A stretch of 59,319 nt of DNA from assembly GCA_005882775.1 (NCBI GenBank), contig VBDY01000129.1, positions 1-59,319 of the forward strand, written 5' to 3'. The notes beneath the pieces were generated by a model. It did not search any database and had not been told where the DNA came from. It saw nothing but the letters and a program-made list of their open reading frames with translations. The stretch's first letter is position 1. The number at the start of each line of letters is the position of its first letter. The stretch is from Chloroflexota bacterium (GTDB taxonomy: Bacteria > Chloroflexota > Dormibacteria > CF-121). This document shows, piece by piece, positions 1 to 59,319 of this stretch. Made by a program: the position numbers and the translations under genes.

Positions 1-361
1 AGCGGACGATACCCATCTCCGGCCGGCTTTTCGAGGGTCTGACCTCGACCACGGCGATGGTGCCGCTCAGGGTGTCGCCCGGTCGCACGGGAGCAGGCCA
101 GCGGAGCTCCTCGAGCCCGGGCGAGCCCAGGGAGGACGCATGCTGGAGCAGCCCATCGTTGAGCATCCGCATGAAGAGCCCGGCCGTATGCCAGCCGCTC
201 GCGATCAGACCTCCATAGATCGACCGTTTGGCCGCCTCTTCATCGACGTGAAACGGTTGCGGATCGAACTGCCGCGCGAACGCCACGATCTCGTCGGCGC
301 TGACGCTCCGCCGGCCCAGGTCGAGGCTTTCACCGACTTTGAAGTCTTCGAAGTACCGCAT
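1..361 (-). CDS. MaoC family dehydratase (partial, 3' end outside window)
   Basis: The minus strand reads from ATG at 361 through the window edge without a stop, giving 120 residues that start [11 protein letters not shown]. The hot-dog-fold hydratase signature is visible at about residues 35-57: PFHVDEEAA, then S, then GGLIASG. Members hydrate or dehydrate acyl-CoA thioesters or related substrates in the cytoplasm. The C-terminal part lies outside the window, so length and exact subfamily cannot be judged. It is divergent from the stressosome operon across about 74 nt. Family assignment is firm; the substrate is unknown. Confidence 0.85.
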
Positions 362-435
362 CGCCTTCGAGTCTAGGATGCGAGCCGGCCCGGGGCTCGG
401 GCGGCGATTCGCAAACTCCGGGCGGATGAGGCGTT

Positions 436-1362
436 ATGGCATCGATGGGCGCTTCCGCCGACCAGGTCGTTCCCCTCCGCCCGGAGTCCCCCGACCAGCG
501 AGCGCTGAAAGACTACTGGTCGGTCTACGAGGCCCACTTCGACGACATCCAGGTGGGCATCATGCACGAGCTGGCGGGTGACCCCGACTTCGCCGCCATC
601 GTCAAGATGACGCCGCCCGACGTCCAGGAGCAGAACAGCAAAAAGTCGCGGGCCACGATGCGTCGCGCCATTGTCGAGGGCGACTGGCAATCCTACTGGG
701 CCGACCTGAAAGTCCAGGGCGAGCAGTACGCGAAGATGGGACTCAGTTTCCGCGCCTGGTTCAAGGCCGTGGGCTCCTTCCGCACCGTGCTCTCACCCTA
801 CCTGTTCGAGGCGTATGGCAAGACTCCCCAGAGGCTCCTGGCTGTGATCGAGGCGATGACCGGGTTGATCGACCGTGCCATGGCCGTGATCGGCGAGGCT
901 TACCTGGCGACCAAAGAGCAGACCATCCGCCAGCAGCAGGACTCGCTGCGCGAGCTCTCGACGCCGGTGCTGCAGGTGCGCGACAAGATGTTGCTTCTCC
1001 CGGTGATCGGAGTCATCGACTCGCACCGGGCTCAGCAGCTGACCGAAGAGCTCCTCCTCGCCATCCGGGCAAACCGGGCCCGGGTCGTGGTCCTTGACAT
1101 CACCGGTGTTCCGGCCGTGGACTCCAGGGTGGCAAACCACCTCGTCCAGACCGTGGAAGCGGCGCGACTGATGGGAGCGGCTGCCATCGTTACCGGCCTC
1201 TCCGCCGAGGTGGCCCAGACGCTGGTCACTCTGGGAGTCGAGCTGGGAAAGCTGAACACGGTCGGCGACCTCCAGGGCGGCCTGGAGGAGGCCGAGCACC
1301 TGCTCGGATACCGCGTGCTCCAGGACAGCCCGGACATCCGGCAGATACACCCGGCCGCCTGA
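436..1362 (+). CDS. rsbR: RsbR-type stressosome sensor/co-antagonist
   Basis: 308 residues in two parts. The helical N-terminal region (about 15-165) fits the non-heme globin-like sensor domain of RsbR paralogues. The C-terminal STAS domain (about 176-290) contains DITGVPAVDS. Ser230 sits where STAS proteins of this family are phosphorylated, with a second candidate at Thr253. RsbR and RsbS form the large stressosome that holds the kinase RsbT. The gene is followed after 7 nt by rsbS, then rsbT and rsbX, so the operon order is the classic one. The N-terminus contains no heme-binding motif that I can identify. The stimulus is unknown. Confidence 0.88.
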   Translation: MASMGASADQVVPLRPESPDQRALKDYWSVYEAHFDDIQVGIMHELAGDPDFAAIVKMTPPDVQEQNSKKSRATMRRAIVEGDWQSYWADLKVQGEQYAKMGLSFRAWFKAVGSFRTVLSPYLFEAYGKTPQRLLAVIEAMTGLIDRAMAVIGEAYLATKEQTIRQQQDSLRELSTPVLQVRDKMLLLPVIGVIDSHRAQQLTEELLLAIRANRARVVVLDITGVPAVDSRVANHLVQTVEAARLMGAAAIVTGLSAEVAQTLVTLGVELGKLNTVGDLQGGLEEAEHLLGYRVLQDSPDIRQIHPAA

Positions 1363-1369
1363 CGAAATC

Positions 1370-1741
1370 ATGCAAGTCCCAATCCTCAAGCAGGGCGACG
1401 TCCTGATTGCCTCGGTACAGGCCGCCCTCACCGATGCCGACCTGGTCCAGCTCCGCGATCAGCTGACCGAAAAGGTCGGCCGCCTGCGGAGCCGAGGAGT
1501 GATCGTGGACGTGACCGCGCTCGACGTGATGGACTCCTTTGCCAGCCGCTCCCTTCGAAACCTGGCCCACATGGTCAAGCTCCGAGGGGCGGAGACGGTG
1601 ATCGTCGGGATCCAGCCGGAGGTCGCCTTCGCCATGGTCCAGCTCGGTCTGCGGCTGGAAGGCGTGTTGACCGCTCTCGACCTGGAAGAGGGACTCGAGG
1701 CCCTCAACCGAGCGCGCACCTCGCCGACCCGTGCTCACTGA
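1370..1741 (+). CDS. rsbS: RsbS, single-domain STAS stressosome scaffold
   Basis: 123 residues consisting of one STAS domain, the usual length for RsbS. The phospho-acceptor region reads LDVMDSFASR with Ser56, matching the conserved serine that RsbT phosphorylates. In the known system RsbS, together with RsbR, sequesters RsbT until stress triggers phosphorylation and release. It lies 7 nt after rsbR and overlaps rsbT by 11 nt, which suggests translational coupling and fixed stoichiometry. Confidence 0.92.
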   Translation: MQVPILKQGDVLIASVQAALTDADLVQLRDQLTEKVGRLRSRGVIVDVTALDVMDSFASRSLRNLAHMVKLRGAETVIVGIQPEVAFAMVQLGLRLEGVLTALDLEEGLEALNRARTSPTRAH

Positions 1742-2138
1742 GACACTCGTTCCGATCCTGTCCGAGATGGACATCGTCATGGCCCGCCAGCAGGGTCGGG
1801 CTCTCGCCACCGAGCTCGGCTTTCGTCCCGGCGACCTGACCCTGATCGCAACCGCGATCTCGGAGATCGCGCGCAACATCCTCATCTATGCCAGCCACGG
1901 CGAGATCCTGCTCCGGCAGATCCAGGACGGGCCCCTCCGCGGAATCCTGGTGGTCGGCCGCGATCAGGGTCCAGGTATCCCGGACATCGACCGCGCCATG
2001 CAGGACGGTTACTCGACCGGCAAGAGCCTGGGGCTCGGGCTGCCCGGCGCGAAGCGGATCATGGATGACTTCAACATCGTCTCCGAGGTGGGTCGGGGGA
2101 CGACCGTGACCATGAAGAAATGGAACCGCAGGCCCTGA
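1731..2138 (+). CDS. rsbT: RsbT serine/threonine kinase (switch protein)
   Basis: 135-residue GHKL ATPase-fold kinase starting at GTG inside the end of rsbS. The N-box-like helix is SEIARNIL. The ATP-lid elements are RDQGPGIPD and GLGLPGAKR. RsbT phosphorylates RsbS and RsbR and then binds the N-terminal domain of its output partner. Here the only protein in the operon with such a domain is the histidine kinase starting at 2749, so the output may be a kinase and not an RsbU phosphatase. Overlaps the next gene by 19 nt. Confidence 0.92.
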   Translation: MLTETLVPILSEMDIVMARQQGRALATELGFRPGDLTLIATAISEIARNILIYASHGEILLRQIQDGPLRGILVVGRDQGPGIPDIDRAMQDGYSTGKSLGLGLPGAKRIMDDFNIVSEVGRGTTVTMKKWNRRP

Positions 2139-2752
2139 CTACCCCGGCCGCGCCGGGTCTGCTCGAATGGGGCGTTGCCGCGCGGGCGCTCGATGGCCAG
2201 CCCCAATCCGGGGATCTCCACCTGGTCAAGACCACCGAAGCCGGGGCATTGGTCGCCGTGGTGGACGCGCTTGGGCATGGCGCCGACGCCGCCGTGGTCG
2301 CCCAGACCGCGATCTCCACGATTGAGAGGTGGACGGGTGAGCCTCTCGTCGCGCTCCTGGAGCGGTGCGACCGCGCTCTCCGCCTGACGCGCGGTGCGGT
2401 GCTCAGCCTTGCCGGATTTGATGAAGCCACAAAAACCATGACCTGGGTGGGCGTGGGCAATGTAGAGGGCGTGTTCCTGAAAGCCGACCCCGCGGCCCGG
2501 CCGGCGCGGGAGTCCATGCTGCTGCGCGGCGGTGTGGTCGGCTACCGGCTACCGTCGCTGATGAGCTCGGTCAGACGGGTGGATCCGGGTGACCTGCTGG
2601 TGGTCGCCACCGACGGGATTCGGACCGACTTTGCCGAGCATGTCGTGGCCGGCGCCCCGGCGAAGGCCATGGCCGACCGCCTGCTCCAACGATGCGGTAA
2701 GGGGACGGACGACGCGCTCGTGCTCGTGGTTCGCTACCGGGGGAAGGCGTGA
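2120..2752 (+). CDS. rsbX: RsbX-like PP2C/SpoIIE phosphatase
   Basis: 210 residues forming a short, stand-alone PP2C-type domain of the SpoIIE class. Metal-binding motifs are visible as DALGHG (about 49-54), ATDG (about 162-165) and a C-terminal TDDALVLVV. RsbX resets the stressosome by dephosphorylating RsbS and RsbR. The size without any sensor domain and the position after rsbT support RsbX rather than RsbU. Its stop overlaps the GTG start of the next gene. Confidence 0.88.
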   Translation: MEPQALTTPAAPGLLEWGVAARALDGQPQSGDLHLVKTTEAGALVAVVDALGHGADAAVVAQTAISTIERWTGEPLVALLERCDRALRLTRGAVLSLAGFDEATKTMTWVGVGNVEGVFLKADPAARPARESMLLRGGVVGYRLPSLMSSVRRVDPGDLLVVATDGIRTDFAEHVVAGAPAKAMADRLLQRCGKGTDDALVLVVRYRGKA

Positions 2753-3831
2753 GCTCCTCGCTGGACGCTATGGAGACGGAGTATGCGGCTGCGCTGCGCG
2801 ACTACCTTGCCGGCAGCGGGGAGGAGGCGACCCTCCGAGCCTACGAGCTCGGACGCAAGGCGATCACCGACGGGGTCGGCCTGATCGAGCTGGCCGCGGT
2901 GCACGGAAAAGCCGTGGCCGCGGCGCTCCGGGCGGCAGGCACGGCCGAGGAGAAAGCCAGGCTGGCGGCGGTGGCCGCAGACTTCATGGCCGAGGCGCTC
3001 TCTCCCTTCGAGATGGCGCAGCGTGGATTCATCGAGGTAAATCGGACGCTGGCGGACCTCAATCAGACCTTGACCCACAAGAACGCCGACCTGGATTCGG
3101 CCAACAAGGAGCTGGCGGCTCTAAGCCGGATCAAGTCGCAGTTCCTGGCCAACATGTCTCACGAGCTGCGCACCCCGCTGAACGCCATCATCGGCTTCAG
3201 CGAGATGTTGCAGCGTGAGGCGTTCGGACCGCTGCAGCCGAAGCAGCACCGCTACGTCGACAACATCCTGAGCAGCGGCCGCCATCTTCTGACCCTGATC
3301 AATGACGTGCTCGACCTCTCGAAGGTGGAGGCGGGGAAGATGGAGCTGAGGCTGGGCCGGGTGGCGGTCCGCGACCTCCTGCGCGAAACCGCCACCGTGA
3401 TGAAGGGGATGGCCGACCGGAAAGAGATCAGCCTGGACGCCGAGGAGACGTCCGAGAGCCTGTGTGTGACGGGTGATGTGATCCGGCTGAAGCAGGTGAT
3501 CTTTAATCTGCTGTCGAACGCGATCAAGTTCACGCCGGCGGGAGGATCGGTGCGTTTGCGAGCCGCCGCCGGCCAGGGCTTCGCCGTGATCTCGGTCGAA
3601 GATACCGGCGTGGGCATCGCCTCCGAGGATCAACAGCGGATCTTCGATGAGTTCCAGCAGCTGGCCAGTGGTGACAGCCGCGAGTTCCAGGGAACCGGCC
3701 TCGGCCTGGCGCTCACCCAGCGGCTCGTCGATCTGCACGGCGGTCAGATCACGGTGGCGAGCGAGGTGGGGAAGGGGAGCACGTTCACCTTCACCGTCCC
3801 CCTGGCGGCCGAGCAAAGCCTGGCCGCCTGA
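2749..3831 (+). CDS. Histidine kinase with RsbU-type N-terminal domain
   Basis: 360 residues, GTG start overlapping the rsbX stop (GTGA). Residues 10-95 resemble the RsbT-binding N-terminal helical domain of RsbU (LRDYL, AYELGRKAI, LIELAAVHGK). A coiled linker (95-125) follows, then HisKA with the H-box FLANMSHELRTPL (His138) and a HATPase domain with NLLSNAIKF, DTGVGI and GTGLGLA motifs. There is no transmembrane segment, so it is cytosolic. It probably receives RsbT and converts the stressosome signal into phosphotransfer. No response regulator is present in the window. Confidence 0.88.
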   Translation: MSSSLDAMETEYAAALRDYLAGSGEEATLRAYELGRKAITDGVGLIELAAVHGKAVAAALRAAGTAEEKARLAAVAADFMAEALSPFEMAQRGFIEVNRTLADLNQTLTHKNADLDSANKELAALSRIKSQFLANMSHELRTPLNAIIGFSEMLQREAFGPLQPKQHRYVDNILSSGRHLLTLINDVLDLSKVEAGKMELRLGRVAVRDLLRETATVMKGMADRKEISLDAEETSESLCVTGDVIRLKQVIFNLLSNAIKFTPAGGSVRLRAAAGQGFAVISVEDTGVGIASEDQQRIFDEFQQLASGDSREFQGTGLGLALTQRLVDLHGGQITVASEVGKGSTFTFTVPLAAEQSLAA

Positions 3832-3852
3832 CCCCCTGCCCCGGGGGTTAGC

Positions 3853-3858
3853 TACCCT
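3853..3858 (+). promoter_or_regulatory. -10 hexamer of a probable leaderless promoter
   Basis: TACCCT lies 8 nt before the ATG of the S9 peptidase gene, and no Shine-Dalgarno is visible, so transcription probably starts at or next to the start codon. No good -35 is seen. Confidence 0.4.
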
Positions 3859-3866
3859 TACCGGGG

Positions 3867-5831
3867 ATGAGCGCGCGACCCGCCGCCGGTCCACAGACGG
3901 CCCCATTCGGCTCCTGGCGCTCTCCGATCTCGTCCGACCTGATCGTCGCTGGCTCGATCGGCTTCGGACTGGTCCAGCTCGACGGTGACGACACCTACTG
4001 GGTGGAGCAGCGGCCCTCCGAAGGCGGGCGAAATGTGATCGTTCGCCGCACGGCCGACGGGCGTACCGGCGACATCACGCCGGCGGGCTTCAATGCCAGG
4101 ACCCGGGTCCACGAGTACGGAGGCGGCGCCTACGCCGTCTCGGAAGGGGTGGTGTGGTTCTCCAACTACGCCGACCAGCGACTCTACCGGCAGGACCCCG
4201 GGGCGGCGCCCCGCCCGATCAGCCCGGACGGTGACCTGCGATACGCGGACGCGGTCGTCGACCGCCCGCGGGGCCGCCTCGTATGCGTTCGCGAGGATCA
4301 CTCGCGTGGAGGAGAGGCAGTCAACACCATTGTGAGCCTCGACCTCGATGGCAAACGGCAGCCTGCAGTTCTGGTCTCAGGCAACGATTTCTACTCCTCC
4401 CCGCGGCTGAGCCCCAACGGCTCGCACCTCGCCTGGGTTACCTGGAACCACCCCAACATGCCGTGGGATGGCTGCGAGCTGTGGGTGGCCGAGCTGACCG
4501 ACGATGGCACGATCCGGGCGCCCCGCAAAGTCGCCGGCGGGGAGCGCGAGTCGGTTGCCCAACCCGAGTGGTCGCCGCAGGGAGTCCTGTATTTCATGTC
4601 AGACCGCAGCAACTGGTGGAACCCGTACCGCTGGCGCGCTCAGGGCGTTGAGCCGGTATTCGAGGTCCAGTCGGAGATGGCGGGGCCGCAGTGGGAGTTT
4701 GGCCAGTCCTACTATGGCTTCGAGTCCGAGCAGCAGATCGTCTGCCGTGTGGCCGACAACATGGTCAGCCGGCTCGCCAGGCTCGACCTCGACTCCAAAG
4801 AGCTGACCACCATCGCCACCCCGTACACGGTGATCATGCCGATGGTCAAAGTGGGGGCCCAGCGCGCGGTGTTCGTCGCGGGCTCGGCCACCGAACCGCT
4901 GGCGCTGGTCCAGGTCGCCCGCTCGACCGGGCGAGTGGAGGTGCTCCGCCGGTCATTCGAGCTTTCGCTCGACCGTTCCTACCTCTCCGTCCCACAACCG
5001 ATCGAGTTTCCCACCGAGCGCGGCAGGACGGCTCACGCCTTTTACTACCCGCCCCAAAACCCCGGCTATCAGGCACCGGCCGGCGAGCGGCCTCCGCTCA
5101 TCGTGCACGTCCACGGCGGGCCGACCGGGGCGGTATCCGATGCGCTCGACCTCCAGATCCAGTACTTCACGAGTCGCGGCCTGGCAGCCGTCGATGTCAA
5201 CTACGGCGGGAGCTCCGGCTACGGGCGCGAGTATCGGGAGCGCCTCAACGGGCAGTGGGGTGTCGTCGACGTCGAGGACTGCGTCAACGCGGCTCAGTAT
5301 CTGACCGATCGGGAGCTGGCCGATCCGAAGCGCCTGGCCATCACGGGCGGGAGTGCGGGCGGCTACACGGTGCTGCGGGCGCTGACCACCACCGAGTTCT
5401 TCACGGCGGGGGCGAGCCATTACGGGATCAGTGAGCTCGAAGTCTTCCATGGGGACACGCACAAGTTCGAATCGCGCTATGACGTGGGCCTGATCGGTCC
5501 CTGGCCGGAGGCGAGACAGACCTACCACGATCGCTCGCCGCTCTATTCAGTCGACCGCATCACGGCGCCGGTGATCCTCTTCCAGGGATTGGAAGACAGG
5601 ATCGTGCCACCGAAACAGGCAGAGATCATCGTCGAGGCGCTTCGCCGGAAGCGGCTGCCCGTCGCCTACATCGCCTTCGAAGGCGAGCAGCACGGCTTTC
5701 GGATCGCGGCGAACATCAAACGGGCCCTGGAGGGCGAGCTATTTTTCTACTCGAAGGTGTTTGGCTTCGAGCTCGCCGACCCGGTCCAGCCGGTCGCGAT
5801 CGAAAACCTGGAAGCCGCCGCTACCCGCTAA
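3867..5831 (+). CDS. S9 family prolyl oligopeptidase / acylaminoacyl-peptidase
   Basis: 654 residues with an N-terminal beta-propeller (about 30-390) and a C-terminal alpha/beta-hydrolase domain (about 400-640). Catalytic residues can be placed: Ser496 in GGSAGG, Asp577 in GLEDRIVPP and His609 in GEQHGF. The oxyanion region HVHGGPTG is also present. No signal peptide, so a cytoplasmic peptidase acting on short or acylated peptides is likely. It follows the stressosome operon after 35 nt but has its own -10 hexamer. The family is clear; exo- versus oligopeptidase specificity is not resolved. Confidence 0.92.
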   Translation: MSARPAAGPQTAPFGSWRSPISSDLIVAGSIGFGLVQLDGDDTYWVEQRPSEGGRNVIVRRTADGRTGDITPAGFNARTRVHEYGGGAYAVSEGVVWFSNYADQRLYRQDPGAAPRPISPDGDLRYADAVVDRPRGRLVCVREDHSRGGEAVNTIVSLDLDGKRQPAVLVSGNDFYSSPRLSPNGSHLAWVTWNHPNMPWDGCELWVAELTDDGTIRAPRKVAGGERESVAQPEWSPQGVLYFMSDRSNWWNPYRWRAQGVEPVFEVQSEMAGPQWEFGQSYYGFESEQQIVCRVADNMVSRLARLDLDSKELTTIATPYTVIMPMVKVGAQRAVFVAGSATEPLALVQVARSTGRVEVLRRSFELSLDRSYLSVPQPIEFPTERGRTAHAFYYPPQNPGYQAPAGERPPLIVHVHGGPTGAVSDALDLQIQYFTSRGLAAVDVNYGGSSGYGREYRERLNGQWGVVDVEDCVNAAQYLTDRELADPKRLAITGGSAGGYTVLRALTTTEFFTAGASHYGISELEVFHGDTHKFESRYDVGLIGPWPEARQTYHDRSPLYSVDRITAPVILFQGLEDRIVPPKQAEIIVEALRRKRLPVAYIAFEGEQHGFRIAANIKRALEGELFFYSKVFGFELADPVQPVAIENLEAAATR

Positions 5832-5835
5832 CGGA

Positions 5836-6090
5836 CTAGCCCGGCCGGACCCGGTGAACCTGGTCTCCGACGCGGGCCTTTTCCTTGGTTTTGAAGGCGA
5901 CCCTGTCCCCTGGCCCGGCCTGGTCGACTTTCTGGTGCTCGACCTCTAGCGAGTCGACCGGCTGGCTGAAGTCGGTCGTGTGCCCCTTGATCCGGACCTG
6001 GTCACCCACCTTGAGCTCGCCGGTCAGCTGGGCGGCCGCCACCCCGAGCTGCCCGAAGTAGTGGGTCACCTTGCCGATCTGTTCTTCCAC
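5836..6090 (-). CDS. EF-Tu domain-2-like small protein
   Basis: 84 residues starting at GTG, preceded by AAGGGG as ribosome binding site. The whole protein resembles domain 2 of translational GTPases: IGKVTHYF, GVAAAQL, LKVGDQVRIKGHTTDF, then VDSLEVEHQKVDQAGPGDRVAFKT. It has no GTPase domain. Such stand-alone beta-barrels are usually annotated as translation elongation factor-like proteins and have no firm role. It is convergent with the S9 peptidase gene, with 4 nt between the stops. Confidence 0.8.
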   Translation of the reverse strand: MEEQIGKVTHYFGQLGVAAAQLTGELKVGDQVRIKGHTTDFSQPVDSLEVEHQKVDQAGPGDRVAFKTKEKARVGDQVHRVRPG

Positions 6091-6146
6091 ACCCCTTCTT
6101 GTAGCACAGCAAGCGGCCGTTTCAAAGAGCCACCTCGGCTGTCAAT

Positions 6147-6175
6147 TGACCCCCCAGTGAGCCGGGAGTATCTTT
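6147..6175 (+). promoter_or_regulatory. Sigma70-type promoter for the 6202-8519 transcription unit
   Basis: TTGACC and TATCTT are separated by exactly 17 nt. The -10 ends 26 nt before the ATG at 6202, which also has a GGAAGG ribosome binding site. This is one of the best-matched promoters in the window. Confidence 0.7.
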
Positions 6176-6201
6176 AAGGCTGAGCTGTAAGGAAGGCTCC
6201 C

Positions 6202-6645
6202 ATGCCAGATCCCAGCCGGCGGTTGCGGATCGTCAAGCCGATCACGACGCAAGTCGAGATCCTGGCCTATGCCCCGACGGAGTTCTACCACTGCCAGCAC
6301 TGCGAGATCGTCTGGGGGCAGATCGGCTTTGGCCGAAAACTCCACGCCGAGGAGCGCAAGACCGCCCTGCCGGACGACCTGCAGGCGGAGTATGCGGCCA
6401 TCTCCGGCTGGGTGCGGGAGGCCTTTGACCGATTCGGCGAGCGCCTGACTGTAAGGGTCACCGACGCGGCATCGCTGCAGGGGTTTTTCAAGGCGATCCG
6501 CTACCGGGCCCACCGGTTCCCGGCTTTCATCATCGACGGTCGCGACCGCATCATCGGCTTCGACCGCCGGCGACTTGACGCCGCCCTGCGCAGCCGCCTG
6601 GGCGATGGCGAAGGAGGTGAGAGCCTGGCCAACACGCGCGCCTGA
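6202..6645 (+). CDS. Thioredoxin-like protein with CxxC, cstA-linked
   Basis: 147 residues of unassigned function. A first strand VEILAYAP leads into C31-Q-H-C34. Later FPAFIIDG looks like the strand and cis-proline turn of a thioredoxin fold. The arrangement (strand, CxxC, helix, cis-Pro near residue 115) supports a thiol or metal-binding thioredoxin-like protein without a leader peptide. Its stop lies 20 nt before the TTG start of cstA, and it shares the promoter at 6147. A role in redox or metal control of CstA is inference only. Confidence 0.7.
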   Translation: MPDPSRRLRIVKPITTQVEILAYAPTEFYHCQHCEIVWGQIGFGRKLHAEERKTALPDDLQAEYAAISGWVREAFDRFGERLTVRVTDAASLQGFFKAIRYRAHRFPAFIIDGRDRIIGFDRRRLDAALRSRLGDGEGGESLANTRA

Positions 6646-6665
6646 CTTCAATAAGGAGGGATCAT

Positions 6666-8519
6666 TTGAACAACACGCTGGTCGCGATCGTCATCGGCAT
6701 TGTCGCCATCTTCGTCGGCTACAACTTCTACGCCCGGCGGATCGACCGGCTCGTCATCCAGGCAGACCCGAAGCGGGCCACGCCCGCCAAGATGTACATG
6801 GACGGCGTCGATTTCATGCCGACCAGCCGCAATGTCCTGTACGGATACCACTTCAAGTCGATCGCCGCGGCCGGCCCGATCGTTGGCGCCATCACCGCGG
6901 CGGCACTCTGGGGATGGTTTCCGAGCCTGGTCTGGCTCGTGCTGGGTGTGATGTTCATGGGGTGGGCGAGCGACTACAGTGCCATCGCGCTGTCCGTCCG
7001 CAACGACGGTAACTCCCTCTCCGCCATCGCGCATAAGCTGATTCACCCGCGCACAAGGCAGGTGCTATTCGTTTTCATCTTCTTCTACCTGCTCCTGGTG
7101 GCGGGCGCCTTCGGCACCCTGGTGGCGACCACGCTCAACAATCCGATCGTTCCTCTGGGGATCATCGCCCTGGGCGTGTTCGGCATGCTTGCCGGTCAGC
7201 TGCTCTACCGGGCAAAGCTCGACCTGATCCTCGTCACCCTGATTGCCGTGGGCGGCACGCTGCTGGCCGTGCTGCTCAACGCCAGCGCGACCGGGGCGGT
7301 GGCAACCGCCTTCAAGAATTTCAATGCCTGGCTGAACGGTTTCGCCCCGCCCAAGGGAGCCCTGATCACGGTCCTGGACCCGACCCGGCCGGCCGGCCAG
7401 CAGGACGTCGCTATCACGGTGAGCCTTGTGTTCTGGCTCCTGTTCATGTTTGCGTTCTGCTACCTTGGCGCGATCCTGCCCATCTGGCGGTACGCCCAGC
7501 CCGTGAACTACATCGGTTTCTGGATCACGGCGCTGACTGTCGTGGTGGCGGGCCTCGGAGCGATCCTCGCGTTCTGGATCAAGCCCGGTGGACATGACGT
7601 CTCGACGTTCACGATCCCGACGTTCGTAGGTTTTGGAGGGCCCACCAAGGTGCTCGCGGTTAGCGGCGCGATCCAGCCGCTGTGGCCGATGCTCTTCGTC
7701 ACCATCGCCTGCGGAGCCATCTCCGGCTGGCACGCCCTGATCGGCTCGGTCGGCACGGCTCGGCAGATCGAGAGCGAGGAGGACATGCTCCCGGTTGGCG
7801 GGGGTGCGATGTTCAGCGAGTTCACGTTGGGCCTCCTGTCGCTGTTAGCCGTTTCGGTCGCCGTCACCACCGCCGGGACAACATCGACCGCTGTTGCCAT
7901 CGGCCGGTTTGCCGACGGGATAGCGGGGTTCCTCAACGTGTTCGGGATCAGCAAGGTCTACGGCAGCGCCATCGCCCGGGCAGCCTTCGTGGTGATCGTG
8001 ATCACGGTCACGCAACTGCTCTTCCGCATCATGCGGGTGACGCTCGCGGAGTGGCTGGGCGACCGCGCGCCCATCTTCCGCAACCAGCACGTGGGCACCC
8101 TGATCAGCATGGCCGCCACGACGCTCCTGGTGGTAAGCGGCACCTGGATCTACATCTGGCAGCTGTTCGGGGCATCCAACCAGCTGATGGCTTCGCTCAG
8201 CCTGCTGGTGGTGACCGTCTGGCTGGTTGCGACGCATCGCAACGCCACCTATGCCGCGCTCCCGACCGTGTTCATGTACGTGACGACGATGGCGGCCACC
8301 CTCGTCACCGGCTACAACCTCTGGGTGACGATCTTCACCAAGCAGCTGGGCAAGGCCGGCCACGAGATCGCGGTCGTCGGCAGCTTCCTCACGGTTGCAA
8401 TCGCAGCCCTTCTCTTCGTCGCGGCGCTCCTGATTGCGGTCGACGGCGTCCGGGCGATCCGGCGATATCGGCGGCAGCCGATCGCAACCGCGCCGGAACC
8501 CGGCCGGGTGACCGCGTAG
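6666..8519 (+). CDS. cstA: Carbon starvation protein CstA (peptide/pyruvate transporter)
   Basis: 617-residue polytopic membrane protein with about 16 hydrophobic segments. It starts at TTG behind a strong AAGGAGGG. Family features include the N-terminal YNFYARRIDR region, the PTSRNVLYGYHF segment, AAGPIVGAI and GTTSTAVAIGRF. CstA proteins take up peptides or pyruvate during nutrient limitation. It is shorter than the roughly 700-residue E. coli protein but within the range of bacterial CstA. Two hairpins separate it from the small genes downstream. Confidence 0.92.
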   Translation: MNNTLVAIVIGIVAIFVGYNFYARRIDRLVIQADPKRATPAKMYMDGVDFMPTSRNVLYGYHFKSIAAAGPIVGAITAAALWGWFPSLVWLVLGVMFMGWASDYSAIALSVRNDGNSLSAIAHKLIHPRTRQVLFVFIFFYLLLVAGAFGTLVATTLNNPIVPLGIIALGVFGMLAGQLLYRAKLDLILVTLIAVGGTLLAVLLNASATGAVATAFKNFNAWLNGFAPPKGALITVLDPTRPAGQQDVAITVSLVFWLLFMFAFCYLGAILPIWRYAQPVNYIGFWITALTVVVAGLGAILAFWIKPGGHDVSTFTIPTFVGFGGPTKVLAVSGAIQPLWPMLFVTIACGAISGWHALIGSVGTARQIESEEDMLPVGGGAMFSEFTLGLLSLLAVSVAVTTAGTTSTAVAIGRFADGIAGFLNVFGISKVYGSAIARAAFVVIVITVTQLLFRIMRVTLAEWLGDRAPIFRNQHVGTLISMAATTLLVVSGTWIYIWQLFGASNQLMASLSLLVVTVWLVATHRNATYAALPTVFMYVTTMAATLVTGYNLWVTIFTKQLGKAGHEIAVVGSFLTVAIAALLFVAALLIAVDGVRAIRRYRRQPIATAPEPGRVTA

Positions 8520-8553
8520 CGCAGCCGGACGGGTCGAAGCGACCGGTGGACCA

Positions 8554-8580
8554 GAGGGCCGGCCCGGGGGGCCGGCCCTC
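8554..8580 (+). terminator. Perfect 11-bp GC hairpin after cstA
   Basis: GAGGGCCGGCC pairs perfectly with GGCCGGCCCTC around a 5-nt loop. There is no T-run, so it may act as a Rho-type or partial terminator, an RNA-stability element or an attenuator between cstA and the mini-protein/ATPase block. Confidence 0.5.
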
Positions 8581-8589
8581 GCTGCCCAG

Positions 8590-8606
8590 CCTGGTGTTGC
8601 ACCAGG
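8590..8606 (+). promoter_or_regulatory. Leader hairpin next to the ribosome binding site of the first mini-protein gene
   Basis: CCTGGTG pairs with CACCAGG over a 3-nt loop. The 3' arm touches the AGGGAAGG ribosome binding site, so folding could limit translation of the gene at 8618. Confidence 0.4.
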
Positions 8607-8617
8607 GAAGGCGGCTT

Positions 8618-8875
8618 TTGCGCACCCTGCGCGAGGTGTTTTACGGCTTCACTGGCTTCGAGTTCGAACGCCAGGCCGCCCATTCCCGGGCGGACCTGGA
8701 GAACCTCTTCACCTTCATGATCATGGGCGAGCTGGTAGGGGTTCCCGTATTGCCGCCCTATTACGCCGTGCGTCTGGTGCCCTATCTTGTGAATACGGTA
8801 CCGGCCTGGCGGCGTCGCGTCCTCCGGGAGCGGCACCCCTTTGAACACGAGGAGTTTGACCTGCATGGAGTCTGA
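8618..8875 (+). CDS. Mini-protein 1, paralogue of the next gene, ATPase-linked
   Basis: I chose TTG at 8618 because GGGAAGG lies 6 nt before it; GTG at 8594 or 8546 would add residues. The 85-residue product carries a core shared with its neighbour: LFTFMIMGELVGVPVLPPYY, then an RL-x-PY-x-V stretch, ending in a basic WRRRVLRER. The middle 25 or so residues are hydrophobic with a PPYY kink, resembling a membrane hairpin or amphipathic anchor. It overlaps the next gene by 11 nt. I do not recognise the family. The position directly before two ArsA/GET3-like ATPases suggests it is their partner or cargo. Confidence 0.75.
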   Translation: MRTLREVFYGFTGFEFERQAAHSRADLENLFTFMIMGELVGVPVLPPYYAVRLVPYLVNTVPAWRRRVLRERHPFEHEEFDLHGV

Positions 8876-9146
8876 GAAAAAGAAGAAGCGCGGTCTGTTC
8901 GGCGTCTTCGGCACCGCCAAAGAGGTCATGTACGGGATGGCCTCCCACGACATGTCTCGCACGGCGCTGCGGACCCGGGCGAGCATGGAGCACCTCTTCA
9001 TCCTGATCACGATGGGGGACCTGCTGGGCGTCCCCATCCTGCCGCCCTACTACAGCCTGCGCCTGATGCCCTACGTCGTCCCCCAGATCAGCACCTGGAA
9101 GCGCCGTATGCTGCGCGAGCGCGATCTCACGGACGTGCTCGGCTAG
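8865..9146 (+). CDS. Mini-protein 2, paralogue of the preceding gene
   Basis: 93 residues from ATG 8865 (GGAG 10 nt upstream; TTG 8841 is an alternative). It starts with a lysine-rich stretch (EKKKKRG). It then repeats the core of mini-protein 1: EVMYG, EHLFILITMGDLLGVPILPPYY, RLMPYVV, WKRRMLRERD. Roughly half of the aligned positions are identical, so the two genes arose by duplication. The hydrophobic centre between basic ends suggests membrane association. It is followed after 10 nt by the first ATPase gene. Function unknown. Confidence 0.8.
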   Translation: MESEKKKKRGLFGVFGTAKEVMYGMASHDMSRTALRTRASMEHLFILITMGDLLGVPILPPYYSLRLMPYVVPQISTWKRRMLRERDLTDVLG

Positions 9147-9156
9147 AGGAAGCTCG

Positions 9157-10155
9157 ATGGCCATCGAGACCCCCAAGCAGACAGACCTGAAACGGGTCTT
9201 CGACCAGCACCCGGAGCGTCGCTACATCATGTTCGGGGGCAAGGGCGGGCTGGGCAAGACCACCTTCTCGGCCGCGACCGCCTATTGGTTGGCCCGCAGC
9301 GGCAAGCGGGTGCTGGTCTTCTCGGTCGACCCCCAGGCCAGCCTTTCCGACATCTTCCAGCGGGACATCTTCGGCAAGGGCCCGGTCCAGATCATGGAAA
9401 ACCTCTTCGCCCAGGAGATCGATGCCGACTCCCACATCAAGGCATACCAGCAGGAGATCCGCCAGAAGATCCTCGATATGTATGGCCTCACCGAGGTTCC
9501 GGAAGAGGTCGAGAACTACATCCAGGCGGCCAGCGCCGAGCCGGCCATGGAGGAGAGCGCCATTTTCGACGCGGTGGTCGACATCGTGGTCAAGGGCGAC
9601 TACGACTACTACATATACGACCTGGTCCCGCTAGGTCACGCGCTCTACTACCTGTCGATGGCCAAGGTCTACGACGAGTGGATCAACAAGATCACCCACC
9701 TGCGCGAGCAGATGCGGGAGTACGAGCAGGTGGCCAGCGTGATGAAGCGGCAGAAGGTGACCGAGGAGGACCAGATCCTGGCCGAGCTCCAGTACATCAA
9801 GAAGCGGATCAACACGTCCTCCCGGATCCTGACCGACCGGGTCAAGACCGCCTTCTTCTTCGTGGTCGTGCCCGAGGAGATGATCATCCTCGATACCCGC
9901 AAGGCGGCCGAGCTGTTCGCCCGCTTCGACGTTCCGCTCTCGGGATATGTGGTCAACCGGGTGCTCCCCGAGGAGCTGTCCGGCCAGAACGTGCCCGAAT
10001 ACCTGAAGAAGCGGATCACCATGCAGAAGCGCTACATGGGCGATATCCAGAGGACGCTGGGCAAGGATGTGCTCGCCTACGTGCCCGAGCTGGAGCGCGA
10101 TGTCACCGGGCTCGAGGCGATCGAGCGGCTCGCCACCATCATGTACGGCCAATGA
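9157..10155 (+). CDS. ArsA/GET3-type ATPase 1 with altered switch II
   Basis: 332 residues of the deviant-Walker ArsA/GET3 class. The P-loop is GGKGGLGKTT (27-36). Switch I is SVDPQ with Asp58, the residue equivalent to the catalytic Asp of Get3. Switch II, normally DTAPTGH, reads DLVPLGH (155-161), so the Thr-Ala pair is lost. The protein contains no cysteine, so neither the arsenite site of ArsA nor the zinc CxxC of Get3 is present. The helical insert is charged, not methionine-rich. It overlaps ATPase 2 by 4 nt (ATGA), which suggests a 1:1 complex. Confidence 0.88.
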   Translation: MAIETPKQTDLKRVFDQHPERRYIMFGGKGGLGKTTFSAATAYWLARSGKRVLVFSVDPQASLSDIFQRDIFGKGPVQIMENLFAQEIDADSHIKAYQQEIRQKILDMYGLTEVPEEVENYIQAASAEPAMEESAIFDAVVDIVVKGDYDYYIYDLVPLGHALYYLSMAKVYDEWINKITHLREQMREYEQVASVMKRQKVTEEDQILAELQYIKKRINTSSRILTDRVKTAFFFVVVPEEMIILDTRKAAELFARFDVPLSGYVVNRVLPEELSGQNVPEYLKKRITMQKRYMGDIQRTLGKDVLAYVPELERDVTGLEAIERLATIMYGQ

Positions 10156-11186
10156 GCACGGCCCCGCCGGCCGGCGCGCGTGCCGTGACCGACCCGATGG
10201 CCGGATACCTGGAGACCCATCCCGACCTGAAGTACGTGTTTTTCGGAGGCAAGGGTGGGGTGGGGAAGACGGTGATGGCGGGCGCGACCGCGGTCTGGAC
10301 GGCGGAGAAGGGGCGGCGCACGCTGCTGGCCTCGACCAACCCGGTGCACAGTCTCTCCGGGTTGCTCGGCCAGAACGTGTTCGGCAAGCACACGCCCGTC
10401 AACGGCGTCGCCAACCTGTTCGCCTACGAGATCGACACGAAAGACACGATCGAACGGTCGAAGCGCGAGATCCGGGAGAAGATCCAGTGGTTCCTCAAAT
10501 TCGCCGAGATCAGCACCAAGGCCGACGAGTTCGTCGAGTCGGCCACCATGAACCCGGCCTTCGAAGAGTCGGCCATGTTCGAGAACATGATCGACCTGAT
10601 GTTTCGCAACGAGTACGACGTGTATGTCTTCGACACCGCCCCAACCGCGAACGCTCGCCGGCTCCTGGGGATGAGCAAGGTCTACTCCCTCTGGGTCAAC
10701 AAGATGATGAAGAGCCGCGAGGAAGCGCAGAGCTTGCGCGAGATGCTCTCCTTCACCAAGAAGAAGGAGCAGGACCCACTGATGGACTACCTGGTCGAGT
10801 TCCGAGGCCGGATGGAGCACGCCCGCGAGCTCCTGACCGACGACAAGAAGACGGCATTCTTCTTCGTGACCCTGCCCGAGGCGCTGCCCATCGCCGTCAT
10901 CACCCGCTTCATCAACTGGTTCAGCGAGTTCGGAATCCCGGTCGGCGGGGTGCTGGTCAACATGCGGATCGACCGTTCGGTGGTGACGCCGGAAAGCGCT
11001 GCCTTCGTCCGCAACCGGCTAGCCATGCAGGACGAGCACATGCAGACCATCTGGGAAAAGTTCGACTCCCAGGTGCGGGCGATCGTTCCCCTCTTTGAAG
11101 ACGAGGTGCGCGGGTCCGAAATGCTCCGCCGACTGGCCCGGGAGGTCTTCAGCCCGGCGGAGGCGGCGTCGCGTAACGCAGGGTAG
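10152..11186 (+). CDS. ArsA/GET3-type ATPase 2 with Asn in place of the catalytic Asp
   Basis: 344 residues from ATG 10152, overlapping the previous stop. The P-loop is GGKGGVGKTV (32-41), with Val at the second Thr. Switch I reads STNPVHSLSG, so Asn63 replaces the Asp that activates water in Get3, and the following LSD becomes LSG. Switch II keeps DTAPT but ends AN instead of GH (161-167). No cysteine is present. Because ATPase 1 keeps the Asp but lost the Thr of switch II, the two proteins look complementary. Its 3' end overlaps the convergent gene at 11149 by 38 nt. Confidence 0.88.
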   Translation: MSTAPPAGARAVTDPMAGYLETHPDLKYVFFGGKGGVGKTVMAGATAVWTAEKGRRTLLASTNPVHSLSGLLGQNVFGKHTPVNGVANLFAYEIDTKDTIERSKREIREKIQWFLKFAEISTKADEFVESATMNPAFEESAMFENMIDLMFRNEYDVYVFDTAPTANARRLLGMSKVYSLWVNKMMKSREEAQSLREMLSFTKKKEQDPLMDYLVEFRGRMEHARELLTDDKKTAFFFVTLPEALPIAVITRFINWFSEFGIPVGGVLVNMRIDRSVVTPESAAFVRNRLAMQDEHMQTIWEKFDSQVRAIVPLFEDEVRGSEMLRRLAREVFSPAEAASRNAG

Positions 11187-11817
11187 CTCGCGAGAGCTGG
11201 TGGACCAGCCGGGCAAAGCCGTCCGGCGAGAGGCTGCTTCGATCGGGAACGTTCATGGCGAGGGTCAGGTGCATCCCCTGGCGCCGGATCGACAGCCGTA
11301 CCAGGTTCTTAGCCTGATCTCCCAGCTCCGAGATCAGGTCATTTGCTAGGCGGCGCGGAAGCTCCCCACCGGCCGACGCCAGGCGGAATGAACTTAGAGG
11401 GCTTTCGGTCCAGCGTTCCTGGGCGGCCGCGTGCCGGGCGTCGCCGGCGAGCACTGAACCCGGCCGGTAGAGCTCGAGACCCCAGATCGGCTGCTGGCGC
11501 AAGCCGAGCTGAAGCAGCACCATGTCGCGGCGCCCGTTGATGCGGTTGATGGCCCAGATCATGGGCACGTCCCAGGACTCGGCCAGGCCGGTCAGAGATC
11601 CCTCCGTGAAGGGCGGCTTGAGCCCCTGGACCTCGAGCCGAAACGAGTGGGTGGTGATCCATTGGATGGCCTGCCTTCCTCCAAGCGGATCGAGCGCGCG
11701 CTTGCACCAGACCGCGAGCGTCCGTCCTCGCCGGCGCATGACCTCGTTGCCGACCAGGTACCAGATAACGAGCAGCGCCCCGAGCGCAACCACCACGCCA
11801 ACCAGGGTTTGCGACAC
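11149..11817 (-). CDS. Membrane-anchored protein of unknown function
   Basis: 222 residues. One N-terminal transmembrane segment (about 4-23, VGVVVALGALLVIWYLVG) is followed by basic residues, giving a probable inside-facing soluble domain. The rest contains no motif I recognise. A proline-rich C-terminus ends the protein. It is convergent with ATPase 2, overlapping it by 38 nt, so expression of the two may interfere. Confidence 0.65.
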   Translation of the reverse strand: MSQTLVGVVVALGALLVIWYLVGNEVMRRRGRTLAVWCKRALDPLGGRQAIQWITTHSFRLEVQGLKPPFTEGSLTGLAESWDVPMIWAINRINGRRDMVLLQLGLRQQPIWGLELYRPGSVLAGDARHAAAQERWTESPLSSFRLASAGGELPRRLANDLISELGDQAKNLVRLSIRRQGMHLTLAMNVPDRSSLSPDGFARLVHQLSRATLRYATPPPPG

Positions 11818-11837
11818 TGGGCCTCAGGCTAAGGCGT

Positions 11838-12518
11838 TTAGCGCGACCGAGTCAGCCGCTCCACCAGCCGGCGCTGCTCCGGGTTGCGCAGCTGCTGGGG
11901 CCGGTCGGTCAGGAAGGCGATGAAGCTCTCCGGGTCGAGCTCGTGCCGCTTACGCCCCTGCGCCAGCTCAACCACGCCGTCTCTTACCCGAGCGGAGACC
12001 GTCTCGCCTTCCTCCTCGGCGGCAAACAGGCCGAAGTCGATTCGCCAGCGAGCCCGAGCCGCTTTAGAGCGCGCCGGTACCGGGAGCTCGATGTCGTCCG
12101 CGTGAATCGCGTACTCGCGCGCCAGGTGCCAGACCTGCAGCCGCAAGGGATACGGACCGACCGAGGTCGGGACCTTTCCCCGAACCCCGATCCGCCCCCA
12201 GGCGCGCCGGACTCGCTTCTGCCGCCGCTCCCACTCCGCCAGGACTTCGGCGGGAGTCAGATGGCGGCGCTGGCGCACGCCATGCTCGTTCCAGGCATTC
12301 AGGCTTCCGGGAAAAGCCAGCTCGCCCAGGGTTTCATCGAGGCAGGCTTCGTTGTAGAGCTCGTCGGTGCAGAGGTGGGCCACCACATCCTTCACGCTCC
12401 AGCCGGCGCAGTGGCTCTTCCGGCGCCAGCCCGCGGGATCAAGACTGTGCAGGTGGCGGCGCAGCCGCCGGATCTCCGCGTCATAGGCTGGAAACGGGTC
12501 GGCCGTCTTCGGATTCAT
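11838..12518 (-). CDS. Maleylpyruvate isomerase / DinB-like thiol-dependent enzyme family
   Basis: 226 residues from ATG 12518 (MNPKTADPF). An upstream in-frame start at 12575 would add 19 residues but would run across the promoter region of the divergent gene. The four-helix DinB-type N-terminus has the typical SHCAGWSVKDVVAHL segment. A second histidine region WHLAREYAIHADD follows at about 155-167. This family includes mycothiol-dependent isomerases in actinobacteria; which low-molecular-weight thiol is used here is unknown. Lies 20 nt from the membrane protein gene on the same strand. Confidence 0.75.
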   Translation of the reverse strand: MNPKTADPFPAYDAEIRRLRRHLHSLDPAGWRRKSHCAGWSVKDVVAHLCTDELYNEACLDETLGELAFPGSLNAWNEHGVRQRRHLTPAEVLAEWERRQKRVRRAWGRIGVRGKVPTSVGPYPLRLQVWHLAREYAIHADDIELPVPARSKAARARWRIDFGLFAAEEEGETVSARVRDGVVELAQGRKRHELDPESFIAFLTDRPQQLRNPEQRRLVERLTRSR

Positions 12519-12534
12519 CGGGTAAGATGCCCCA

Positions 12535-13344
12535 ATCGCTTCCCGGGCATCTAGCGATCCTCTCATCTTCGGCACCTACCTCGCACCCTCCTCGGTAGAG
12601 GCCTATCGCTTCGTGGCGGAACAGGTGGGCACGGTCACCGGCCGGGGCGCCAGGCTGGTGGTCGGCCGGAGCTACGATGAGCTCCTCGACAGCTCTGTCG
12701 ACGTTGCCTTCATCTGTGGCTGGCCCTATGTGCGTCTGGTCGCGCAAAACCCGGGCCGGATCGAGCTGCTGGCGGCGCCCGTCCTCAGCGGCTCGCGATA
12801 CCAGGGGAAGCCGGTCTATTTCTCCGATGTGATCGTGCGCGCCGGCAGCCCGGTCGAGCGATTCGAGGACCTTCGCGGGCACTCCTGGTCCTTCAACGAG
12901 CCCACCTCCTACTCCGGATATCTCGCCACGCTTTACCACCTGGCCAGGATGGGCGAGAGGGGGCCCTTCTTCGGTCGCGCGGTCGCCGCCGGGTCGCACC
13001 AGGAATCGATCCGCAAAGTGGCCAGTGGTGAGGTCGACGCTTCGGCCATCGACTCCCAGGTGCTCGAGCTCGAGCTCCGCCGCCACCCGGAGCTGCGACC
13101 GGAGCTCCGCGTCATTGAGTCGTTCGGGCCGGCGGCAATTCAGCCGGTGGTGGCCAGCGACCGGCTGGACGCCGGGCTGCGTCGCGACATCAAGTCGGCC
13201 ATCCGCGCCGTCTCTGGCGAGCCGCTCAGAGCCTGCCTCTTCGAGTCGTTCGTCAGCGTGGACGATGGCGCCTACGACAGAATGCGACAGGCTGAGCAAC
13301 AGGTGATGGCGGCGCGCTTGACCTTGTCTGCTAACCGACTGTGA
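12535..13344 (+). CDS. PhnD/SsuA-like substrate-binding protein; start codon unusual or frameshifted
   Basis: The ORF is open from 12526 to 13344, but the first canonical start (GTG 12613) lies inside conserved sequence: PLIFGTYLAPSSVEAYRF precedes it in frame. The product resembles PhnD-type phosphate/phosphonate binding proteins (GRSYDELL, DVAFICGWPYV, YFSDVIVRAGSP, EPTSYSGY). I place the start tentatively at ATC 12535, 6 nt after a TAAGAT -10. An alternative is ATG 12527 followed by a one-base indel near 12556, which would give MPQSLPGHLADPLIFG. No signal peptide is seen and no permease is adjacent, so it may be a cytosolic sensor-like member. Confidence 0.65.
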   Translation: MASRASSDPLIFGTYLAPSSVEAYRFVAEQVGTVTGRGARLVVGRSYDELLDSSVDVAFICGWPYVRLVAQNPGRIELLAAPVLSGSRYQGKPVYFSDVIVRAGSPVERFEDLRGHSWSFNEPTSYSGYLATLYHLARMGERGPFFGRAVAAGSHQESIRKVASGEVDASAIDSQVLELELRRHPELRPELRVIESFGPAAIQPVVASDRLDAGLRRDIKSAIRAVSGEPLRACLFESFVSVDDGAYDRMRQAEQQVMAARLTLSANRL

Positions 13345-13891
13345 TCTGGCCCTCCAACAGAATCTCATGGAAGGTCAGTCCGGAGACAGTCAGGACGACG
13401 GTAGCTCCCGGTCCGCCCGCAGTCACCGAGGCAGTGAACGGTGTGGTTTCCCCGGGCGGCGTGGCTCCAAGCCCGGTCACGGTCGCCGTCCCATTCATGA
13501 CTGCCGTTCGGCCTGTTACGTGCACGGAGGTTACCTTCCCGGTCACATACATAGCGTTGACCTCAAACGTCCCGCTCTCGGCACCTGTGGCTGTAGCTGG
13601 GGCCAGGGCGAGGCACTCGAAAGCTCCTCCCTGTCCGTTAGCGTGAAAGGCGAGAACGGTCGTCACCGGTAGAGGCGCGGCCCCGCCGGTGCCGCCCTCG
13701 ATGATTGTCCTGGCGCCGCCAGACACCTGATGATCACGTTCCTTCGAGGCTCCGGCACTAATTGGTCGCGACGTGGAGCCAACCAGGGCAGCTAACACCA
13801 GTGCAGCCCCCACCCAGAGCCAGAGCCGCCGCCATCCGAGACCACGGTTCAGGGGGCTGACTCGCTGAAAAATCGAACCATTGTCCACCAC
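13331..13891 (-). CDS. Secreted or membrane-anchored hypothetical protein
   Basis: 186 residues, GTG start with GAGGAGG 9 nt upstream. A hydrophobic segment at about 23-44 (WLWVGAALVLAALVG) preceded by arginines acts as a signal peptide or anchor. The exported part is Thr/Val/Gly-rich and beta-type, with GTFEVNAMYVTGKV and VTGRTAVMNGTATV stretches suggestive of a small beta-sandwich. Only one cysteine is seen. Its end overlaps the PhnD-like gene by 14 nt. It is downstream of another exported protein gene on the same strand (13979-14626). Confidence 0.7.
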   Translation of the reverse strand: MVDNGSIFQRVSPLNRGLGWRRLWLWVGAALVLAALVGSTSRPISAGASKERDHQVSGGARTIIEGGTGGAAPLPVTTVLAFHANGQGGAFECLALAPATATGAESGTFEVNAMYVTGKVTSVHVTGRTAVMNGTATVTGLGATPPGETTPFTASVTAGGPGATVVLTVSGLTFHEILLEGQITVG

Positions 13892-13934
13892 GGGATTTCG
13901 CCTCCTCTATCCAAGGATCATTTCGAGATCAGGG

Positions 13935-13956
13935 GAGATGCCTCGGCAGGCATCTC
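13935..13956 (-). terminator. Hairpin between two exported-protein genes
   Basis: GAGATGCC and GGCATCTC form a perfect 8-bp stem with a 6-nt loop, just after the stop of the minus-strand gene at 13979. No T-run follows, so it is a weak terminator or mRNA end-stabilising element. Confidence 0.45.
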
Positions 13957-13978
13957 TCCTCGCGGTCCGTCGGGAGAG

Positions 13979-14626
13979 CTAGTCGTCCTCGCCGTGCCTG
14001 AGCACGTGGAAGGCTGTGCGGTTCGAGTGGTTCCCAGCGGTTGGCGGGTCGGGGTGGAAGAAGTTAACGAAGTGTCTCGTCGCGTTGAACCCCTCATCCA
14101 TAGAATGCGGGCTGCCCACCGGGAGCATGCAGCTCACGACCAGGACTCCATCGAGCCCGTCGGAGTACGCAATCCGCAGTACGGCCAGTCCTGAGCGCGC
14201 ATCTTCCCGGTTTCCGATGTCGTCATCGGCGGTCGGGGGCAGGCTTCCCGGCGCGGGATGCCAGCTGATCAGCTCGGTCACCCGGTAGGTGTTATTGGTG
14301 CCGCTGCTCGGTCCAACGTCAGTGTTGTCGGTCGACCACTTCCCTCCACCGGTCACCTGGCGGGGGTGCCCGGGCCTGAAGGTTCCACTACCCGTGAGGT
14401 TGAGGGCTGAATCATCCTCTGCCCTGGCGGTCGCCTCCCCGCCGGGTTTGATCTCGGGCGCACCACCAATAATGTTGAGCTCGATCAGATCCCACCTGAT
14501 CCTGCTGCCTCCCCGGTTGCCTTCATCCCCGTTTGCGAACGCAGCAGAAGGAACGCTCAACCCGCCGAGGACGCCCGCGGCTGCAACGCCCTTCAGGATC
14601 TGTCGCCGACTGACTTGGTCTTTCAT
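13979..14626 (-). CDS. Tat-exported hypothetical protein
   Basis: 215 residues from ATG 14626, with AGGGAGAAGGGG just upstream. The N-terminus MKDQVSRRQILKGVAAAG is a twin-arginine signal, ending near SVPSAAFA. The mature domain contains GGAPEIKPGGEATARAEDDS and LTGSGTFRPG, typical of small secreted beta-rich proteins seen next to other Tat substrates. It is expressed from a TTGACC-17-TAGGGT promoter at 14689-14717. No enzyme motif is visible. Confidence 0.75.
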   Translation of the reverse strand: MKDQVSRRQILKGVAAAGVLGGLSVPSAAFANGDEGNRGGSRIRWDLIELNIIGGAPEIKPGGEATARAEDDSALNLTGSGTFRPGHPRQVTGGGKWSTDNTDVGPSSGTNNTYRVTELISWHPAPGSLPPTADDDIGNREDARSGLAVLRIAYSDGLDGVLVVSCMLPVGSPHSMDEGFNATRHFVNFFHPDPPTAGNHSNRTAFHVLRHGEDD

Positions 14627-14688
14627 GGCCCCTTCTCCCTTGAAAGAAACGACTCTGCCAGGGGCTCGGCTCACGCCGAGACGTGCTC

Positions 14689-14717
14689 ACCCTAAGCGAA
14701 GTTAAGAGGTCGGTCAA
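14689..14717 (-). promoter_or_regulatory. Sigma70-type promoter for the minus-strand Tat protein gene
   Basis: Read on the minus strand: TTGACC, 17 nt, TAGGGT. Around the -35 are three AAGAGG motifs at 14705, 14717 and 14727 on the plus strand (spacing 12 and 10 nt), which could be a direct-repeat binding site for a response regulator. Confidence 0.55.
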
Positions 14718-14807
14718 GAGGATTTAAGAGGTTGCACATTCCACTTAACCCAAACGGTCACGAGGCCGGTATGGTTGAGCTTGCGCTTGAAATCTCGAGC
14801 CGCCGCC

Positions 14808-14836
14808 TTGACAGTCCCCCGAGTCGGTGCGATCTT
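14808..14836 (+). promoter_or_regulatory. Sigma70-type promoter for the haloperoxidase-like gene
   Basis: A consensus TTGACA is followed after 17 nt by GATCTT. The ribosome binding site AGGGAGGAG of the downstream gene lies about 55 nt further on. Confidence 0.6.
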
Positions 14837-14903
14837 TCGGGCGGAGGTGGGGCGTGGCCATGCCTCTCTCTCGATACTGGGCGTGAACTAAGGGAGGAGA
14901 CAG

Positions 14904-16454
14904 ATAACCGGGCGCGAGCCTTTACGCATCACACGGCGAACCGCGCTCAAGTGGGGCGCGCTGGCCGCAGCCTCGCCTGCGATGGGGCGCCTTCCCCTGG
15001 ATGTTTTCGCCTCCGCCCGGGCCGAGTCCCAGCCGGGCGACAGCATCGTCCTGCTCTGGAATGCTGCCATCCTGCAGGGGGTCCGTGAGTCGAAGCTCGG
15101 TCCCCCAATGGTTGCCCGGGCCCTCGCGATCGCCCACACCTGCGTCTTCGACGCTTGGGCCGCCTACGACCGCCGCGCCGTTGGTACCCGCCTGGGCAGC
15201 TCTCTGCGCAGGCCAGCTCGAGAGCACCGGCTTGCCGATCAGAGGACGGCCATCAGCTTTGCCGCATATCGGGCAGCTGTCGATCTCTTCCCGGCTTCCA
15301 GGTCAACCGTCTTCGACCCGCTCATGACCAGCCTGGGTTATGACCCGGGCAACACCACCACCGACGTCAGCACCCCGGCCGGCGTTGGGAACGTGGCCGC
15401 CAACGCCGTCCTCGACTTCCGCCACTCGGACGGCGCGAACCAGCTGGGCGACAACGTCAACGGTTTGCTCGGCGTCCCGTATTCGGACTACACAAGTTAT
15501 CAGCCGCGCAATGACCCTATGGACTTGCGGGGCAGCTTCGACTCATCGACCGTTCACGACGCCAACCTTTGGCAGCCGCTGCGCTACGTTGACACGAGCG
15601 GAAACCTGGTGACGCCGAAATTCGTTGGCGCCCAATGGCACAGGGTGACGCCGTTCGCACTCACCTCTGCCGCCCAGCTACGGTCGCCGAGCGGTCCCGT
15701 AAGATACGGCTCCGAAGCCTACGCAACCCAGGCCCGAGCCTTGCTCGAGGTCAGTGCCGGTCTGACGGACGAGCAGAAGATGATCGCCGAGTACTGGGCT
15801 GACGGGCCTCACTCCGAACTCCCCCCGGGGCACTGGGACATTTTTGCCCAGTTTGTTTCGCGCCGCGACCGGCACGGTGCCCACCAGAACGGGGTCGAAG
15901 CGGACGTCAAGCTTTTCTTCGCGCTCACGAACGCGATTTTCGATGCCAGCATCTGTTGCTGGGACAACAAGCGAGCCTTCGACAGCGTCCGACCGATCAC
16001 CGCGCTGCGCTACCTCTTTCACGGGCAACAGGTGCCTGCCTGGGCGGGGCCGAATCAGGGCGCGCGACTGATCGACGGCGGTGATTGGTTCCCGTATCAG
16101 CCGAGGACATTCCCGACACCGCCCTTCCCCGGATACAGCTCAGGACATAGCACCTTCAGCGCCGCCGGTGCCGAGATCCTGAAGCTTTTCACGCGGAGCG
16201 AGAGATTCGGGGGGTCGGTTTCCTTCCTCGCCGGGAGTTCGAAGGTCGAACCCGGGGCCGTTCCCGCGCAAGACCTGACTCTGCGCTGGGCGACCTTCCG
16301 GGAGGCGGCCGACCAGGCGGGCCTGTCCCGGCGCTATGGCGGGATCCACTTCGAGCAGGACGATCTCGACGCCCGGATCGCAGGGCGGCTCGTTGCCAGG
16401 CAAGTCTGGGCAAGAGCGCTGCGTTATTTCAAAGGAACCGGTCAAGAGGAATAG
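14904..16454 (+). CDS. Tat-exported vanadium-haloperoxidase/PAP2-like protein, probable ATA start
   Basis: The first ATG (14982) would cut through a signal peptide. In frame upstream, 26 codons encode ITGREPLRITRRTALKWGAL, a clear twin-arginine signal. GGGAGG lies 6 nt before the ATA at 14904, so ATA may initiate, or an ATG was lost. The mature part (about 475 residues) has the vanadate-dependent phosphatase/haloperoxidase signature GYSSGHSTFSAAGAE and a later RRYGGIHFEQDD, with Arg and His as in the anion-binding pocket. Members oxidise halides or act as acid phosphatases. Which activity applies is not decidable from sequence alone. Confidence 0.8.
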   Translation: MTGREPLRITRRTALKWGALAAASPAMGRLPLDVFASARAESQPGDSIVLLWNAAILQGVRESKLGPPMVARALAIAHTCVFDAWAAYDRRAVGTRLGSSLRRPAREHRLADQRTAISFAAYRAAVDLFPASRSTVFDPLMTSLGYDPGNTTTDVSTPAGVGNVAANAVLDFRHSDGANQLGDNVNGLLGVPYSDYTSYQPRNDPMDLRGSFDSSTVHDANLWQPLRYVDTSGNLVTPKFVGAQWHRVTPFALTSAAQLRSPSGPVRYGSEAYATQARALLEVSAGLTDEQKMIAEYWADGPHSELPPGHWDIFAQFVSRRDRHGAHQNGVEADVKLFFALTNAIFDASICCWDNKRAFDSVRPITALRYLFHGQQVPAWAGPNQGARLIDGGDWFPYQPRTFPTPPFPGYSSGHSTFSAAGAEILKLFTRSERFGGSVSFLAGSSKVEPGAVPAQDLTLRWATFREAADQAGLSRRYGGIHFEQDDLDARIAGRLVARQVWARALRYFKGTGQEE

Positions 16455-16627
16455 CCTTCGGGCGCCGGTTCGCCCAATCCTTTCCTGACCTAGAAGACAC
16501 ACATCAGTTCGCCGGACAGCTGTTTGGTTCTTGACAACTCTGCGCGACGGCGCAGCGTCGATTTGTCGCGGTGAGTCGTGGCCGAGGAAGACGCTAACTC
16601 GGCGTTACGGGAAGAGAGGAGAAGGCC

Positions 16628-17515
16628 ATGGCCAGAGACGGACCATTTGCCGGCCATCCGCATTTTTGGGAGCGGGCGATGTCGCGCCGGCAGTTCCTGG
16701 CAGCATCGGCCGCGGCCTCGGGCGCGGCGATCACGTCTCCGTTGTGGATGCCGGCAATCGTGGAGGCATCCGGCGCCGACCCGGTGCCAATCCCGCCCAA
16801 TCCCGGCTTCTTCGGCTACAGCGTTTCCGGCGGCCCGGGTGCGGAACTCTCGTCGATCTTCAACTTCCGAGGGGTCACGGGAATGGCTACGGTCCAGGGG
16901 AAGGGAACGGGTTGGAACACCGCCACGAGAAAAAAGACCCGGTACTCCTTTGATAGTGACAACCGCTTCATGCAGGGCGAGTACATCGCTGTCAACGGCA
17001 GGCGTCACCGGGGAACCTTCGGCTTCGTCTGACTGGATATCTATGTAGAGGGTCAGGTTGATCCTCTGGCGGACGGGACGCACCAGCGGCACGACTTCGA
17101 TCCGGGGATCACCCCGGACGGCCTGTTCTGGACGTTTCGCATACCGAACAATCGGGTCAGGGTAGAAGCGGGCGACCTGGACCACGGCGCTTCGCTGAGC
17201 CTCCAGGGGCTTTCGCTTTTGGACTACGGCACGCTCGCGAATGCGCTGCTCACGCACGCGACAAAGCCGGTTCGCGCTAGCGCCTCCTTCACCTTGCGAT
17301 GGAGTGGTTCGACCGGGAACACGAGTGCCACCGACCCAGGTCCGAACCGATTCACGTACGAGGGGATCTTCACGCACGCGCGGCTCGCCTGGTCGGCCCG
17401 GGTGCCGAGCCAGCACTTCGCCTTTCAATCAGACCCGGCCAGCACGTCGTTCGAAACCTTCGCGGCGCTCGTCAACGAGCGAAACGGCAGCTTCTCCGAT
17501 ACCGACGACGATTAA
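16628..17515 (+). pseudogene. Tat-exported protein interrupted by one in-frame TGA
   Basis: ATG 16628 has GAGGAGAAGG upstream. The N-terminus contains SRRQFLAASAAASGAA, a twin-arginine signal. Translation stops at TGA 17030-17032 after 134 residues, but the same frame continues cleanly for 160 codons to TAA 17515 (LDIYVEGQVDPL up to SFSDTDDD). Both parts have coherent secreted-protein character and no frameshift. So either a single nonsense mutation (for example TGG to TGA), stop read-through or a base-call error splits one gene of about 295 codons. The function is unknown. Confidence 0.75.
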
Positions 17516-17549
17516 CCCGACGGAGGCGACGGCTGCTTAACCGGCGTTA

Positions 17550-17586
17550 GGGAGGCGCCCGCTGTGGGGGGCCTCCCCTATTTCTG
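17550..17586 (+). terminator. Hairpin terminator between convergent genes
   Basis: GGGAGGC pairs with GCCTCCC around a G-rich loop and is followed by CTATTTCTGT on the plus strand. It lies between the stops of the interrupted Tat gene and the minus-strand gene at 17578. Confidence 0.55.
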
Positions 17587-17838
17587 TCTGCCGCGCTTGC
17601 GGCCGGTCGCCCGGCGCGTCGTTGTCTTGCCGGTAGCTTTCGAGGTTGTGTCGCCAGAGCCCGGCTCGATCACAGCGTCGGCGAGCGCGGCAGCGAGATT
17701 GACCTCGGCCGACGTGGTCGCGGTCGCCACCTCGGCCGCGTTCAACAAGCGGTTTTCGACCTCCGCGGTGACGTCCTTGATGACGTTGCCGGGTTTGACG
17801 TGCTTGGCAGCCTTGCCGGCTTGCCGGGACCGGGCCAT
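17578..17838 (-). CDS. Small basic-tailed hypothetical protein
   Basis: 86 residues. The N-terminus MARSRQAGKAAKHVKPGNVI leads to a helical middle (EVENRLLNAAEVATATTSAEVNLAAALADAVI). The C-terminus is Thr/Lys/Arg-rich (GKTTTRRATGRKRGRQK), suggesting nucleic-acid or envelope polyanion binding. TACAAT lies 6 nt before the ATG with no ribosome binding site, fitting leaderless expression. No family recognised. Confidence 0.6.
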   Translation of the reverse strand: MARSRQAGKAAKHVKPGNVIKDVTAEVENRLLNAAEVATATTSAEVNLAAALADAVIEPGSGDTTSKATGKTTTRRATGRKRGRQK

Positions 17839-17844
17839 AGCTTC

Positions 17845-17850
17845 ATTGTA
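17845..17850 (-). promoter_or_regulatory. -10 hexamer of a leaderless promoter
   Basis: Minus-strand TACAAT ends 6 nt before the ATG at 17838. No Shine-Dalgarno is present. Confidence 0.45.
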
Positions 17851-17874
17851 TGGGCGCCGGCGGCGAGGCCCTGG

Positions 17875-20283
17875 CTAGCCGGGTGATGCGCGGGCTGCGG
17901 CCTGACTGGGCGCTCCGCTACCTGCGGGCGCGCCGCTAACTGCCGGCGCGCTCGCGGATGCCGAACCGGACGCGCTCGGGCTCGGGGTTGCGCTCTCAGA
18001 AGCTGAGGGCAAGATGCTCGGTACGATGCTCGGGACGATGCTGGGGACCAGCGTCGGGGTCGGGTTGGGAGTTGGCGGCGGCGCCTTGCACTCCGTCCCC
18101 GGCAGGTATAGCTCTCTCTCTGAGGAATTTATCGAAGACCGGGCCGATGGCTTCGGGCTGGCCGACGGGCTCGAGGACGAACTGGACGACGAGCTGGCTG
18201 ACGGGCTCGCCGAGGGGCTGGCGTTCGAGCTGTCCGAGCACGGCGGGCCGGAGACCAGGCCGCTCGGCTGCTGGAAAGTTGCCACCGGGATGTTGGCAGC
18301 GCTCAGGCCGTTGTTGATGAAATCCCGGAGCACGCTGCTGCCGACCATGGTCCCGTAGACGCCGTTCATGTTTTGGTTGCCCGGACCGGTATGGCCCACC
18401 CAGGCGCCCATCGCGATATTCGGGCTGTACGCCATCATCCAGGCGTCCCGGTAGTTGTTGGTGGTCCCTGACTTCCCGGCCATCGGGCGGTTCCAGCCAA
18501 GGTTCCACTGGGTCGAATAGTCCTTCAGGATGTAGGTGATCAGGTAGGCCTCCTGTTGCGTCATCACCTGCTTCGGTTGGGGTGGGTTCGGCTTGTCCAG
18601 CGTGTTGCCGTTGCGGTCGGTCACCTCGAGGATGCTGATTGGTGGGTGCTCGGTTCCGCCGGTGGCGAAGACCGAGTAGCCGGCCACGTGGTCGAGCATC
18701 TTGACGTCGCTCGAGCCAATGGCGGTCGTCACCTCGGACTTGAGGTTGGTGGTGATCCCCATCTCGTGAGCGAAGGCGATCACGTTATCGACGCCGGCCT
18801 TCTGCATCGTTTCCAGCGCCGGGATGTTACGGGATAGGAGAAGCGCCTTGTGGGCGGTGATCTTGCCCATGTCACGGAAGTCGAAATCGTGAAACCGCCC
18901 GTTTGCGAAGTGCCTGGAGGTGTCGTCGAGGATGTCGCCCATGGTCATGGTGTGATCCTTGAAGGCCGTCTCGTAGGCATAGGGCTTGAAGGACGAACCC
19001 GGCTGGCGCAGTCCGTCCGCGGCCACGTTGAACTGTCCGTTGATCGTGTTGTTGTAAAAATCGACCGAGCCCACCATGGCCAGGATCTGGCCGGTCTTCG
19101 GGTCGATGGCGACGAGGTCTCCGTTATCCGCGCCCAGCGGACCGAGGCGTTGAATGCCCAGCTCGACCGCGTGCTGGGCGGCCCGCTGCAGGTTGAGGTC
19201 GAGGCTGGTCTTGACCACGAAGCCGCCGTGCTCGACGGTGTTTGCGCCGTAGCTCTGCTCCAGCTGCTGGAACACGTAGTCGACGAAGTGGGGCGCCTGG
19301 GTTGTCCGCTGTTCCTTGAAGGTGAAGGTGAGCTTCTCAGCCTTGGCCTGGTCGGCCTGGTCCTGGGTGATCATCTGCGAGCTGACCATGGCGTCCAGGA
19401 CGACCGCCTGCCGCTGTTGGGCTCGGTCCGGGTGGGCCAGCGGGTCGTAATAGGTCGGCCCGTTGGGGAGACCGGCCAGGAGTGAGGCTTCGGCCAGGGT
19501 CAGGTCTTTCGCATGCTTCCCGAAATAGACCTGCGATGCCGCCTCGATGCCGGTGGCATGGTGGCCGTAGAAAATGGTGTTCAGGTACAGCTCCAGGATC
19601 TGGTCTTTGGAGTAGCGCTGCTCGAGGGCGGTGGCCAGCAGCAGCTCGCGGAACTTCCGCAGCGGCGTCTTTTGGGGCGATTGCAGGATGGCGATCTTGG
19701 CCAGCTGCTGGGTGATCGTGCTAGCCCCCTGCTCGGGCCGCCGGGCGATGACATCCACGAAGAAGGCCTTCACCACCCTGCCCCAGTCGACGCCGTGGTG
19801 CTGGTAGAAATGGCGGTCCTCGACCGCGATCGTGGCGTTCTTCAGCTTCTCGCTGATGTCGGCGAGCTTGACGGGGGTCACCCTGCTCCCCTGGGCGTTA
19901 CGCTCTTCGATCAGGTTGCCGTGCCGGTCGACGATCGCGACCGAGCCAGCGGTCAGGTCGAGCTTGGTCGGGTCGGGCAGCGTGGCGTATGCGTAGAGGA
20001 CCACGCCGATGAAGAGCAGCCCCAGGACGGCGACCGCGATGGCTCCATACTTGACGAGGTCGCGGCCGCTCGGCGGCCACCAACCCAGCGGTGGTCGCCA
20101 GCCGGCCGGCCGCGTCTTGCCGCTGCGTGTCCGTCGGGCTGGGCCGGGCCTGCCTGGAGAAGGCGCGGCTTCTGGGACCGCCGCAACCTCGGGGCCGGGC
20201 CCGCTCTCGGGCTTTGGCACCTCACGCGTGTGGGGCGTCCGCGAAATCGGCCGGCCGTTGTCCTCCGGAACCCGGTCAGCCAT
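17875..20283 (-). CDS. Class A penicillin-binding protein (transglycosylase/transpeptidase)
   Basis: 802 residues. A cytosolic Pro/Arg-rich head and one transmembrane anchor (about 78-100) are followed by a GT51 transglycosylase domain with EDRHFYQHHGVDW (Glu155) and QGASTITQQLAK. The transpeptidase domain has S430-S-F-K433, S484-R-N and K604-S-G-T. The last 130 residues are low-complexity Ser/Pro/Ala with short PSIVPSIVPSILPS repeats, probably a cell-wall linker. It polymerises and cross-links peptidoglycan. It is the last gene of an envelope operon with a DUF3618 protein and a holin-like protein. Confidence 0.93.
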   Translation of the reverse strand: MADRVPEDNGRPISRTPHTREVPKPESGPGPEVAAVPEAAPSPGRPGPARRTRSGKTRPAGWRPPLGWWPPSGRDLVKYGAIAVAVLGLLFIGVVLYAYATLPDPTKLDLTAGSVAIVDRHGNLIEERNAQGSRVTPVKLADISEKLKNATIAVEDRHFYQHHGVDWGRVVKAFFVDVIARRPEQGASTITQQLAKIAILQSPQKTPLRKFRELLLATALEQRYSKDQILELYLNTIFYGHHATGIEAASQVYFGKHAKDLTLAEASLLAGLPNGPTYYDPLAHPDRAQQRQAVVLDAMVSSQMITQDQADQAKAEKLTFTFKEQRTTQAPHFVDYVFQQLEQSYGANTVEHGGFVVKTSLDLNLQRAAQHAVELGIQRLGPLGADNGDLVAIDPKTGQILAMVGSVDFYNNTINGQFNVAADGLRQPGSSFKPYAYETAFKDHTMTMGDILDDTSRHFANGRFHDFDFRDMGKITAHKALLLSRNIPALETMQKAGVDNVIAFAHEMGITTNLKSEVTTAIGSSDVKMLDHVAGYSVFATGGTEHPPISILEVTDRNGNTLDKPNPPQPKQVMTQQEAYLITYILKDYSTQWNLGWNRPMAGKSGTTNNYRDAWMMAYSPNIAMGAWVGHTGPGNQNMNGVYGTMVGSSVLRDFINNGLSAANIPVATFQQPSGLVSGPPCSDSSNASPSASPSASSSSSSSSSPSASPKPSARSSINSSERELYLPGTECKAPPPTPNPTPTLVPSIVPSIVPSILPSASESATPSPSASGSASASAPAVSGAPAGSGAPSQAAARASPG

Positions 20284-20304
20284 GGAAACCCCGAGTAGCC
20301 CTGC

Positions 20305-20811
20305 TTATCGCTTCTTGGATACCGCGGCCCGGCCGCGCTCCTGCGGGCTGCTCGCTCCGCTGATGATCTTTCGCGCATAGCCGGCGGCCAGTGCGGTCAG
20401 TGCCGCCTCCAGTGCGCTGACCAGCAGCCGCTGGGCAACGCTCTCACGGCGCTCGACCTGGGCCTGTTTGCTCTTGCTGTCCGCGCGGATGATCCGCCTC
20501 TGAGCCGTGGCCCAGGCGCGAGCATCGTCGGTGAAGTCGTTGACCCGGTCGCGCAGGTCGTTCAGCTTTAGCTTGCGCACGAGCCGCTCGGCGGCGGAGC
20601 GCTGGGTGCGCCGTCGGTATGCCAGGACCGAAAGCCCGGCGATCCCGAAGAGAAGCGCAGCGGTCGACAACTGCACCACGCGATTCGTCTGAAGCTGGGT
20701 GCGGACGTCGAGGTTGCGCTTCGCCTTCAGCTGGATGGCGTCGAGCGTCTGGGTGAGGTGCTCCCGGGTCCTCTCTACTTCCCGTTGCGCTTGAGTAGAT
20801 GTTTGGCCCAT
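20305..20811 (-). CDS. DUF3618-like membrane protein
   Basis: 168 residues from ATG 20811, preceded by GAAGGAGGATGCC. The N-terminal QAQREVERTREHLTQTLDAIQLK is the typical DUF3618 start. One transmembrane segment follows at about 52-70 (LSTAALLFGIAGLSVLAY), then a long charged helix. DUF3618 proteins occur next to phage-holin-III-like proteins in many terrabacteria, probably in envelope homeostasis. The gene overlaps the holin-like gene by 37 nt, and the PBP gene follows 21 nt after its stop. Confidence 0.82.
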   Translation of the reverse strand: MGQTSTQAQREVERTREHLTQTLDAIQLKAKRNLDVRTQLQTNRVVQLSTAALLFGIAGLSVLAYRRRTQRSAAERLVRKLKLNDLRDRVNDFTDDARAWATAQRRIIRADSKSKQAQVERRESVAQRLLVSALEAALTALAAGYARKIISGASSPQERGRAAVSKKR

Positions 20812-21173
20812 TCGGCATCCTCCTTCAATGTGGTCATGGTCTTGGGCGGCGCCCCGACCTTCAGCAGGCCCTTGCCAACCAGTGCCAGCACGATGGCCAG
20901 AACCAGGAATATTGCCGTCTCGATGGCGCCCACCAGGACATGCGGCTCGATCAGGAGCGCGATCGTGACCAGGCCCAGCACGACGAACAGGAGTGCGCAC
21001 AGGGCTGCGGCGGCGAGCAGGATGGCAGCCTTCACGTTGCTGACCAGCATCTCCCGCACCTCGATCTTGGCCAGCTGGATCTCCTGCTGGACAAGCCGAA
21101 CCACGTCTTCGACCGCCACCCGGGCCAGGTCGATCAGACCGTGTTTGCCGTCGGGGGCCGTAGCAGTCTGCAT
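20775..21173 (-). CDS. Phage holin superfamily III-like protein (Actino_holin type)
   Basis: 132 residues. A helical start (LIDLARVAVEDVVRLVQQEIQLAKIEVREML) is followed by two hydrophobic segments at about 49-72 and 78-100, then a charged tail. This matches chromosomally encoded holin-III/DUF1469 proteins, which are usually not lysis proteins but envelope stress-related. It is the first gene of the operon with DUF3618 and class A PBP. GGAAGGAGG precedes the ATG, and a TTGACG-18-TATAAT promoter lies at 21218-21247. Confidence 0.82.
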   Translation of the reverse strand: MQTATAPDGKHGLIDLARVAVEDVVRLVQQEIQLAKIEVREMLVSNVKAAILLAAAALCALLFVVLGLVTIALLIEPHVLVGAIETAIFLVLAIVLALVGKGLLKVGAPPKTMTTLKEDAEWAKHLLKRNGK

Positions 21174-21207
21174 GACGCGCCCTCCTTCCTTGGAGCGAAC
21201 TCTGTCG

Positions 21208-21230
21208 AACTCAAATCATTATATTGAGTT
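21208..21230. promoter_or_regulatory. Inverted repeat overlapping the -10 of the envelope operon
   Basis: AACTCAA and TTGAGTT form a perfect 7-bp inverted repeat with a 9-nt spacer that contains the TATAAT box (minus strand). The geometry fits a dimeric repressor operator. Confidence 0.5.
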
Positions 21231-21247
21231 TGTCACTTAACCGTCAA
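21218..21247 (-). promoter_or_regulatory. Promoter of the holin-DUF3618-PBP operon
   Basis: Minus strand TTGACG, 18 nt, TATAAT. The -10 is a perfect consensus and transcription would start about 40 nt before the ATG at 21173. Confidence 0.7.
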
Positions 21248-21272
21248 AGCCGTACCCGGTTATTATGCCCAC

Positions 21273-21479
21273 ATGGAGCAACAAATTCCCGGCACGCCCG
21301 ACCCGGCGATCACCAATCCTGGCCAACCGCGAGTCCCTGATCCGCAGGGGCCGGAGCTCGCCCCGGAGCCGAACCGGCCGGAAATCCAGGAGCCGCCGCC
21401 CGCCCCTGTTGAGGTGCCTCAGCCCGGAATCAACCGGCCCGAGATCCAGCGACCGACGTATCCCGGCCACCAATCCTAA
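21273..21479 (+). CDS. Proline-rich small protein
   Basis: 68 residues, of which about 30 percent are proline, with repeated NRPEIQ and P-x-P motifs (MEQQIPGTPDPAITNPGQ at the start). No signal peptide or fold is evident. TATTAT lies 6 nt before ATG with no ribosome binding site, so it would be leaderless. A terminator follows the stop. A real but disordered peptide is likely; overlapping frames without such a promoter are less plausible. Confidence 0.5.
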   Translation: MEQQIPGTPDPAITNPGQPRVPDPQGPELAPEPNRPEIQEPPPAPVEVPQPGINRPEIQRPTYPGHQS

Positions 21480-21484
21480 TAGCT

Positions 21485-21525
21485 GGCCCTCCCCCGGGGA
21501 GAGAGCGGGGTGAGGGCCCTTCTTG
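21485..21525 (+). terminator. Hairpin terminator after the proline-rich gene
   Basis: GGCCCTCCCCC pairs with a GGGG-TGAGGGCC arm and is followed by CTTCTTG. It ends just before or within the promoter of the cupredoxin gene. Confidence 0.55.
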
Positions 21526-21551
21526 ACTTTCCCTTAGTAACCTCCCATAGT
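21523..21551 (+). promoter_or_regulatory. Promoter of the cupredoxin gene
   Basis: TTGACT and CATAGT are spaced by 17 nt. The downstream gene starts at 21604 with GGAGGACAGGAGGGAAGA as ribosome binding region. Confidence 0.45.
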
Positions 21552-21603
21552 TCTCCAAGGTCACCTAGGGTGACGCTCTGGACACGGAGGACAGGAGGGA
21601 AGA

Positions 21604-22950
21604 ATGGGGAAACGCACCTTCTCAGTGGGTGGGCTGTTGGTGTCGTCGGCGATGGTCGCCGGCTTTTTCGGTAGCTCGATCACAGCCAGCGCGACCTCGA
21701 CCACCTACACGATTGGCGTGGACAACGCCACGCCGAACGGCCACGACTTCGAGTACGTCGACTTTTTCCCGCGTGGTCTCCCTCTGGATGATTCCGGAGC
21801 AAGCCCGACGCTGATCCCTGATGGGGCCACCCTGGACTTTGCCTGGAACCCAGGTTCCCCAGACGGCTTCCATACGGCGACGTTGCTGAAGGCAGGAACG
21901 GCCCCCGGCCCGAACACATGGGGCAGCGATCACCCAGTCGCGGTTCCCGACAGTGACGATGGCACTGGAAAGCTTCAGTTGAATCCGGCGATCCTGGCGC
22001 CGGGGCCCGATCCATCGTGCGGGCACGATGTGGGCAGCCCCTGCCACTACGGCGGTGGTACCGAGCTGAACTCCGGCGCGCAGCCCACAGCAACCGGAGC
22101 CCACTACTTCGTCAATATCTCCCTCGACACAAGCTCCCCGACGACGGTCCACTTTGTCTGCCTGATCCACCCGGGGATGCAGGGCGCCGTCACGGTCGTG
22201 CCAGCTAATTCTGAGGCTTCGCCGCTCACCCCGGCGCAGGTCTCGGCAGCGGCGGCGGCTCAATACACTGCCGACAATACGGAAGCATTCGCGGCTGAAA
22301 ACGCGGCAAACAGTGCGGCCGTGACGACGAGCGCCGACGGCTCGCGCACCATCACCATGACGGCGGGGACGGCAAGCCAGCACGTCGAAGTTGCCGAGAT
22401 GCTGCCCAGCCAGGTCCGGGTCAGACAGGGCGATCGCGTGAAGTGGGTCACGAAAACGAGGTCCGATATTCATACGGTCACCTTCCCCAACGGCGCCGGT
22501 TCAAATAGCGTCGACCCGATTCCGTTCGTCTGTGAGGGGACAGGCGCAGTGGACACGGCCGCCAATCCGGCGGCAGGCCCTCCCGCGTTTGGCTGTGCCT
22601 CACCCGACAAGGTCGAGAATCACCTCATCCCGGGTCCTCTGGGGCCGCGGGCGATCACCAGCACCTCGACCGTCGCCTCGTCTGGGATCCTGGCCAACGC
22701 GCCGGCACCCTTCCCGAACAACTTCACGTTCACCTTCCCGAGAACGGGAACCTTTGCCTATATGTGCCGGATCCACGACCACATGGTCGGGACGGTCGTG
22801 GTTAGTGCCGCCAGCCGGCTCGCACAGACGGGCCGTGGACCTACCTCCGGCTCAAGTCCCCTGCCGTTTGGTGCCCTTCTTGGAGGATTTGCCCTTCTGC
22901 TCGGGCTCGGACTTCTGGCAACACGGAGGCTGAGCTCCACGCGTCGCTGA
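21604..22950 (+). CDS. Exported double-cupredoxin protein with LAQTG sortase-type tail
   Basis: 448 residues with an N-terminal Sec signal ending near ITASA. Two blue-copper-type domains can be seen. The first ends in FVCLIHPGMQG (Cys, His, Met ligands) near residue 200. The second, at about 255-400, ends in YMCRIHDHMVG. The C-terminus has LAQTGRG, then a hydrophobic segment (PFGALLGGFALLLGLGLLA) and RRLSSTRR, the layout of a sortase substrate with the LAxTG variant used by class E sortases. It probably carries electrons or copper at the cell surface and is covalently wall-anchored. No sortase gene is in the window. Confidence 0.85.
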   Translation: MGKRTFSVGGLLVSSAMVAGFFGSSITASATSTTYTIGVDNATPNGHDFEYVDFFPRGLPLDDSGASPTLIPDGATLDFAWNPGSPDGFHTATLLKAGTAPGPNTWGSDHPVAVPDSDDGTGKLQLNPAILAPGPDPSCGHDVGSPCHYGGGTELNSGAQPTATGAHYFVNISLDTSSPTTVHFVCLIHPGMQGAVTVVPANSEASPLTPAQVSAAAAAQYTADNTEAFAAENAANSAAVTTSADGSRTITMTAGTASQHVEVAEMLPSQVRVRQGDRVKWVTKTRSDIHTVTFPNGAGSNSVDPIPFVCEGTGAVDTAANPAAGPPAFGCASPDKVENHLIPGPLGPRAITSTSTVASSGILANAPAPFPNNFTFTFPRTGTFAYMCRIHDHMVGTVVVSAASRLAQTGRGPTSGSSPLPFGALLGGFALLLGLGLLATRRLSSTRR

Positions 22951-22962
22951 CTTACCGAATGG

Positions 22963-23005
22963 GAAGAGGCTTCGCCGGCGGTCCGGCGGGGCCTCTTTTC
23001 GTTTT
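22963..23005 (+). terminator. Rho-independent terminator after the cupredoxin gene
   Basis: AAGAGGC pairs with GCCTCTT around a GC-rich inner stem and is followed by TTCGTTTTG. It is a good intrinsic terminator. Confidence 0.8.
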
Positions 23006-23030
23006 GTGGACTTCCTATCTTTCGGGAATA

Positions 23031-23714
23031 ATGGATGCACTGATCGCTAGCATCCCCGGGGTTCGGGGCGCCCAGGCGTATTTATACGAAGGCTCAGGCG
23101 GCCTGGCCGTCATCGACCCCGGCTACACCGGTAGCTTCAGGGCGGTCCTTCGATTTCTGGCCGAACACGGTCGCGCCGCGCAGGAGCTGCGCTGGGTGAT
23201 CCTGACTCACCACCACGTGGACCACGGCGGGACCGCGCTGGCGCTCTGCCAGGCGACTGGTGCCCGTCTGGCCCTCCACGCGGACGACGCGCCCTACCTG
23301 GTCCCGGGCCGGCCCAGGGAGCGGATGACCGGTTGGGGGCTGATCGACGTGATTCCCGCCGGCCTGGCGCAGTACCTGATGACCTGTGCGGCCTGCGAGA
23401 CGACCAGGCTCTACGAGGGCGATACGATTGCCGGCCTCCGCGTCATCCATGCACCGGGCCATACGCCCGGCAGCATCTGCCTGTTCGCGCCAGAAGAATC
23501 GGCGCTCTTCCTCGGTGACGTACTGAACAACCAGCGCGGGTTGGCCCGGCCCCCATGGACAGTCAACTACAACCATCGCCGGGCGCAGAGAGCGCCGCTT
23601 CGCCTATCGGGACTGACCTTCGAGCGCGCCTACTTCGGTCACGGCAGCCCGCTTCTACACGACGCCTCGGGCTTGATCGCCGGATACCTTGGCGCTCGTT
23701 TGCACCTCCAGTAG
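23031..23714 (+). CDS. Metallo-beta-lactamase-fold hydrolase
   Basis: 227 residues from ATG 23031, which follows TATCTT at 23016 by 9 nt without a ribosome binding site. The metal motif THHHVDHG supplies His60, His62, Asp64 and His65. Further ligands come from APGHTPGS and LFLGDV. No signal peptide. Glyoxalase II-like or lactonase-like chemistry is likely; the substrate is unknown. Its 3' end overlaps the convergent phosphodiesterase gene by 60 nt. Confidence 0.87.
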   Translation: MDALIASIPGVRGAQAYLYEGSGGLAVIDPGYTGSFRAVLRFLAEHGRAAQELRWVILTHHHVDHGGTALALCQATGARLALHADDAPYLVPGRPRERMTGWGLIDVIPAGLAQYLMTCAACETTRLYEGDTIAGLRVIHAPGHTPGSICLFAPEESALFLGDVLNNQRGLARPPWTVNYNHRRAQRAPLRLSGLTFERAYFGHGSPLLHDASGLIAGYLGARLHLQ

Positions 23715-24743
23715 ATCCAGGATCACGCCAGCCCAGGTCGCCAGGTGGGGACGCCGGCGTGCAATCGCCGACGCGATTCGCGGCACTGCTCCATGGCCGC
23801 CGCCTACGATGGCCACGGTGCGGGCGGTCGCCGGGCCTCCGTGAAAGCCTCCTGAGGGATGCGCTGGTGCGGCAAAGATCCATCCGGGTCGAGCGCCCAG
23901 GATCAAGAGCTCGGGGCCGCCAGGTTGCCAGCTCGCCACCCCGTCGACCCGAGCCAGGACATTTCCCGCGCGCTCCTGCGGAATCCCGGGTCGCAGATGG
24001 ACCAGGGCGGCACCGCCGTCCGGGATGACGCCGTCGGACAGCTCGGCAAATCCCGGGTCGGCCGTCAAATCGATCGGAGGCGTTGGGGTCCGAGCCTCCA
24101 TGTCGTGGTCGGAGACGATGATGACCACGGTCTGCGACCAGACCGGTTGCAGTGCGTCGAGCAGCTCGCCGACCAGTCCGTCTGTCTGCTGGTAACAGGT
24201 CAAGGCGGCCTCGCTCTCGGGCCCCTGGTCATGTCCCACCGTGTCGGCTTCGTTGATGTGTCCGAAGACGAACGGGATGTCGCGGTCCTCCAGGACCTTC
24301 AGGAGATGAGGGCGTACGGCCGCGTTGGCCGGGTAGCCGTGGGCGTCGAGGGGCACGCCTTCGGGAATCGCATCATCGGGAGGCCAGCGAAAGCCGGCGG
24401 CCCTGGTGCAGAGCAGCCCGCGGTCGTCTCCCATCACCGCGGCTGTCCGCAGCCCGGCCGCGGCCAGTCGCTCGAAGATGGTCGGCGCAGTTGGTATACG
24501 GCTGCCGGCCCAGTCGGGCAAATCGGCAAACCTCCAGGCAGTCGTCCGGACACCGTGCCGTTCGGGGAGCTGACCGGTGAGCAGCGTGCAGAAGCCCGGG
24601 TCCGTCGAAGAGGGGAGGGAGGTCACCCCGCCCTCGGGCGCTCGACCGCCCTCCTGGGCCAGGCGCCACATGCGCGGCGTGAGATCGGGCCGAATGGCGC
24701 GGTGGGGGAACCCGTCGAGCCCGAGGAGCACGACCCGGGTCAC
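23655..24743 (-). CDS. Alkaline phosphatase superfamily phosphodiesterase/pyrophosphatase
   Basis: 362 residues, GTG start. The N-terminal metal-binding LLGLDGFP and nucleophile region SSTDPGFCTLLTGQLPERHGV match type I phosphodiesterase/nucleotide pyrophosphatase proteins. Later ligands are visible in HINEADTVGHD and SDHDME. It is the last gene of an ABC importer operon (10 nt after the ATPase gene), so it probably cleaves the imported phosphorus-containing compound. Cytoplasmic, since no signal peptide is present. Confidence 0.82.
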   Translation of the reverse strand: MTRVVLLGLDGFPHRAIRPDLTPRMWRLAQEGGRAPEGGVTSLPSSTDPGFCTLLTGQLPERHGVRTTAWRFADLPDWAGSRIPTAPTIFERLAAAGLRTAAVMGDDRGLLCTRAAGFRWPPDDAIPEGVPLDAHGYPANAAVRPHLLKVLEDRDIPFVFGHINEADTVGHDQGPESEAALTCYQQTDGLVGELLDALQPVWSQTVVIIVSDHDMEARTPTPPIDLTADPGFAELSDGVIPDGGAALVHLRPGIPQERAGNVLARVDGVASWQPGGPELLILGARPGWIFAAPAHPSGGFHGGPATARTVAIVGGGHGAVPRIASAIARRRPHLATWAGVILDLLEVQTSAKVSGDQARGVV

Positions 24744-24753
24744 CGCGCTTTGC

Positions 24754-25866
24754 TCACCCGTGGTCGGGTGCTGCCTCGTCCCTCTCGATCAGCACCGGGT
24801 CCGGGCGCAGCGCCAGCCGCACCCGGGTGCCGGCGGGGTGGGCGGCGGCGTCCGAGGTCGCCAGCTGGGCGAGGACGGTCACGTCTCCCAGGTCGACGGT
24901 CACCCGGCTGGTGGCGCCCAGGAAGGCGGTCGCGATCACGGTTCCGTTCAGGGGTCCGGGGGTGCTGTCACCCTCGCCCGCGAGCGTGACGGCCTCGGGG
25001 CGGACCAGTGCCACCGCCGGCCCGTTGGTCGCGTCGGTTTGCACAAGAGGCAGGCGCGTTCCCCTCACCTCGACGGCACCGTCGCGAACCACCCCGTTGA
25101 GCCGGTTGGTCAGACCGACGAAAGAGGCGACGAACGGCGTGGCCGGCCGCGAGTACACAGTCATCGGTGGTCCCAGCTGCTCCAGGCGGCCCGACTGCAT
25201 GACCCCGACGCGGTCGGCGATGGCAAGCGCCTCCTCCTGGTCGTGGGTGACGAAGAGAGTCGTGGTCCCGACCTCGAGCTGCACTCGGCGGATCTCGTCC
25301 CGCAGCCGCGCCCGGACCTTGGCGTCGAGGGCCGACAGCGGCTCGTCCAGAAGTAGGACCTTTGGCTTGATCGCCAGCGCGCGCGCGAGCGCAACCCGCT
25401 GCTGCTGGCCGCCCGAGAGCTGGTGCGCGTACTTGTGGGCGTGAGGGGAAAGTCCGACCAGCTCGAGCATGTCACTCGCCCGCTTCCGGCGCTCGGCAAC
25501 CCCGACCCTGTGCAGTTGCATACCGAAGGCCACGTTCTGCATCGCCGTCATGTGCGGGAACAGCGAGTAGGCCTGGAACACCATGCCGATCTCGCGTTTG
25601 TTGGCCGGCACGTTGGTGACGTCCTCGCCACCGAAGACCACGCGTCCGCCGTCGGTCTCTTCGAGGCCCGCGACGAGCCGGAGCGCGGTGGTCTTGCCGC
25701 AGCCCGAAGGTCCCAGCAGGGCCACGAGCTCGCCAGGCGCGAGGGTCAGGCTGAGTCCATCCAGGGCGGTGACCCCGGCGTATCGCCGTTTCAGATCCTC
25801 GAGCCGGACCTCGACCCCGGCGCGCGCCGACGGACGGCTGCTGGCCCCAGAGCTGGAGCTCACCAC
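24754..25866 (-). CDS. ABC importer ATPase (PotA/FbpC/PhnT-like)
   Basis: 370 residues. Walker A is GPSGCGKTT (52-60), the signature is LSGGQQQR and Walker B is VLLLDEP. A C-terminal TOBE-like domain (about 260-360) is typical of spermidine, iron and 2-aminoethylphosphonate importers. It starts 1 nt after the stop of the permease gene. The linked phosphodiesterase favours a phosphorylated or phosphonate substrate, as inference. Confidence 0.92.
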   Translation of the reverse strand: MVSSSSGASSRPSARAGVEVRLEDLKRRYAGVTALDGLSLTLAPGELVALLGPSGCGKTTALRLVAGLEETDGGRVVFGGEDVTNVPANKREIGMVFQAYSLFPHMTAMQNVAFGMQLHRVGVAERRKRASDMLELVGLSPHAHKYAHQLSGGQQQRVALARALAIKPKVLLLDEPLSALDAKVRARLRDEIRRVQLEVGTTTLFVTHDQEEALAIADRVGVMQSGRLEQLGPPMTVYSRPATPFVASFVGLTNRLNGVVRDGAVEVRGTRLPLVQTDATNGPAVALVRPEAVTLAGEGDSTPGPLNGTVIATAFLGATSRVTVDLGDVTVLAQLATSDAAAHPAGTRVRLALRPDPVLIERDEAAPDHG

Positions 25867-25867
25867 G

Positions 25868-26716
25868 TCAAGCCGCCTCCTCCGCCCGTGCCACCCGTTC
25901 CCGTGGCCGGCCGACGAACGACAGGATCAGCAGCAGGACGAATGCGAACATCAGGGCCGCCACCGCGACGGCGATCGAGGTGCCGGCGCTGACGAAGCTC
26001 TGGTACAGGATCGCCACCTGCAGGTTTTCGTAGAGCAGCAGGTTGGCGAAGGTGAACTCTCCGAGCACGAGCGCGACAGAGAGCAGGCACGCGTTCAGGA
26101 TCGCGGTCGACATGTTCGGGACGACCACTCGCAGCATCACCGTGCCCCATCCCGCCCCGAGGCTGCGAGCCGCCTCGGTCAGCGTCTTGAGGTCAATGGA
26201 AGCAAGACCGGCGTCCAGCGTTCGATAGCTGTAGGGCAGGACGAGGACGAGATAGGCGAACGCGAGCATCAGGATCGATTCACTCACGTTGATCTTGATC
26301 CACCTGTACAGCGGCACCATGCCGACGACCAGGGCGATCGCCGGGACCGTGAGCGGCAGCAGGCAGATGAACTCGATGATTCTCCTCAAAGCGGGAAGGC
26401 GCAGCCGCACCCAGACCATGGTCGGTAGAAGCAGAGCCAGCATGGCGACCGAGGTGATCACGGCCAGTTGCAGCGAAACGGAGATCGCCTGGACGAGATC
26501 GGGAACCTTGATGATGGCCGTCCACGTGTCCAGCGTCCGCGGTGCGGTCAGGCTGTTTCCGCGCGTCGAGAACTCGAACATGGCGCCGATCGGAACTAGA
26601 AAGAACGCACCCATGACCAGGAAGACGGTGATGCGAAAGATCCGCAGCCTGAGACGGCGCGCGCTGTTCACTCGAGCGCGTCCGGGCGGTGAACGCTCAT
26701 CGCAGCCATCGGGCAC
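25868..26716 (-). CDS. ABC importer permease 2
   Basis: 282 residues starting at GTG 26716, overlapping the previous permease by 20 nt; GTG 26671 is an alternative. Six hydrophobic segments are seen. The cytoplasmic EAA loop reads EAARSLGAGWGTVMLRVVVP. It is the second half of a permease heterodimer of the binding-protein-dependent transport family. Confidence 0.88.
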   Translation of the reverse strand: MPDGCDERSPPGRARVNSARRLRLRIFRITVFLVMGAFFLVPIGAMFEFSTRGNSLTAPRTLDTWTAIIKVPDLVQAISVSLQLAVITSVAMLALLLPTMVWVRLRLPALRRIIEFICLLPLTVPAIALVVGMVPLYRWIKINVSESILMLAFAYLVLVLPYSYRTLDAGLASIDLKTLTEAARSLGAGWGTVMLRVVVPNMSTAILNACLLSVALVLGEFTFANLLLYENLQVAILYQSFVSAGTSIAVAVAALMFAFVLLLILSFVGRPRERVARAEEAA

Positions 26717-27599
26717 TTCGTTGCTGCAGCACCGCGTAGAGGACCGTGACGATCGTGACGATGAGAATCATGGATAGGGCGAGCGCTTTCGCGAGTCCGG
26801 GCTGGGCGCGTCCTGTCTCGCTGGTGAGCAGGTTGCTGATTGCCAGGGGCACGATCAGGTTGCCTTGCGAGATGAGAGCTTGCGCTGTGGCGTAAGCGGA
26901 GAAAGCGTTCGCGAAAAGGAGTAGCGTGCAGCCCAAAAATGATGGCGCCAGTAACGGGCCCGCTACGTATCGCCAGTAGTGCCAGGTGGTGCCGCCCAGG
27001 CTCTCGGTCGCCTCACGCCACTGCGGCCGGATGCCGTCGAGCGCCGGTAGAAAGACGAGAACCATCAGGGGGATCTGGAAATACGCGTAGAGGAGGGTGA
27101 GGCCGCTCAGCTCGTACAGCCAGACACCGTTCGGGAAGATGTCGATTCCGTGGTCCTTGAGGAATATGGTCACGACCCCTGTCGTTCCGAGCGTGGCGAG
27201 GAATGCGAAGGCAAGGGTCACGCCGCCGAACTGAGCGAGCACGCCGGAGGCCGACGTCACCGCGCGCCGTAGTAGGCCACGCGGACTTCCGGTGACCACC
27301 GCATAAGCCAGCAGCGCGCCGGCGAACCCTCCGGCCAGGGCGCTCACGACCGAAACTACGGCGCCGTTCACGAAAGACTTGACCAGGTATGGCTGGTTGA
27401 TTGACGTGAAGTTGGAGATGGTCAGACTGCCGTCCTTGGCGGCAAACGACCCGGCAGCAATGATCACGGTGGGCAAGAGCAGGAACACTCCAACGTACGC
27501 GAAGAATGGCACCACCCCGAGCCAGGAAAGACGCAGCCGCCGCCCGCCCCCGGTGGGGCGAGCGGCGGCCTTAACGGCGGGGATGCCGGCAGACGTCAA
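26697..27599 (-). CDS. ABC importer permease 1
   Basis: 300 residues with six to seven membrane segments and the EAA loop ATESLGGTTWHYWRYVAGP. It starts at TTG, which overlaps the stop of the binding protein gene as TTGA, a coupled arrangement common in this window. Pairs with permease 2. Confidence 0.88.
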   Translation of the reverse strand: MTSAGIPAVKAAARPTGGGRRLRLSWLGVVPFFAYVGVFLLLPTVIIAAGSFAAKDGSLTISNFTSINQPYLVKSFVNGAVVSVVSALAGGFAGALLAYAVVTGSPRGLLRRAVTSASGVLAQFGGVTLAFAFLATLGTTGVVTIFLKDHGIDIFPNGVWLYELSGLTLLYAYFQIPLMVLVFLPALDGIRPQWREATESLGGTTWHYWRYVAGPLLAPSFLGCTLLLFANAFSAYATAQALISQGNLIVPLAISNLLTSETGRAQPGLAKALALSMILIVTIVTVLYAVLQQRSARWLR

Positions 27600-28726
27600 C
27601 CGATGGCCGCCGACCAGTGGGCCGAGACGTATGTACCCGCGGCGACCTGCTGAGCCTGAGTCGGGTAGAGTGGCGTGCCGGTCACAGCCGGCAGCGCCGA
27701 GAGGGCAGTCGTATCAATCGTTCCAGCCGTTTTCATGACCGACTGGCGGACCGGCCGGCAAGCACCCTTGAGATAGATGTTCTGTCCTGCATCTGAGTAG
27801 ATGAACTCCTCCCAGAGCCGCGCGGCGGCGGGGTGGGGGGCCGTCTTGCTGATGGCCTGCGCATAGGACCCAAAGATCGTCGCGTTCGTAGGCACGAAGA
27901 CCTTCCAGGTCGAGACATCCTTCACGTGGGTCAATGAGTTGTAGTCCCATTGAAAAAGGACCGGGGTCTGCCCGGCTTTGACAGTGGCGGACGTGCCGAT
28001 CACAGGCACGAAGTTACCCGCCACCTTCAGCTGATGGAAGAAGTCGACACCCTTGCTCACGTCGTCAAGCGAACCGCCGTTGGCGACCGACGCCAGGATG
28101 ACGCCGTTCAAGGCCTGGTTGGATTGGGTGGGGTCGCCGGCGAGCGCGACCTTGCTCTTGAACCCAGAACCGAGCAGGTCCTGGACGGAATTGATGGTAC
28201 CTCCGGGGACCTTGCTCGAATCGTAGCCGATGGCCATGAAGCCTCCGTAGTCCGAGTACCACAGGCCGGTCGATTCCTTCAGGCTGCCCGGGATGTCGCC
28301 CCAGGTCGTTACCTTGTATGGAGCGAAGACCGACGTGTTTGAGACGGCGACTTTGAGCCCCACGTCCACCACGTCAGGGGCGGTCGAGGTGCCCGCGTTC
28401 TGGTTGATGGCATCGACCTCCTGCTGGCTGCTGCCGTTGGGGTTTTCGGAGTTGACTGCGATGCCGTACTTGGCCGTGAAGGCACTGATGGCGTCGCCGT
28501 AGTCGCACCAGTTTGGGGGTAGCGCGATCACATTGAGCTTGCCCTCGGCCTTGGCCGCCGTGACCAGTGCCGACATCCCGCCCATATCTGCCGCCGAGGT
28601 GGCGGTCTTTGCGTCGGCGGTCCCCGTCGTGGTGGTCGACCCGCAGGCGGACAGCAACAGCATCGCCCCGGCCAGGATCACCAGTGGCCGGGCGCGGTCG
28701 AATCTTCGGAGTCGGGTGTGCTCCAT
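27596..28726 (-). CDS. ABC substrate-binding lipoprotein
   Basis: 376 residues from ATG 28726, with GGGAGGGGAAC upstream. The lipobox is LLLSAC with Cys28. The mature protein resembles family 1 binding proteins for iron, polyamine or phosphonate: FTAKYGIAVNSENPNGSSQQ, APDVVDVG, GLWYSDYGGF. It is the first gene of the operon (binding protein, permease, permease, ATPase, phosphodiesterase). The ligand is not determined by sequence. Confidence 0.88.
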   Translation of the reverse strand: MEHTRLRRFDRARPLVILAGAMLLLSACGSTTTTGTADAKTATSAADMGGMSALVTAAKAEGKLNVIALPPNWCDYGDAISAFTAKYGIAVNSENPNGSSQQEVDAINQNAGTSTAPDVVDVGLKVAVSNTSVFAPYKVTTWGDIPGSLKESTGLWYSDYGGFMAIGYDSSKVPGGTINSVQDLLGSGFKSKVALAGDPTQSNQALNGVILASVANGGSLDDVSKGVDFFHQLKVAGNFVPVIGTSATVKAGQTPVLFQWDYNSLTHVKDVSTWKVFVPTNATIFGSYAQAISKTAPHPAAARLWEEFIYSDAGQNIYLKGACRPVRQSVMKTAGTIDTTALSALPAVTGTPLYPTQAQQVAAGTYVSAHWSAAIG

Positions 28727-28764
28727 GTTCCCCTCCCTTCGTGGGTTCAGCTTGTGTACCCCCC

Positions 28765-28793
28765 GTTTAACCATCTCCCGGACCGGATGTCAA
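28765..28793 (-). promoter_or_regulatory. Promoter of the ABC importer operon
   Basis: Minus strand TTGACA (perfect) followed after 17 nt by TTAAAC. The start codon at 28726 lies about 38 nt downstream. Confidence 0.55.
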
Positions 28794-28827
28794 GGAAGGG
28801 CAGGTTAAGCCCTGGTTATGGCGCAGA

Positions 28828-29253
28828 CTGATACCTATCGCCCAGGATCAGGCTGAACTCACCCCCCTCCCGGCTCAATTCCTGCGTGCGCTCGAGGGCC
28901 AGGAGGAGGTCGTCGTCAGCTCGCGAGAGGGCTCGACCGAGCGGAGCGTCCACGTATGGTTCATCGTGGCGCCGCCCGGTGTGCTCTACCTGTTCGGTGA
29001 CCCCTTCTCGTTCCGGGCCCGGCGCTGGCGGACCGACGCCTGGGTGCGGGTGAGCCTGCCGGCAGCCGGCGCGATGCTCGAGAGCCGGGTTCATTTCGTT
29101 CGGGCCGACGAGCTCACTCCCGAGCTGGTGGACGCGGTCGTCGAACGCTGGGGGATGTGGGGTGCGGTTACGCCCGAGGGCCTGCGCCGGATGGTGGCTG
29201 ATGGGGCGATCGCGCTGGTTCGGGTTGAGGGTTCCTCAGCTTCTCCAGGATGA
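28828..29253 (+). CDS. PPOX/DUF2255-like split-barrel protein, start codon uncertain
   Basis: The ORF is open from about 28775. The first canonical start (GTG 28966) would remove half of the barrel: VVVSSREGSTERSVHVWFIV lies upstream in frame. The best candidate is CTG 28828 (142 codons); ATA 28831 is next to it. ATG 28818 is in another frame and stops after 12 codons, so an indel is also possible. The motifs GVLYLFGDPFSFRARRW and VRVSLPAA resemble pyridoxamine-phosphate-oxidase-like or F420-type proteins. It overlaps the convergent phosphatase gene by 86 nt. Confidence 0.55.
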   Translation: MIPIAQDQAELTPLPAQFLRALEGQEEVVVSSREGSTERSVHVWFIVAPPGVLYLFGDPFSFRARRWRTDAWVRVSLPAAGAMLESRVHFVRADELTPELVDAVVERWGMWGAVTPEGLRRMVADGAIALVRVEGSSASPG

Positions 29254-29995
29254 CGTCGTGGAGCAGGCCGTTGGTAGCGACCGCATTACCGCCGTCGTAG
29301 GTCCGCCGCCCCTCGAAGTCCGTCAGCCGCCCGCCCGCCTCCTCGACCAGGACCAGCGGGGCGGCCAGGTCCCAGGGGTAGAGTTCGGGCTCGATCATTG
29401 CCTCGCCCGTACCCTCGGCCACCAGGGCATAACCCCAGAAGTCGCCGAAGCCACGGTCGCGCCAGGCCGAGCCGATAACCGCGTCGAACCCCTGCTCTCT
29501 CCCGACCGCCTGGAACGCCGTGCGCGACGCGTAGAAGACCTGCGCGTCTTTTAGTGCCGCCACTCGCGACACCGACAGCCGGCGATTTGCCGACCAGGCG
29601 CCCGCTCCCCGTTGCGCGCGCCAGCGTTCGCGCATGGCCGGGGCAGAGATGACGCCGAGCTGCACCTCCCCGGCCCGCTCGAGCGCGAGCAGGGTGGCGA
29701 ATACCGGGACACCGCGGACGAAGTTGCTGGTCGAGTCGATCGGATCGATGATCCATCGGGTCTCCCCATCACCCGACACATTCCCGAGCTCCTCACCGAG
29801 CACGCCGTGGGACGGGAACGACTTCTCGATACGCTCGCGCAACATTTTTTCGATGCCGGTGTCCGCCTCGGTGACCAGCGATCGGTCCGGCTTGGTGGTC
29901 ACCGCGTGGTCCCGCCGAAAGTGCCGGAGCGCGATCCGGTCGGCCTCGTCACAGAGCTCCATGGCGAAGGCCAGGAGGCGGTCTGACTCGGTCAC
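29168..29995 (-). CDS. Inositol monophosphatase family phosphatase (HisN-like)
   Basis: 275 residues from GTG 29995, overlapping the upstream stop as GTGA. Metal-binding motifs of the IMPase fold are GEELG, IDPIDSTSNFVRG (Ser in place of the usual Gly) and YPWDLAAPLVLVEEAGG. Members hydrolyse inositol phosphate, histidinol phosphate or related esters. It is the third gene of an operon with a choline-kinase-like protein and a DMGDH-like oxidoreductase, which suggests a phosphorylated small alcohol or amine as substrate. Confidence 0.87.
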   Translation of the reverse strand: MTESDRLLAFAMELCDEADRIALRHFRRDHAVTTKPDRSLVTEADTGIEKMLRERIEKSFPSHGVLGEELGNVSGDGETRWIIDPIDSTSNFVRGVPVFATLLALERAGEVQLGVISAPAMRERWRAQRGAGAWSANRRLSVSRVAALKDAQVFYASRTAFQAVGREQGFDAVIGSAWRDRGFGDFWGYALVAEGTGEAMIEPELYPWDLAAPLVLVEEAGGRLTDFEGRRTYDGGNAVATNGLLHDVILEKLRNPQPEPARSPHQPPSGAGPRA

Positions 29996-32421
29996 GCCTT
30001 GATCCGGGCCCCGGTCGGGTCGTAGAGCGGCTCGGCCGCGACCGACCCGGGGATCCAGCGGCCGAACACCTCCACCTCGACAGCGGTACCGGCAACGGCG
30101 TGCTCGATGGGCAGATAGGCGTAGGCGATGCTCCGGTCGATCGTGTAGCCATAACCGCCGCTGGTAACCCGGCCCAGCGGTCGATGATTTACCCGTACCG
30201 GCTCGCCGCCGAGCGCGATCCAGCGGGCCTCGTCGAGCAGGATGGGACAGAGCTTGCGCGTGATGCCCTGCTCCCTGGCGCGAACCAGGGCCTCTTTGCC
30301 GATGAATTCGACCGGCTTGCGCAGACGGACGGCAAAACCGAGCCCGGCCTCGTAGGGGTTGTCCTCGGGGGTGATGTCGCTGCTCCAGACCCGGTATCCC
30401 TTCTCCAGTCGCATTGAATCGATCGCCCGGTAACCTGCGGCCACCAGGCCATGTGCGCGGCCCGCGTCCCAGAGTGTGTCCCAGAGCTGCGCCCCGAACT
30501 CGACCGGACAGTACAGCTCCCATCCCAGCTCGCCGACGTAGGTCACGCGCAACGACCGGCACGGGGTGAAGCCCACCATCACCGATTGCTCGGTCAGGTA
30601 GGGGAAGGCATCGTTCGACAGGTTGCTGTCGGTCAGCGGCTGAAGAATCTCGCGGGCCAGCGGTCCCCAGAGTCCCAGACACGCCCAGGCCGAGGTGACG
30701 TCCGTGATCACGACGCTGCCGTTATCCGGCTGGTGGCGCCGCATCCATTCGATGTCGTGGTTGCCGAACGCGGTGCCGGTCACGATGTAATAGCGGTCTT
30801 CTCCCAGCCGGCTGACCGTGAAGTCGCACTCGATTCCACCCCGCCGGTTGAGCATCTGGGTGTAGGTGATGCTGCCCACCGGCTTGTCCAGGTCGTTGTC
30901 GCAGAGCCGCTGGAGGAATTCGCCGGCGCCGCCACCCGATATCTCGATCTTGGCGAAGGAAGTCTCGTCGAACAGGCCGGCTCGCTCCCGGGTGGCACGG
31001 TGCTCCGCGCCAATGGCTGAGGACCAGTGTTCACCCGCCCACCCCAGGGGCCGGCGTTCACCATCGACTGACGCGTTGACCTCGAACCAGTTCGGTCGCT
31101 CCCAGCCGGATTTCTCGCCGAAGGCGGCGCCCAGCTCCTTGAGTCGGGAGTAGGTGGGCGCGAGGCGGAGTGGCCGTCCGGCGACCCGCTCCTCGTTGGG
31201 ATAGTGGATGTCGTAGTAGGTGGAGTAGACCTCCACCGCGCGGGCCAGCGTGTAGGCGCGGCTCCGGTACTGCGCACCGAACCGGCGAGTGTCCATTCGC
31301 CAGAGGTCGAGGCTAGGCTCGCCGTCGACGATCCACTCCGCCATCAGGCGGCCCATGCCGCCCGCGCCGGCTATGCCGTGGGCGCAGAACCCGGCCGCCA
31401 CGAACAGTCCGCGCACCGCCGACTCGCCAAGGATGAACTCGTTGTCGGGCGTGAAAGCCTCAGGCCCGTTGATCAGCCGGACCACCTCACCGGACTCCAG
31501 CCCCGGCACCCGCTTGACCGCGTTCTCCGAGAGCTCGCTGAAGCGCTCCCAGTCTTCGGGTAACAACCGGTTGTTGAAATCGGGCGGGACCCCGTCGAGT
31601 CCGAAGGGCGCGGGATGCCGCTCGTATCCACCCATCACCAGACCCCCCGCGTCGCGCCGGAAATAGACGAGCAGGTCGGGGTCACGCATGGTGGGCAGGT
31701 CGTCGGGGACCGGCTCCCGGAGCCGAGACACCAGGTACTGATGCGCCATGGGGATGATGGGGATGGTCAGACCAGCCATGGCTGCGATCTCCGGTGCGTA
31801 GATGCCACCGGCGTTGATCACCACCTCGGTAGCGATCGGGCCGTCGCTCGTCTCCACTCCGGTCACCCGGCCTCGATCGACGCGGATGCCCGTGACTCGG
31901 ACTCCCTGGTAAAGGGTTGCGCCGCGGCGGCGAGCCCCTTCGGCGAGAGCGAGCGCCAGACCGCTCGGGTCCAGGTATCCGTCGGTCGGAAGAAAGGCTG
32001 CGCCCAGGACGCCGTCTGTGGTCATCAGCGGAAACCGTCGACCGGCTTCGGCCCCATCCACGATCTCCAGCGGAAGCCCAAAGCTCTTTCCCCAACCTGC
32101 CTGCCGGTGGAGCTCCTCCATTCGCGCCGGCGACGAAGCCAGCCGCAGGCTGCCCACCTCGCGCCACCCCGGGTCTACCCCGGTCTCATCCTTGAGCCGC
32201 CGGTAGAGGTCGACGCTCAGCATCATCATTCGCGTCAGGGGCTGGGTCGAGCGCAGCTGCCCCACCAGGCCGGCGGAGTGGAAGGTCGATCCACTCGTGA
32301 GCTCGGCTCGCTCGATCAGGACGGTCTCCCGCCACCCGCGCTCGGCGAGGTGATAGGCGATGCTGGTGCCGCCCACGCCGCCGCCGATGACGACGGCGCG
32401 CGCGCTTGACGGAACCGTCAT
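29992..32421 (-). CDS. Dimethylglycine/sarcosine dehydrogenase-like FAD-GcvT protein
   Basis: 809 residues from ATG 32421 (ATGA overlap with the previous gene). Domains in order: FAD-binding DAO domain (GGGVGGTSIAYHLAERG at about 11-27; SGSTFHSAGLVGQL contains the His that carries covalent FAD in relatives), FAO_M linker (about 375-430), GcvT aminomethyltransferase domain (about 430-690) and GcvT C-terminal domain (about 710-800). Such enzymes oxidatively demethylate N-methylated amino acids and pass the one-carbon unit to tetrahydrofolate. The neighbours suggest catabolism of a choline-like or betaine-like compound. Confidence 0.9.
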   Translation of the reverse strand: MTVPSSARAVVIGGGVGGTSIAYHLAERGWRETVLIERAELTSGSTFHSAGLVGQLRSTQPLTRMMMLSVDLYRRLKDETGVDPGWREVGSLRLASSPARMEELHRQAGWGKSFGLPLEIVDGAEAGRRFPLMTTDGVLGAAFLPTDGYLDPSGLALALAEGARRRGATLYQGVRVTGIRVDRGRVTGVETSDGPIATEVVINAGGIYAPEIAAMAGLTIPIIPMAHQYLVSRLREPVPDDLPTMRDPDLLVYFRRDAGGLVMGGYERHPAPFGLDGVPPDFNNRLLPEDWERFSELSENAVKRVPGLESGEVVRLINGPEAFTPDNEFILGESAVRGLFVAAGFCAHGIAGAGGMGRLMAEWIVDGEPSLDLWRMDTRRFGAQYRSRAYTLARAVEVYSTYYDIHYPNEERVAGRPLRLAPTYSRLKELGAAFGEKSGWERPNWFEVNASVDGERRPLGWAGEHWSSAIGAEHRATRERAGLFDETSFAKIEISGGGAGEFLQRLCDNDLDKPVGSITYTQMLNRRGGIECDFTVSRLGEDRYYIVTGTAFGNHDIEWMRRHQPDNGSVVITDVTSAWACLGLWGPLAREILQPLTDSNLSNDAFPYLTEQSVMVGFTPCRSLRVTYVGELGWELYCPVEFGAQLWDTLWDAGRAHGLVAAGYRAIDSMRLEKGYRVWSSDITPEDNPYEAGLGFAVRLRKPVEFIGKEALVRAREQGITRKLCPILLDEARWIALGGEPVRVNHRPLGRVTSGGYGYTIDRSIAYAYLPIEHAVAGTAVEVEVFGRWIPGSVAAEPLYDPTGARIKA

Positions 32422-33317
32422 GCCACCAGCCGCAGCCACTGCCGGTAGCTCGGCTGGCCTGCCGCGGCCAGGAGTCGCTGGAAGTGCTTGTCGGCGTAGG
32501 CGCGGAAATCGAAGTCGAGGTCGGAGATCCCTTGCTGGACGACTCCCCACATCGCCTCGCGAAAATCGGACATCACGCGCATCAGGCGAAGCCGCGCCTC
32601 CTGGGATGGTCCGGCCTGGCCCAAGTAGGCCTGAAGGAAATAGCGCTCCTCGTCGTCGGGAAGCTGGTGGTTAACGGCGAAGTTCGCCAGGTCGAAGAAC
32701 CGGTCGCCCATCCCCGCGTACTCCCAGTCGACGATCCGGATGCTCGAGCCGTCGTCGATGAAGTTGGCGTTGAGCAGGTCGTTGTGGCAGAGGCAGGGTG
32801 GCTGCACCGGCAGTGCGGCTTCGATCTCCGCGGCGACGGCGGCGGCGGTCGCATAGGCCGGCGGAACCGTCACCGCAAGCGATCCAGCGGTCGATGCGTA
32901 CTGCTCGACGATTCGAAACGCCGAGAACGACGCCGGCACGATACCCGCGCCGTGGATCCGGCGGAGTGCCGCGGCCACGCCGCGCAGGGTTTCCGGGAGA
33001 TGGACGGCTGCGTCGCTGACCGGCTGCCCCTCGATGAACCGGGTGACAAGGACCCCCTGCGGCCGCAGGAATGCAACAACCTCGGGGCCAACCCCGGCGG
33101 CGGCAGCCAGCCGGCTCGCCTGGTGCTCGACCTCGCGATCGATACCCAGCAGGGCGCCCTGTTCGGCCGGCATTCGCACCACGTAGGTGCCTCCATCGAT
33201 GACCACCCGGTAGTTGCGGTTGGTGATGCCGCCGCCAAGGGTTTCGATGGATCGAGGGAGCCCCGCCCAGCCGGGCACCTGGTCGAGCAGGGCGGCAGCC
33301 TGCAGTCCCGCGCTCAT
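32418..33317 (-). CDS. Choline/ethanolamine kinase-like phosphotransferase
   Basis: 299 residues, ATG start. The APH/ChoK kinase fold is supported by GGGITNRNYRV (nucleotide loop), CLCHNDLLNANFI (catalytic HxD, His about 195, with Asn) and IVDWEYAGMGDRFFDLANF (metal-binding DWEY). The DWEY and FDLANFA motifs are typical of choline/LicA-type kinases. It heads the operon with the DMGDH-like oxidase and the IMPase-like phosphatase. The logical order would be phosphorylation, oxidation or demethylation, and dephosphorylation; this is inference. Confidence 0.87.
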   Translation of the reverse strand: MSAGLQAAALLDQVPGWAGLPRSIETLGGGITNRNYRVVIDGGTYVVRMPAEQGALLGIDREVEHQASRLAAAAGVGPEVVAFLRPQGVLVTRFIEGQPVSDAAVHLPETLRGVAAALRRIHGAGIVPASFSAFRIVEQYASTAGSLAVTVPPAYATAAAVAAEIEAALPVQPPCLCHNDLLNANFIDDGSSIRIVDWEYAGMGDRFFDLANFAVNHQLPDDEERYFLQAYLGQAGPSQEARLRLMRVMSDFREAMWGVVQQGISDLDFDFRAYADKHFQRLLAAAGQPSYRQWLRLVA

Positions 33318-33355
33318 GCATCGCTAGGGTACGCGGTTGTTATGCTCGGCCTAGC

Positions 33356-35017
33356 TTGCCCGCCACGCCGCAGTCGACGCGTTACCGGCAGATCACTTGG
33401 GCCCTCGGCCGGCACGGTCTCGGTTTCCTGGTCAGCATCCTGGGTCTCGACCGGTTTGTCCCCCTGCATCATGGCGTGCTGGGCTACACCCGGCGGATCC
33501 AGCCGTACACCCGGCCCGAGCGTGTCCGCCTCACGTTCGAGGACCTGGGGGTCACCTTCATCAAGCTCGGTCAGATCCTTTCGACAAGGGCCGACCTGAT
33601 GCCGCCCGCTTATCAAACGGAGCTGGCCAAGCTCCAGGACGAGGCGCCGCCACTGCCCGAAAACGTGGTCCGTCAGGTCATCGCCGGGGAGCTCGGAAGG
33701 CCGGTCGAGGAAGTCTTCAAGACCTTCGAAGCCCAGCCGCTCGCGGCGGCTTCGATCGGCCAGGTGCATGCGGCCACGCTGCAGGACGGGACCGAGGTCG
33801 TGGTCAAGGTGCAGCGGCCCGGGTCAGTCGATCAGATCCACCAGGACCTGAAAATTCTCGAGACGCTTGCCGCGACCGCGCGCCGGCGCTGGGCACTCGC
33901 CGAGCAGTACGACGCCGTCGGCCTGGTCAACGAGTTCGGCCAGACCCTGCGTGCCGAGACCGACTACGTCCGGGAGGGCCAGAACGCCGAGCGCTTTCGG
34001 GAGAATTTCGCCGGCGACGAGGACGTTTATTTTCCGAAGGTGTTCTGGGAGACCACCACCCGTAGGGTGCTCACCCTGGAGCGTGTCCGCGGTATCAAGA
34101 TCGACAACTTTGCCGCGCTGGACGCGGCCGGCATCGACCGGTCGGAAGTCGCCCGGCGGGGGGCCGACACCGTGCTCAAGATGGTCTTCCGGGACGGCTT
34201 CTACCACGCCGACCCGCATCCCGGCAACTTCTTCATCGAGCCCGGCGGCAGGATCAACGTTGTCGATTTCGGCATGGTCGGCACGGTTGACGAGCGCACC
34301 CGCGAACAGCTGGTCTGGGCCCTGATCGCGTTCGCGAGCGACGACCCGGAGCGCCAGGTCGACACCCTGTTCGAGCTCGGCGTCGCCCGGAAGCGAGTCG
34401 ACCGGGCCAACCTGCAACGCGACGTCGAGCACCTCCGCGCTCGCTACTACGGCCGGCCGGTGGGGGAGATCGAGATCCGGCCGGTGCTGCGGGACGTGCT
34501 GTCTTTTGTCCGGACTCACCGGCTGCAGCTTCCTCCCGGATTCGCCCTGCTGGTCAAGACCGTGGTGATGCACGAGAACCTGGTCACTCAGCTGGACCCG
34601 AGCTTCGACTTCACCGCCGTGCTGGTCCCCTATGCCCGGCGGCTGATGATGCGTCACTACTCGCCTATGTCGTGGGCGCGCTGGGCGGGGCAGGCCGCGG
34701 TCGACGCCGCTCGGCTGGCGACCGAGCTTCCCCAGCAGGCCCGCCGGCTGGTGGCGGCGCTGGAGCGGGGTGACGTGGAGCTGGCTGTGCGCCCATCCGG
34801 CTTTGACCCGGTGCTGCGACGGGTCGAGCGGATCGCAAACCGGGTAGTCCTTGGCATCGTTGCCGCATCATTCGTGATCGCGCTCGCGGTGCTGCTGGCC
34901 GCCTACCACGTGCGCCCCGAGCAAGGGGTGGTTAGCATCCTGCTGCTCGGCTTCATCGCCGCGGTGGCGCTGGGTGCCTACGTGGCCTGGAGCATCCTCC
35001 GCTCCGGCCGGCCGTAA
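33356..35017 (+). CDS. ABC1/UbiB-family atypical kinase (AarF)
   Basis: 553 residues from TTG 33356; TATGCT lies 9 nt upstream and no ribosome binding site is seen. Family motifs: FIKLGQILSTRADLMP (KxGQ), AAASIGQVHAA (Ala-rich loop), DTVLKMVFRDGFYHADPHPGN (catalytic) and NVVDFGMVG (metal). Two C-terminal membrane helices (about 500-520 and 526-548) anchor it. UbiB-type proteins support isoprenoid-quinone metabolism or lipid handling. The gene is divergent from the choline-kinase-like operon. Confidence 0.92.
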   Translation: MPATPQSTRYRQITWALGRHGLGFLVSILGLDRFVPLHHGVLGYTRRIQPYTRPERVRLTFEDLGVTFIKLGQILSTRADLMPPAYQTELAKLQDEAPPLPENVVRQVIAGELGRPVEEVFKTFEAQPLAAASIGQVHAATLQDGTEVVVKVQRPGSVDQIHQDLKILETLAATARRRWALAEQYDAVGLVNEFGQTLRAETDYVREGQNAERFRENFAGDEDVYFPKVFWETTTRRVLTLERVRGIKIDNFAALDAAGIDRSEVARRGADTVLKMVFRDGFYHADPHPGNFFIEPGGRINVVDFGMVGTVDERTREQLVWALIAFASDDPERQVDTLFELGVARKRVDRANLQRDVEHLRARYYGRPVGEIEIRPVLRDVLSFVRTHRLQLPPGFALLVKTVVMHENLVTQLDPSFDFTAVLVPYARRLMMRHYSPMSWARWAGQAAVDAARLATELPQQARRLVAALERGDVELAVRPSGFDPVLRRVERIANRVVLGIVAASFVIALAVLLAAYHVRPEQGVVSILLLGFIAAVALGAYVAWSILRSGRP

Positions 35018-35018
35018 G

Positions 35019-35717
35019 TTAGAACAGGTGAGTCAGCCAGCGCCGCAGCGGCTTCGGGCCTGACGGCTCGCGATACGCGGGCAGCAGTGCAGCCACCGAC
35101 GCGTGCGCCTGCGCCACCAGGCCTTCGACCGTCTGGTCCTGCGCTTGCAATGACTCGCCGATGATCACCCGCACGGCCTTGCGAAACCAGAGGTCTTTCG
35201 TGCCCGACAGCGCCACTGGCACGACCGGGACCTGGTTGTCGATCGCCCAGTGGGCGAAGCCTTTCTTGAAGGGGAGCAACCGTCCCTCATCGGTGCCATC
35301 CGTCGTCCCCTCCGGAAAGAGGGCCACCACTCCACCGCGCTGCAGGCAGTGGTCGACGTGCTCGAAGAGCCTGGCATCACCGTGCAGCTGCTTGTTGACC
35401 GGGACGTAGCCGCCGACGGCCCGGACGATCAACCACTGCACCCGGCGGGTGCGCAGGATGGTGGTGTCGCCCAGAAAATGCACCCGGGGCTCGGTGCGGA
35501 AGCTGGCCAGGATCAGGAAGGGATCCAGCCAGCCGAGGTGGTTGGCGATGATGATGAAGTTTCCGCGCGACGGTACCTTCTCCCGGCCCTCGACCTGGAT
35601 CCGGAACAGCAGATGCAGGAGCGGCTGCGCCCAGAGCCGCACGAAGCGAAATCCGAGAGTCGCCTTCCGGCCCACGGGAAGCAGGTCAGCCGGCGGCGGA
35701 GGGACGGTTTCCTTCAT
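35019..35717 (-). CDS. 1-acyl-sn-glycerol-3-phosphate acyltransferase (PlsC-like)
   Basis: 232 residues from ATG 35717 (GGAG 6 nt upstream); TTG 35759 would add 14. Acyltransferase motifs are NHLGWLD (catalytic NHxxxxD) and LFPEGTTDGT. A hydrophobic stretch near the N-terminus suggests membrane association. It makes phosphatidic acid or a related lipid. Convergent with the UbiB-like gene with 1 nt between the stops. Confidence 0.88.
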   Translation of the reverse strand: MKETVPPPPADLLPVGRKATLGFRFVRLWAQPLLHLLFRIQVEGREKVPSRGNFIIIANHLGWLDPFLILASFRTEPRVHFLGDTTILRTRRVQWLIVRAVGGYVPVNKQLHGDARLFEHVDHCLQRGGVVALFPEGTTDGTDEGRLLPFKKGFAHWAIDNQVPVVPVALSGTKDLWFRKAVRVIIGESLQAQDQTVEGLVAQAHASVAALLPAYREPSGPKPLRRWLTHLF

Positions 35718-35775
35718 TGGTTGGCTCCAACCGATGCGTACAACGGCAGAGCCGGCCAAACCGTATCAGGTCGGG

Positions 35776-37353
35776 CTATCGGACGGCGGTTCCCTGCGCC
35801 TCCAGGATGCCCAGCACCATTCCCTCACTGAGCTCGCGTGCTTGCCGGAAGCTGGCAGCGGCGGTAGCCTCGGTCGCGGTCTGTCCCTCGCCGAGCAGCC
35901 GGTTCAGCTCTTCGTCGAACAGGCGTGAGACGAGCTCGGGATCGTGCACCTGCTCACCACCCTGAGCACCAGGCACCCTGACCCGATGCAGGACTCGCTG
36001 GGCGATCATGTAGCGGTAGATCCGGTCGGTGGCGAGGTCTTCCATGTATCCGTCCAGAAGGCTGGCGCCCTTTCCATTGAGCACGCCGTTGCGGTATCGA
36101 ATCACGGTGCGCACCGCAGCCCGAGTGCCGTCGAGCGTCTTTTTGCCGACTCCCTCAGGACGCGGACGCAAATCGCGGTGAAGATCCACGTTCGCACGGC
36201 GAGCCTGCAGCTGGTTGGGATAGGGGAACTGGTTGACCGCGATCTCGTTCTGGTCCGGGTGGCCGGTCCAGGCGCCGTCCATCAGGCTGTTCGCCTCGTT
36301 CTTCTTGTCCTGCTCGAGCACCTTCAGCGCCCGGGCGTTCAGCTCGGCGTCCTCGCGGCTCGGGTAGAGAGCGGTCATCCCGCCGATGGCGAGCATCCCG
36401 TGCTTGTGGCAGACCTCGGGCATGACTTCGCGGATCGCCTGGAAGAACGCCACGTCGTGCGGGATCGTGTTGCGGTCGGGTAGCACCCAGCCAGGGTCGC
36501 GCAGCAGGAATTCGATCAGGCTCGCCATGTAGTCCCAGCGACCCAGGTTCAGCCCCATGACATGGTCGCGGAGGTTGAAAGCGAATTCCTCCATCTGATA
36601 CGCGATCGGATGTGACTCGATCAGCGCCATGCATTTGATGTAGTCGGAGGGCCAGCCACGGGCGGCACTGATCGATCGGAAGACATCCCGCCACCAGAGC
36701 GCCTCCTCGGCGGACTCGGACTTGGGGATGTAAATCGAGAGCGGGTGCTTGAGCCCGTGGGGATCGACCTGGAAGGCCACCATGGCCAGGTCGAAGAGGG
36801 ATGCCGAGGTCAGCTCGCCCTTGATCACCCCGGCCTGCTGGAGGTGAAGCCCTCGAGGCCGGGTAAGGATCACTGTTTTGCTCTCGCTGATGCCGACCTT
36901 GCGGTCGCGCTTGCGGTCCTCGTAAGTGAGCGTGCCTTTGAGAGCCTCGATGATGTTGCGCATGCCCGCCAGGATGTTGTCCCAGGCGTTGGCCACCGAG
37001 TCCTCCAGGTCGAGCATCACTCCCGGGGCCCCCGAGTTCAGCATCTTCACGACCAGCTCACCGTCGTCGGCCGGTCCGGTCATCTGGTTGCGCTGGTCCT
37101 GGCACCACCCGGGCAGGGTGATCTTCCAGCTGGACGTGGTCGCTTCGGAGGGCGGCAGGTAGTCTGGAAGCTGGCCGGCGTGCGCCCTCCGCAGCACTTC
37201 CTTGCGTTGGGCGGCCAGGGCCTGCTGGCGCGGAGCGAACTCACGATGCAACCCCTGGAAGAAATCGAAAAACCCGCCGGGCAGGTCCTGCTTCGGGTCC
37301 AGGTTCGCCGGCGCATGGTTCACCGGTGGATCTACAGGGATGATGGTCTTCAA
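35776..37353 (-). CDS. aceB: Malate synthase (A type)
   Basis: 525 residues, the usual length for malate synthase A. Motifs: LTRPRGLHL (catalytic Arg), FAFNLRDHVMGLNLGRWDYM (substrate and Mg region with Glu/Asp) and NSLMDGAWTGHPDQ (catalytic Asp). It condenses glyoxylate with acetyl-CoA to malate. Isocitrate lyase is not in this window, so the glyoxylate source could be elsewhere or another pathway. The upstream region between 37354 and 37423 shows only a possible ribosome binding site. Confidence 0.95.
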   Translation of the reverse strand: MKTIIPVDPPVNHAPANLDPKQDLPGGFFDFFQGLHREFAPRQQALAAQRKEVLRRAHAGQLPDYLPPSEATTSSWKITLPGWCQDQRNQMTGPADDGELVVKMLNSGAPGVMLDLEDSVANAWDNILAGMRNIIEALKGTLTYEDRKRDRKVGISESKTVILTRPRGLHLQQAGVIKGELTSASLFDLAMVAFQVDPHGLKHPLSIYIPKSESAEEALWWRDVFRSISAARGWPSDYIKCMALIESHPIAYQMEEFAFNLRDHVMGLNLGRWDYMASLIEFLLRDPGWVLPDRNTIPHDVAFFQAIREVMPEVCHKHGMLAIGGMTALYPSREDAELNARALKVLEQDKKNEANSLMDGAWTGHPDQNEIAVNQFPYPNQLQARRANVDLHRDLRPRPEGVGKKTLDGTRAAVRTVIRYRNGVLNGKGASLLDGYMEDLATDRIYRYMIAQRVLHRVRVPGAQGGEQVHDPELVSRLFDEELNRLLGEGQTATEATAAASFRQARELSEGMVLGILEAQGTAVR

Positions 37354-37423
37354 CGTCCCTTCCTGGCTATGACTCTATCAGCCGAGCATCCGGTGGCCGA
37401 ACGTCCCGGACGGGGTCCCGGGG

Positions 37424-37744
37424 TTAGTGGCCGGCTTTGGGGGTCCGGCGCTCGCGCTCGCGGCGCTCGCCCCGGAGCGTGACCTGCACGGCGGTGCCCT
37501 TATAGATGTATCCGTGGGCTATCGCGTGCTTGATCTGGCGCCAGAACTCCTCTCTCAGCCAGCGGCGTTCGACCGTGAGTTCGACACCCGATAGGGTCAG
37601 GAATTCCGCAGTCATGGTGGCGTCTGTGTCGGGCCGCTGGGCCTGCCGGACCGCTTCCAGGTCCAGCCACGGCATCAGCCACTCGGTCGGAATCCGCAGC
37701 TCAGCCTGGGGCACCTCATCCTGGGCCTGGTGACGCATCGCCAT
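37424..37744 (-). CDS. Hypothetical protein
   Basis: 106 residues without known motif. It contains a helical WLMPWLDLEAVRQAQ and an amphipathic LREEFWRQIKHAIAHGYIYKG, ending in an Arg/Glu-rich tail. No signal peptide. It may be transcribed with the histidine kinase upstream, from which it is separated by 74 nt and a short hairpin. Confidence 0.55.
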   Translation of the reverse strand: MAMRHQAQDEVPQAELRIPTEWLMPWLDLEAVRQAQRPDTDATMTAEFLTLSGVELTVERRWLREEFWRQIKHAIAHGYIYKGTAVQVTLRGERRERERRTPKAGH

Positions 37745-37752
37745 ATAGGAAG

Positions 37753-37770
37753 GAACCCCACGGGGGGTTC
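37753..37770 (-). terminator. Small hairpin between the histidine kinase and a hypothetical gene
   Basis: GAACCCC and GGGGTTC form a perfect 7-bp stem with a 4-nt loop. No T-run, so termination is weak or it is a leader structure. Confidence 0.35.
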
Positions 37771-37818
37771 GATCTTGCTGAACCCTCCCGGAGGCCCGCC
37801 GGGACCTCGTGGGCCGGT

Positions 37819-40023
37819 CTAGCCGTCCTTTCTGGCCGCCCTGGGAGACGAGGCTGGGGGAGGGGTCCGGGCTGGGGCAACTCGCGGGTCGGTGGCCGCC
37901 TTGACCGGGCCCTCCGGGGCGATGGGAAAGCGGATCGTGAACCCGGTGCCCTGGTTCTCCTGGCTATCTACCGAGATCGTCCCGTGATGCCCTTCGACCA
38001 CCTGCCGGACCATGTAGAGACCGATACCGGTTCCTCCCACGTTCCGCAGCCGGGGATCGTCCACCCGGTAGAACTTTTCGAAGAGCCGGTTGATCGACCC
38101 GGCCGGGACCCCGATCCCATGGTCCGCCACCACGATCTCGACCTGGCCGTCGGCGCGGCGTGCGGATACCTCGACATCGGGCGGTCCCTGGCTGAACTTG
38201 GCCGCATTCTGCAACAGGTTGTCCAGGCTGGTGGCCAGCCTCTCCGCGTCGCCCTGGATCACCATCGGCTCCTTATCGAGGTCGAGGTGAATCCTGCCGT
38301 GGCGAAGGGTGAGCTGGGGCTGCACTCGGCTGACCGCCTCGCTGACGATCGGACCAACGTCGACCGGACGCATGTTGTAGGCGGGCCTGCCTTCCTCGAG
38401 CCGGGCCAGGAAGAGCATGCGCTCGACCATGGCACGCATTTCGCCGGACTTCTCGATCAAGGTCGCGAGGGCGGCGCGAGCCCGCTCCGGCAGCGGTCCC
38501 AGCGAGCCGTCCTCCAGCAGCGAGGCATATCCCCGGATCACGGTCAGGGGAGTACGCAGCTCGTGTGACGCGATCTGCATGAACTCCCGCCGGCTCCGCT
38601 CGAGCTCAGCCAGCTGGGATGCGCGCGTCCGCTCGTCTTCGAGTGCTCTCCTGGTCTCGAGGCTGATGGCTGCCTGGGCGGCGATCAGTTGTAACCGACC
38701 CAGCTGTTCGGGAGTCAACCAGTGCGGTCTCTTCCAGTGAAGCCCGACGAATCCGAGAAGTTCCCGGCCGCCGCGCATCGGCAGAAACACGCTTGTCTGC
38801 ACGCCGGCCCTTCGGGCGGTTTCCCGGGCCCATTCCGGCAACTTCGGGTCCGTCTGCGTATCGACCGCCTGCGCCGGCAGACGCGAATCCGCCAGCCACG
38901 CGACTTCGCGGGGGTCGAGCGGCTGATGGACCGCCTTGAAATTTTCCGAAGGATCAGGACCGATCGAGCCTCCCGCCCCGGCGATGTGGTAGCGCCTGTC
39001 GGCGGGATCCAGGATTCGCAGGCTGATCATGTCGGCCGCGGAGAGCTCGGTGAACGCGCGCACGATGCGCTGCGAGACCACTGACTCCTCTTCGCGAGCC
39101 GTCCCTGGCACGAGCGCCTCGAGCGCCGTCAGTGCCTGGATGGTCTGCTCCGCCTCCGAGTACTGCTCGGCATTCGTCAGTGCCAGCGCGGTCTGGGCGG
39201 CGATCGCTTCCATCAGTCGCTGGTCATCGTCCACCAGAGAATTGGGGCCGAGGTGAGAAAGGGTCATCACGCCGATCAAACGGTCGCCCGTGATCAGAGG
39301 CACGCTGAGCATGCTTTCCGCCGGGCGGCTGGCCCCGGGCGGGTAGAGGACCCGGGGGTCGCGGCTGGCGTCGGCCACCAGGACGGACCGCCGCCGCTGG
39401 GCGGCCAGCCCCGAGATTCCCTCGCCCAGCCCGGGCCTGAGTGTCTCCCACTCGATACCGGTGTAGGGCTTCGTCCGCGCCACCGACTTCACCAGGATCA
39501 GCCGCTCCGCGCGTTCATCCCAGCGGTAGAGCCGGAAGTGCTGGTAGTCGATCACCCGCAGCGTCTCATCGGCCACCGTCGCCAGGATGCGCTGCGCGTC
39601 CAGGCTCTGGCCGATCCGGGGGGAAACCTCTTCCAGTAGTTCCTTGCGCTTCTTTAGAGCCGCGGTCGAGGAAACGGTCAGGTGGATCACCTGTAGCACC
39701 ACGATCGCGGCAGCCACGGAGACCACGAGGCCGATGAAGTCACTGATCGAGGTGGTACCGAAGTGAGAGGACGGGGGAAGGAAGACGTAATCCATGAGGA
39801 TGGCGAAGACCGCGGTCGCCGCCAGGGCAGGCCCCCGGCCATACCGCCAGGCGACCAGCCCGATCACGAAGATCGTCAGCAGGGGATAGGCTTCGATCCT
39901 GATGTTCACGAGCGCCCCCCCTCCCAGCAGCACCAGGGTGGTGAGGCCAACGGCAAGGATGGCGAGCGCGTACGGATACAGCCGCGCCCAGAGTGCGGCG
40001 CGCCCTCCTGGGATGGTGGTCAC
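37819..40023 (-). CDS. Membrane histidine kinase with DUF4118-like head and two GAF domains
   Basis: 734 residues, GTG start overlapping the previous stop (GTGA). Four N-terminal membrane helices (about 15-125) resemble the KdpD-type DUF4118 region. Two GAF domains follow (about 140-290 and 310-470). HisKA contains FMQIASHELRTPL with His487, and the HATPase has DNLLQNAAKF, DHGIGV and GTGIGLYMV. The Pro/Ala tail is disordered. The gene directly overlaps an HbpS-like gene, so heme or redox input is plausible. No response regulator is adjacent. Confidence 0.9.
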   Translation of the reverse strand: MTTIPGGRAALWARLYPYALAILAVGLTTLVLLGGGALVNIRIEAYPLLTIFVIGLVAWRYGRGPALAATAVFAILMDYVFLPPSSHFGTTSISDFIGLVVSVAAAIVVLQVIHLTVSSTAALKKRKELLEEVSPRIGQSLDAQRILATVADETLRVIDYQHFRLYRWDERAERLILVKSVARTKPYTGIEWETLRPGLGEGISGLAAQRRRSVLVADASRDPRVLYPPGASRPAESMLSVPLITGDRLIGVMTLSHLGPNSLVDDDQRLMEAIAAQTALALTNAEQYSEAEQTIQALTALEALVPGTAREEESVVSQRIVRAFTELSAADMISLRILDPADRRYHIAGAGGSIGPDPSENFKAVHQPLDPREVAWLADSRLPAQAVDTQTDPKLPEWARETARRAGVQTSVFLPMRGGRELLGFVGLHWKRPHWLTPEQLGRLQLIAAQAAISLETRRALEDERTRASQLAELERSRREFMQIASHELRTPLTVIRGYASLLEDGSLGPLPERARAALATLIEKSGEMRAMVERMLFLARLEEGRPAYNMRPVDVGPIVSEAVSRVQPQLTLRHGRIHLDLDKEPMVIQGDAERLATSLDNLLQNAAKFSQGPPDVEVSARRADGQVEIVVADHGIGVPAGSINRLFEKFYRVDDPRLRNVGGTGIGLYMVRQVVEGHHGTISVDSQENQGTGFTIRFPIAPEGPVKAATDPRVAPARTPPPASSPRAARKDG

Positions 40024-40451
40024 GCCGGCAGCGAAGCGATCCGATCCGCCAGCTGCTGGTCCTCCTCTGCGGACCGGCCGCTGATTCCGACGGCGCCGAT
40101 CACCGTCTCCCCACGCCGCACCGGCGTGCCGCCCGGGAAGAGGCTGAAGCGCGGGTCGCCGTAGACCAGGACGTCGCGGCCCTCGTCCTTGAGACGCTTG
40201 GCCAGCGCAGTGGTGCTGGAAGTGGTCCGGGCGGCCGTATAGGCCTTATTGGTCGCGATCGTCACCGACCGGACCGGGGCTCCGTCCATTCGGGAAAAAG
40301 CCACCAGGTCCCCGTTGTGGTCTGATACCGCGACCACCACCGGCTTGCCACCGTCGGTGGAGGCGATCCGAATGCCCTCGTCGACGATATGGCGGGCCTC
40401 GTTGAGGTCGATTGTGCTGATGGTGCGGATGACCCTATTGTTGGCCGCCAT
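40020..40451 (-). CDS. HbpS/GlcG-like (DUF336) protein
   Basis: 143 residues from ATG 40451, with AAGG upstream; TTG 40466 would add five. The DUF336 pattern is visible: DLNEARHIVDEGIRIA, VVVAVSDHNGDLVAFSRMDGA, ATNKAYTAART, FPGGTPVRRGETVIGAVGISG. Relatives bind heme or corrin-like cofactors. HbpS of Streptomyces modulates the kinase SenS, but that protein is exported and this one has no signal peptide. The 4-nt overlap with a histidine kinase supports a similar partnership. Confidence 0.82.
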   Translation of the reverse strand: MAANNRVIRTISTIDLNEARHIVDEGIRIASTDGGKPVVVAVSDHNGDLVAFSRMDGAPVRSVTIATNKAYTAARTTSSTTALAKRLKDEGRDVLVYGDPRFSLFPGGTPVRRGETVIGAVGISGRSAEEDQQLADRIASLPA

Positions 40452-40557
40452 CGGCCTTGCTTGCAATCGCCGAGGATCAGCTTGACGGGCGCAACCCCCG
40501 GTCGCTAGCCTTGGAAGTCAGACTATCAGTAGATTTGACTATGGAGGTGATAGAGCT

Positions 40558-41088
40558 TTGAAGATTGCCTGCGTGCTCGAGAGCATGTTCGAGGATGCTG
40601 AGTTCCAGCAACCGTACGACGCGTTCCGTCAGGCCGGCAACCAGGTCACGATCATCGGGGTGCAGCCTGGCAAGGAGCTCAAGGGCAAGAAGGGCACCGT
40701 GACCACGAAGTCCGATAAGGGCATCGACGAGGTCACACCCGACCAGTTCGACGCGCTTTTCATCCCTGGCGGTTACTCACCGGACCAGCTCCGGAACAAC
40801 CCCAGGATGGTCCAGTTCACGAAAGCGTTCTTCGACCAGGACAAGCCCGTCCTGGCGATTTGCCACGGACCTCAGCTGCTGATCACGGCCAGGGTCGTGA
40901 AAGGACGCAAACTGACGGCCTGGTCCACCATCCAGGAGGACCTCCGCCAGGTGGGCGCCAACGTGGTCGACCAGGAGGTCGTGGTCGATGGAAACCTGGT
41001 GACCTCGCGTAAGCCGGAGGACATCCCGGCCTTCATCCGGGAGTCGTTGAAGATCCTGGAAAGGGTCCCGGCGCTCCGCAGCCGCTAA
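40558..41088 (+). CDS. DJ-1/PfpI family protein
   Basis: 176 residues. TTG start behind GGAGGTGAT, a near-complete match to the anti-Shine-Dalgarno, which decides the start. The nucleophile elbow is AICHGP with Cys102 and His103; FEDAEF supplies the conserved Glu. Family members are chaperone-like glyoxalases, deglycases or proteases. The gene is monocistronic and ends in a perfect terminator. Confidence 0.9.
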   Translation: MKIACVLESMFEDAEFQQPYDAFRQAGNQVTIIGVQPGKELKGKKGTVTTKSDKGIDEVTPDQFDALFIPGGYSPDQLRNNPRMVQFTKAFFDQDKPVLAICHGPQLLITARVVKGRKLTAWSTIQEDLRQVGANVVDQEVVVDGNLVTSRKPEDIPAFIRESLKILERVPALRSR

Positions 41089-41106
41089 GAAACCCCTCAC
41101 ACACAG

Positions 41107-41139
41107 CTGGCGCCGGACACCCCCGGCGCCAGTTTTTTT
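41107..41139 (+). terminator. Strong Rho-independent terminator
   Basis: CTGGCGCCGG and CCGGCGCCAG form a perfect 10-bp stem with a 6-nt loop, followed by seven T. It ends the DJ-1/PfpI transcript. Confidence 0.95.
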
Positions 41140-41161
41140 CATAATCAGCCCCCTGGGACAT

Positions 41162-41803
41162 GTGCGGCGCATCCTGCTCTCGGCAGCCCCCATTGCGGTA
41201 GCGGTCCTGGTGTTCGGCGCCTCCTTTGGCGTGCTGGCGACGGTGGCGGGGCTCCCGGCCTGGGCCGCGATCCTGATGTCCGCGGTCGTCTTCGCCGGGT
41301 CCGCGCAGTTCGCCGCGATCGCAGTCATCGCCGGCGGAGGCGGTGTCCTGGCAGCCGTCATCACCGGAGCTCTGCTGAACCTCCGGTATCTTGCCACCGG
41401 GATCGCGGTGGCGCCGGTGCTCCCAGGAAACCGGCTGGCGCGGGCGCTTCTGGGTCAGCTCGTGGTTGACGAGAGCTATGCGCTGGGCGTGTCCGCCGGC
41501 ACCCGGGGCCGGCCGCACGGCTTGACGGTCGTGGTGGTAGGGGCACTTCTCTGGGTGGCCTGGGTAACCGGGACCGCGGTGGGCGCCGCGCTCGGACCCG
41601 TGATCGGGAACCCGACGCGATTTGGACTCGATGCCGCATTCCCGGCGTTGTTCGCAGCCTTGCTCATGCCCATGTTGCGCCAGCCGCGAGCGGTCCGGTG
41701 CGCGCTGGGCGGGGCGGTGGTCGCTCTTGCGCTGGCTCCCTTCACCCCCGCCGGGGTCCCGTTGGCCGGAGCCGCAGTGGTGGGGCTGTGGCTGGCCCGC
41801 TAG
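41162..41803 (+). CDS. azlC: AzlC family branched-chain amino acid exporter subunit
   Basis: 213 residues, GTG start. Multiple hydrophobic segments and the family regions FGASFGVLATVAGLPAWAAILMS, FAGSAQFAA and ALLNLRYL are seen. Together with the small partner AzlD it exports branched-chain amino acids. AzlD overlaps its end by 16 nt. Confidence 0.9.
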   Translation: MRRILLSAAPIAVAVLVFGASFGVLATVAGLPAWAAILMSAVVFAGSAQFAAIAVIAGGGGVLAAVITGALLNLRYLATGIAVAPVLPGNRLARALLGQLVVDESYALGVSAGTRGRPHGLTVVVVGALLWVAWVTGTAVGAALGPVIGNPTRFGLDAAFPALFAALLMPMLRQPRAVRCALGGAVVALALAPFTPAGVPLAGAAVVGLWLAR

Positions 41804-42099
41804 CGCTCGGTCTGATCGCCGGGCTGGCGACATTGACCTTTGCCATGCGGGCGACCGGACCGCTGATGCCGCACATGCCGGCGGCGCTCACCGAGCGCAC
41901 CGCGGGCCTGGCGCCGGCGCTGATCGCGGCTCTGGTGGCGATCCAGCTGACCGCGGCCTCTGGCGTGCTCCGGCTGGACGTGAAAGCGCTGGCGGTCCTG
42001 GTGGCGGCAGTCCTCTCCTTCCTGCGCGTACCCCTGATCCTGTGCGTGGTCGCCGGCGCCGCGATCGCGGCGCTGGTGCGCGCCCTGGCCCACGTTTGA
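41788..42099 (+). CDS. azlD: AzlD family exporter subunit
   Basis: 103 residues from GTG 41788 within the end of azlC; longer in-frame starts upstream only read the azlC region. Three hydrophobic helices and the family segment LTFAMRATGPLMP are visible. Forms the AzlCD exporter with the preceding gene. Confidence 0.87.
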   Translation: MAGPLALGLIAGLATLTFAMRATGPLMPHMPAALTERTAGLAPALIAALVAIQLTAASGVLRLDVKALAVLVAAVLSFLRVPLILCVVAGAAIAALVRALAHV

Positions 42100-42117
42100 G
42101 TAATCTATTCCGTCTCA

Positions 42118-42654
42118 ATGGACATCAGTGGAAAGCTGGTCAAGCTGCGTGCCTTTCGGCCGGCTGATGCGCAACCTATCACGGAGGCGCTCGCGGATCC
42201 CGAGATCGTGAGCAACCTGGCCAACTGGTCGTGGGGACCATACGGCCTCAACGACGCCCAGGAATTTCTCAGCCGCCGCGACCCGAGCCACCTTGCCTGG
42301 GCAATTGAATGCCTGGCCGACGGGACTCTGGTCGGGGCAACCGGGCTCCAGGAGATCGACGTGCGTAACCGCCATTGCGAGTGGGGCATCTGGATCGGTC
42401 CAAAGAGCCGCTGGGGACACGGCTACGGAAGCGAGGCCTGCCAGCTTGCCGTCGGCTTCGCCTTCCGTCAGCTCGGCATGGAGAAGGTTTGGCTATACGT
42501 TTACGAGGGCAACGACCGCGGGCGCCGCGCCTACGAGAAAGCCGGTTTCAAAGTCGAGGGCACCCTGCAGCGACACGTCTTCCAGAACGGGCGATTCATC
42601 ACGGTCCATCTGATGGCCGTCTTTAGCGACCACCCCCTCTACGCCGTCAGTTAG
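42118..42654 (+). CDS. GNAT acetyltransferase (RimJ/RimL-like)
   Basis: 178 residues. Typical elements are LVKLRAFRPADA, the acetyl-CoA loop RWGHGYGSEA and NDRGRRAYEKAGFKVEGT. Acts on the N-terminus of a protein or on a small amine; the substrate is unknown. It starts 18 nt after azlD. TAATCT lies 11 nt before the ATG, too far for a clean leaderless call. Confidence 0.88.
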   Translation: MDISGKLVKLRAFRPADAQPITEALADPEIVSNLANWSWGPYGLNDAQEFLSRRDPSHLAWAIECLADGTLVGATGLQEIDVRNRHCEWGIWIGPKSRWGHGYGSEACQLAVGFAFRQLGMEKVWLYVYEGNDRGRRAYEKAGFKVEGTLQRHVFQNGRFITVHLMAVFSDHPLYAVS

Positions 42655-42695
42655 CCAGCCTTAGTCCCGGTCGACCGCGCGCTCGAGCTCCTCCC

Positions 42696-42764
42696 CGGAG
42701 GCTCGGGCCGACGCAGGCCCGAGCCGTGCCCGCCGGCCCAAAGCGCGCGTCGTAACGCGCGCAA
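42696..42764 (+). repeat. Left arm of a 69-nt inverted repeat (two hairpins)
   Basis: The reverse complement matches 43044-43112 at about 63 of 69 positions. The arm has its own secondary structure. GGCTCGGGCC (42700-42709) pairs perfectly with GGCCCGAGCC (42716-42725). GCGCGCGT (42743-42750) pairs with ACGCGCGC (42755-42762). Between them lies a 17-nt spacer that is identical in both arms. This resembles a REP/BIME-type or MITE-like unit. Confidence 0.85.
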
Positions 42765-42795
42765 GAGAGGCATACTCGGTTGGGGGCGGCTTGAC

Positions 42796-42981
42796 TTAGC
42801 TGCCGGTCTCGATCGAGGTCGGGCTCGCTTCTTTAGCCTCGCCTGATCGGGCGCGCTCCTTGTTCACCGTCCGCGCAGCGATTTCCTCGGCCTTTTCCTC
42901 GCTATTACCTCCCTCGAGGAGTCCCTCCTTGATGTGCTCGTATTGGCGCTCCCGTTTCGGGCTCCAGGCTTTCTGCGGCAT
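42796..42981 (-). CDS. Small 'plasmid stabilization'-type protein (DUF7218-like)
   Basis: 61 residues from ATG 42981, preceded by AAGGAGGTGAT, an almost perfect ribosome binding site. Sequence: MPQKAWSPKRERQYEHIK, then EEKAEEIAARTVNKERARSG, a highly charged helical protein known from rhizobial and actinobacterial genomes, often named plasmid stabilization protein without evidence. It lies alone between the arms of a 69-nt inverted repeat, which suggests it moves or is regulated with that structure. Confidence 0.8.
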   Translation of the reverse strand: MPQKAWSPKRERQYEHIKEGLLEGGNSEEKAEEIAARTVNKERARSGEAKEASPTSIETGS

Positions 42982-43043
42982 GTCAATCACCTCCTTACCC
43001 CTTCGTTTTATCAACTAGGTCCCTCCGGACAGAACCGCCTCAA

Positions 43044-43112
43044 TTGCGCGCGATACGGCGCGCGCTTTGGGCCGGCGGGCACGGCTCGGGCCTGTATCGG
43101 CCCTCGCCTCCG
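43044..43112 (-). repeat. Right arm of the 69-nt inverted repeat
   Basis: Inverted copy of 42696-42764. GCGCGCG (43046-43052) pairs with CGCGCGC (43059-43065). The second hairpin is imperfect here (GGCTCGGGCC against GGCCCTCGCC). Mismatches between arms are clustered at hairpin loops and one stem. Confidence 0.85.
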
Positions 43113-43114
43113 TC

Positions 43115-43143
43115 TTGACTTACCAGGCAGGCTCGACCATCAT
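43115..43143 (+). promoter_or_regulatory. Promoter of the DD-carboxypeptidase gene
   Basis: TTGACT, 17 nt, CATCAT, starting 3 nt after the right repeat arm. The TTG start at 43156 would be within about 7 nt of the transcription start. Confidence 0.45.
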
Positions 43144-43155
43144 GTAGCGGACTTC

Positions 43156-44247
43156 TTGAGGCGAACGTCATACCCTACGTCTGGATACAGCCTCGGACAG
43201 CGCGGCGCGCGCGGGTCCCGACGTCTGCTGGCCCCCCGGAAGCGCAAAAAATCCCTGTTCAAGCCGGCGCTGGTCGCCGCCGCCTTCTTGGTGCTGGGCA
43301 TCCGGGCCATTACCCTGGCCCCGGCGCACGAGGAGCTGCGGGTGGTTGCGTCTACCGGGCCCCGGCTAGCGCCCAGCGCCACGGCGCGACCGGTGGCAAG
43401 CCAGCGGACCAGCCCGACCCTGCCGCCGACCGCGACCGCCCGTCCCCTGCCACCGATCAGGGTGCTCGCCTTCAGCACCAGCTGGATCAAGAAACACCCG
43501 ATCGCAGAGGTGCCCAGGATCAACGGTCGGGCCGCGATCGTGGTGGATGTCAGCAGCGGCCAGGTGCTTTACTGGCAGGCCGCCGCCAGCCGTTACCCGG
43601 AGGCGTCGCTGACCAAGATGATGACCGCCATGGTGGCAGACGACATCGCTCCCCTCGACCAGGTGATCACGGTCACTCGCGCCGCCACCCAGATTGAGCC
43701 CAACCACATGGGGATCAGCGCCGGCGAAAAGCTGACGCTGCAAGAGCTCCTCGACGGCATGCTGCTGGACTCCGGTAATGATGCCGCCGAGGCGGTGGCC
43801 CAGGGGGTCGTCGACCGCGACCGTTTCATCGACCTCATGAACCAGAAGGCGGCGGGCATGCGCCTGATCAACACCCGGTTCGCGAATCCCAGCGGGCTGG
43901 ACGACCCCAACCACTTCAGCTCCGCCTACGACCTGGCGGTGATGGCCGCCACCATCATCACCCAGTATCCCGATATCGCTCGAATCGTCAGCACCCGGCA
44001 GGTCAGCATTCCCGCGACCGCCACTCACAAGGCCTTCTCGCCTTACAACCTCGATCGCCTGCTCTCGTCGTACCCGGGGGCGATCGGTGTCAAGCCCGGT
44101 TACACCGGAGATGCCGGGTACTGCCTGGCCGCTGCCGCCACTCGCGGTGGGCGCACAATCGTGGCCGTGGTACTCGGTACCAATCAACACTTCACCGACG
44201 CCACCACCCTGCTCGACTTCGGCTTCAGACACCCCGTCACCCCGTAA
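43156..44247 (+). CDS. D-alanyl-D-alanine carboxypeptidase (S11, PBP5-like) with KPG motif
   Basis: 363 residues if TTG 43156 is the start; upstream the frame enters the inverted repeat, so longer forms are unlikely. A basic head (RKRKKS) precedes one membrane segment (about 40-58), then a Thr/Pro-rich linker. Active-site motifs: SLTK (Ser151, Lys154), SGN (206-208) and KPG (313-315) where most relatives have KTG. No C-terminal amphipathic anchor is seen; the N-terminal segment anchors it. It trims peptidoglycan stem peptides. The start is the least certain part. Confidence 0.85.
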   Translation: MRRTSYPTSGYSLGQRGARGSRRLLAPRKRKKSLFKPALVAAAFLVLGIRAITLAPAHEELRVVASTGPRLAPSATARPVASQRTSPTLPPTATARPLPPIRVLAFSTSWIKKHPIAEVPRINGRAAIVVDVSSGQVLYWQAAASRYPEASLTKMMTAMVADDIAPLDQVITVTRAATQIEPNHMGISAGEKLTLQELLDGMLLDSGNDAAEAVAQGVVDRDRFIDLMNQKAAGMRLINTRFANPSGLDDPNHFSSAYDLAVMAATIITQYPDIARIVSTRQVSIPATATHKAFSPYNLDRLLSSYPGAIGVKPGYTGDAGYCLAAAATRGGRTIVAVVLGTNQHFTDATTLLDFGFRHPVTP

Positions 44248-44250
44248 CAT
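44245..44250 (+). promoter_or_regulatory. -10 hexamer inside the previous stop codon
   Basis: TAACAT contains the TAA stop of the carboxypeptidase gene and ends 6 nt before the GTG of the DUF421 gene, fitting leaderless expression of the latter. Confidence 0.35.
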
Positions 44251-44256
44251 CGGTCT

Positions 44257-44781
44257 GTGAGCTGGCTCACCTTGAGCGTTCCCTGGTGGGAGCTCGTCCT
44301 CCGCGCGGTGGTCATCTATGTGGTCTTCTTTATCGGCCTGCGCGTATTTGGAAAGCGCGAGCTCGGACAGTTCACCGTGTTCGACCTGGTTCTGATCCTG
44401 CTGATCGCCAATGCGCTTCAGCCCGCGATCACCGGCCCGGACAATTCGGTTACGGGCGGGGTGATCATCATCGCCACGCTGCTGCTCCTCAACCGCGGCG
44501 TGGCCATGGCCCGCAGCCGGTTTCCCGCATTCGATCGCCTGGTCGAACCCCCAGCGACGCCCATCATCGAGGACGGAAAGTGGATCGCAAAGGCAATGGA
44601 AAAAGAAGGGCTCAGCCAGGACGACGCCATGATGGCGCTTCGTGAGCATGGGGTTGCCAGGGTGGATGATGTTCGGCTGGCCTGCCTCGAGGAGGATGGA
44701 AGCATCAGCGTGGTGACCAAGGACGGGCAGGGAGCATCGCCGCGCCGGCGCCGCCGGGTCCGCTTTCTGCGCCGGAATTAG
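44257..44781 (+). CDS. DUF421 (YetF/YcaP-like) membrane protein
   Basis: 174 residues, GTG start. Three N-terminal membrane helices contain the family motif RVFGKRELGQFTVFDLVLILLIANALQPAI. A small cytoplasmic domain follows with AMEKEGLSQDDAMMALREHGV and DDVRLACLEEDGSISV. The C-terminus is Arg-rich. YetF-type proteins have no established activity. Confidence 0.88.
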   Translation: MSWLTLSVPWWELVLRAVVIYVVFFIGLRVFGKRELGQFTVFDLVLILLIANALQPAITGPDNSVTGGVIIIATLLLLNRGVAMARSRFPAFDRLVEPPATPIIEDGKWIAKAMEKEGLSQDDAMMALREHGVARVDDVRLACLEEDGSISVVTKDGQGASPRRRRRVRFLRRN

Positions 44782-44795
44782 GCTGAGGCATCCGG

Positions 44796-47700
44796 ATGGC
44801 TGACGAGCGACGGGTTGTCACCGTCCTCTTCGCGGACGTGACCGGCTCCACCGCCCTGGGCGAGGCGATGGATCCGGAAGACGTGCGCGCGCTGCTCAGC
44901 CGCTACTACACGATCGCGAAGGAAGTGGTGGCGGAGCATGGCGGCACGGTCGAGAAGTTCATCGGCGACGCCGTGATGGCTGTCTTCGGCCTGCCCCAGG
45001 CGCATGGCGATGATCCGCAACGCGCTCTTTCGGCCGCTATCGAGTTGCGCGACCAGGTGCGCAGCGATGCGCAGCTGGGAACCCGGTTACCGATCCGGGT
45101 GGGCGTCAACACAGGCGAAGTGGTCGCGGCTCGAGAGACCTCCAAGGGTGACTTCCTGGTCACGGGGGACACGGTCAACGTGGCCGCCCGGCTGCAGCAG
45201 GCGGCGGAGCCATGGATGATCGTGTGCGGCGAGCGGACCGCTCGCGATGCGCAGTCAACCTTCAAGTTCGGGGCTGCGATCGACGTCGACGCCCGGGGGA
45301 AGAGCCGGCCGATCCGTGCGCTTCCGGTTCTCGCCCGGGCCGGACGTCCGGCGCCCGCGCCCCGGCTTCCGCTGATCGGTCGGGGACCGGACCTGGACCA
45401 GATCGAGCTGGTGGCTCGCCGCGCCTTCAGCGAGCAGCGTCCCTTCCTGGTCAGCATCATCGCTCCCGCCGGCGTGGGGAAGACCCGGCTGCTGGAGGAA
45501 TTTCTAGATCGACTGCCGAGGCTCAACCAGCATGCCAACGTGGCGGTGGCCCAGTGTCTGCCATACGGGCAGCGGCTCACCTACTGGCCTCTGCGGGCCG
45601 TGCTCTTTCGGCTGATCGGAGTTGCTGACGACGCGACGGCGCCCACCGTGCGCGAGGCCATCCACCACTGGGTGCGCGACGCCGGAGCCGAGCAACCCGA
45701 CCGGCTCGCGGAGCTGCTGGGTGCAACCGTCGGTGTGGTTGGCGAATCGGAGTCGATGGACCGCACGGGCCTGCTCTCCGCCTGGCGCACCGCGCTCGAG
45801 CTCGCCTCCCGGAAGGCGCCCCTGGTCCTCGTGTTCGAGGACCTGCACTGGTCGAGCGACAGCCTGCTGGATCTCTTTGAGTTCGTGATGCAGCCGCGCG
45901 CGGAAACCCCACTGCTGATGATCGCGCTCACCCGGCCCGAGCTTCTCGACCGGCGGCCTGCCTGGGGCGGGGGCAAGCGAAACTACGTGTCGCTCTCCCT
46001 CGAGCCACTACAGGACCGCGACATAGCCCGGCTGGTGGCCCAGATGCTGGAGACCAGCGCCCGCGACGTCATCGACCGAGTCGTGCAGCGGGCCGAGGGC
46101 AACCCCTTCTTCGCTGGTGAGCTGGCCCGGGCGGTGGCGGAGCGGGGAACGCTCGAGACCCTCCCCGACACGGTGCAGGCCACAGTGCTGGCACGGCTGG
46201 ATCTCCTCGAACCCGCCGAGCGCCGGCTGCTGCAGCTGGGCGCCGTATTTGGCCGTTCCTTTCCACTGTCCGGGATCTCGGCGCTCGAACCGTCCCCCGA
46301 AGATGTCGAGACCGTTGCCGACCAGCTGGTGGCAAAGGACCTGGTGCGCGCGACCGGCCGCGACCAGTTCACATTCCGGCACATCCTGATCCGCGAGGTC
46401 GCCTACCAGACGCTGACTCGCGGCGGTCGCGCCCGCTATCACGCCGCCGCCGCCGCCTGGCTCGAGGAACGTGCGGCCGAACGTGAGGATGCCCTGGCCG
46501 AACTGATCGCGTACCACTATCGGGAGGCGGCCGCCCTTTCGACATCGCTGGCGGCTGGTCCCGGGGCCGCCATTGAGGTCAAGCAGAAGGCGGTCGAATG
46601 GCTGGCGCGGGCCGGCGAGGTGGCCGCGGCTGCGGCAGCATCGATCGAAGCCTCGCGGCACCTGCGCAGCGCGATCGAGCTGGCGGCGGAGGAGCAGCTT
46701 CCGGAGCTTTACGAACGCCTGGGGGACATCGTGGAATCGGGCGAGGCGTCCGCCGAGGCCTACCGGACCGCGCTGCGGCTGGCCCGGCAGTGCGGGCGAC
46801 CGGCAGTCCAGCAGCTGCGGGTGATGGCAGGACTGCTGAGCGTGTCGATGCGCGCGCAGGGCTCGGTCGCGAGCAGGATGTCGCAGGAGGAGATGGCCCA
46901 GCTCCGGTCGGAGGCCGCCTCGACGGCGAAATCCGTCACCGATGAACGGATCCTGGCGCGTTACCTGGCCGCGGACGCGTTCTATCCCTTCTGGCGCTTT
47001 GGGAACGCGAACCCTGACGAAATCTCGGCGGCGGATCGCAGCGCCCGCCGGGCGATCGAGATCGGCGAGCGACTCGACGACGCCAACCTGCAGAGCGCGG
47101 CTCTGGATGCCCTGTCCGGCAACGCCGGCGTCCGCGGTGCCTGGCGCGAGTCGCGTGAGCTATCTCGTCGGCGCCTGACCCTGGTCGATCGCCTGAACAT
47201 GACGGAGAAAGAGGACGCCCACTCCATGGTGGCATGGGGGTCGATCATCCTAGGCGACCTGGTTGACGCCGAGCGGGTAACCGCGGCGGGGCTCGCCTAC
47301 GTGCAACCGGGACAGATCCCCGGCTGGACCATGCACTTGGTCGCCTGGCGGATCTGCGCACTGAACCTCCTCGGACGCTGGGACGAAGCCCTGACCATGG
47401 GGGAGCGGGCTCGCCAGCTCTGGATCGAGTCGGGGCGGATCTCGGCCGGATACGCTGTCCGTGGATTCATGGCGGTCATCGACATCGCCCGCGCCCGGCA
47501 GGATCCCCAGCTGCTCGAAGACAACCGGGCGATCATCGATGAGATCGTTGTCCCGTTCCCGGCGGACAGCCACTTCAAACGGCTTGCCGCGTGGAGCGCA
47601 GGGGATCTGGATACCGTGAGCCGAGACCTGGCGAAATATCCCACCGGCGCCTTCGCGCCGCCCGAACGCGCCGAGCGTGCCATCAATCTGTGCCTCGACC

Positions 47701-48005
47701 AGGGGCGGCTGCCGGACAGGGAGGTCCTGCTCCGAATCGTGGAATTCGCGCAAGCCCATGAGTACCGGCTCCTCGAAGCCCAGGCCCGCCGCGGCCTCGG
47801 ACTCATCGATCACGACGAGGGGCAGTTCGCCCGCGCGTTGATTTTGCTGGAGGCGTGCGGCGCCGTGCCGGGCGTCGCCAGAGTCAAAGCCGAGCACGCG
47901 CTGCTCACGCGTAATCGCGAGTCCTTTGAGAAGGCGCTGGACGTGCTCGAGCACCTCGGCGACCTGGACCAGCTCCAGCGGTACGAAACCATTCCGGTCG
48001 GGTGA
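44796..48005 (+). CDS. Class III cyclase - AAA ATPase - TPR regulator
   Basis: 1069 residues. The N-terminal nucleotidyl cyclase domain (about 5-180) has VTVLFADVTGSTAL, KFIGDAVMAVFG and RVGVNTGEVV. An AAA_16/STAND ATPase domain follows (about 195-480) with IIAPAGVGKTRLLEEF and LVLVFEDLHWSSDSLL. The remaining 550 residues are helical TPR-like repeats. These large proteins resemble MalT/LuxR-type regulators but have a cyclase in place of a DNA-binding domain. Its GTGA end overlaps the next gene, hinting at control of sulfur amino-acid enzymes. Confidence 0.9.
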   Translation: MADERRVVTVLFADVTGSTALGEAMDPEDVRALLSRYYTIAKEVVAEHGGTVEKFIGDAVMAVFGLPQAHGDDPQRALSAAIELRDQVRSDAQLGTRLPIRVGVNTGEVVAARETSKGDFLVTGDTVNVAARLQQAAEPWMIVCGERTARDAQSTFKFGAAIDVDARGKSRPIRALPVLARAGRPAPAPRLPLIGRGPDLDQIELVARRAFSEQRPFLVSIIAPAGVGKTRLLEEFLDRLPRLNQHANVAVAQCLPYGQRLTYWPLRAVLFRLIGVADDATAPTVREAIHHWVRDAGAEQPDRLAELLGATVGVVGESESMDRTGLLSAWRTALELASRKAPLVLVFEDLHWSSDSLLDLFEFVMQPRAETPLLMIALTRPELLDRRPAWGGGKRNYVSLSLEPLQDRDIARLVAQMLETSARDVIDRVVQRAEGNPFFAGELARAVAERGTLETLPDTVQATVLARLDLLEPAERRLLQLGAVFGRSFPLSGISALEPSPEDVETVADQLVAKDLVRATGRDQFTFRHILIREVAYQTLTRGGRARYHAAAAAWLEERAAEREDALAELIAYHYREAAALSTSLAAGPGAAIEVKQKAVEWLARAGEVAAAAAASIEASRHLRSAIELAAEEQLPELYERLGDIVESGEASAEAYRTALRLARQCGRPAVQQLRVMAGLLSVSMRAQGSVASRMSQEEMAQLRSEAASTAKSVTDERILARYLAADAFYPFWRFGNANPDEISAADRSARRAIEIGERLDDANLQSAALDALSGNAGVRGAWRESRELSRRRLTLVDRLNMTEKEDAHSMVAWGSIILGDLVDAERVTAAGLAYVQPGQIPGWTMHLVAWRICALNLLGRWDEALTMGERARQLWIESGRISAGYAVRGFMAVIDIARARQDPQLLEDNRAIIDEIVVPFPADSHFKRLAAWSAGDLDTVSRDLAKYPTGAFAPPERAERAINLCLDQGRLPDREVLLRIVEFAQAHEYRLLEAQARRGLGLIDHDEGQFARALILLEACGAVPGVARVKAEHALLTRNRESFEKALDVLEHLGDLDQLQRYETIPVG

Positions 48006-49180
48006 GCGTGGCCCATCCAGACACCATTGCCGTGCACGCCGGAGAGCCACCCTCGGACGGGCAGGACCCGCCGGTCACGCCGCCGATCACGCTGAGCTCG
48101 GCGGCGGGGTACCCCGACCTGGAAACCATCGAGGCCGCCATGGTGGCCCACCGCGGCTACGGCCGCTGGGGCACCGATAACCACCGCCAGCTCGAGGCCG
48201 CCGTCGCCGCCCTGGAATCGTTCGAGGTCGGCGGCAAGGTCGAGGCCCTGGCGGTGGCCTCGGGCATGGCGGCCATCGGCATCGCCATCCTGACCGAAGC
48301 GAATGCGGGCGACCACGTGGTGGCGGCGAACGACTGCTACGGGACGACCCTGACTTTCTTGCGCGACGACCTGCCCAGGTTTGGCATCACGGCGAGCTTC
48401 GTCGACGTCCAGGACCTGGAGCAGGTGCGCAGCGCCATGACGGAGCGAACCCGGGTGGTCATCTGCGAGATCTGCACCAATCCCCTGATCCGCGTCCCCG
48501 ACCTGCAGGGGCTGGCGTCGGTGGTCCACCAGGCGGGCGCGCTTCTTGTGGCGGACAACACCATCCCCACCCCGGCGCTGTTTCGCCCCTTCGGCGCTGG
48601 GGCTGACGTCGTGGTTCACAGCGCCACCAAGAACCTGAGTGGCCACGCCGATGTGATTGGCGGGATTGTCCTCGGCCGGCCGGCCTGGATCGAGGGGGCC
48701 CGGGCGCTGGTGCGGACCTTCGGACCAAGCCTGGGTGCATTCGATGCCTGGCTGACCCTGCGCGGTATCAGGACGCTTGCGGTCCGGATGGAACGGCACG
48801 CATCAAATGCGCTCGCGCTTGCCGGTTTCCTGGAGCGCCACGCCGCCGTCCAGCGGGTCCACTATCCGATGCTGGAGAGCAGCCCTTTCTACGAGCGGAC
48901 GCGCCGGATGATGCCGTCCGGGGCCGGGGCCCTGCTTTCATTCGAGCTCCGGGGCGGGCGGCCGGCCGTCGACCGGCTGGTCAAGCGGCTCAAGCTGATC
49001 AGGTTGATGCCCAGCCTGGGCAACGTGAGCACGACCATCAGCTACCCGGTCGCGACCTCACATCGCGGGCTTGCGCCGGACGAGCTTCTCCGCGCCGGGA
49101 TCACGCCCGGTCTGGTCCGTTGCTCGGCCGGCCTGGAGCGGATCGATGACCTGGTCTCCGACCTGGAGGCCGCGCTCTGA
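48002..49180 (+). CDS. Cys/Met metabolism PLP enzyme (cystathionine gamma-synthase-like)
   Basis: 392 residues from GTG 48002. The PLP lysine is in HSATKNLSGHADVIGG, and other family elements are ASGMAAIG, NDCYGTT and ICTNPLIRVPD, VADNTIPTPALFRP. Such enzymes use gamma-replacement or elimination on O-acyl-homoserine or cystathionine. The genes that follow (CysM, Mec) fit a sulfur amino-acid cluster. CGS and CGL activities cannot be told apart from sequence alone. Confidence 0.9.
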   Translation: MSVAHPDTIAVHAGEPPSDGQDPPVTPPITLSSAAGYPDLETIEAAMVAHRGYGRWGTDNHRQLEAAVAALESFEVGGKVEALAVASGMAAIGIAILTEANAGDHVVAANDCYGTTLTFLRDDLPRFGITASFVDVQDLEQVRSAMTERTRVVICEICTNPLIRVPDLQGLASVVHQAGALLVADNTIPTPALFRPFGAGADVVVHSATKNLSGHADVIGGIVLGRPAWIEGARALVRTFGPSLGAFDAWLTLRGIRTLAVRMERHASNALALAGFLERHAAVQRVHYPMLESSPFYERTRRMMPSGAGALLSFELRGGRPAVDRLVKRLKLIRLMPSLGNVSTTISYPVATSHRGLAPDELLRAGITPGLVRCSAGLERIDDLVSDLEAAL

Positions 49181-49584
49181 GCAAGTACGCCAGGCCGGGG
49201 TGGATCGTGGCTCACCTTTACAATCCGCTGCTGCTCCGCTTCAGGCGAGCACCAGGCCTGGCCGTGCGCGGCCGCCAGAGCGGAGAGTGGCACGTGGTCC
49301 CGGTCTGGCCGCTCGAGCTCGAGGGCGAGCGGTACCTGGTGGCGCCCCGCGGGGAAACCCACTGGGTCCGCAACCTCCGGGTGACGGGTGAGGGCGAGCT
49401 CCGCTGGGGCTCGCGGGCCGAGCCCTTCACGGCGACCGAGATCCCGCCGGGTCATCGGGGCAGGTTCGTGGACGCCTATCTGCGCGCGTATGGCAAGCGT
49501 TATGGCGGCTACGTCGGCAGGGAGTTCGCCGAGATGCCTGATCCGGCGGACCATCCCGTCTTCCGGATCAGCAGCAAGACCTGA
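49177..49584 (+). CDS. DUF385 deazaflavin (F420)-type protein, probable CTG start
   Basis: The canonical GTG (49207) would lose the conserved N-terminus SKYARPGWIVAHLYNPLLL. In frame, CTG 49177 overlaps the previous TGA as CTGA, matching the ATGA/GTGA/TTGA couplings elsewhere, so I choose it (135 residues). The body has VRGRQSGEWHVVPVWPLEL, YLVAPRGETHWVRNLR and RWGSRAEPF, typical of the nitroreductase/quinone reductase family related to F420-dependent Ddn. Reaction unknown. Confidence 0.78.
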   Translation: MSKYARPGWIVAHLYNPLLLRFRRAPGLAVRGRQSGEWHVVPVWPLELEGERYLVAPRGETHWVRNLRVTGEGELRWGSRAEPFTATEIPPGHRGRFVDAYLRAYGKRYGGYVGREFAEMPDPADHPVFRISSKT

Positions 49585-49615
49585 CTCGAATTTCCGGCTA
49601 ACGAAAACGGGTCGA

Positions 49616-49621
49616 TAGAAT
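49616..49621 (+). promoter_or_regulatory. -10 hexamer of a leaderless promoter
   Basis: TAGAAT ends 9 nt before the ATG of the cysM-like gene; no ribosome binding site is present and no clear -35 is seen. Confidence 0.45.
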
Positions 49622-49630
49622 CATTGGTCT

Positions 49631-50569
49631 ATGCCCGATCGAGCTCTCTCCGTCGTGGAGAACCTTCCCGACCAGTCGATCCTGCAGCGGATCGGAAACA
49701 CGCCGCTGATCCGGATCCGCCACCTGGAGAAGGAGTTCCGGCACGTCACCTTCTACGCCAAGGCCGAATGGTTCAACCCGGGCGGCTCGGTCAAGGACCG
49801 GCCGGCGCTTCGGATGATCGAGGAGGCCGAGCGGACCGGCGAGCTGACGGTGGAGAAGATAATCCTGGATTCCACCTCGGGCAACACCGGGATCGCGTAC
49901 GCGCTGATCGGCGCCGCCAAGGGCTATCGGGTCAAGCTGGTGATGCCGGAGAACGTCAACGAGGAACGCCGCGAAATCGTCAAGGCGTTCGGTGCGGAGG
50001 TGATCTTCACCCCGGCGCTCGAGGGCTCTGACGGGGCGATCCGCGAAGCGCGGCGCCTGCACCTCGAGTCTCCCGGTGTTTACTTCATGCCCGACCAGTA
50101 CAACAACCCCTTCAACTGGCGCGCCCATTTCGACGGGACCGGCCCCGAGATCCTCGACCAGACGCACGGCGAGGTGAGCCACTTCGTCGCCGGCATGGGC
50201 ACCAGCGGCACCCTGATGGGAGCCGGGCGGTTCCTCAAGCGGCACAATCGCGAGATCCGGGTGATCGCGGCCGAGCCCGACGACGCCCTTCACGGACTCG
50301 AGGGGCTCAAGCACATGGCCAGCTCCATCGTCCCCGGGATCTACGACCCGAGCGTGCACGACGAGAAGGTGAGTGTGCCGACCGAGGCCGCCTATGAGCT
50401 GGCGCATGACCTCGCCCGCTCCGAGGGTCTGCTGGTGGGCAACTCTTCGGGCGCGGCTGTCTATGCCGCCCGGCAGGTGGCGCGGGAGATCTCGGAAGGC
50501 GTGGTCGTCATGGTGTTTCCGGACGGCGGCGACCGCTACCTGAGCTCGGGCCTCTACCGCCGCAAGTAG
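49631..50569 (+). CDS. cysM: CysM-type cysteine synthase (PLP, beta family)
   Basis: 312 residues. The PLP lysine lies in NPGGSVKDRPALRMIEEAE, the phosphate/substrate loop is STSGNTGI, and MPENVNEERR, SHFVAGMGTSGTLMGAGRFL and a C-terminal YLSSGLY follow the pattern of M. tuberculosis CysM, which uses O-phosphoserine and thiocarboxylated CysO. The adjacent Mec-type JAMM gene supports that route. Whether the phosphoserine-binding Arg is present needs an alignment. Cytosolic. Confidence 0.88.
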   Translation: MPDRALSVVENLPDQSILQRIGNTPLIRIRHLEKEFRHVTFYAKAEWFNPGGSVKDRPALRMIEEAERTGELTVEKIILDSTSGNTGIAYALIGAAKGYRVKLVMPENVNEERREIVKAFGAEVIFTPALEGSDGAIREARRLHLESPGVYFMPDQYNNPFNWRAHFDGTGPEILDQTHGEVSHFVAGMGTSGTLMGAGRFLKRHNREIRVIAAEPDDALHGLEGLKHMASSIVPGIYDPSVHDEKVSVPTEAAYELAHDLARSEGLLVGNSSGAAVYAARQVAREISEGVVVMVFPDGGDRYLSSGLYRRK

Positions 50570-50592
50570 GGCTTGGCGGGGACGGCGCGCGC

Positions 50593-51015
50593 GTGAGCCT
50601 GCACATCCCGCAGACCGTCATGGCTGCGGTGCGTTCCCACCTGGAGGCGGGCTATCCCAACGAGGCCTGCGGCGCCCTGGTCGGCCGCTCGCAGGACGAG
50701 GACTACCGGGTGGTCGAGTTCCACCCCATGCGCAACACGGTGGCCGACCGGCCCTGGGACCGCTACACCCTCGATCCGCTGGAGCAGCTGCGCGTTCAGA
50801 AGGATGCGGAGTCCCGAGGCCTGGAGATCATTGGCTTCGTCCACAGCCACCCCGACCACCCGCCGGTTCCCTCGGTGTTCGACACCGAGCATGCCTGGCC
50901 TTTCTACAGCTACGTGGTGGCTTCGGTCAGCCGCGGCAGCCTGATAGAGGCGCGGTCATGGCGGCTGGACGAGGCAGCCCATCAATTTCGGGAGCAGCCG
51001 CTGGACAGGGACTGA
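50593..51015 (+). CDS. JAMM/MPN+ metalloprotease (Mec-like)
   Basis: 140 residues, GTG start. The zinc motif HSHPDHPPVPSVFD follows the JAMM pattern HxH-x7-SxxD, with a catalytic Glu in YPNEACGALVG. In mycobacteria Mec releases cysteine from the CysO-cysteine adduct made by CysM. Here the gene lies 23 nt after the cysM-like gene, but no ThiS-like CysO gene (ending GG) is found between or next to them. Confidence 0.9.
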   Translation: MSLHIPQTVMAAVRSHLEAGYPNEACGALVGRSQDEDYRVVEFHPMRNTVADRPWDRYTLDPLEQLRVQKDAESRGLEIIGFVHSHPDHPPVPSVFDTEHAWPFYSYVVASVSRGSLIEARSWRLDEAAHQFREQPLDRD

Positions 51016-51022
51016 ACGTGGG

Positions 51023-51964
51023 TCAGGCGACGCCCTGGTTCTCGGTTCGAGCCCGGGCGGCAGCCGGGGTCGTCCCGCGACGGCTGGTCAGGAACACCCC
51101 GGAGAGGATGATCAGCATCCCGGCCAGCATCGGAAGCGTGACCGACTCGTGCAGGATGCTGACCCCCCAGATCAGGGCGGTCACAGGCAGCAGAAAGGTG
51201 ACGGTCGTGGCCCGGGTCGCGCCCAGCGTATTGAGCATGTAGTAGTAGAGGAGATAGGCAACCCCCGACCCGAAGATCCCTAACGCCAGGACCGACGCCA
51301 GGGAGGCGAGGTGGAGGTGGGTGGTCGCGAGCGATGGAACCGCCAGCGGCAGGCTCAGAGCGCTGGCCGTCGCCAGCTGCCAGAATCCTGCCAGCACCGG
51401 GCTCACACCGCGCAGCCTTCGCCGCTGAAAAAGCGCCGCCACCGAGTAGCTCGCCGCCGCGCCGATCACGGCCAGCGTTCCCAGCGTGGTCACCCGCAGC
51501 GGCTGGCCGTAGAGCTGGGGCGCGAGCAGCACCACCGTGCCCGCCAGGCCGATGGCGACCCCCAAATAATTGAGCGGGCTCGGGCGTTCGGCCGGCGTCA
51601 CCCAGTAGGCGAAGATCGCCGTCCACAGCGGGGTGGTGGCGTTGATGATGCTGGCCAGTGCGCTGCTGATGTAGAGCTCGCCGAAGGCAAAGCCGGCCCA
51701 GGGGAGCAGGCTGCCGAACACGCCCATCACCAGGTACGTGGGCAGCCGCCTGCCGGTGCCGGCAGGAACTGGGCTCTTGCGGGTGGCGGCGAATACCAGC
51801 CCGAGCGTGAGCAAGCCGCTCATCGAGCGAGTCAGCACCAGCATGGCGGCGCTCATGTCCTCGTCCGCGACTTTGATGAAGAGAAACGAGGCGCCCCAGA
51901 TCAGCGCCAGCAGGCCGAGCGCCAGGTAGGGGAGGAGCAGCGACCCGGGCTGAGGCCGGCGCAT
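51023..51964 (-). CDS. EamA (DMT) family transporter
   Basis: 313 residues from ATG 51964, whose A overlaps the previous stop (TGATG); TTG 51967 is also possible. Ten membrane helices in two EamA repeats: ALIWGASFLFIKVADEDM at the start and VTALIWGVSILHESVTLPMLAG near the end. Exports small metabolites; substrate unknown. Last gene of the operon with GpgS, GT4 and the glucosidase, so export of a glycosylated solute or of a precursor is possible. Confidence 0.87.
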   Translation of the reverse strand: MRRPQPGSLLLPYLALGLLALIWGASFLFIKVADEDMSAAMLVLTRSMSGLLTLGLVFAATRKSPVPAGTGRRLPTYLVMGVFGSLLPWAGFAFGELYISSALASIINATTPLWTAIFAYWVTPAERPSPLNYLGVAIGLAGTVVLLAPQLYGQPLRVTTLGTLAVIGAAASYSVAALFQRRRLRGVSPVLAGFWQLATASALSLPLAVPSLATTHLHLASLASVLALGIFGSGVAYLLYYYMLNTLGATRATTVTFLLPVTALIWGVSILHESVTLPMLAGMLIILSGVFLTSRRGTTPAAARARTENQGVA

Positions 51965-53820
51965 CAACCCTCGTTGGGGACCGGGGCGCGGTGTCGGGCC
52001 AGGAAATATTCCGGCACCGAGTTCATGGGCGGCCTTTCCTGGTCTTCGATCTCCTTCTGTTCGATCCAGTAGCGCTCGTCCTCATAGTGGATCAGCTTCA
52101 TCGTCTTGTTCACCTCTTCCACCAGGTGGATCCGGTGGCGGTCACCGAGGTGCTTGAGGCCGACCTGGATGATGGCGAACGCCATCTTGGATAGGTCGAA
52201 CAGGGTCTGGTTGCGGTGGACCCGCATCCCCAGGTCGACCTGCGCGATGGAGCGCAGGCCGTATGCCTCGGAGATGGCAAGCAACAGGCCGAGCTCCACG
52301 CCGTACCCGGTAAAGAAGGGCACGCTCTCCAGCACGCTGCGCCGTCCCGCATACTCGCCCGAGAGCGGCTGTACCAGGCCGGATAGCTCCGGGAAAAAGA
52401 GATTTAACAGCGGCCGGGCGGCGAGCTCGGTGACCCGGCCACCGCCCTGCGCCATCAGCTCCGCCCCGTACTTCAATGGCCGCCGGTAAAACCCCTTGAC
52501 GTAGTGAATCTGCGGGTCGGTCAGCAGCGGCCCCAGCAACCCGTAGACGAACTTGGGGGCGATGTTGCTGATATCCGTGTCGACCCAGCAAATCAGATCG
52601 CCCTTGAGCATGTACAGGCTCTTCCAGAGCGCCTCGCCCTTGCCCTGGAAGGCGCCGTAGCGAGCCAGGATGTCGCCGTGCTGGACCACGGTCACCCCGG
52701 CGCGCTCGGCGATCGAGCCGGTCCGGTCCGAGGATCCAGAATCGATCACCACGATCTCGTCGAGCAAGGGGATCCGGTCCATCAGGGCGTTTTTGAAGGT
52801 GCGAACGACCTTGCCAATGGTGGCCTGCTCGTTGAGGGTTGGAAGTCCAAGGCTGATCGTCACCCCCTGCCGCTGCTTGAGGTCAACCAGCCGGCGGAGG
52901 TCGGAGAACTCCTTGCTGTGGAAGGTGTTCTCGGCGAACCAGCGGTCGACCCGCTCGGCGGCCGCCGCCCGGCTCTCGACCCGGAAGGGTCGCTCCGGAT
53001 CCGGGATGGCGGTCACCGGGCCGGCGGCTTTCACCACCATCACCCCGGCCGGCAACCGGCGAAGGAGCCGGGCGACCGGCGCCCCCAGGACCATCGGCCT
53101 GTGCATCAGGCTGAGCGTGGCGCCGAGCATGACCAGCTGGTGGTTTTGAGCTTCGCGAATGATCGCCTCCCGGACGGAGGCGCTGAACACGGTGAGCTTG
53201 CGGACGGGCACGTCGACTCGGGCGGAGAGTTTGAGGAATGCGGCTTCCTCCCGCTCCCTGGACTCGGCGGAGATGCGCGGGCTGAACACGTGGAGGACGC
53301 AGAGCGCGGCGCCGGTCGCCTTGCAGACGCTGCTGGCCAGCCGAAGCGCCAGCTCCGCGTTCGGTCCGCCGCGCACCGGTACCAGCACGCTGCGGATCTC
53401 GGCCTGGTCGGGTCGGACCAGGGCGACGTCGCACGGCGGGTCGACCAGCAGGTCCTCGACGGCGTGAGGCCAGAGCCCGTTGCGCTCGCTCCGGCCGGCA
53501 CCCGCCTCGAGCGCCAGCAGGTTGGTGTCAGTCTCGAAAACCGCCTCTCGGATTCCCTGCGCCGCCACGTGCGCGATTCGCACCTGGCCCCGCAGCTCAC
53601 CAGGACCCCGCTCCGCCACCCGCGCGATTCGAGAGAGGAGCGCTCGGTAGGCGCGCGCCACCTCCACGCCCTCGCTAAGGGGTCGCTCGGGCGCCATCTC
53701 GATCACACCTAGCAGTGTGCCGCGCGAGTCTTCGGCGTTGAGAAAGGGCGCCATCGCAGCCAGCAGCGGCGCGCTGCGCGCCGGGTTGGTGGTTGGGATC
53801 AGTATCCGGTAGTGGCTCAC
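51964..53820 (-). CDS. gpgS: UspA-domain / glucosyl-3-phosphoglycerate synthase fusion
   Basis: 618 residues, GTG start with GTGA overlap. The N-terminal 275 or so residues contain two Usp-like alpha/beta units (YRILIPTTNPARSAP; RSVLVPVRGGPNAELALRLA, ending in GVMVVKAAG). The rest matches GT81 GpgS: ISLGLPTLNEQATIGKVV, VIDSGSSDRTG, ICWVDTDISN (DxD), QPLSGEYAGRR and a GYGVELGLLL segment. GpgS (usually about 330 residues) makes glucosyl-3-phosphoglycerate from UDP-glucose or GDP-glucose and 3-phosphoglycerate, the start of glucosylglycerate or methylglucose polysaccharide synthesis. The Usp fusion is unusual. Confidence 0.87.
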   Translation of the reverse strand: MSHYRILIPTTNPARSAPLLAAMAPFLNAEDSRGTLLGVIEMAPERPLSEGVEVARAYRALLSRIARVAERGPGELRGQVRIAHVAAQGIREAVFETDTNLLALEAGAGRSERNGLWPHAVEDLLVDPPCDVALVRPDQAEIRSVLVPVRGGPNAELALRLASSVCKATGAALCVLHVFSPRISAESREREEAAFLKLSARVDVPVRKLTVFSASVREAIIREAQNHQLVMLGATLSLMHRPMVLGAPVARLLRRLPAGVMVVKAAGPVTAIPDPERPFRVESRAAAAERVDRWFAENTFHSKEFSDLRRLVDLKQRQGVTISLGLPTLNEQATIGKVVRTFKNALMDRIPLLDEIVVIDSGSSDRTGSIAERAGVTVVQHGDILARYGAFQGKGEALWKSLYMLKGDLICWVDTDISNIAPKFVYGLLGPLLTDPQIHYVKGFYRRPLKYGAELMAQGGGRVTELAARPLLNLFFPELSGLVQPLSGEYAGRRSVLESVPFFTGYGVELGLLLAISEAYGLRSIAQVDLGMRVHRNQTLFDLSKMAFAIIQVGLKHLGDRHRIHLVEEVNKTMKLIHYEDERYWIEQKEIEDQERPPMNSVPEYFLARHRAPVPNEG

Positions 53821-55010
53821 GGCGCCTCGCTCAGGAGCGGCTCCAGCTGCTCACGGATGATCCGGTCCCAGGAATATTCGCGCAGCACCCGCCTTCGCAG
53901 CCCGGTGCCCGGGTCAGCGAGCGCTTCGAGCACGGCATCGGAGAAGGCCTTTGCTCCGGACTCGACCGGGACATATCGAACGCCCTCCGAAGCGATCTCC
54001 CGAAAGGCGGGAAGGTCGGTGCAGACGACGGGCACCCGGTAAAGGGCAGCCTCCGCCAGGGGAAGACCGAAGCCCTCGCCGCTGCTCGGCAGGGTGACCA
54101 CGTCACTGAGCATGTACAGGTCATACAGCGTCTGGGCATCGATGGGATAGTCGGCTGAGGCTGCCCGCCCGGTCTCCTCGAAGAGAAAGGTGACCTCTTC
54201 CTCGAGACCGAGACGCCGCCGCAGCTCGCGGAGCTCGCCGACGTAGTCCAGGGCCCGCGGGTTGTGCGGCCCGGGCGGTCCGGTGATGAGCAGCCGTACC
54301 CGGCGGCCGGATGCGCGGACGGCGGCGGCCGCCTCGATCGCCCACTCCAGGTTCTTACGCTTGGTGATTCGCACCGGCGCCAGCAGCAGGGCATCGACCC
54401 GGTCGAGTCCAAGCCGGTCGCTCAGGTCGCGGGTCGCGGGTCCCAGGCGGAGGACGCCGGCCGCGTCGATCCCGTTGGGGATGACCAGCGCGCTCTCTGC
54501 CGGAGCGCCGCTCAGCTGGAGCCATTGCTGGCGCCGCTGCTCCGAGACGCAAACGGTGCGGATCTTCGGGTTGTACTGCTTGAGCAGCGACCAGGGCGGA
54601 TTTGGCTGCAGGAGCGGCAGGTAGAGCGGATTCGCCCAGCTCAGGTCGTGGCACCAGGAGACGATTCGCGGGCCGCCCTCGCCTGCCGCCGTCCACAACG
54701 CCGCCGTCAGGGAGAGGTTGAAATGGAGGGTGAGGGCGTTGTGCACGATCAGTACGTCCAGGCTGCGCAGTTGTGGCTTCAGTCGCTCGAGCGTCAGGGA
54801 GTCACTTGACTGCTCGCGTTTGGAGTCGAGGTCGGGGATGATCACCAGCTGGACATTCGTCGGAGAGGGGAGGGGGCCGCCACGTCCGGCCAGGATGGTC
54901 ACCGGATAGCCGAGGGCGCTCAGGCGGGTGGCCTGCTCGTAGAGCACGGTCTCGACGCCGCCGATCACGGGCGGACACGTGTAGTGCAGCAGCCCGACCC
55001 GCGGGCGCAT
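53817..55010 (-). CDS. GT4 family glycosyltransferase
   Basis: 397 residues, ATG start 2 nt after the glucosidase gene. Rossmann-type N-half (VGLLHYTCPPVIGGVETVLYEQA, with VSWCHDLSWANPL). The C-half has APVRITKRKNLEWAIEA, ITGPPGPHN and the EX7E region PSSGEGFGLPLAEAALY. Retaining transferase using an NDP-sugar. With GpgS downstream and a debranching-type glucosidase upstream it probably builds a glucose-containing compatible solute or polysaccharide. Confidence 0.88.
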   Translation of the reverse strand: MRPRVGLLHYTCPPVIGGVETVLYEQATRLSALGYPVTILAGRGGPLPSPTNVQLVIIPDLDSKREQSSDSLTLERLKPQLRSLDVLIVHNALTLHFNLSLTAALWTAAGEGGPRIVSWCHDLSWANPLYLPLLQPNPPWSLLKQYNPKIRTVCVSEQRRQQWLQLSGAPAESALVIPNGIDAAGVLRLGPATRDLSDRLGLDRVDALLLAPVRITKRKNLEWAIEAAAAVRASGRRVRLLITGPPGPHNPRALDYVGELRELRRRLGLEEEVTFLFEETGRAASADYPIDAQTLYDLYMLSDVVTLPSSGEGFGLPLAEAALYRVPVVCTDLPAFREIASEGVRYVPVESGAKAFSDAVLEALADPGTGLRRRVLREYSWDRIIREQLEPLLSEAP

Positions 55011-55012
55011 CC

Positions 55013-57163
55013 TTACTGGATGACCGGTGGTTCGTCGATGATGACGGCCAGGTCGTCAGGTTTTTCGATCACATCCACGTCCGGGCGGCCACCGTTGTAC
55101 GAGACCTTGAAGGAAAGCCGGCCGGTCCCGATTCGCATCCCGCGGACCTCGACGTTTTTCACCATGTGAAAGGGGATCGGGTTGAGATAGACTCGGCCCG
55201 CCGTTGCGTCCGGCACGATCCCGAGCGCCGTCTGCATCAGGTGAAAGGCGGCGCCCGCTCCCCAGGCCTGCGGGTTGCAGGAGACCAGGTACTGTGCCGG
55301 TCCGGTGTTGTAGAGCATGTCGCGCTTGAACCCGCAGAACAGCTCCGGCAAACGGTAGTCGGGCATCCGGATACCGGCCTCCATGATGCCCTCGATCACC
55401 CTGGCGGCATCGTCGGCGCGCCGGTAGCGCCGCAGTCCGGCGGCCGCGATCGAGTTGTCGTGCGGCCAGACGGTGCCGTTGTGATAGCTCATCGGGTTGT
55501 AGTGGGGTGACGAGCTGGCCAGGGTGCGAATGCCCCAGCCTGAGAAGAGGTCCGGCGAGAGAAGCCTTTCGCTGACCAGCTCCGCTCGCTCGGGGTCACA
55601 GATCCCCGCCCACAGGCAATGACCGGGGTTGGAGGTGATCGAGGGAATCGGCACCTTGCGGCTGTCCAGCGCCTGCGCGTAGAACTGCTCGGAGTCCATC
55701 CAGAACTTGGCCTCGAACCGCCGCCGGAGCTCGGCCGCCTCCCGGCCCAGCTTGGCTGCCATGGCCGGTTGGTCCAGCCGTTCGAACAGCCGGCAGAGTC
55801 CGATCTTGGCCTGATAGACGTACCCCTGCACCTCGACCAGGGCCGCCGGCAGGTCGACCATCCGGCCGTCCGGGTAGAGCAGCGAATCCGAGGAGTCCTT
55901 CCATCCCTGGTTGCGCACGCCACCCCGGGCTCGCTCGCGGTATTCGACGAATCCGTCCTGGTCGAGGTCGCCGAAGCGGTCGATCCACTGGAGGGCATCG
56001 AGCAGCGCCGGCAGCATTTCGACAAAGAAGTCGCGGTCGTTGAGCCAGTCCATCATCTCAACGGCGCAGACCAGGAAGAGCGGGGTGCTGTCGACCGAGC
56101 CGTAGTAGGGGGTGTGGGGAATCTGCTTGAGGTTGGCCAGCTCCCCGAAGCGGATCTCGTGCAGGACCTTGCCGGGTTCTTCCTCGCGCTGCGGGTCCTG
56201 CTGGCGCCCCTGGTGCTCGGCCAGGTAGCGCAGGGTTCCCCGGGCGATCTCGGGGTTGATCATCAGGGTCTGGATGGACGACACCAGCGCGTCGCGGCCG
56301 AATGGAACGCTGTACCAGGGAAGTCCGGCCATGGGCAGCAGGCCGGTGTCGAATTCCTCGACCAGGACGCGCAGGTCCATCTGGCTCCGCCGGATCAGAC
56401 CTCGGTCGAGGAAGGCGTTATCGGTCCGGGTCGTGGTCGTCTGGCTGTTCCAGCGCCGGTACGAGGTCTGAAGCGCCGTCAACGCGTCGTCGTACAGATA
56501 CTCGAGGGCCGGATCGTCGGTACCGAGTCCGGGAATGATGTCGATCAGCAGGATGATGGTTTCCTTCGACTCGAGGTGGATGTCGTAGAAGACCCTGTTG
56601 CCATGCCGGCGGGATGGCTGCCGGTGGAGGAAGACCTCGGTCCGGCGTTTGACGCCGTCGAGCCCGACGTAGCTGAGGGTGATCCCCTGCTCGTTCTCCT
56701 CCACAGGGCGCTGCTGTCCGAAGAACTCGAGCTGATGACCGGACAGCGAGCCGGCGTTGGCGCGGACGTTGAAGATGTCACCGAAGTCCGCCTCGACCAG
56801 GAGCGAGCACTCGATGTCGACCGCATCCCGGCCGCAATTCTGGACGCCGATCCGCTCGTGCAGGCCGCCGTAGACGAAGCGGCTGCGCCGGATGCTCAGG
56901 CTCTGCTGCGGAATCCGGCGCTTGCCTTCGTCCATGATCAGCACCGGGTTTACCATCTGGAATGTGGCCACGTAGCTCTCGTCGACGGACGACGAGAGCA
57001 GGATCGGTTGCAGGCCGTTCAGCCGAAATTCGTAGGCTGAGAGGAAACGGGTATCGGAATAGTAGAGCCCGAGTCCTTTGAGATTCCCGGCCGGGATGTC
57101 TCCCATCTCATCGGACACGACCATGATGCGATTTTCTTTGAGGACAATCCGGCCTTCTGGCAC
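55013..57163 (-). CDS. Amylo-alpha-1,6-glucosidase / glycogen debranching-like protein
   Basis: 716 residues, GTG start 8 nt after a TATACT -10. The N-terminal beta domain (about 1-220; GDIPAGNLKGLGLYYSDTRFL) matches the bacterial debranching N-terminal family. The (alpha/alpha)6 catalytic domain (about 270-680) has WYSVPFGRDALVSSIQTL, YYGSVDSTPLFL, NQGWKDSSDS and PMSYHNGTVWPHDNSI. Such proteins cleave alpha-1,6 or related glucosidic bonds. The operon with GT4 and GpgS suggests turnover of glucosylglycerate or a branched glucan. Related glucosylglycerate hydrolases belong to another family. Confidence 0.88.
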   Translation of the reverse strand: MPEGRIVLKENRIMVVSDEMGDIPAGNLKGLGLYYSDTRFLSAYEFRLNGLQPILLSSSVDESYVATFQMVNPVLIMDEGKRRIPQQSLSIRRSRFVYGGLHERIGVQNCGRDAVDIECSLLVEADFGDIFNVRANAGSLSGHQLEFFGQQRPVEENEQGITLSYVGLDGVKRRTEVFLHRQPSRRHGNRVFYDIHLESKETIILLIDIIPGLGTDDPALEYLYDDALTALQTSYRRWNSQTTTTRTDNAFLDRGLIRRSQMDLRVLVEEFDTGLLPMAGLPWYSVPFGRDALVSSIQTLMINPEIARGTLRYLAEHQGRQQDPQREEEPGKVLHEIRFGELANLKQIPHTPYYGSVDSTPLFLVCAVEMMDWLNDRDFFVEMLPALLDALQWIDRFGDLDQDGFVEYRERARGGVRNQGWKDSSDSLLYPDGRMVDLPAALVEVQGYVYQAKIGLCRLFERLDQPAMAAKLGREAAELRRRFEAKFWMDSEQFYAQALDSRKVPIPSITSNPGHCLWAGICDPERAELVSERLLSPDLFSGWGIRTLASSSPHYNPMSYHNGTVWPHDNSIAAAGLRRYRRADDAARVIEGIMEAGIRMPDYRLPELFCGFKRDMLYNTGPAQYLVSCNPQAWGAGAAFHLMQTALGIVPDATAGRVYLNPIPFHMVKNVEVRGMRIGTGRLSFKVSYNGGRPDVDVIEKPDDLAVIIDEPPVIQ

Positions 57164-57171
57164 AGCGTCTA

Positions 57172-57177
57172 AGTATA
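57172..57177 (-). promoter_or_regulatory. -10 hexamer of a leaderless promoter for the glucosidase operon
   Basis: Minus-strand TATACT ends 8 nt before the GTG. A TTGACT lies further upstream but 20 nt away, too far for standard spacing. Confidence 0.5.
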
Positions 57178-57252
57178 GGGGCGTACTTTTCGAATACAGT
57201 CAAAGCCAGTGGTCAATCACCTGACATTCCTCTCGAGCACGCCGGCATAGCC

Positions 57253-58602
57253 ATGGCGCTGCCACTGGTGGCCATCGTCGGCCGTCCCAACGTCGGTAAA
57301 TCAGCCCTCTTCAACCGCATCCTGGGTGAGCGTCGCGCCATCGTCGACCCGATGGCCGGGCTGACCCGTGACCGCCTCTATGCCGAGGCGGACTGGCGAG
57401 GCCGCCGCTTCACCATCGTGGACACGGCGGGACTGGTCCTGGGGAAGGAGCGCGACGAGGTTCCGGCACAGCGCGAGCTACGCCGCCGGATGGAAGAGCA
57501 GACGGGCCTGGCCATCGAAGAGGCGGACAGCATCCTGTTCGTGGTCGACGTCCGCGAGGGGCTTACTCCGATCGACCGCGACATCGCGGACCTGCTGCGC
57601 CGGTCCCGAACCCCGGTGCTGCTGGTCGCCAACAAGGTGGATGGCCGCGGGCGCGAGCACCTGGCGGCGGAGTTCTACGAGCTCGGGCTGGGTGACCCGC
57701 TCCCGATGTCGGCCATCCATGGCACCGGCGGCGGCGAGCTGCTCGACGCGCTGGTTGAAGGGTTGCCCGACTCAGGGCCCGAGCCCGAGGACGATACCCT
57801 GGCGGGGCGGATCGCCATCCTGGGCCGCCCCAATGTGGGCAAGTCCTCCTTGGTCAATGCGCTGCTGGGCGATGAGCGCACCCTGGTGACTGCCGTCCCC
57901 GGCACCACGCGTGACCCGATCGACACCTCGCTCCAGGTTGATGGGAAACGTGTGGTCCTGGTCGACACCGCCGGCATCCGCCGTCCCGGCCTGACCAGAG
58001 GGGTGGAGCAGTATTCCCTGCTCCGCGGCCTGCGTGCGATGGAACGCTCGGATGTGGCCATGCTGGTGATGGACGCGCGGGACGGGATCACGGCGCAGGA
58101 CCGCCACATCGCGGGCTACGTGGTGGAGGCGGGACGAGGGATCGTCCTGGTCCTGAACAAGTGGGACCTGCTGACCGCGGAGGAGAAGGAGGAGAAGGTG
58201 TGGCGAAAGCGGTTGCGCGATGCCTTCGACTTCGCCGCCTGGGCCCCGGTCGCCTACGTGTCAGCGAAGACCGGCCAGCGGGTGACCCAACCCCTGGAGG
58301 TTGCCCTCGAGGTGGTGGAGGAGCGGCGCCGCCGGGTAGCGACGCCCGAGCTGAACCGATGGCTGCGCAGCGTCCTGGCCGCCCGCGAGATCCCCACCCG
58401 CAAGGGCAAGCGGCTGAACGTGCTCTTCGTGACCCAGGCAGAGTCGACGACGCCGACGTTCGTGTTCTTCGTCAACGACCCCGAGCTGGTCCACTTCTCG
58501 TACCGGCGCTTCCTGGAGTCGCAGCTGCGAAAGCAGTTTGGATTTCGGGGAACACCCGTGCGCCTGGTGTTTCGTCGCCGCGGGGCGGAGCGATTAGAAT
58601 AG
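57253..58602 (+). CDS. der: Ribosome assembly GTPase Der (EngA)
   Basis: 449 residues with two tandem GTPase domains. Domain 1: [11 protein letters not shown] (about 10-20), DTAGL, NKVD. Domain 2: [11 protein letters not shown] (about 194), DTAGI, NKWD. A C-terminal KH-like domain contains [23 protein letters not shown]. Der acts in 50S subunit maturation. Followed directly by tRNA-Pro. Confidence 0.96.
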
Positions 58603-58611
58603 GTCGCGCGT

Positions 58612-58688
<77 letters not shown>

Positions 58689-58708
58689 GCAGTAACCAGC
58701 TAACCGGA

Positions 58709-58912
58709 TCACCTAAACGGCTGAGTCCTCTCCCGGGGTTTCAGCCGTTCGATGGTGCAGGACAGGTGGCAGTAGCCGCCGGTCGTCTGCCGCGTGGTCG
58801 GGAGGCCGCAGAAGATACAAGGCTTCTTTCGCGTAAACAGGTTCAGGAACGCGGCGACGCCGGCGAATTTAAGCTCCCCGAATTGGTCCGGCCTGATCAG
58901 CTTGGGGCTCAT
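58709..58912 (-). CDS. Small zinc-ribbon protein
   Basis: 67 residues, ATG start with GAGG upstream. Four cysteines in a CIFCG and a YCHLSC pair (about 32-35 and 48-52) can bind zinc. The rest is basic. Its ATG overlaps the stop of a possible upstream remnant as ATGA. Function unknown; nucleic-acid or protein binding is typical of such ribbons. Confidence 0.65.
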
Positions 58913-59160
58913 TTCCTCACCACCCTAAACGAGAATCGGTTGCCGAGCAAGCGGATCACGCGAAGAACCGCCGCGAGCGCGAGCAGGAGGCCGAGCGCCC
59001 TGAGCGGCCAGGCGAAGTCGAAGGGCGCTTCCTGGCTTCGGCCCCGGGGGCGATTCCCCGGTAGATGGTCGCGCCCAAGGCGCGCACGTCGCTGCGGCCG
59101 AAAAGGCTTCCTGGACTACTCCCGAGCCGGCCGGTCGCCGCTCGGGCCTCCGTGCGGTCG
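58909..59160 (-). pseudogene. Decayed serine/threonine-kinase-like remnant (frameshifted)
   Basis: No intact ORF covers this stretch, but two minus-strand frames join. One reads SPGSLFGRSDVRALGATIYRG, like the region after the APE motif of eukaryote-type kinases. A second frame, entered near 59020, reads APFDFAWPLRALGLLLALA with a membrane helix and ends at TGA 58909 overlapping the next ATG. A frameshift near 59020 is needed to join them. No kinase core is present, so it is a fragment. Confidence 0.35.
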
Positions 59161-59186
59161 CTGGCGCCGGCCCTGACTTCAAAGCA

Positions 59187-59223
59187 AAAGCCGACCTGGA
59201 CAACCCAGGCCGGCTTCTTTTTT
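59187..59223. terminator. Bidirectional Rho-independent terminator
   Basis: AAGCCG-A-CCTGG pairs with CCAGG-C-CGGCTT around a short loop. It is followed by CTTCTTTTTT on the plus strand and by TTTTGCTTT on the minus strand. From 59224 to the window end I see no supported gene. Confidence 0.85.
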
Positions 59224-59319
59224 CAGGCTGGCCAGGTCTACTTCAGGAGGCGTCCCGAGCGGCGAAAGGGTCTGACATACGGGATCGAGGGCCCAATTCA
59301 GATAGCGCGATTCCTGCCT

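Follow-up and report, generated by a model that had tools for sequence, protein, structure and literature searches.

The two paired ATPases encoded in the window (the whole stretch of DNA analysed, 59,319 nucleotides of contig VBDY01000129.1 from a Chloroflexota bacterium) are most likely a two-part motor or switch for the carbon-starvation transporter CstA, and not an arsenic pump or an inserter of membrane proteins. In the reading that we prefer, to which we assign a probability of about 0.55, the ATPases form a heterodimer which drives or gates CstA via two small CstX proteins. It is very probable that the ATPases and these mini-proteins are members of a CstA transporter module, and likely that the ATPases make up a heterodimer with one impaired site.

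Organization of the locus

The genes lie in the order CstA-mini-mini-ATPase 1-ATPase 2 (6666-11186), which is the layout of the CstA-CstX-ArsA operon. The features of the locus are as follows.

6202..6645, + strand: thioredoxin-like redox protein of 147 aa with HCxHCE and, further on, a conserved Pro, an accessory gene of the cluster
6666..8519, + strand: CstA-family carbon-starvation transporter of 617 aa (PF02554, E 8.8e-94)
8554..8580, + strand: perfect 12-bp hairpin in the spacer between CstA and the mini-proteins (spacer z -4.1)
8618..8875, + strand: mini-protein 1 (CstX1; NF041419, E 5.8e-11, 42 bits, cut-off 80)
8865..9146, + strand: mini-protein 2 (CstX2; NF041419, E 3.6e-9, 36 bits)
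9157..10155, + strand: ATPase 1 of 332 aa, ArsA/Get3 fold, predicted catalytically equipped subunit (PF02374, E 3.5e-72)
9328..9330, + strand: switch I Asp58 (SVDP) of ATPase 1, Asp in 94/94 distinct sequences
9619..9639, + strand: switch II DLVPLGH of ATPase 1, near-universal in ATPase 1 relatives
10152..11186, + strand: ATPase 2 of 344 aa, ArsA/Get3 fold, degenerate subunit (PF02374, E 4.3e-67)
10338..10340, + strand: switch I Asn63 (STNP) of ATPase 2, at the position of yeast Get3 Asp57, Asn in 91/91
10632..10652, + strand: ATPase 2 switch II, DTAPTAN; AN stands in place of GH in 23/23 aligned sequences

The CstA gene is a single copy in the genome and lies immediately 5' of the mini-protein genes. 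Mini-protein 1 starts with a TTG after AGGGAAGG, with an in-frame alternative GTG at 8594, and the last 11 nt of its gene are shared with the start of mini-protein 2. The two ATPase genes overlap by 4 nt through ATGA. The preliminary description of this DNA had reported this 4-nt overlap, the two paralogous mini-proteins that precede it, the lack of cysteine in both ATPases and the motifs Asp58/DLVPLGH and Asn63/DTAPTAN, all of which were borne out, the motifs being read exactly and at agreeing coordinates. The upstream CstA, which is the best guide to function, was absent from that account.

A perfect hairpin similar to that of the window follows 35 of 86 CstA genes, versus 1 of 86 shuffled spacers. 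Such a hairpin after CstA could decouple the expression of CstA from that of the downstream genes, and this counts against the explanation that we favor.

Asymmetric switch motifs in the two ATPases

Both ATPases match PF02374 and TIGR00345 (230 and 218 bits for the latter), and they share 35% identity with each other. Their P-loop motifs are GKGGLGKT (ATPase 1) and GKGGVGKT (ATPase 2), and the signature lysine, the P-loop lysine and the adenine-loop Asn are kept in both subunits. ATPase 1 retains D58, D155, G160 and H161 and is altered only from TAPT to LVPL, whereas ATPase 2 is altered in both switches, with Asp changed to Asn in switch I and GH to AN in switch II. The pair had been described as degenerate in a complementary manner; it is indeed asymmetric, but strict complementarity is ruled out, since the switch I Asp is still there in ATPase 1, as are the Asp, Gly and His of switch II.

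We scanned 84,980 species genomes and got 449 relatives of ATPase 1; 95 distinct loci were compared, each count being restricted to the loci with sufficient flank. It turned out that switch I reads S-V/T-D-P-Q-A-S in the 94 distinct ATPase 1 sequences and S-T/L-N-P-V-H-S in the 91 distinct ATPase 2 sequences, with 0 exceptions in either set, and the co-conservation of Asp58 and Asn63 that had been put forward as a check on the pair was thus found throughout. Because the state of switch I has no exception on either side, the asymmetric pattern is far beyond chance. Switch II is nearly always DLVPLGH in ATPase 1 relatives (DMPPFGH in four divergent loci) and DTAPTAN or DTAAVAN in ATPase 2 relatives, one truncated ATPase 2 being left unscored. 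The aligned switch I column holds Asp in 23 of 23 ATPase 1 and Asn in 23 of 23 ATPase 2 rows, and Asp again in the single-type (9 of 9), Get3 (4 of 4) and ArsA (4 of 4) domains, while the aligned switch II pair is AN in every ATPase 2 row and GH in every other row.

The D57N mutant of Get3 binds ATP without hydrolyzing it (PMC12506534). From this behavior and the residues that are kept, we infer that both subunits should bind ATP, with ATPase 1 as the predicted hydrolytic and ATPase 2 as the predicted non-hydrolytic partner. The change from TAPT to LVPL in ATPase 1 is unusual and nearly as invariant as the Asn of ATPase 2, which could be taken to mean that both subunits are degenerate and hydrolyze poorly, the pair being a nucleotide-stabilized scaffold. 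We consider this quite improbable, because D58, D155, G160, H161, the signature Lys29 and the P-loop Lys34 are invariant in ATPase 1 relatives and the adenine-loop Asn is present without exception as well.

The AlphaFold2 model of ATPase 2 (pLDDT 83, pTM 0.82) has its best PDB match in archaeal TRC40/Get3 (3zq6, 3ug7; 31-35% identity), with which the pair shares the fold, the deviant Walker A GKGGxGK and the adenine-loop Asn. Unlike the pair, the archaeal proteins form homodimers in which both sites are complete, and they have the canonical motifs STDPAH and DTAPTGH and more hydrophobic client helices; the catalytic switch I Asp that each Get3/TRC40 subunit should carry is Asn in every ATPase 2. 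BagAB (Rv3679/Rv3680; PDB 6bs3-6bs5) likewise consists of two Get3-like subunits whose genes are side by side, solved in the same crystal entries, but it is of a different lineage and not known as linked to CstA or CstX. Membership in BagAB was rejected, the scores of 52 and 48 bits falling far short of the cut-offs (400 and 521).

The Pfam name ArsA_ATPase would suggest a true ArsA function, that is, an ATPase for metalloid or anion efflux. Identity as an arsenic pump is extremely improbable and was rejected: the full sequences of ATPase 1 and ATPase 2 contain 0 cysteines, hence no metalloid-binding Cys, no ars genes were seen in the immediate neighbors examined around the pair, the pair lies far from ArsA on the tree, and arsenic genes and CstA operons are kept apart (PMC2963123). 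The zinc-binding CxxC of Get3 is absent too, as had been pointed out, but its absence is not distinctive, since CxxC is not characteristic of the related single-domain proteins in our comparison either.

Distribution and co-occurrence with CstA

Among the best 80 of the 449 ATPase 1 relatives, 45 are from Chloroflexota, 15 from Acidobacteriota, 8 from Myxococcota/Deltaproteobacteria, 5 from Rokuibacteriota, 2 each from Gemmatimonadota and Pseudomonadota, and single records are named Bacteroidota, Actinomycetota and Armatimonadota; such taxon names may be wrong for metagenome-assembled genomes. The neighborhoods agree with the proposal that the two ATPases occur together and with the mini-proteins: ATPase 2 accompanies ATPase 1 in 89 of 89 loci, and at least one mini-protein stands before ATPase 1 in 85 of 85 (two in 75 of 85). 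Of 70 loci with enough flank to judge, 57 have CstA upstream in the same orientation and 60 have it somewhere within the locus; the 13 of 70 that lack a same-strand upstream CstA count against the reading that we prefer. The order mini-mini-ATPase 1-ATPase 2 is fixed in nearly all loci, usually 3' of CstA.

For 301 genomes of the phylum, across which tandem cory genes are present, CstA was found in 37, mini-proteins in 36 and both in 33, versus about 4 expected (Fisher P 3.9e-36, uncorrected for kinship, the carriers being spread over 29-31 of 178 genera). Three genomes (G208, G276 and G171) have mini-proteins though CstA is on another contig or far off, so the link exceeds mere gene order. 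One genome counted as having CstA only (G191) contains a truncated mini-protein at a contig end. A match in another genome (G295, E 7.5e-4) was set aside as probably false, because there is no ATPase, CstA or mini-protein there.

In E. coli, CstA requires YbdD for pyruvate uptake (PMC5847655). The E. coli system resembles the present one in combining a permease with a small partner, and YbdD ends in RCC like the single-type cory proteins described below, but it has no ATPase and YbdD is of another family (PF04328). We searched for YbdD/YjiX as a hidden partner, and it was absent from the phylum (0 of 301 genomes) and from carriers in other phyla (0 of 16). As a control, Bacillus subtilis has CstA without YbdD and without cory, which indicates that CstA is not always dependent on such partners and likewise counts against the preferred reading.

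The mini-proteins and the question of membrane insertion

Mini-protein 1 and mini-protein 2 are paralogues with 50% identity over 70 aa. Both match NF041419 (cory-CC-star) below its curated 80-bit cut-off and give no match to PF04328. A control search found a cory match in Haloferax. A C-terminal Cys-Cys is present in 0 of 199 distinct pair-type mini-proteins and in 9 of 9 single-type cory proteins. Because of the low scores and the missing Cys-Cys, the pair-type mini-proteins are classed by sequence as relatives of cory-CC-star and not as members of the family. Cory-CC-star seems to be what Castillo & Saier (2010) called CstX, the two being equated by size and context; the term "cory-CC-star" was not found in the literature searched, and "CstX", among papers naming CstA, was found in the 2010 paper (PMC2963123) only.

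Each mini-protein has a central hydrophobic stretch of borderline hydropathy (about 1.6) that carries a conserved Asp/Glu and is kinked at PP, and has no C-terminal anchor. The AlphaFold2 model of mini-protein 2 gives two helices broken at LPPYY with moderate confidence (pLDDT 74, pTM 0.37).

These features bear on a Get3-like chaperone, in which the heterodimer would capture the mini-proteins (or segments of CstA) and deliver them to the membrane. The nearest relatives in sequence and fold are archaeal TRC40/Get3, the genetic link to hydrophobic small proteins is strict, and the mini-proteins lie near the usual hydropathy limit, all of which would suit a chaperone. However, the segment corresponding to the Get3 client helix is hydrophilic, its best 15-residue window being about -0.4 in both subunits vs +0.75 in Get3 homologues (model confidence is low there), and it is likewise hydrophilic, compared with Get3, in the single-type ATPases. 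Moreover, the central, kinked and charged stretch of the mini-proteins is unlike a tail anchor, and the dedicated link to CstA would be left unexplained. The client segment and the mini-protein features thus appear to speak against a tail-anchor chaperone, which we regard as unlikely, and the earlier idea that the mini-proteins are clients to be handled or inserted by the ATPases lost ground for the same reasons.

The thioredoxin-like gene upstream of CstA

The 147-aa protein contains a CxHC motif and an invariant Pro107. Its best PDB profile matches are thioredoxins, which are weak (E 0.03-0.07), and no Pfam or NCBIfam family was found above cut-off. Of the 64 loci that extend far enough, 41 have a homologue directly 5' of CstA, as against 0 of 9 single-type loci. 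Five Rokubacteria loci have an in-frame TGA in place of the first Cys codon, with conserved flanking protein sequence (apparent UxHC), and tRNA-Sec is detected above the gathering score in 3 of these 5 genomes, for which reasons the Rokubacteria homologue is probably a selenoprotein. As a speculation, the thioredoxin-like protein may do the redox work of the CC tail that the pair-type mini-proteins lack.

Origin of the pair and its single-ATPase relatives

In the maximum-likelihood tree, ATPase 1 and ATPase 2 each form one clade (100/99), and the two clades group together (99/98). In both of them the four divergent loci are the first branches, and Get3 falls between the single types and the pair with weak support (85/70). 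Since each ATPase is one clade and both together are one clade, a single duplication predates the spread of the pair; the tree would be explained if the gene was duplicated once and the asymmetry became fixed before this spread.

Nine single-type loci were found, on three plasmids and in six Pseudomonadota genomes. All of them (9 of 9) have one canonical ATPase (STDPAH/STDPAHS; DTAPTGH or near), an upstream CstA and a cory protein with Cys-Cys at its C-terminus. The plasmids are from Pseudochrobactrum, Paracoccus and Cytobacillus and are annotated with carbon starvation protein A, cory-CC-star and one ArsA family ATPase, with one short gene between CstA and cory in Cytobacillus. The simple form, CstA-cory-single canonical ATPase, is found in Alphaproteobacteria and Bacillota as well as in six other genomes of Pseudomonadota. 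The haloarchaeal single TRC40 genes (H13, H22), which served as outgroup rows only, have no adjoining CstA or cory. The preliminary description had held that single homologues with canonical motifs would refute its proposal; such homologues do exist in other bacteria, and they are a simpler state of the system, not a contradiction.

Proposed mechanism and its relation to known operons

Castillo & Saier (2010) reported 26 CstA-ArsA associations and named a partner of ~90 aa CstX (PMC2963123). Their examples include ArsA genes paired side by side in Pyrobaculum arsenaticum and in Symbiobacterium thermophilum, and an organism given as Par has two CstX. They also noted that single-domain proteins can have Asn in place of the switch I Asp, and they proposed that ArsA energizes CstA with CstX as coupler, suggesting homodimers (PMC2963123). 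The present locus is alike in bringing together CstA, the ~90-aa CstX and a ~330-aa single-domain ArsA homologue. It differs in that no asymmetric paired sites were described in 2010, while here the asymmetry is invariant, CstX has no CC tail and a thioredoxin-like gene is present in many loci. The claim that an asymmetric ATPase acting with the mini-proteins is a new hypothesis is therefore only partly right, as the ArsA-CstX-CstA operons and the energizing proposal date from 2010. As far as our literature searches show, the new elements are the asymmetry within the pair, the single duplication, the absent CC tail, the quantified CstA link, the absence of YbdD and the redox gene.

In the reading that we prefer, CstA (6666-8519) would be a membrane permease, by homology a putative pyruvate or peptide transporter, whose substrate and direction of transport we infer. 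The two CstX/cory proteins would be auxiliary subunits of CstA, in a role like that of YbdD for the E. coli CstA, and ATPase 1 and ATPase 2 would form an obligate Get3/ArsA-like heterodimer docking on CstA through the CstX pair. The site of ATPase 2 (Asn63, GH to AN) would hold ATP unhydrolyzed and keep the dimer together, and ATP hydrolysis at the site of ATPase 1 (Asp58) would open the dimer, by which CstA would be driven or gated.

Relatives of CstA are generally regarded as secondary transporters, so an ATP drive is not required in principle, which also counts against the preferred reading. The ATPase pair might be a regulatory or assembly factor, a nucleotide-dependent switch (an ATP/ADP sensor or an assembly checkpoint) that turns CstA on and off without powering transport. 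One hydrolysis-impaired site suits a slow switch and the thioredoxin-like protein of the cluster suggests regulation, but the hydrolytic residues of ATPase 1 are intact and would make work possible too; we find such a pure switch rather doubtful. It and the chaperone are the main rivals to driving or gating of CstA by the heterodimer.

More tentatively, and with low confidence, a soluble heterodimeric Get3-type ATPase with one hydrolytic and one permanently ATP-loaded site may make CstA, a secondary transporter, ATP-driven or ATP-gated, two specialized CstX proteins being the couplers and the Cys/Sec thioredoxin-like protein exerting redox control. This would parallel heterodimeric ABC transporters in layout, with unrelated parts.

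Significance

In the textbook example, ArsA, a soluble ATPase, makes a pump out of a secondary carrier, and that ArsA/Get3 relatives do so for other carriers is a proposal which dates from 2010. It can be tested cleanly with the paired form, for one site of the presumed dimer is altered and kept in every examined genome; with one site naturally altered and kept, the role of each site can be asked. For research on the Get3 family, ATPase 2 is a natural counterpart of the D57N mutant. Besides, the pair suggests a mode of CstA control in Chloroflexota, Acidobacteriota and other lineages that lack YbdD.

Neighbourhood of the carbon-starvation transporter gene CstA

Features near CstA in the window:
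3867-5831, prolyl oligopeptidase-family (S9) protein, a short distance upstream of the cluster
6202-6645, as yet unnamed CxHC protein of thioredoxin-like type, encoded 5' of CstA
8554-8580, perfect, strong hairpin directly 3' of CstA

In five Rokubacteria (L127, L143, L158, L160 and L161), the first cysteine codon of the CxHC protein is replaced by an in-frame TGA (UxHC), and a tRNA-Sec scoring above the gathering score was found in 3 of these 5 genomes. The thioredoxin-like CxHC/UxHC protein is thus probably an undescribed selenoprotein family. The S9 protein would be of interest if CstA serves here as a peptide importer.

A perfect, strong hairpin occupies the spacer 3' of CstA in 35 of 86 loci. 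The sister genome (L038) carries one at the same position that is related to the window's hairpin but differs from it, and the GGAGACGC/GCGTCTCC form recurs in this spacer in several further loci. Such a hairpin could act as a terminator or transcript stabiliser.

Small proteins accompanying the ATPases

Early-branching, divergent versions of the cluster (L046, L054, L064 and L071) have a single mini-protein (CstX) gene upstream of the ATPases, whose motifs read STDPQAS/DMPPFGH and SLNPVHS/DTAAVAN, and a further, very divergent one at greater distance downstream. Elsewhere, a third mini-protein gene lies immediately 3' of ATPase 2 (L042, L048, L055, L068, L072, L073, L120, L138, L141 and L163), and additional copies stand alone in other parts of some genomes (L051, L066 and L074).

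A haloarchaeal arsA operon (L186:4429-4976) encodes two small "halo-CC-star" proteins, HcsL and HcsS. Small proteins named after their Cys-Cys end may be general companions of ArsA-type ATPases.

Follow-up and report, generated by a model that had tools for sequence, protein, structure and literature searches.

The stretch of DNA analyzed here (the window) is contig VBDY01000129.1 of the Chloroflexota bacterium assembly GCA_005882775.1, positions 1 to 59,319 of the forward strand (GTDB lineage Bacteria; Chloroflexota; Dormibacteria; CF-121). Between genes encoding AzlD and a D-Ala-D-Ala carboxypeptidase, a small gene read from the minus strand is bracketed by two inverted copies of a short repeat. 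The features are as follows.

42661..42690, minus strand: what is left of the 3' end of the small gene (ELERAVDRD*), beyond copy 1 and in frame with the rest of the gene
42695..42774, plus strand: copy 1 of the repeat, an 80-nt match to covariance model R1 (101 bits), with hairpin 1 at 42700-42725, linker at 42726-42742 and hairpin 2 at 42743-42762
42796..42981, minus strand: truncated resident gene, 61 aa left, with an internal stop at 42796-42798; the proteins of relatives are about 110 aa
42990..42996, minus strand: ribosome binding site AAGGAGG of the truncated gene, read from the sequence
43034..43113, minus strand: copy 2 of the repeat in the opposite orientation (model R1, 105.4 bits), with hairpin 1 at 43083-43108, linker at 43066-43082 and hairpin 2 at 43046-43065
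43115..43143, plus strand: putative promoter (TTGACT, 17 nt, CATCAT) for the D-Ala-D-Ala carboxypeptidase gene that follows

The inverted repeat reported in the preliminary description of this DNA is real. Its arms (42696-42764 and 43044-43112) are identical at 63 of 69 positions and lie 279 nt apart; when lengthened to 42696-42771 and 43037-43112 they agree at 68 of 76 positions with a spacing of 265 nt. Each arm folds into two hairpins, and the 17-nt linker GTGCCCGCCGGCCCAAA is identical in both. Searching the window with a core 20-mer (three or fewer mismatches) returned the two arms alone, whereas 0.05 sites were expected by chance. The DNA fold of copy 1 has a z-score of -4.2, and its hairpin 1 has Watson-Crick pairs in place of the tandem G-A mismatch. 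Note that CTTGACTTA is found next to both copies, at 42790-42798 (copy 1) and 43114-43122 (copy 2). At copy 1 it sits within ~37 nt that have no counterpart in relatives and at copy 2 it belongs to a conserved promoter-like element; it was possibly copied at insertion, or its presence beside both copies is chance.

The gene between the arms is a disrupted resident

The truncated gene product is 80-88% identical over 57-61 aa to proteins of 108-111 aa encoded by relatives. Read through copy 1, the frame gives ...TSIETGS*...GE-ELERAVDRD*, and the relatives' proteins end in ...AELERAVNR or ...AQLQRAVD... At this site ~117 nt (the element plus ~37 nt) replace ~126 nt of the relatives' coding sequence, indicating that coding sequence was lost when copy 1 arrived or that the gene was already damaged by then. 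The near-perfect ribosome binding site ascribed earlier to the small open reading frame was confirmed on the minus strand, 8 nt upstream of the ATG, and a CCTCCT-type site is retained in relatives.

Matches to the small gene were found in 55 of the 110 genomes of the class (own genome included), and its family is without a name in Pfam or NCBIfam, so that the earlier label of a 'plasmid stabilization' gene is tentative. The second match in its own genome (54% identity, on contig C120, which has no repeat hit) is a diverged paralogue. Five relatives of the same family lack both arms and have the gene in the same place, in the conserved order AzlC, AzlD, small gene, D-Ala-D-Ala carboxypeptidase, with DJ-1 and YetF also kept where the locus extends to them. 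The gene is thus a resident of the locus (high confidence) that is interrupted in its frame by copy 1, and not the cargo it had been taken for; the best explanation gives it no role in mobility.

Copy 2 directly precedes the putative carboxypeptidase promoter, and the five relatives lack it in their orthologous intergenic regions. TTGACA (TTGACW) and CATCAT precede the carboxypeptidase gene in all five, and judged from sequence the TTGACT/CATCAT element probably acts as a promoter. A GNAT acetyltransferase gene (42118-42654, Acetyltransf_3) is situated between AzlD and the truncated gene. The five relatives have no such gene at this position, and the spot has thus changed a second time.

A dispersed family of two-hairpin units

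The own genome is a draft of 2.85 Mb in 234 contigs (94% complete), and genome-wide statements rest on searches of it. The further copies that the preliminary description had proposed to look for were found. An 81-nt arm used as query gave 30 matches across many contigs, and covariance model R1, built from 16 copies, returned 26 full-length copies (72-109 bits) among 31 hits. The remaining hits are partial, degenerate or halves of composites, with one degenerate copy scoring 32.3 bits. Four copies (L027-L030) have the short linker GACGGCnCAAA in place of GTGCCCGCCGGCCCAAA and apparently form a separate subfamily.

The same model detected no copy elsewhere in the class (109 further genomes) or in a sample of 399 further genomes from the phylum. 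Stricter filters, which may miss weak hits, applied in both cases. No copy was present in collections of plasmids and viruses either. Two pattern matches, in Achromobacter and Anaerolineae genomes, were set aside as weak (15.5 and 27.3 bits versus 72-109 bits for full copies). As far as sampled, with relatives of the same family or wider and none of the same genus, the repeat is confined to one species.

The unit is non-coding and ~78 bp long, with the consensus CCGGAGGCGAGGGCCGATnCAGGCCCGAGCCGTGCCCGCCGGCCCAAAGCGCGCGCCGTAACGCGCGCAATAGAGGCGTT, and consists of hairpin 1 (GGC-GA-GGGCC / GGCCC-GA-GCC, containing the tandem G-A mismatch), the 17-nt linker and hairpin 2 (7 bp, GCGCGCG / CGCGCGC). 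The consensus ends are approximately CCGGAGG...GAGGCGT, between which no terminal inverted repeats were seen by eye. Target duplications were not found, the similarity between flanks being no greater than that of shuffled pairs (p = 0.90). In an alignment of 27 copies, which had been fitted to the structure of the model, 99.7% of stem cells form standard pairs; 14 cells over five pairs are changed on both sides, three cells have a one-sided change and a single cell is broken. None of 500 shuffles reached the observed covariation, and slid controls gave at most two cells changed on both sides. An unfitted alignment of 16 copies was 100% paired, with six cells changed on both sides and none on one side. 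The stems are maintained by compensatory changes. Because G-U intermediates are nearly absent, we lean towards pairing at the level of DNA.

Nearly all of the roughly 26 loci are intergenic, and most copies lie within ~20 bp of gene ends (taken from a simple ORF caller) in either orientation. Neighboring genes, named by their Pfam domains, include atpC, secA, lspA, carA-carB, ilvD, thrS and a Ku gene. The orientation of the element showed no bias relative to local GC skew (10 of 18). At L013:2-2477 a copy stands between secA, at its 3' end (SEC-C motif), and a small open reading frame with a SEC-C motif at its own end. At the carA-carB locus (L009) the full copy (2011-2088, minus strand) is immediately preceded on its 5' side by part of the element's 3' tail in inverted orientation, CACTGCCTCTATCGCGCGCG, which suggests template switching at hairpins.

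Copies are absent from orthologous sites and nest within one another

Empty sites were present in relatives at both loci compared. In addition to the five relatives that lack the arms at the window locus, all 13 aligned relatives lack the copy that directly follows the atpC stop codon between atpC and murA. The window copy 1 and atpC sites lost DNA or were short and thus are not clean insertions. At two unrelated loci (L013 and L019) the copies share 97% identity over 77 nt, and the similarity ends there.

In the composite found at both L010 and L022, one copy lies within the hairpin 2 loop of another (148 nt, 95%). A second composite is common to L021 and L025 (153 nt, 89%) and L026 is a shortened form of a composite. 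The presence of the same composites at unrelated loci indicates spread of each composite as a whole. Alignment by eye suggests for both kinds that the inner copy entered a CC/GT step of the outer copy. Nested copies provide natural empty sites, from which the ends of the element can be placed almost to the base.

Empty sites, identity that stops at the element ends and nested composites at unrelated loci indicate with high confidence that the repeat is mobile. The two arms of the window are best explained as separate insertions of one short, non-autonomous mobile element. This pair is the only inverted doublet in the genome, the other copies being single or nested. As a close pair is expected ~7% of the time among 26 randomly placed loci, the inverted pairing can be chance. 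Taken together, a mobile repeat and a resident gene are the reading we regard as very probable. Present-day activity is unproven, the comparisons being between species only, with none within a species.

Candidate enzymes and alternative explanations

No transposase had been noticed near the arms, and genome searches agree with this. The searches covered Y1 transposases, reverse transcriptase, TnpB and IS110. Y1 transposase (PF01797) is absent from the own genome and from the 17 others of the family set (18 genomes), and matches were found in 6 of the 110 class genomes. Reverse transcriptase and TnpB were not found in the own genome. IS110 was rejected as the mobilizing enzyme, there being a single gene with no repeat copy within ~1.5 kb.

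In the mechanism that we consider most plausible, the element strand would fold into two hairpins and the folded single strand, more likely of DNA, may be the form recognized by an enzyme supplied in trans to the non-autonomous element. The enzyme would paste the element mostly between genes without target duplication and sometimes with local loss of DNA. It may have been lost, be missing from the 94%-complete draft or be of another type than those searched. We put forward this step, a folded single strand acted on by an enzyme in trans, tentatively and with moderate to low confidence, its chances being a little short of even.

The enzyme could have been a RAYT tyrosine transposase, since lost, that moved a REP/REPIN family. 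REP and REPIN elements fall into GTAG and CGTC families (PMC3733652, PMC3116915), and the CGTC REPs lack a dedicated transposase (PMC3733652), a trait the present repeat shares. The likeness extends to short palindromic repeats in tens of copies (about 26 loci here) that are dispersed mostly between genes and sometimes inside them, and the absence of target duplication and the covariation of the stems also fit. However, neither a GTAG nor a CGTC tag stands at a hairpin foot or at the consensus ends, CCGGAGG and GAGGCGT, and the ~78-nt unit has two unlike hairpins in direct order. Moreover, no RAYT is encoded in the family, and the mobile unit is not an inverted doublet. Because end tags and RAYT were sought and not found, the repeat cannot be filed as a REP. 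Of the REP-like mobile element first suggested, the dispersed mobile family with its empty sites stands, whereas the REP tag, RAYT and doublet do not; a lost RAYT is an unlikely source of the family.

Somewhat less probable still is that the hairpin element multiplies without a dedicated transposase of known type, its hairpins being copied by single-strand or replication template switching or break repair and its ends being set by the two hairpins. Spread of this kind would account for the lack of a candidate enzyme, the local DNA loss at two sites, the inverted tail fragment beside the carA-carB copy and stems almost devoid of one-sided changes, but the ends (CC/GGAGG...GAGGC/GT) are rather constant for random copying.

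A regulatory RNA or terminator structure under selection at each site seems improbable. The structure is conserved and most copies are close to gene ends, but they occur in both orientations between co-directional, convergent and divergent neighbors, and no T-run follows the hairpin. The arms, rather than being unique and held at one place in relatives, are multicopy and absent from orthologous sites, and Rfam gave no match around the window copies. The context of the copies is more readily explained by insertions that the host tolerates than by a fixed role in regulation. Finally, the compact mobile cassette of the preliminary description, with the inverted arms as its ends and the small gene as its cargo, has in its favor the inverted arms around a single gene and is scarcely credible given the synteny in relatives without arms, the truncation of the gene and its interruption by copy 1, its wide occurrence in the class, its paralogue on a contig without the repeat and the solitary or nested copies elsewhere, which are flanked by unrelated host genes.

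Relation to known elements

As a short, non-coding, dispersed repeat that would depend on an enzyme in trans, the element resembles a MITE. It differs in having neither terminal inverted repeats nor a target duplication, and the earlier suggestion of a MITE is not upheld. Hairpins near both ends and the absence of target duplication recall IS200/IS605 elements and fit recognition of a folded single strand, although neither TnpA (Y1) nor TnpB was found in the own genome.

Mitochondria of fungi, sponges and others contain double-hairpin elements and GC clusters, small GC-rich hairpin units of sporadic occurrence for which a transposase is not known (PMC2800124, PMC4478555). In yeast the GC clusters merge into larger mobile units and have target duplications (PMC2800124, PMC4478555). 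The bacterial repeat is likewise small, GC-rich and sporadic, with two hairpins that form one mobile unit and pairing kept by double changes, and its composites resemble the merged yeast clusters; in contrast to these, it has no target duplication. The likeness is one of design only, elements of this length holding too little signal to show common descent. Our best reading is that of a species-restricted, non-autonomous, hairpin-recognized mobile repeat that works like REPs or the mitochondrial double-hairpin elements.

These results call for caution with short open reading frames found between repeats, which may be broken host genes. They also provide a small and clean case of a mobile repeat defined by its hairpins, from a bacterial lineage in which sampling is sparse. 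Being compact and, in the genomes sampled, restricted to a single species, the present family lends itself to testing how palindromic repeats that lack a transposase move, the CGTC REPs and mitochondrial double-hairpin elements among them.
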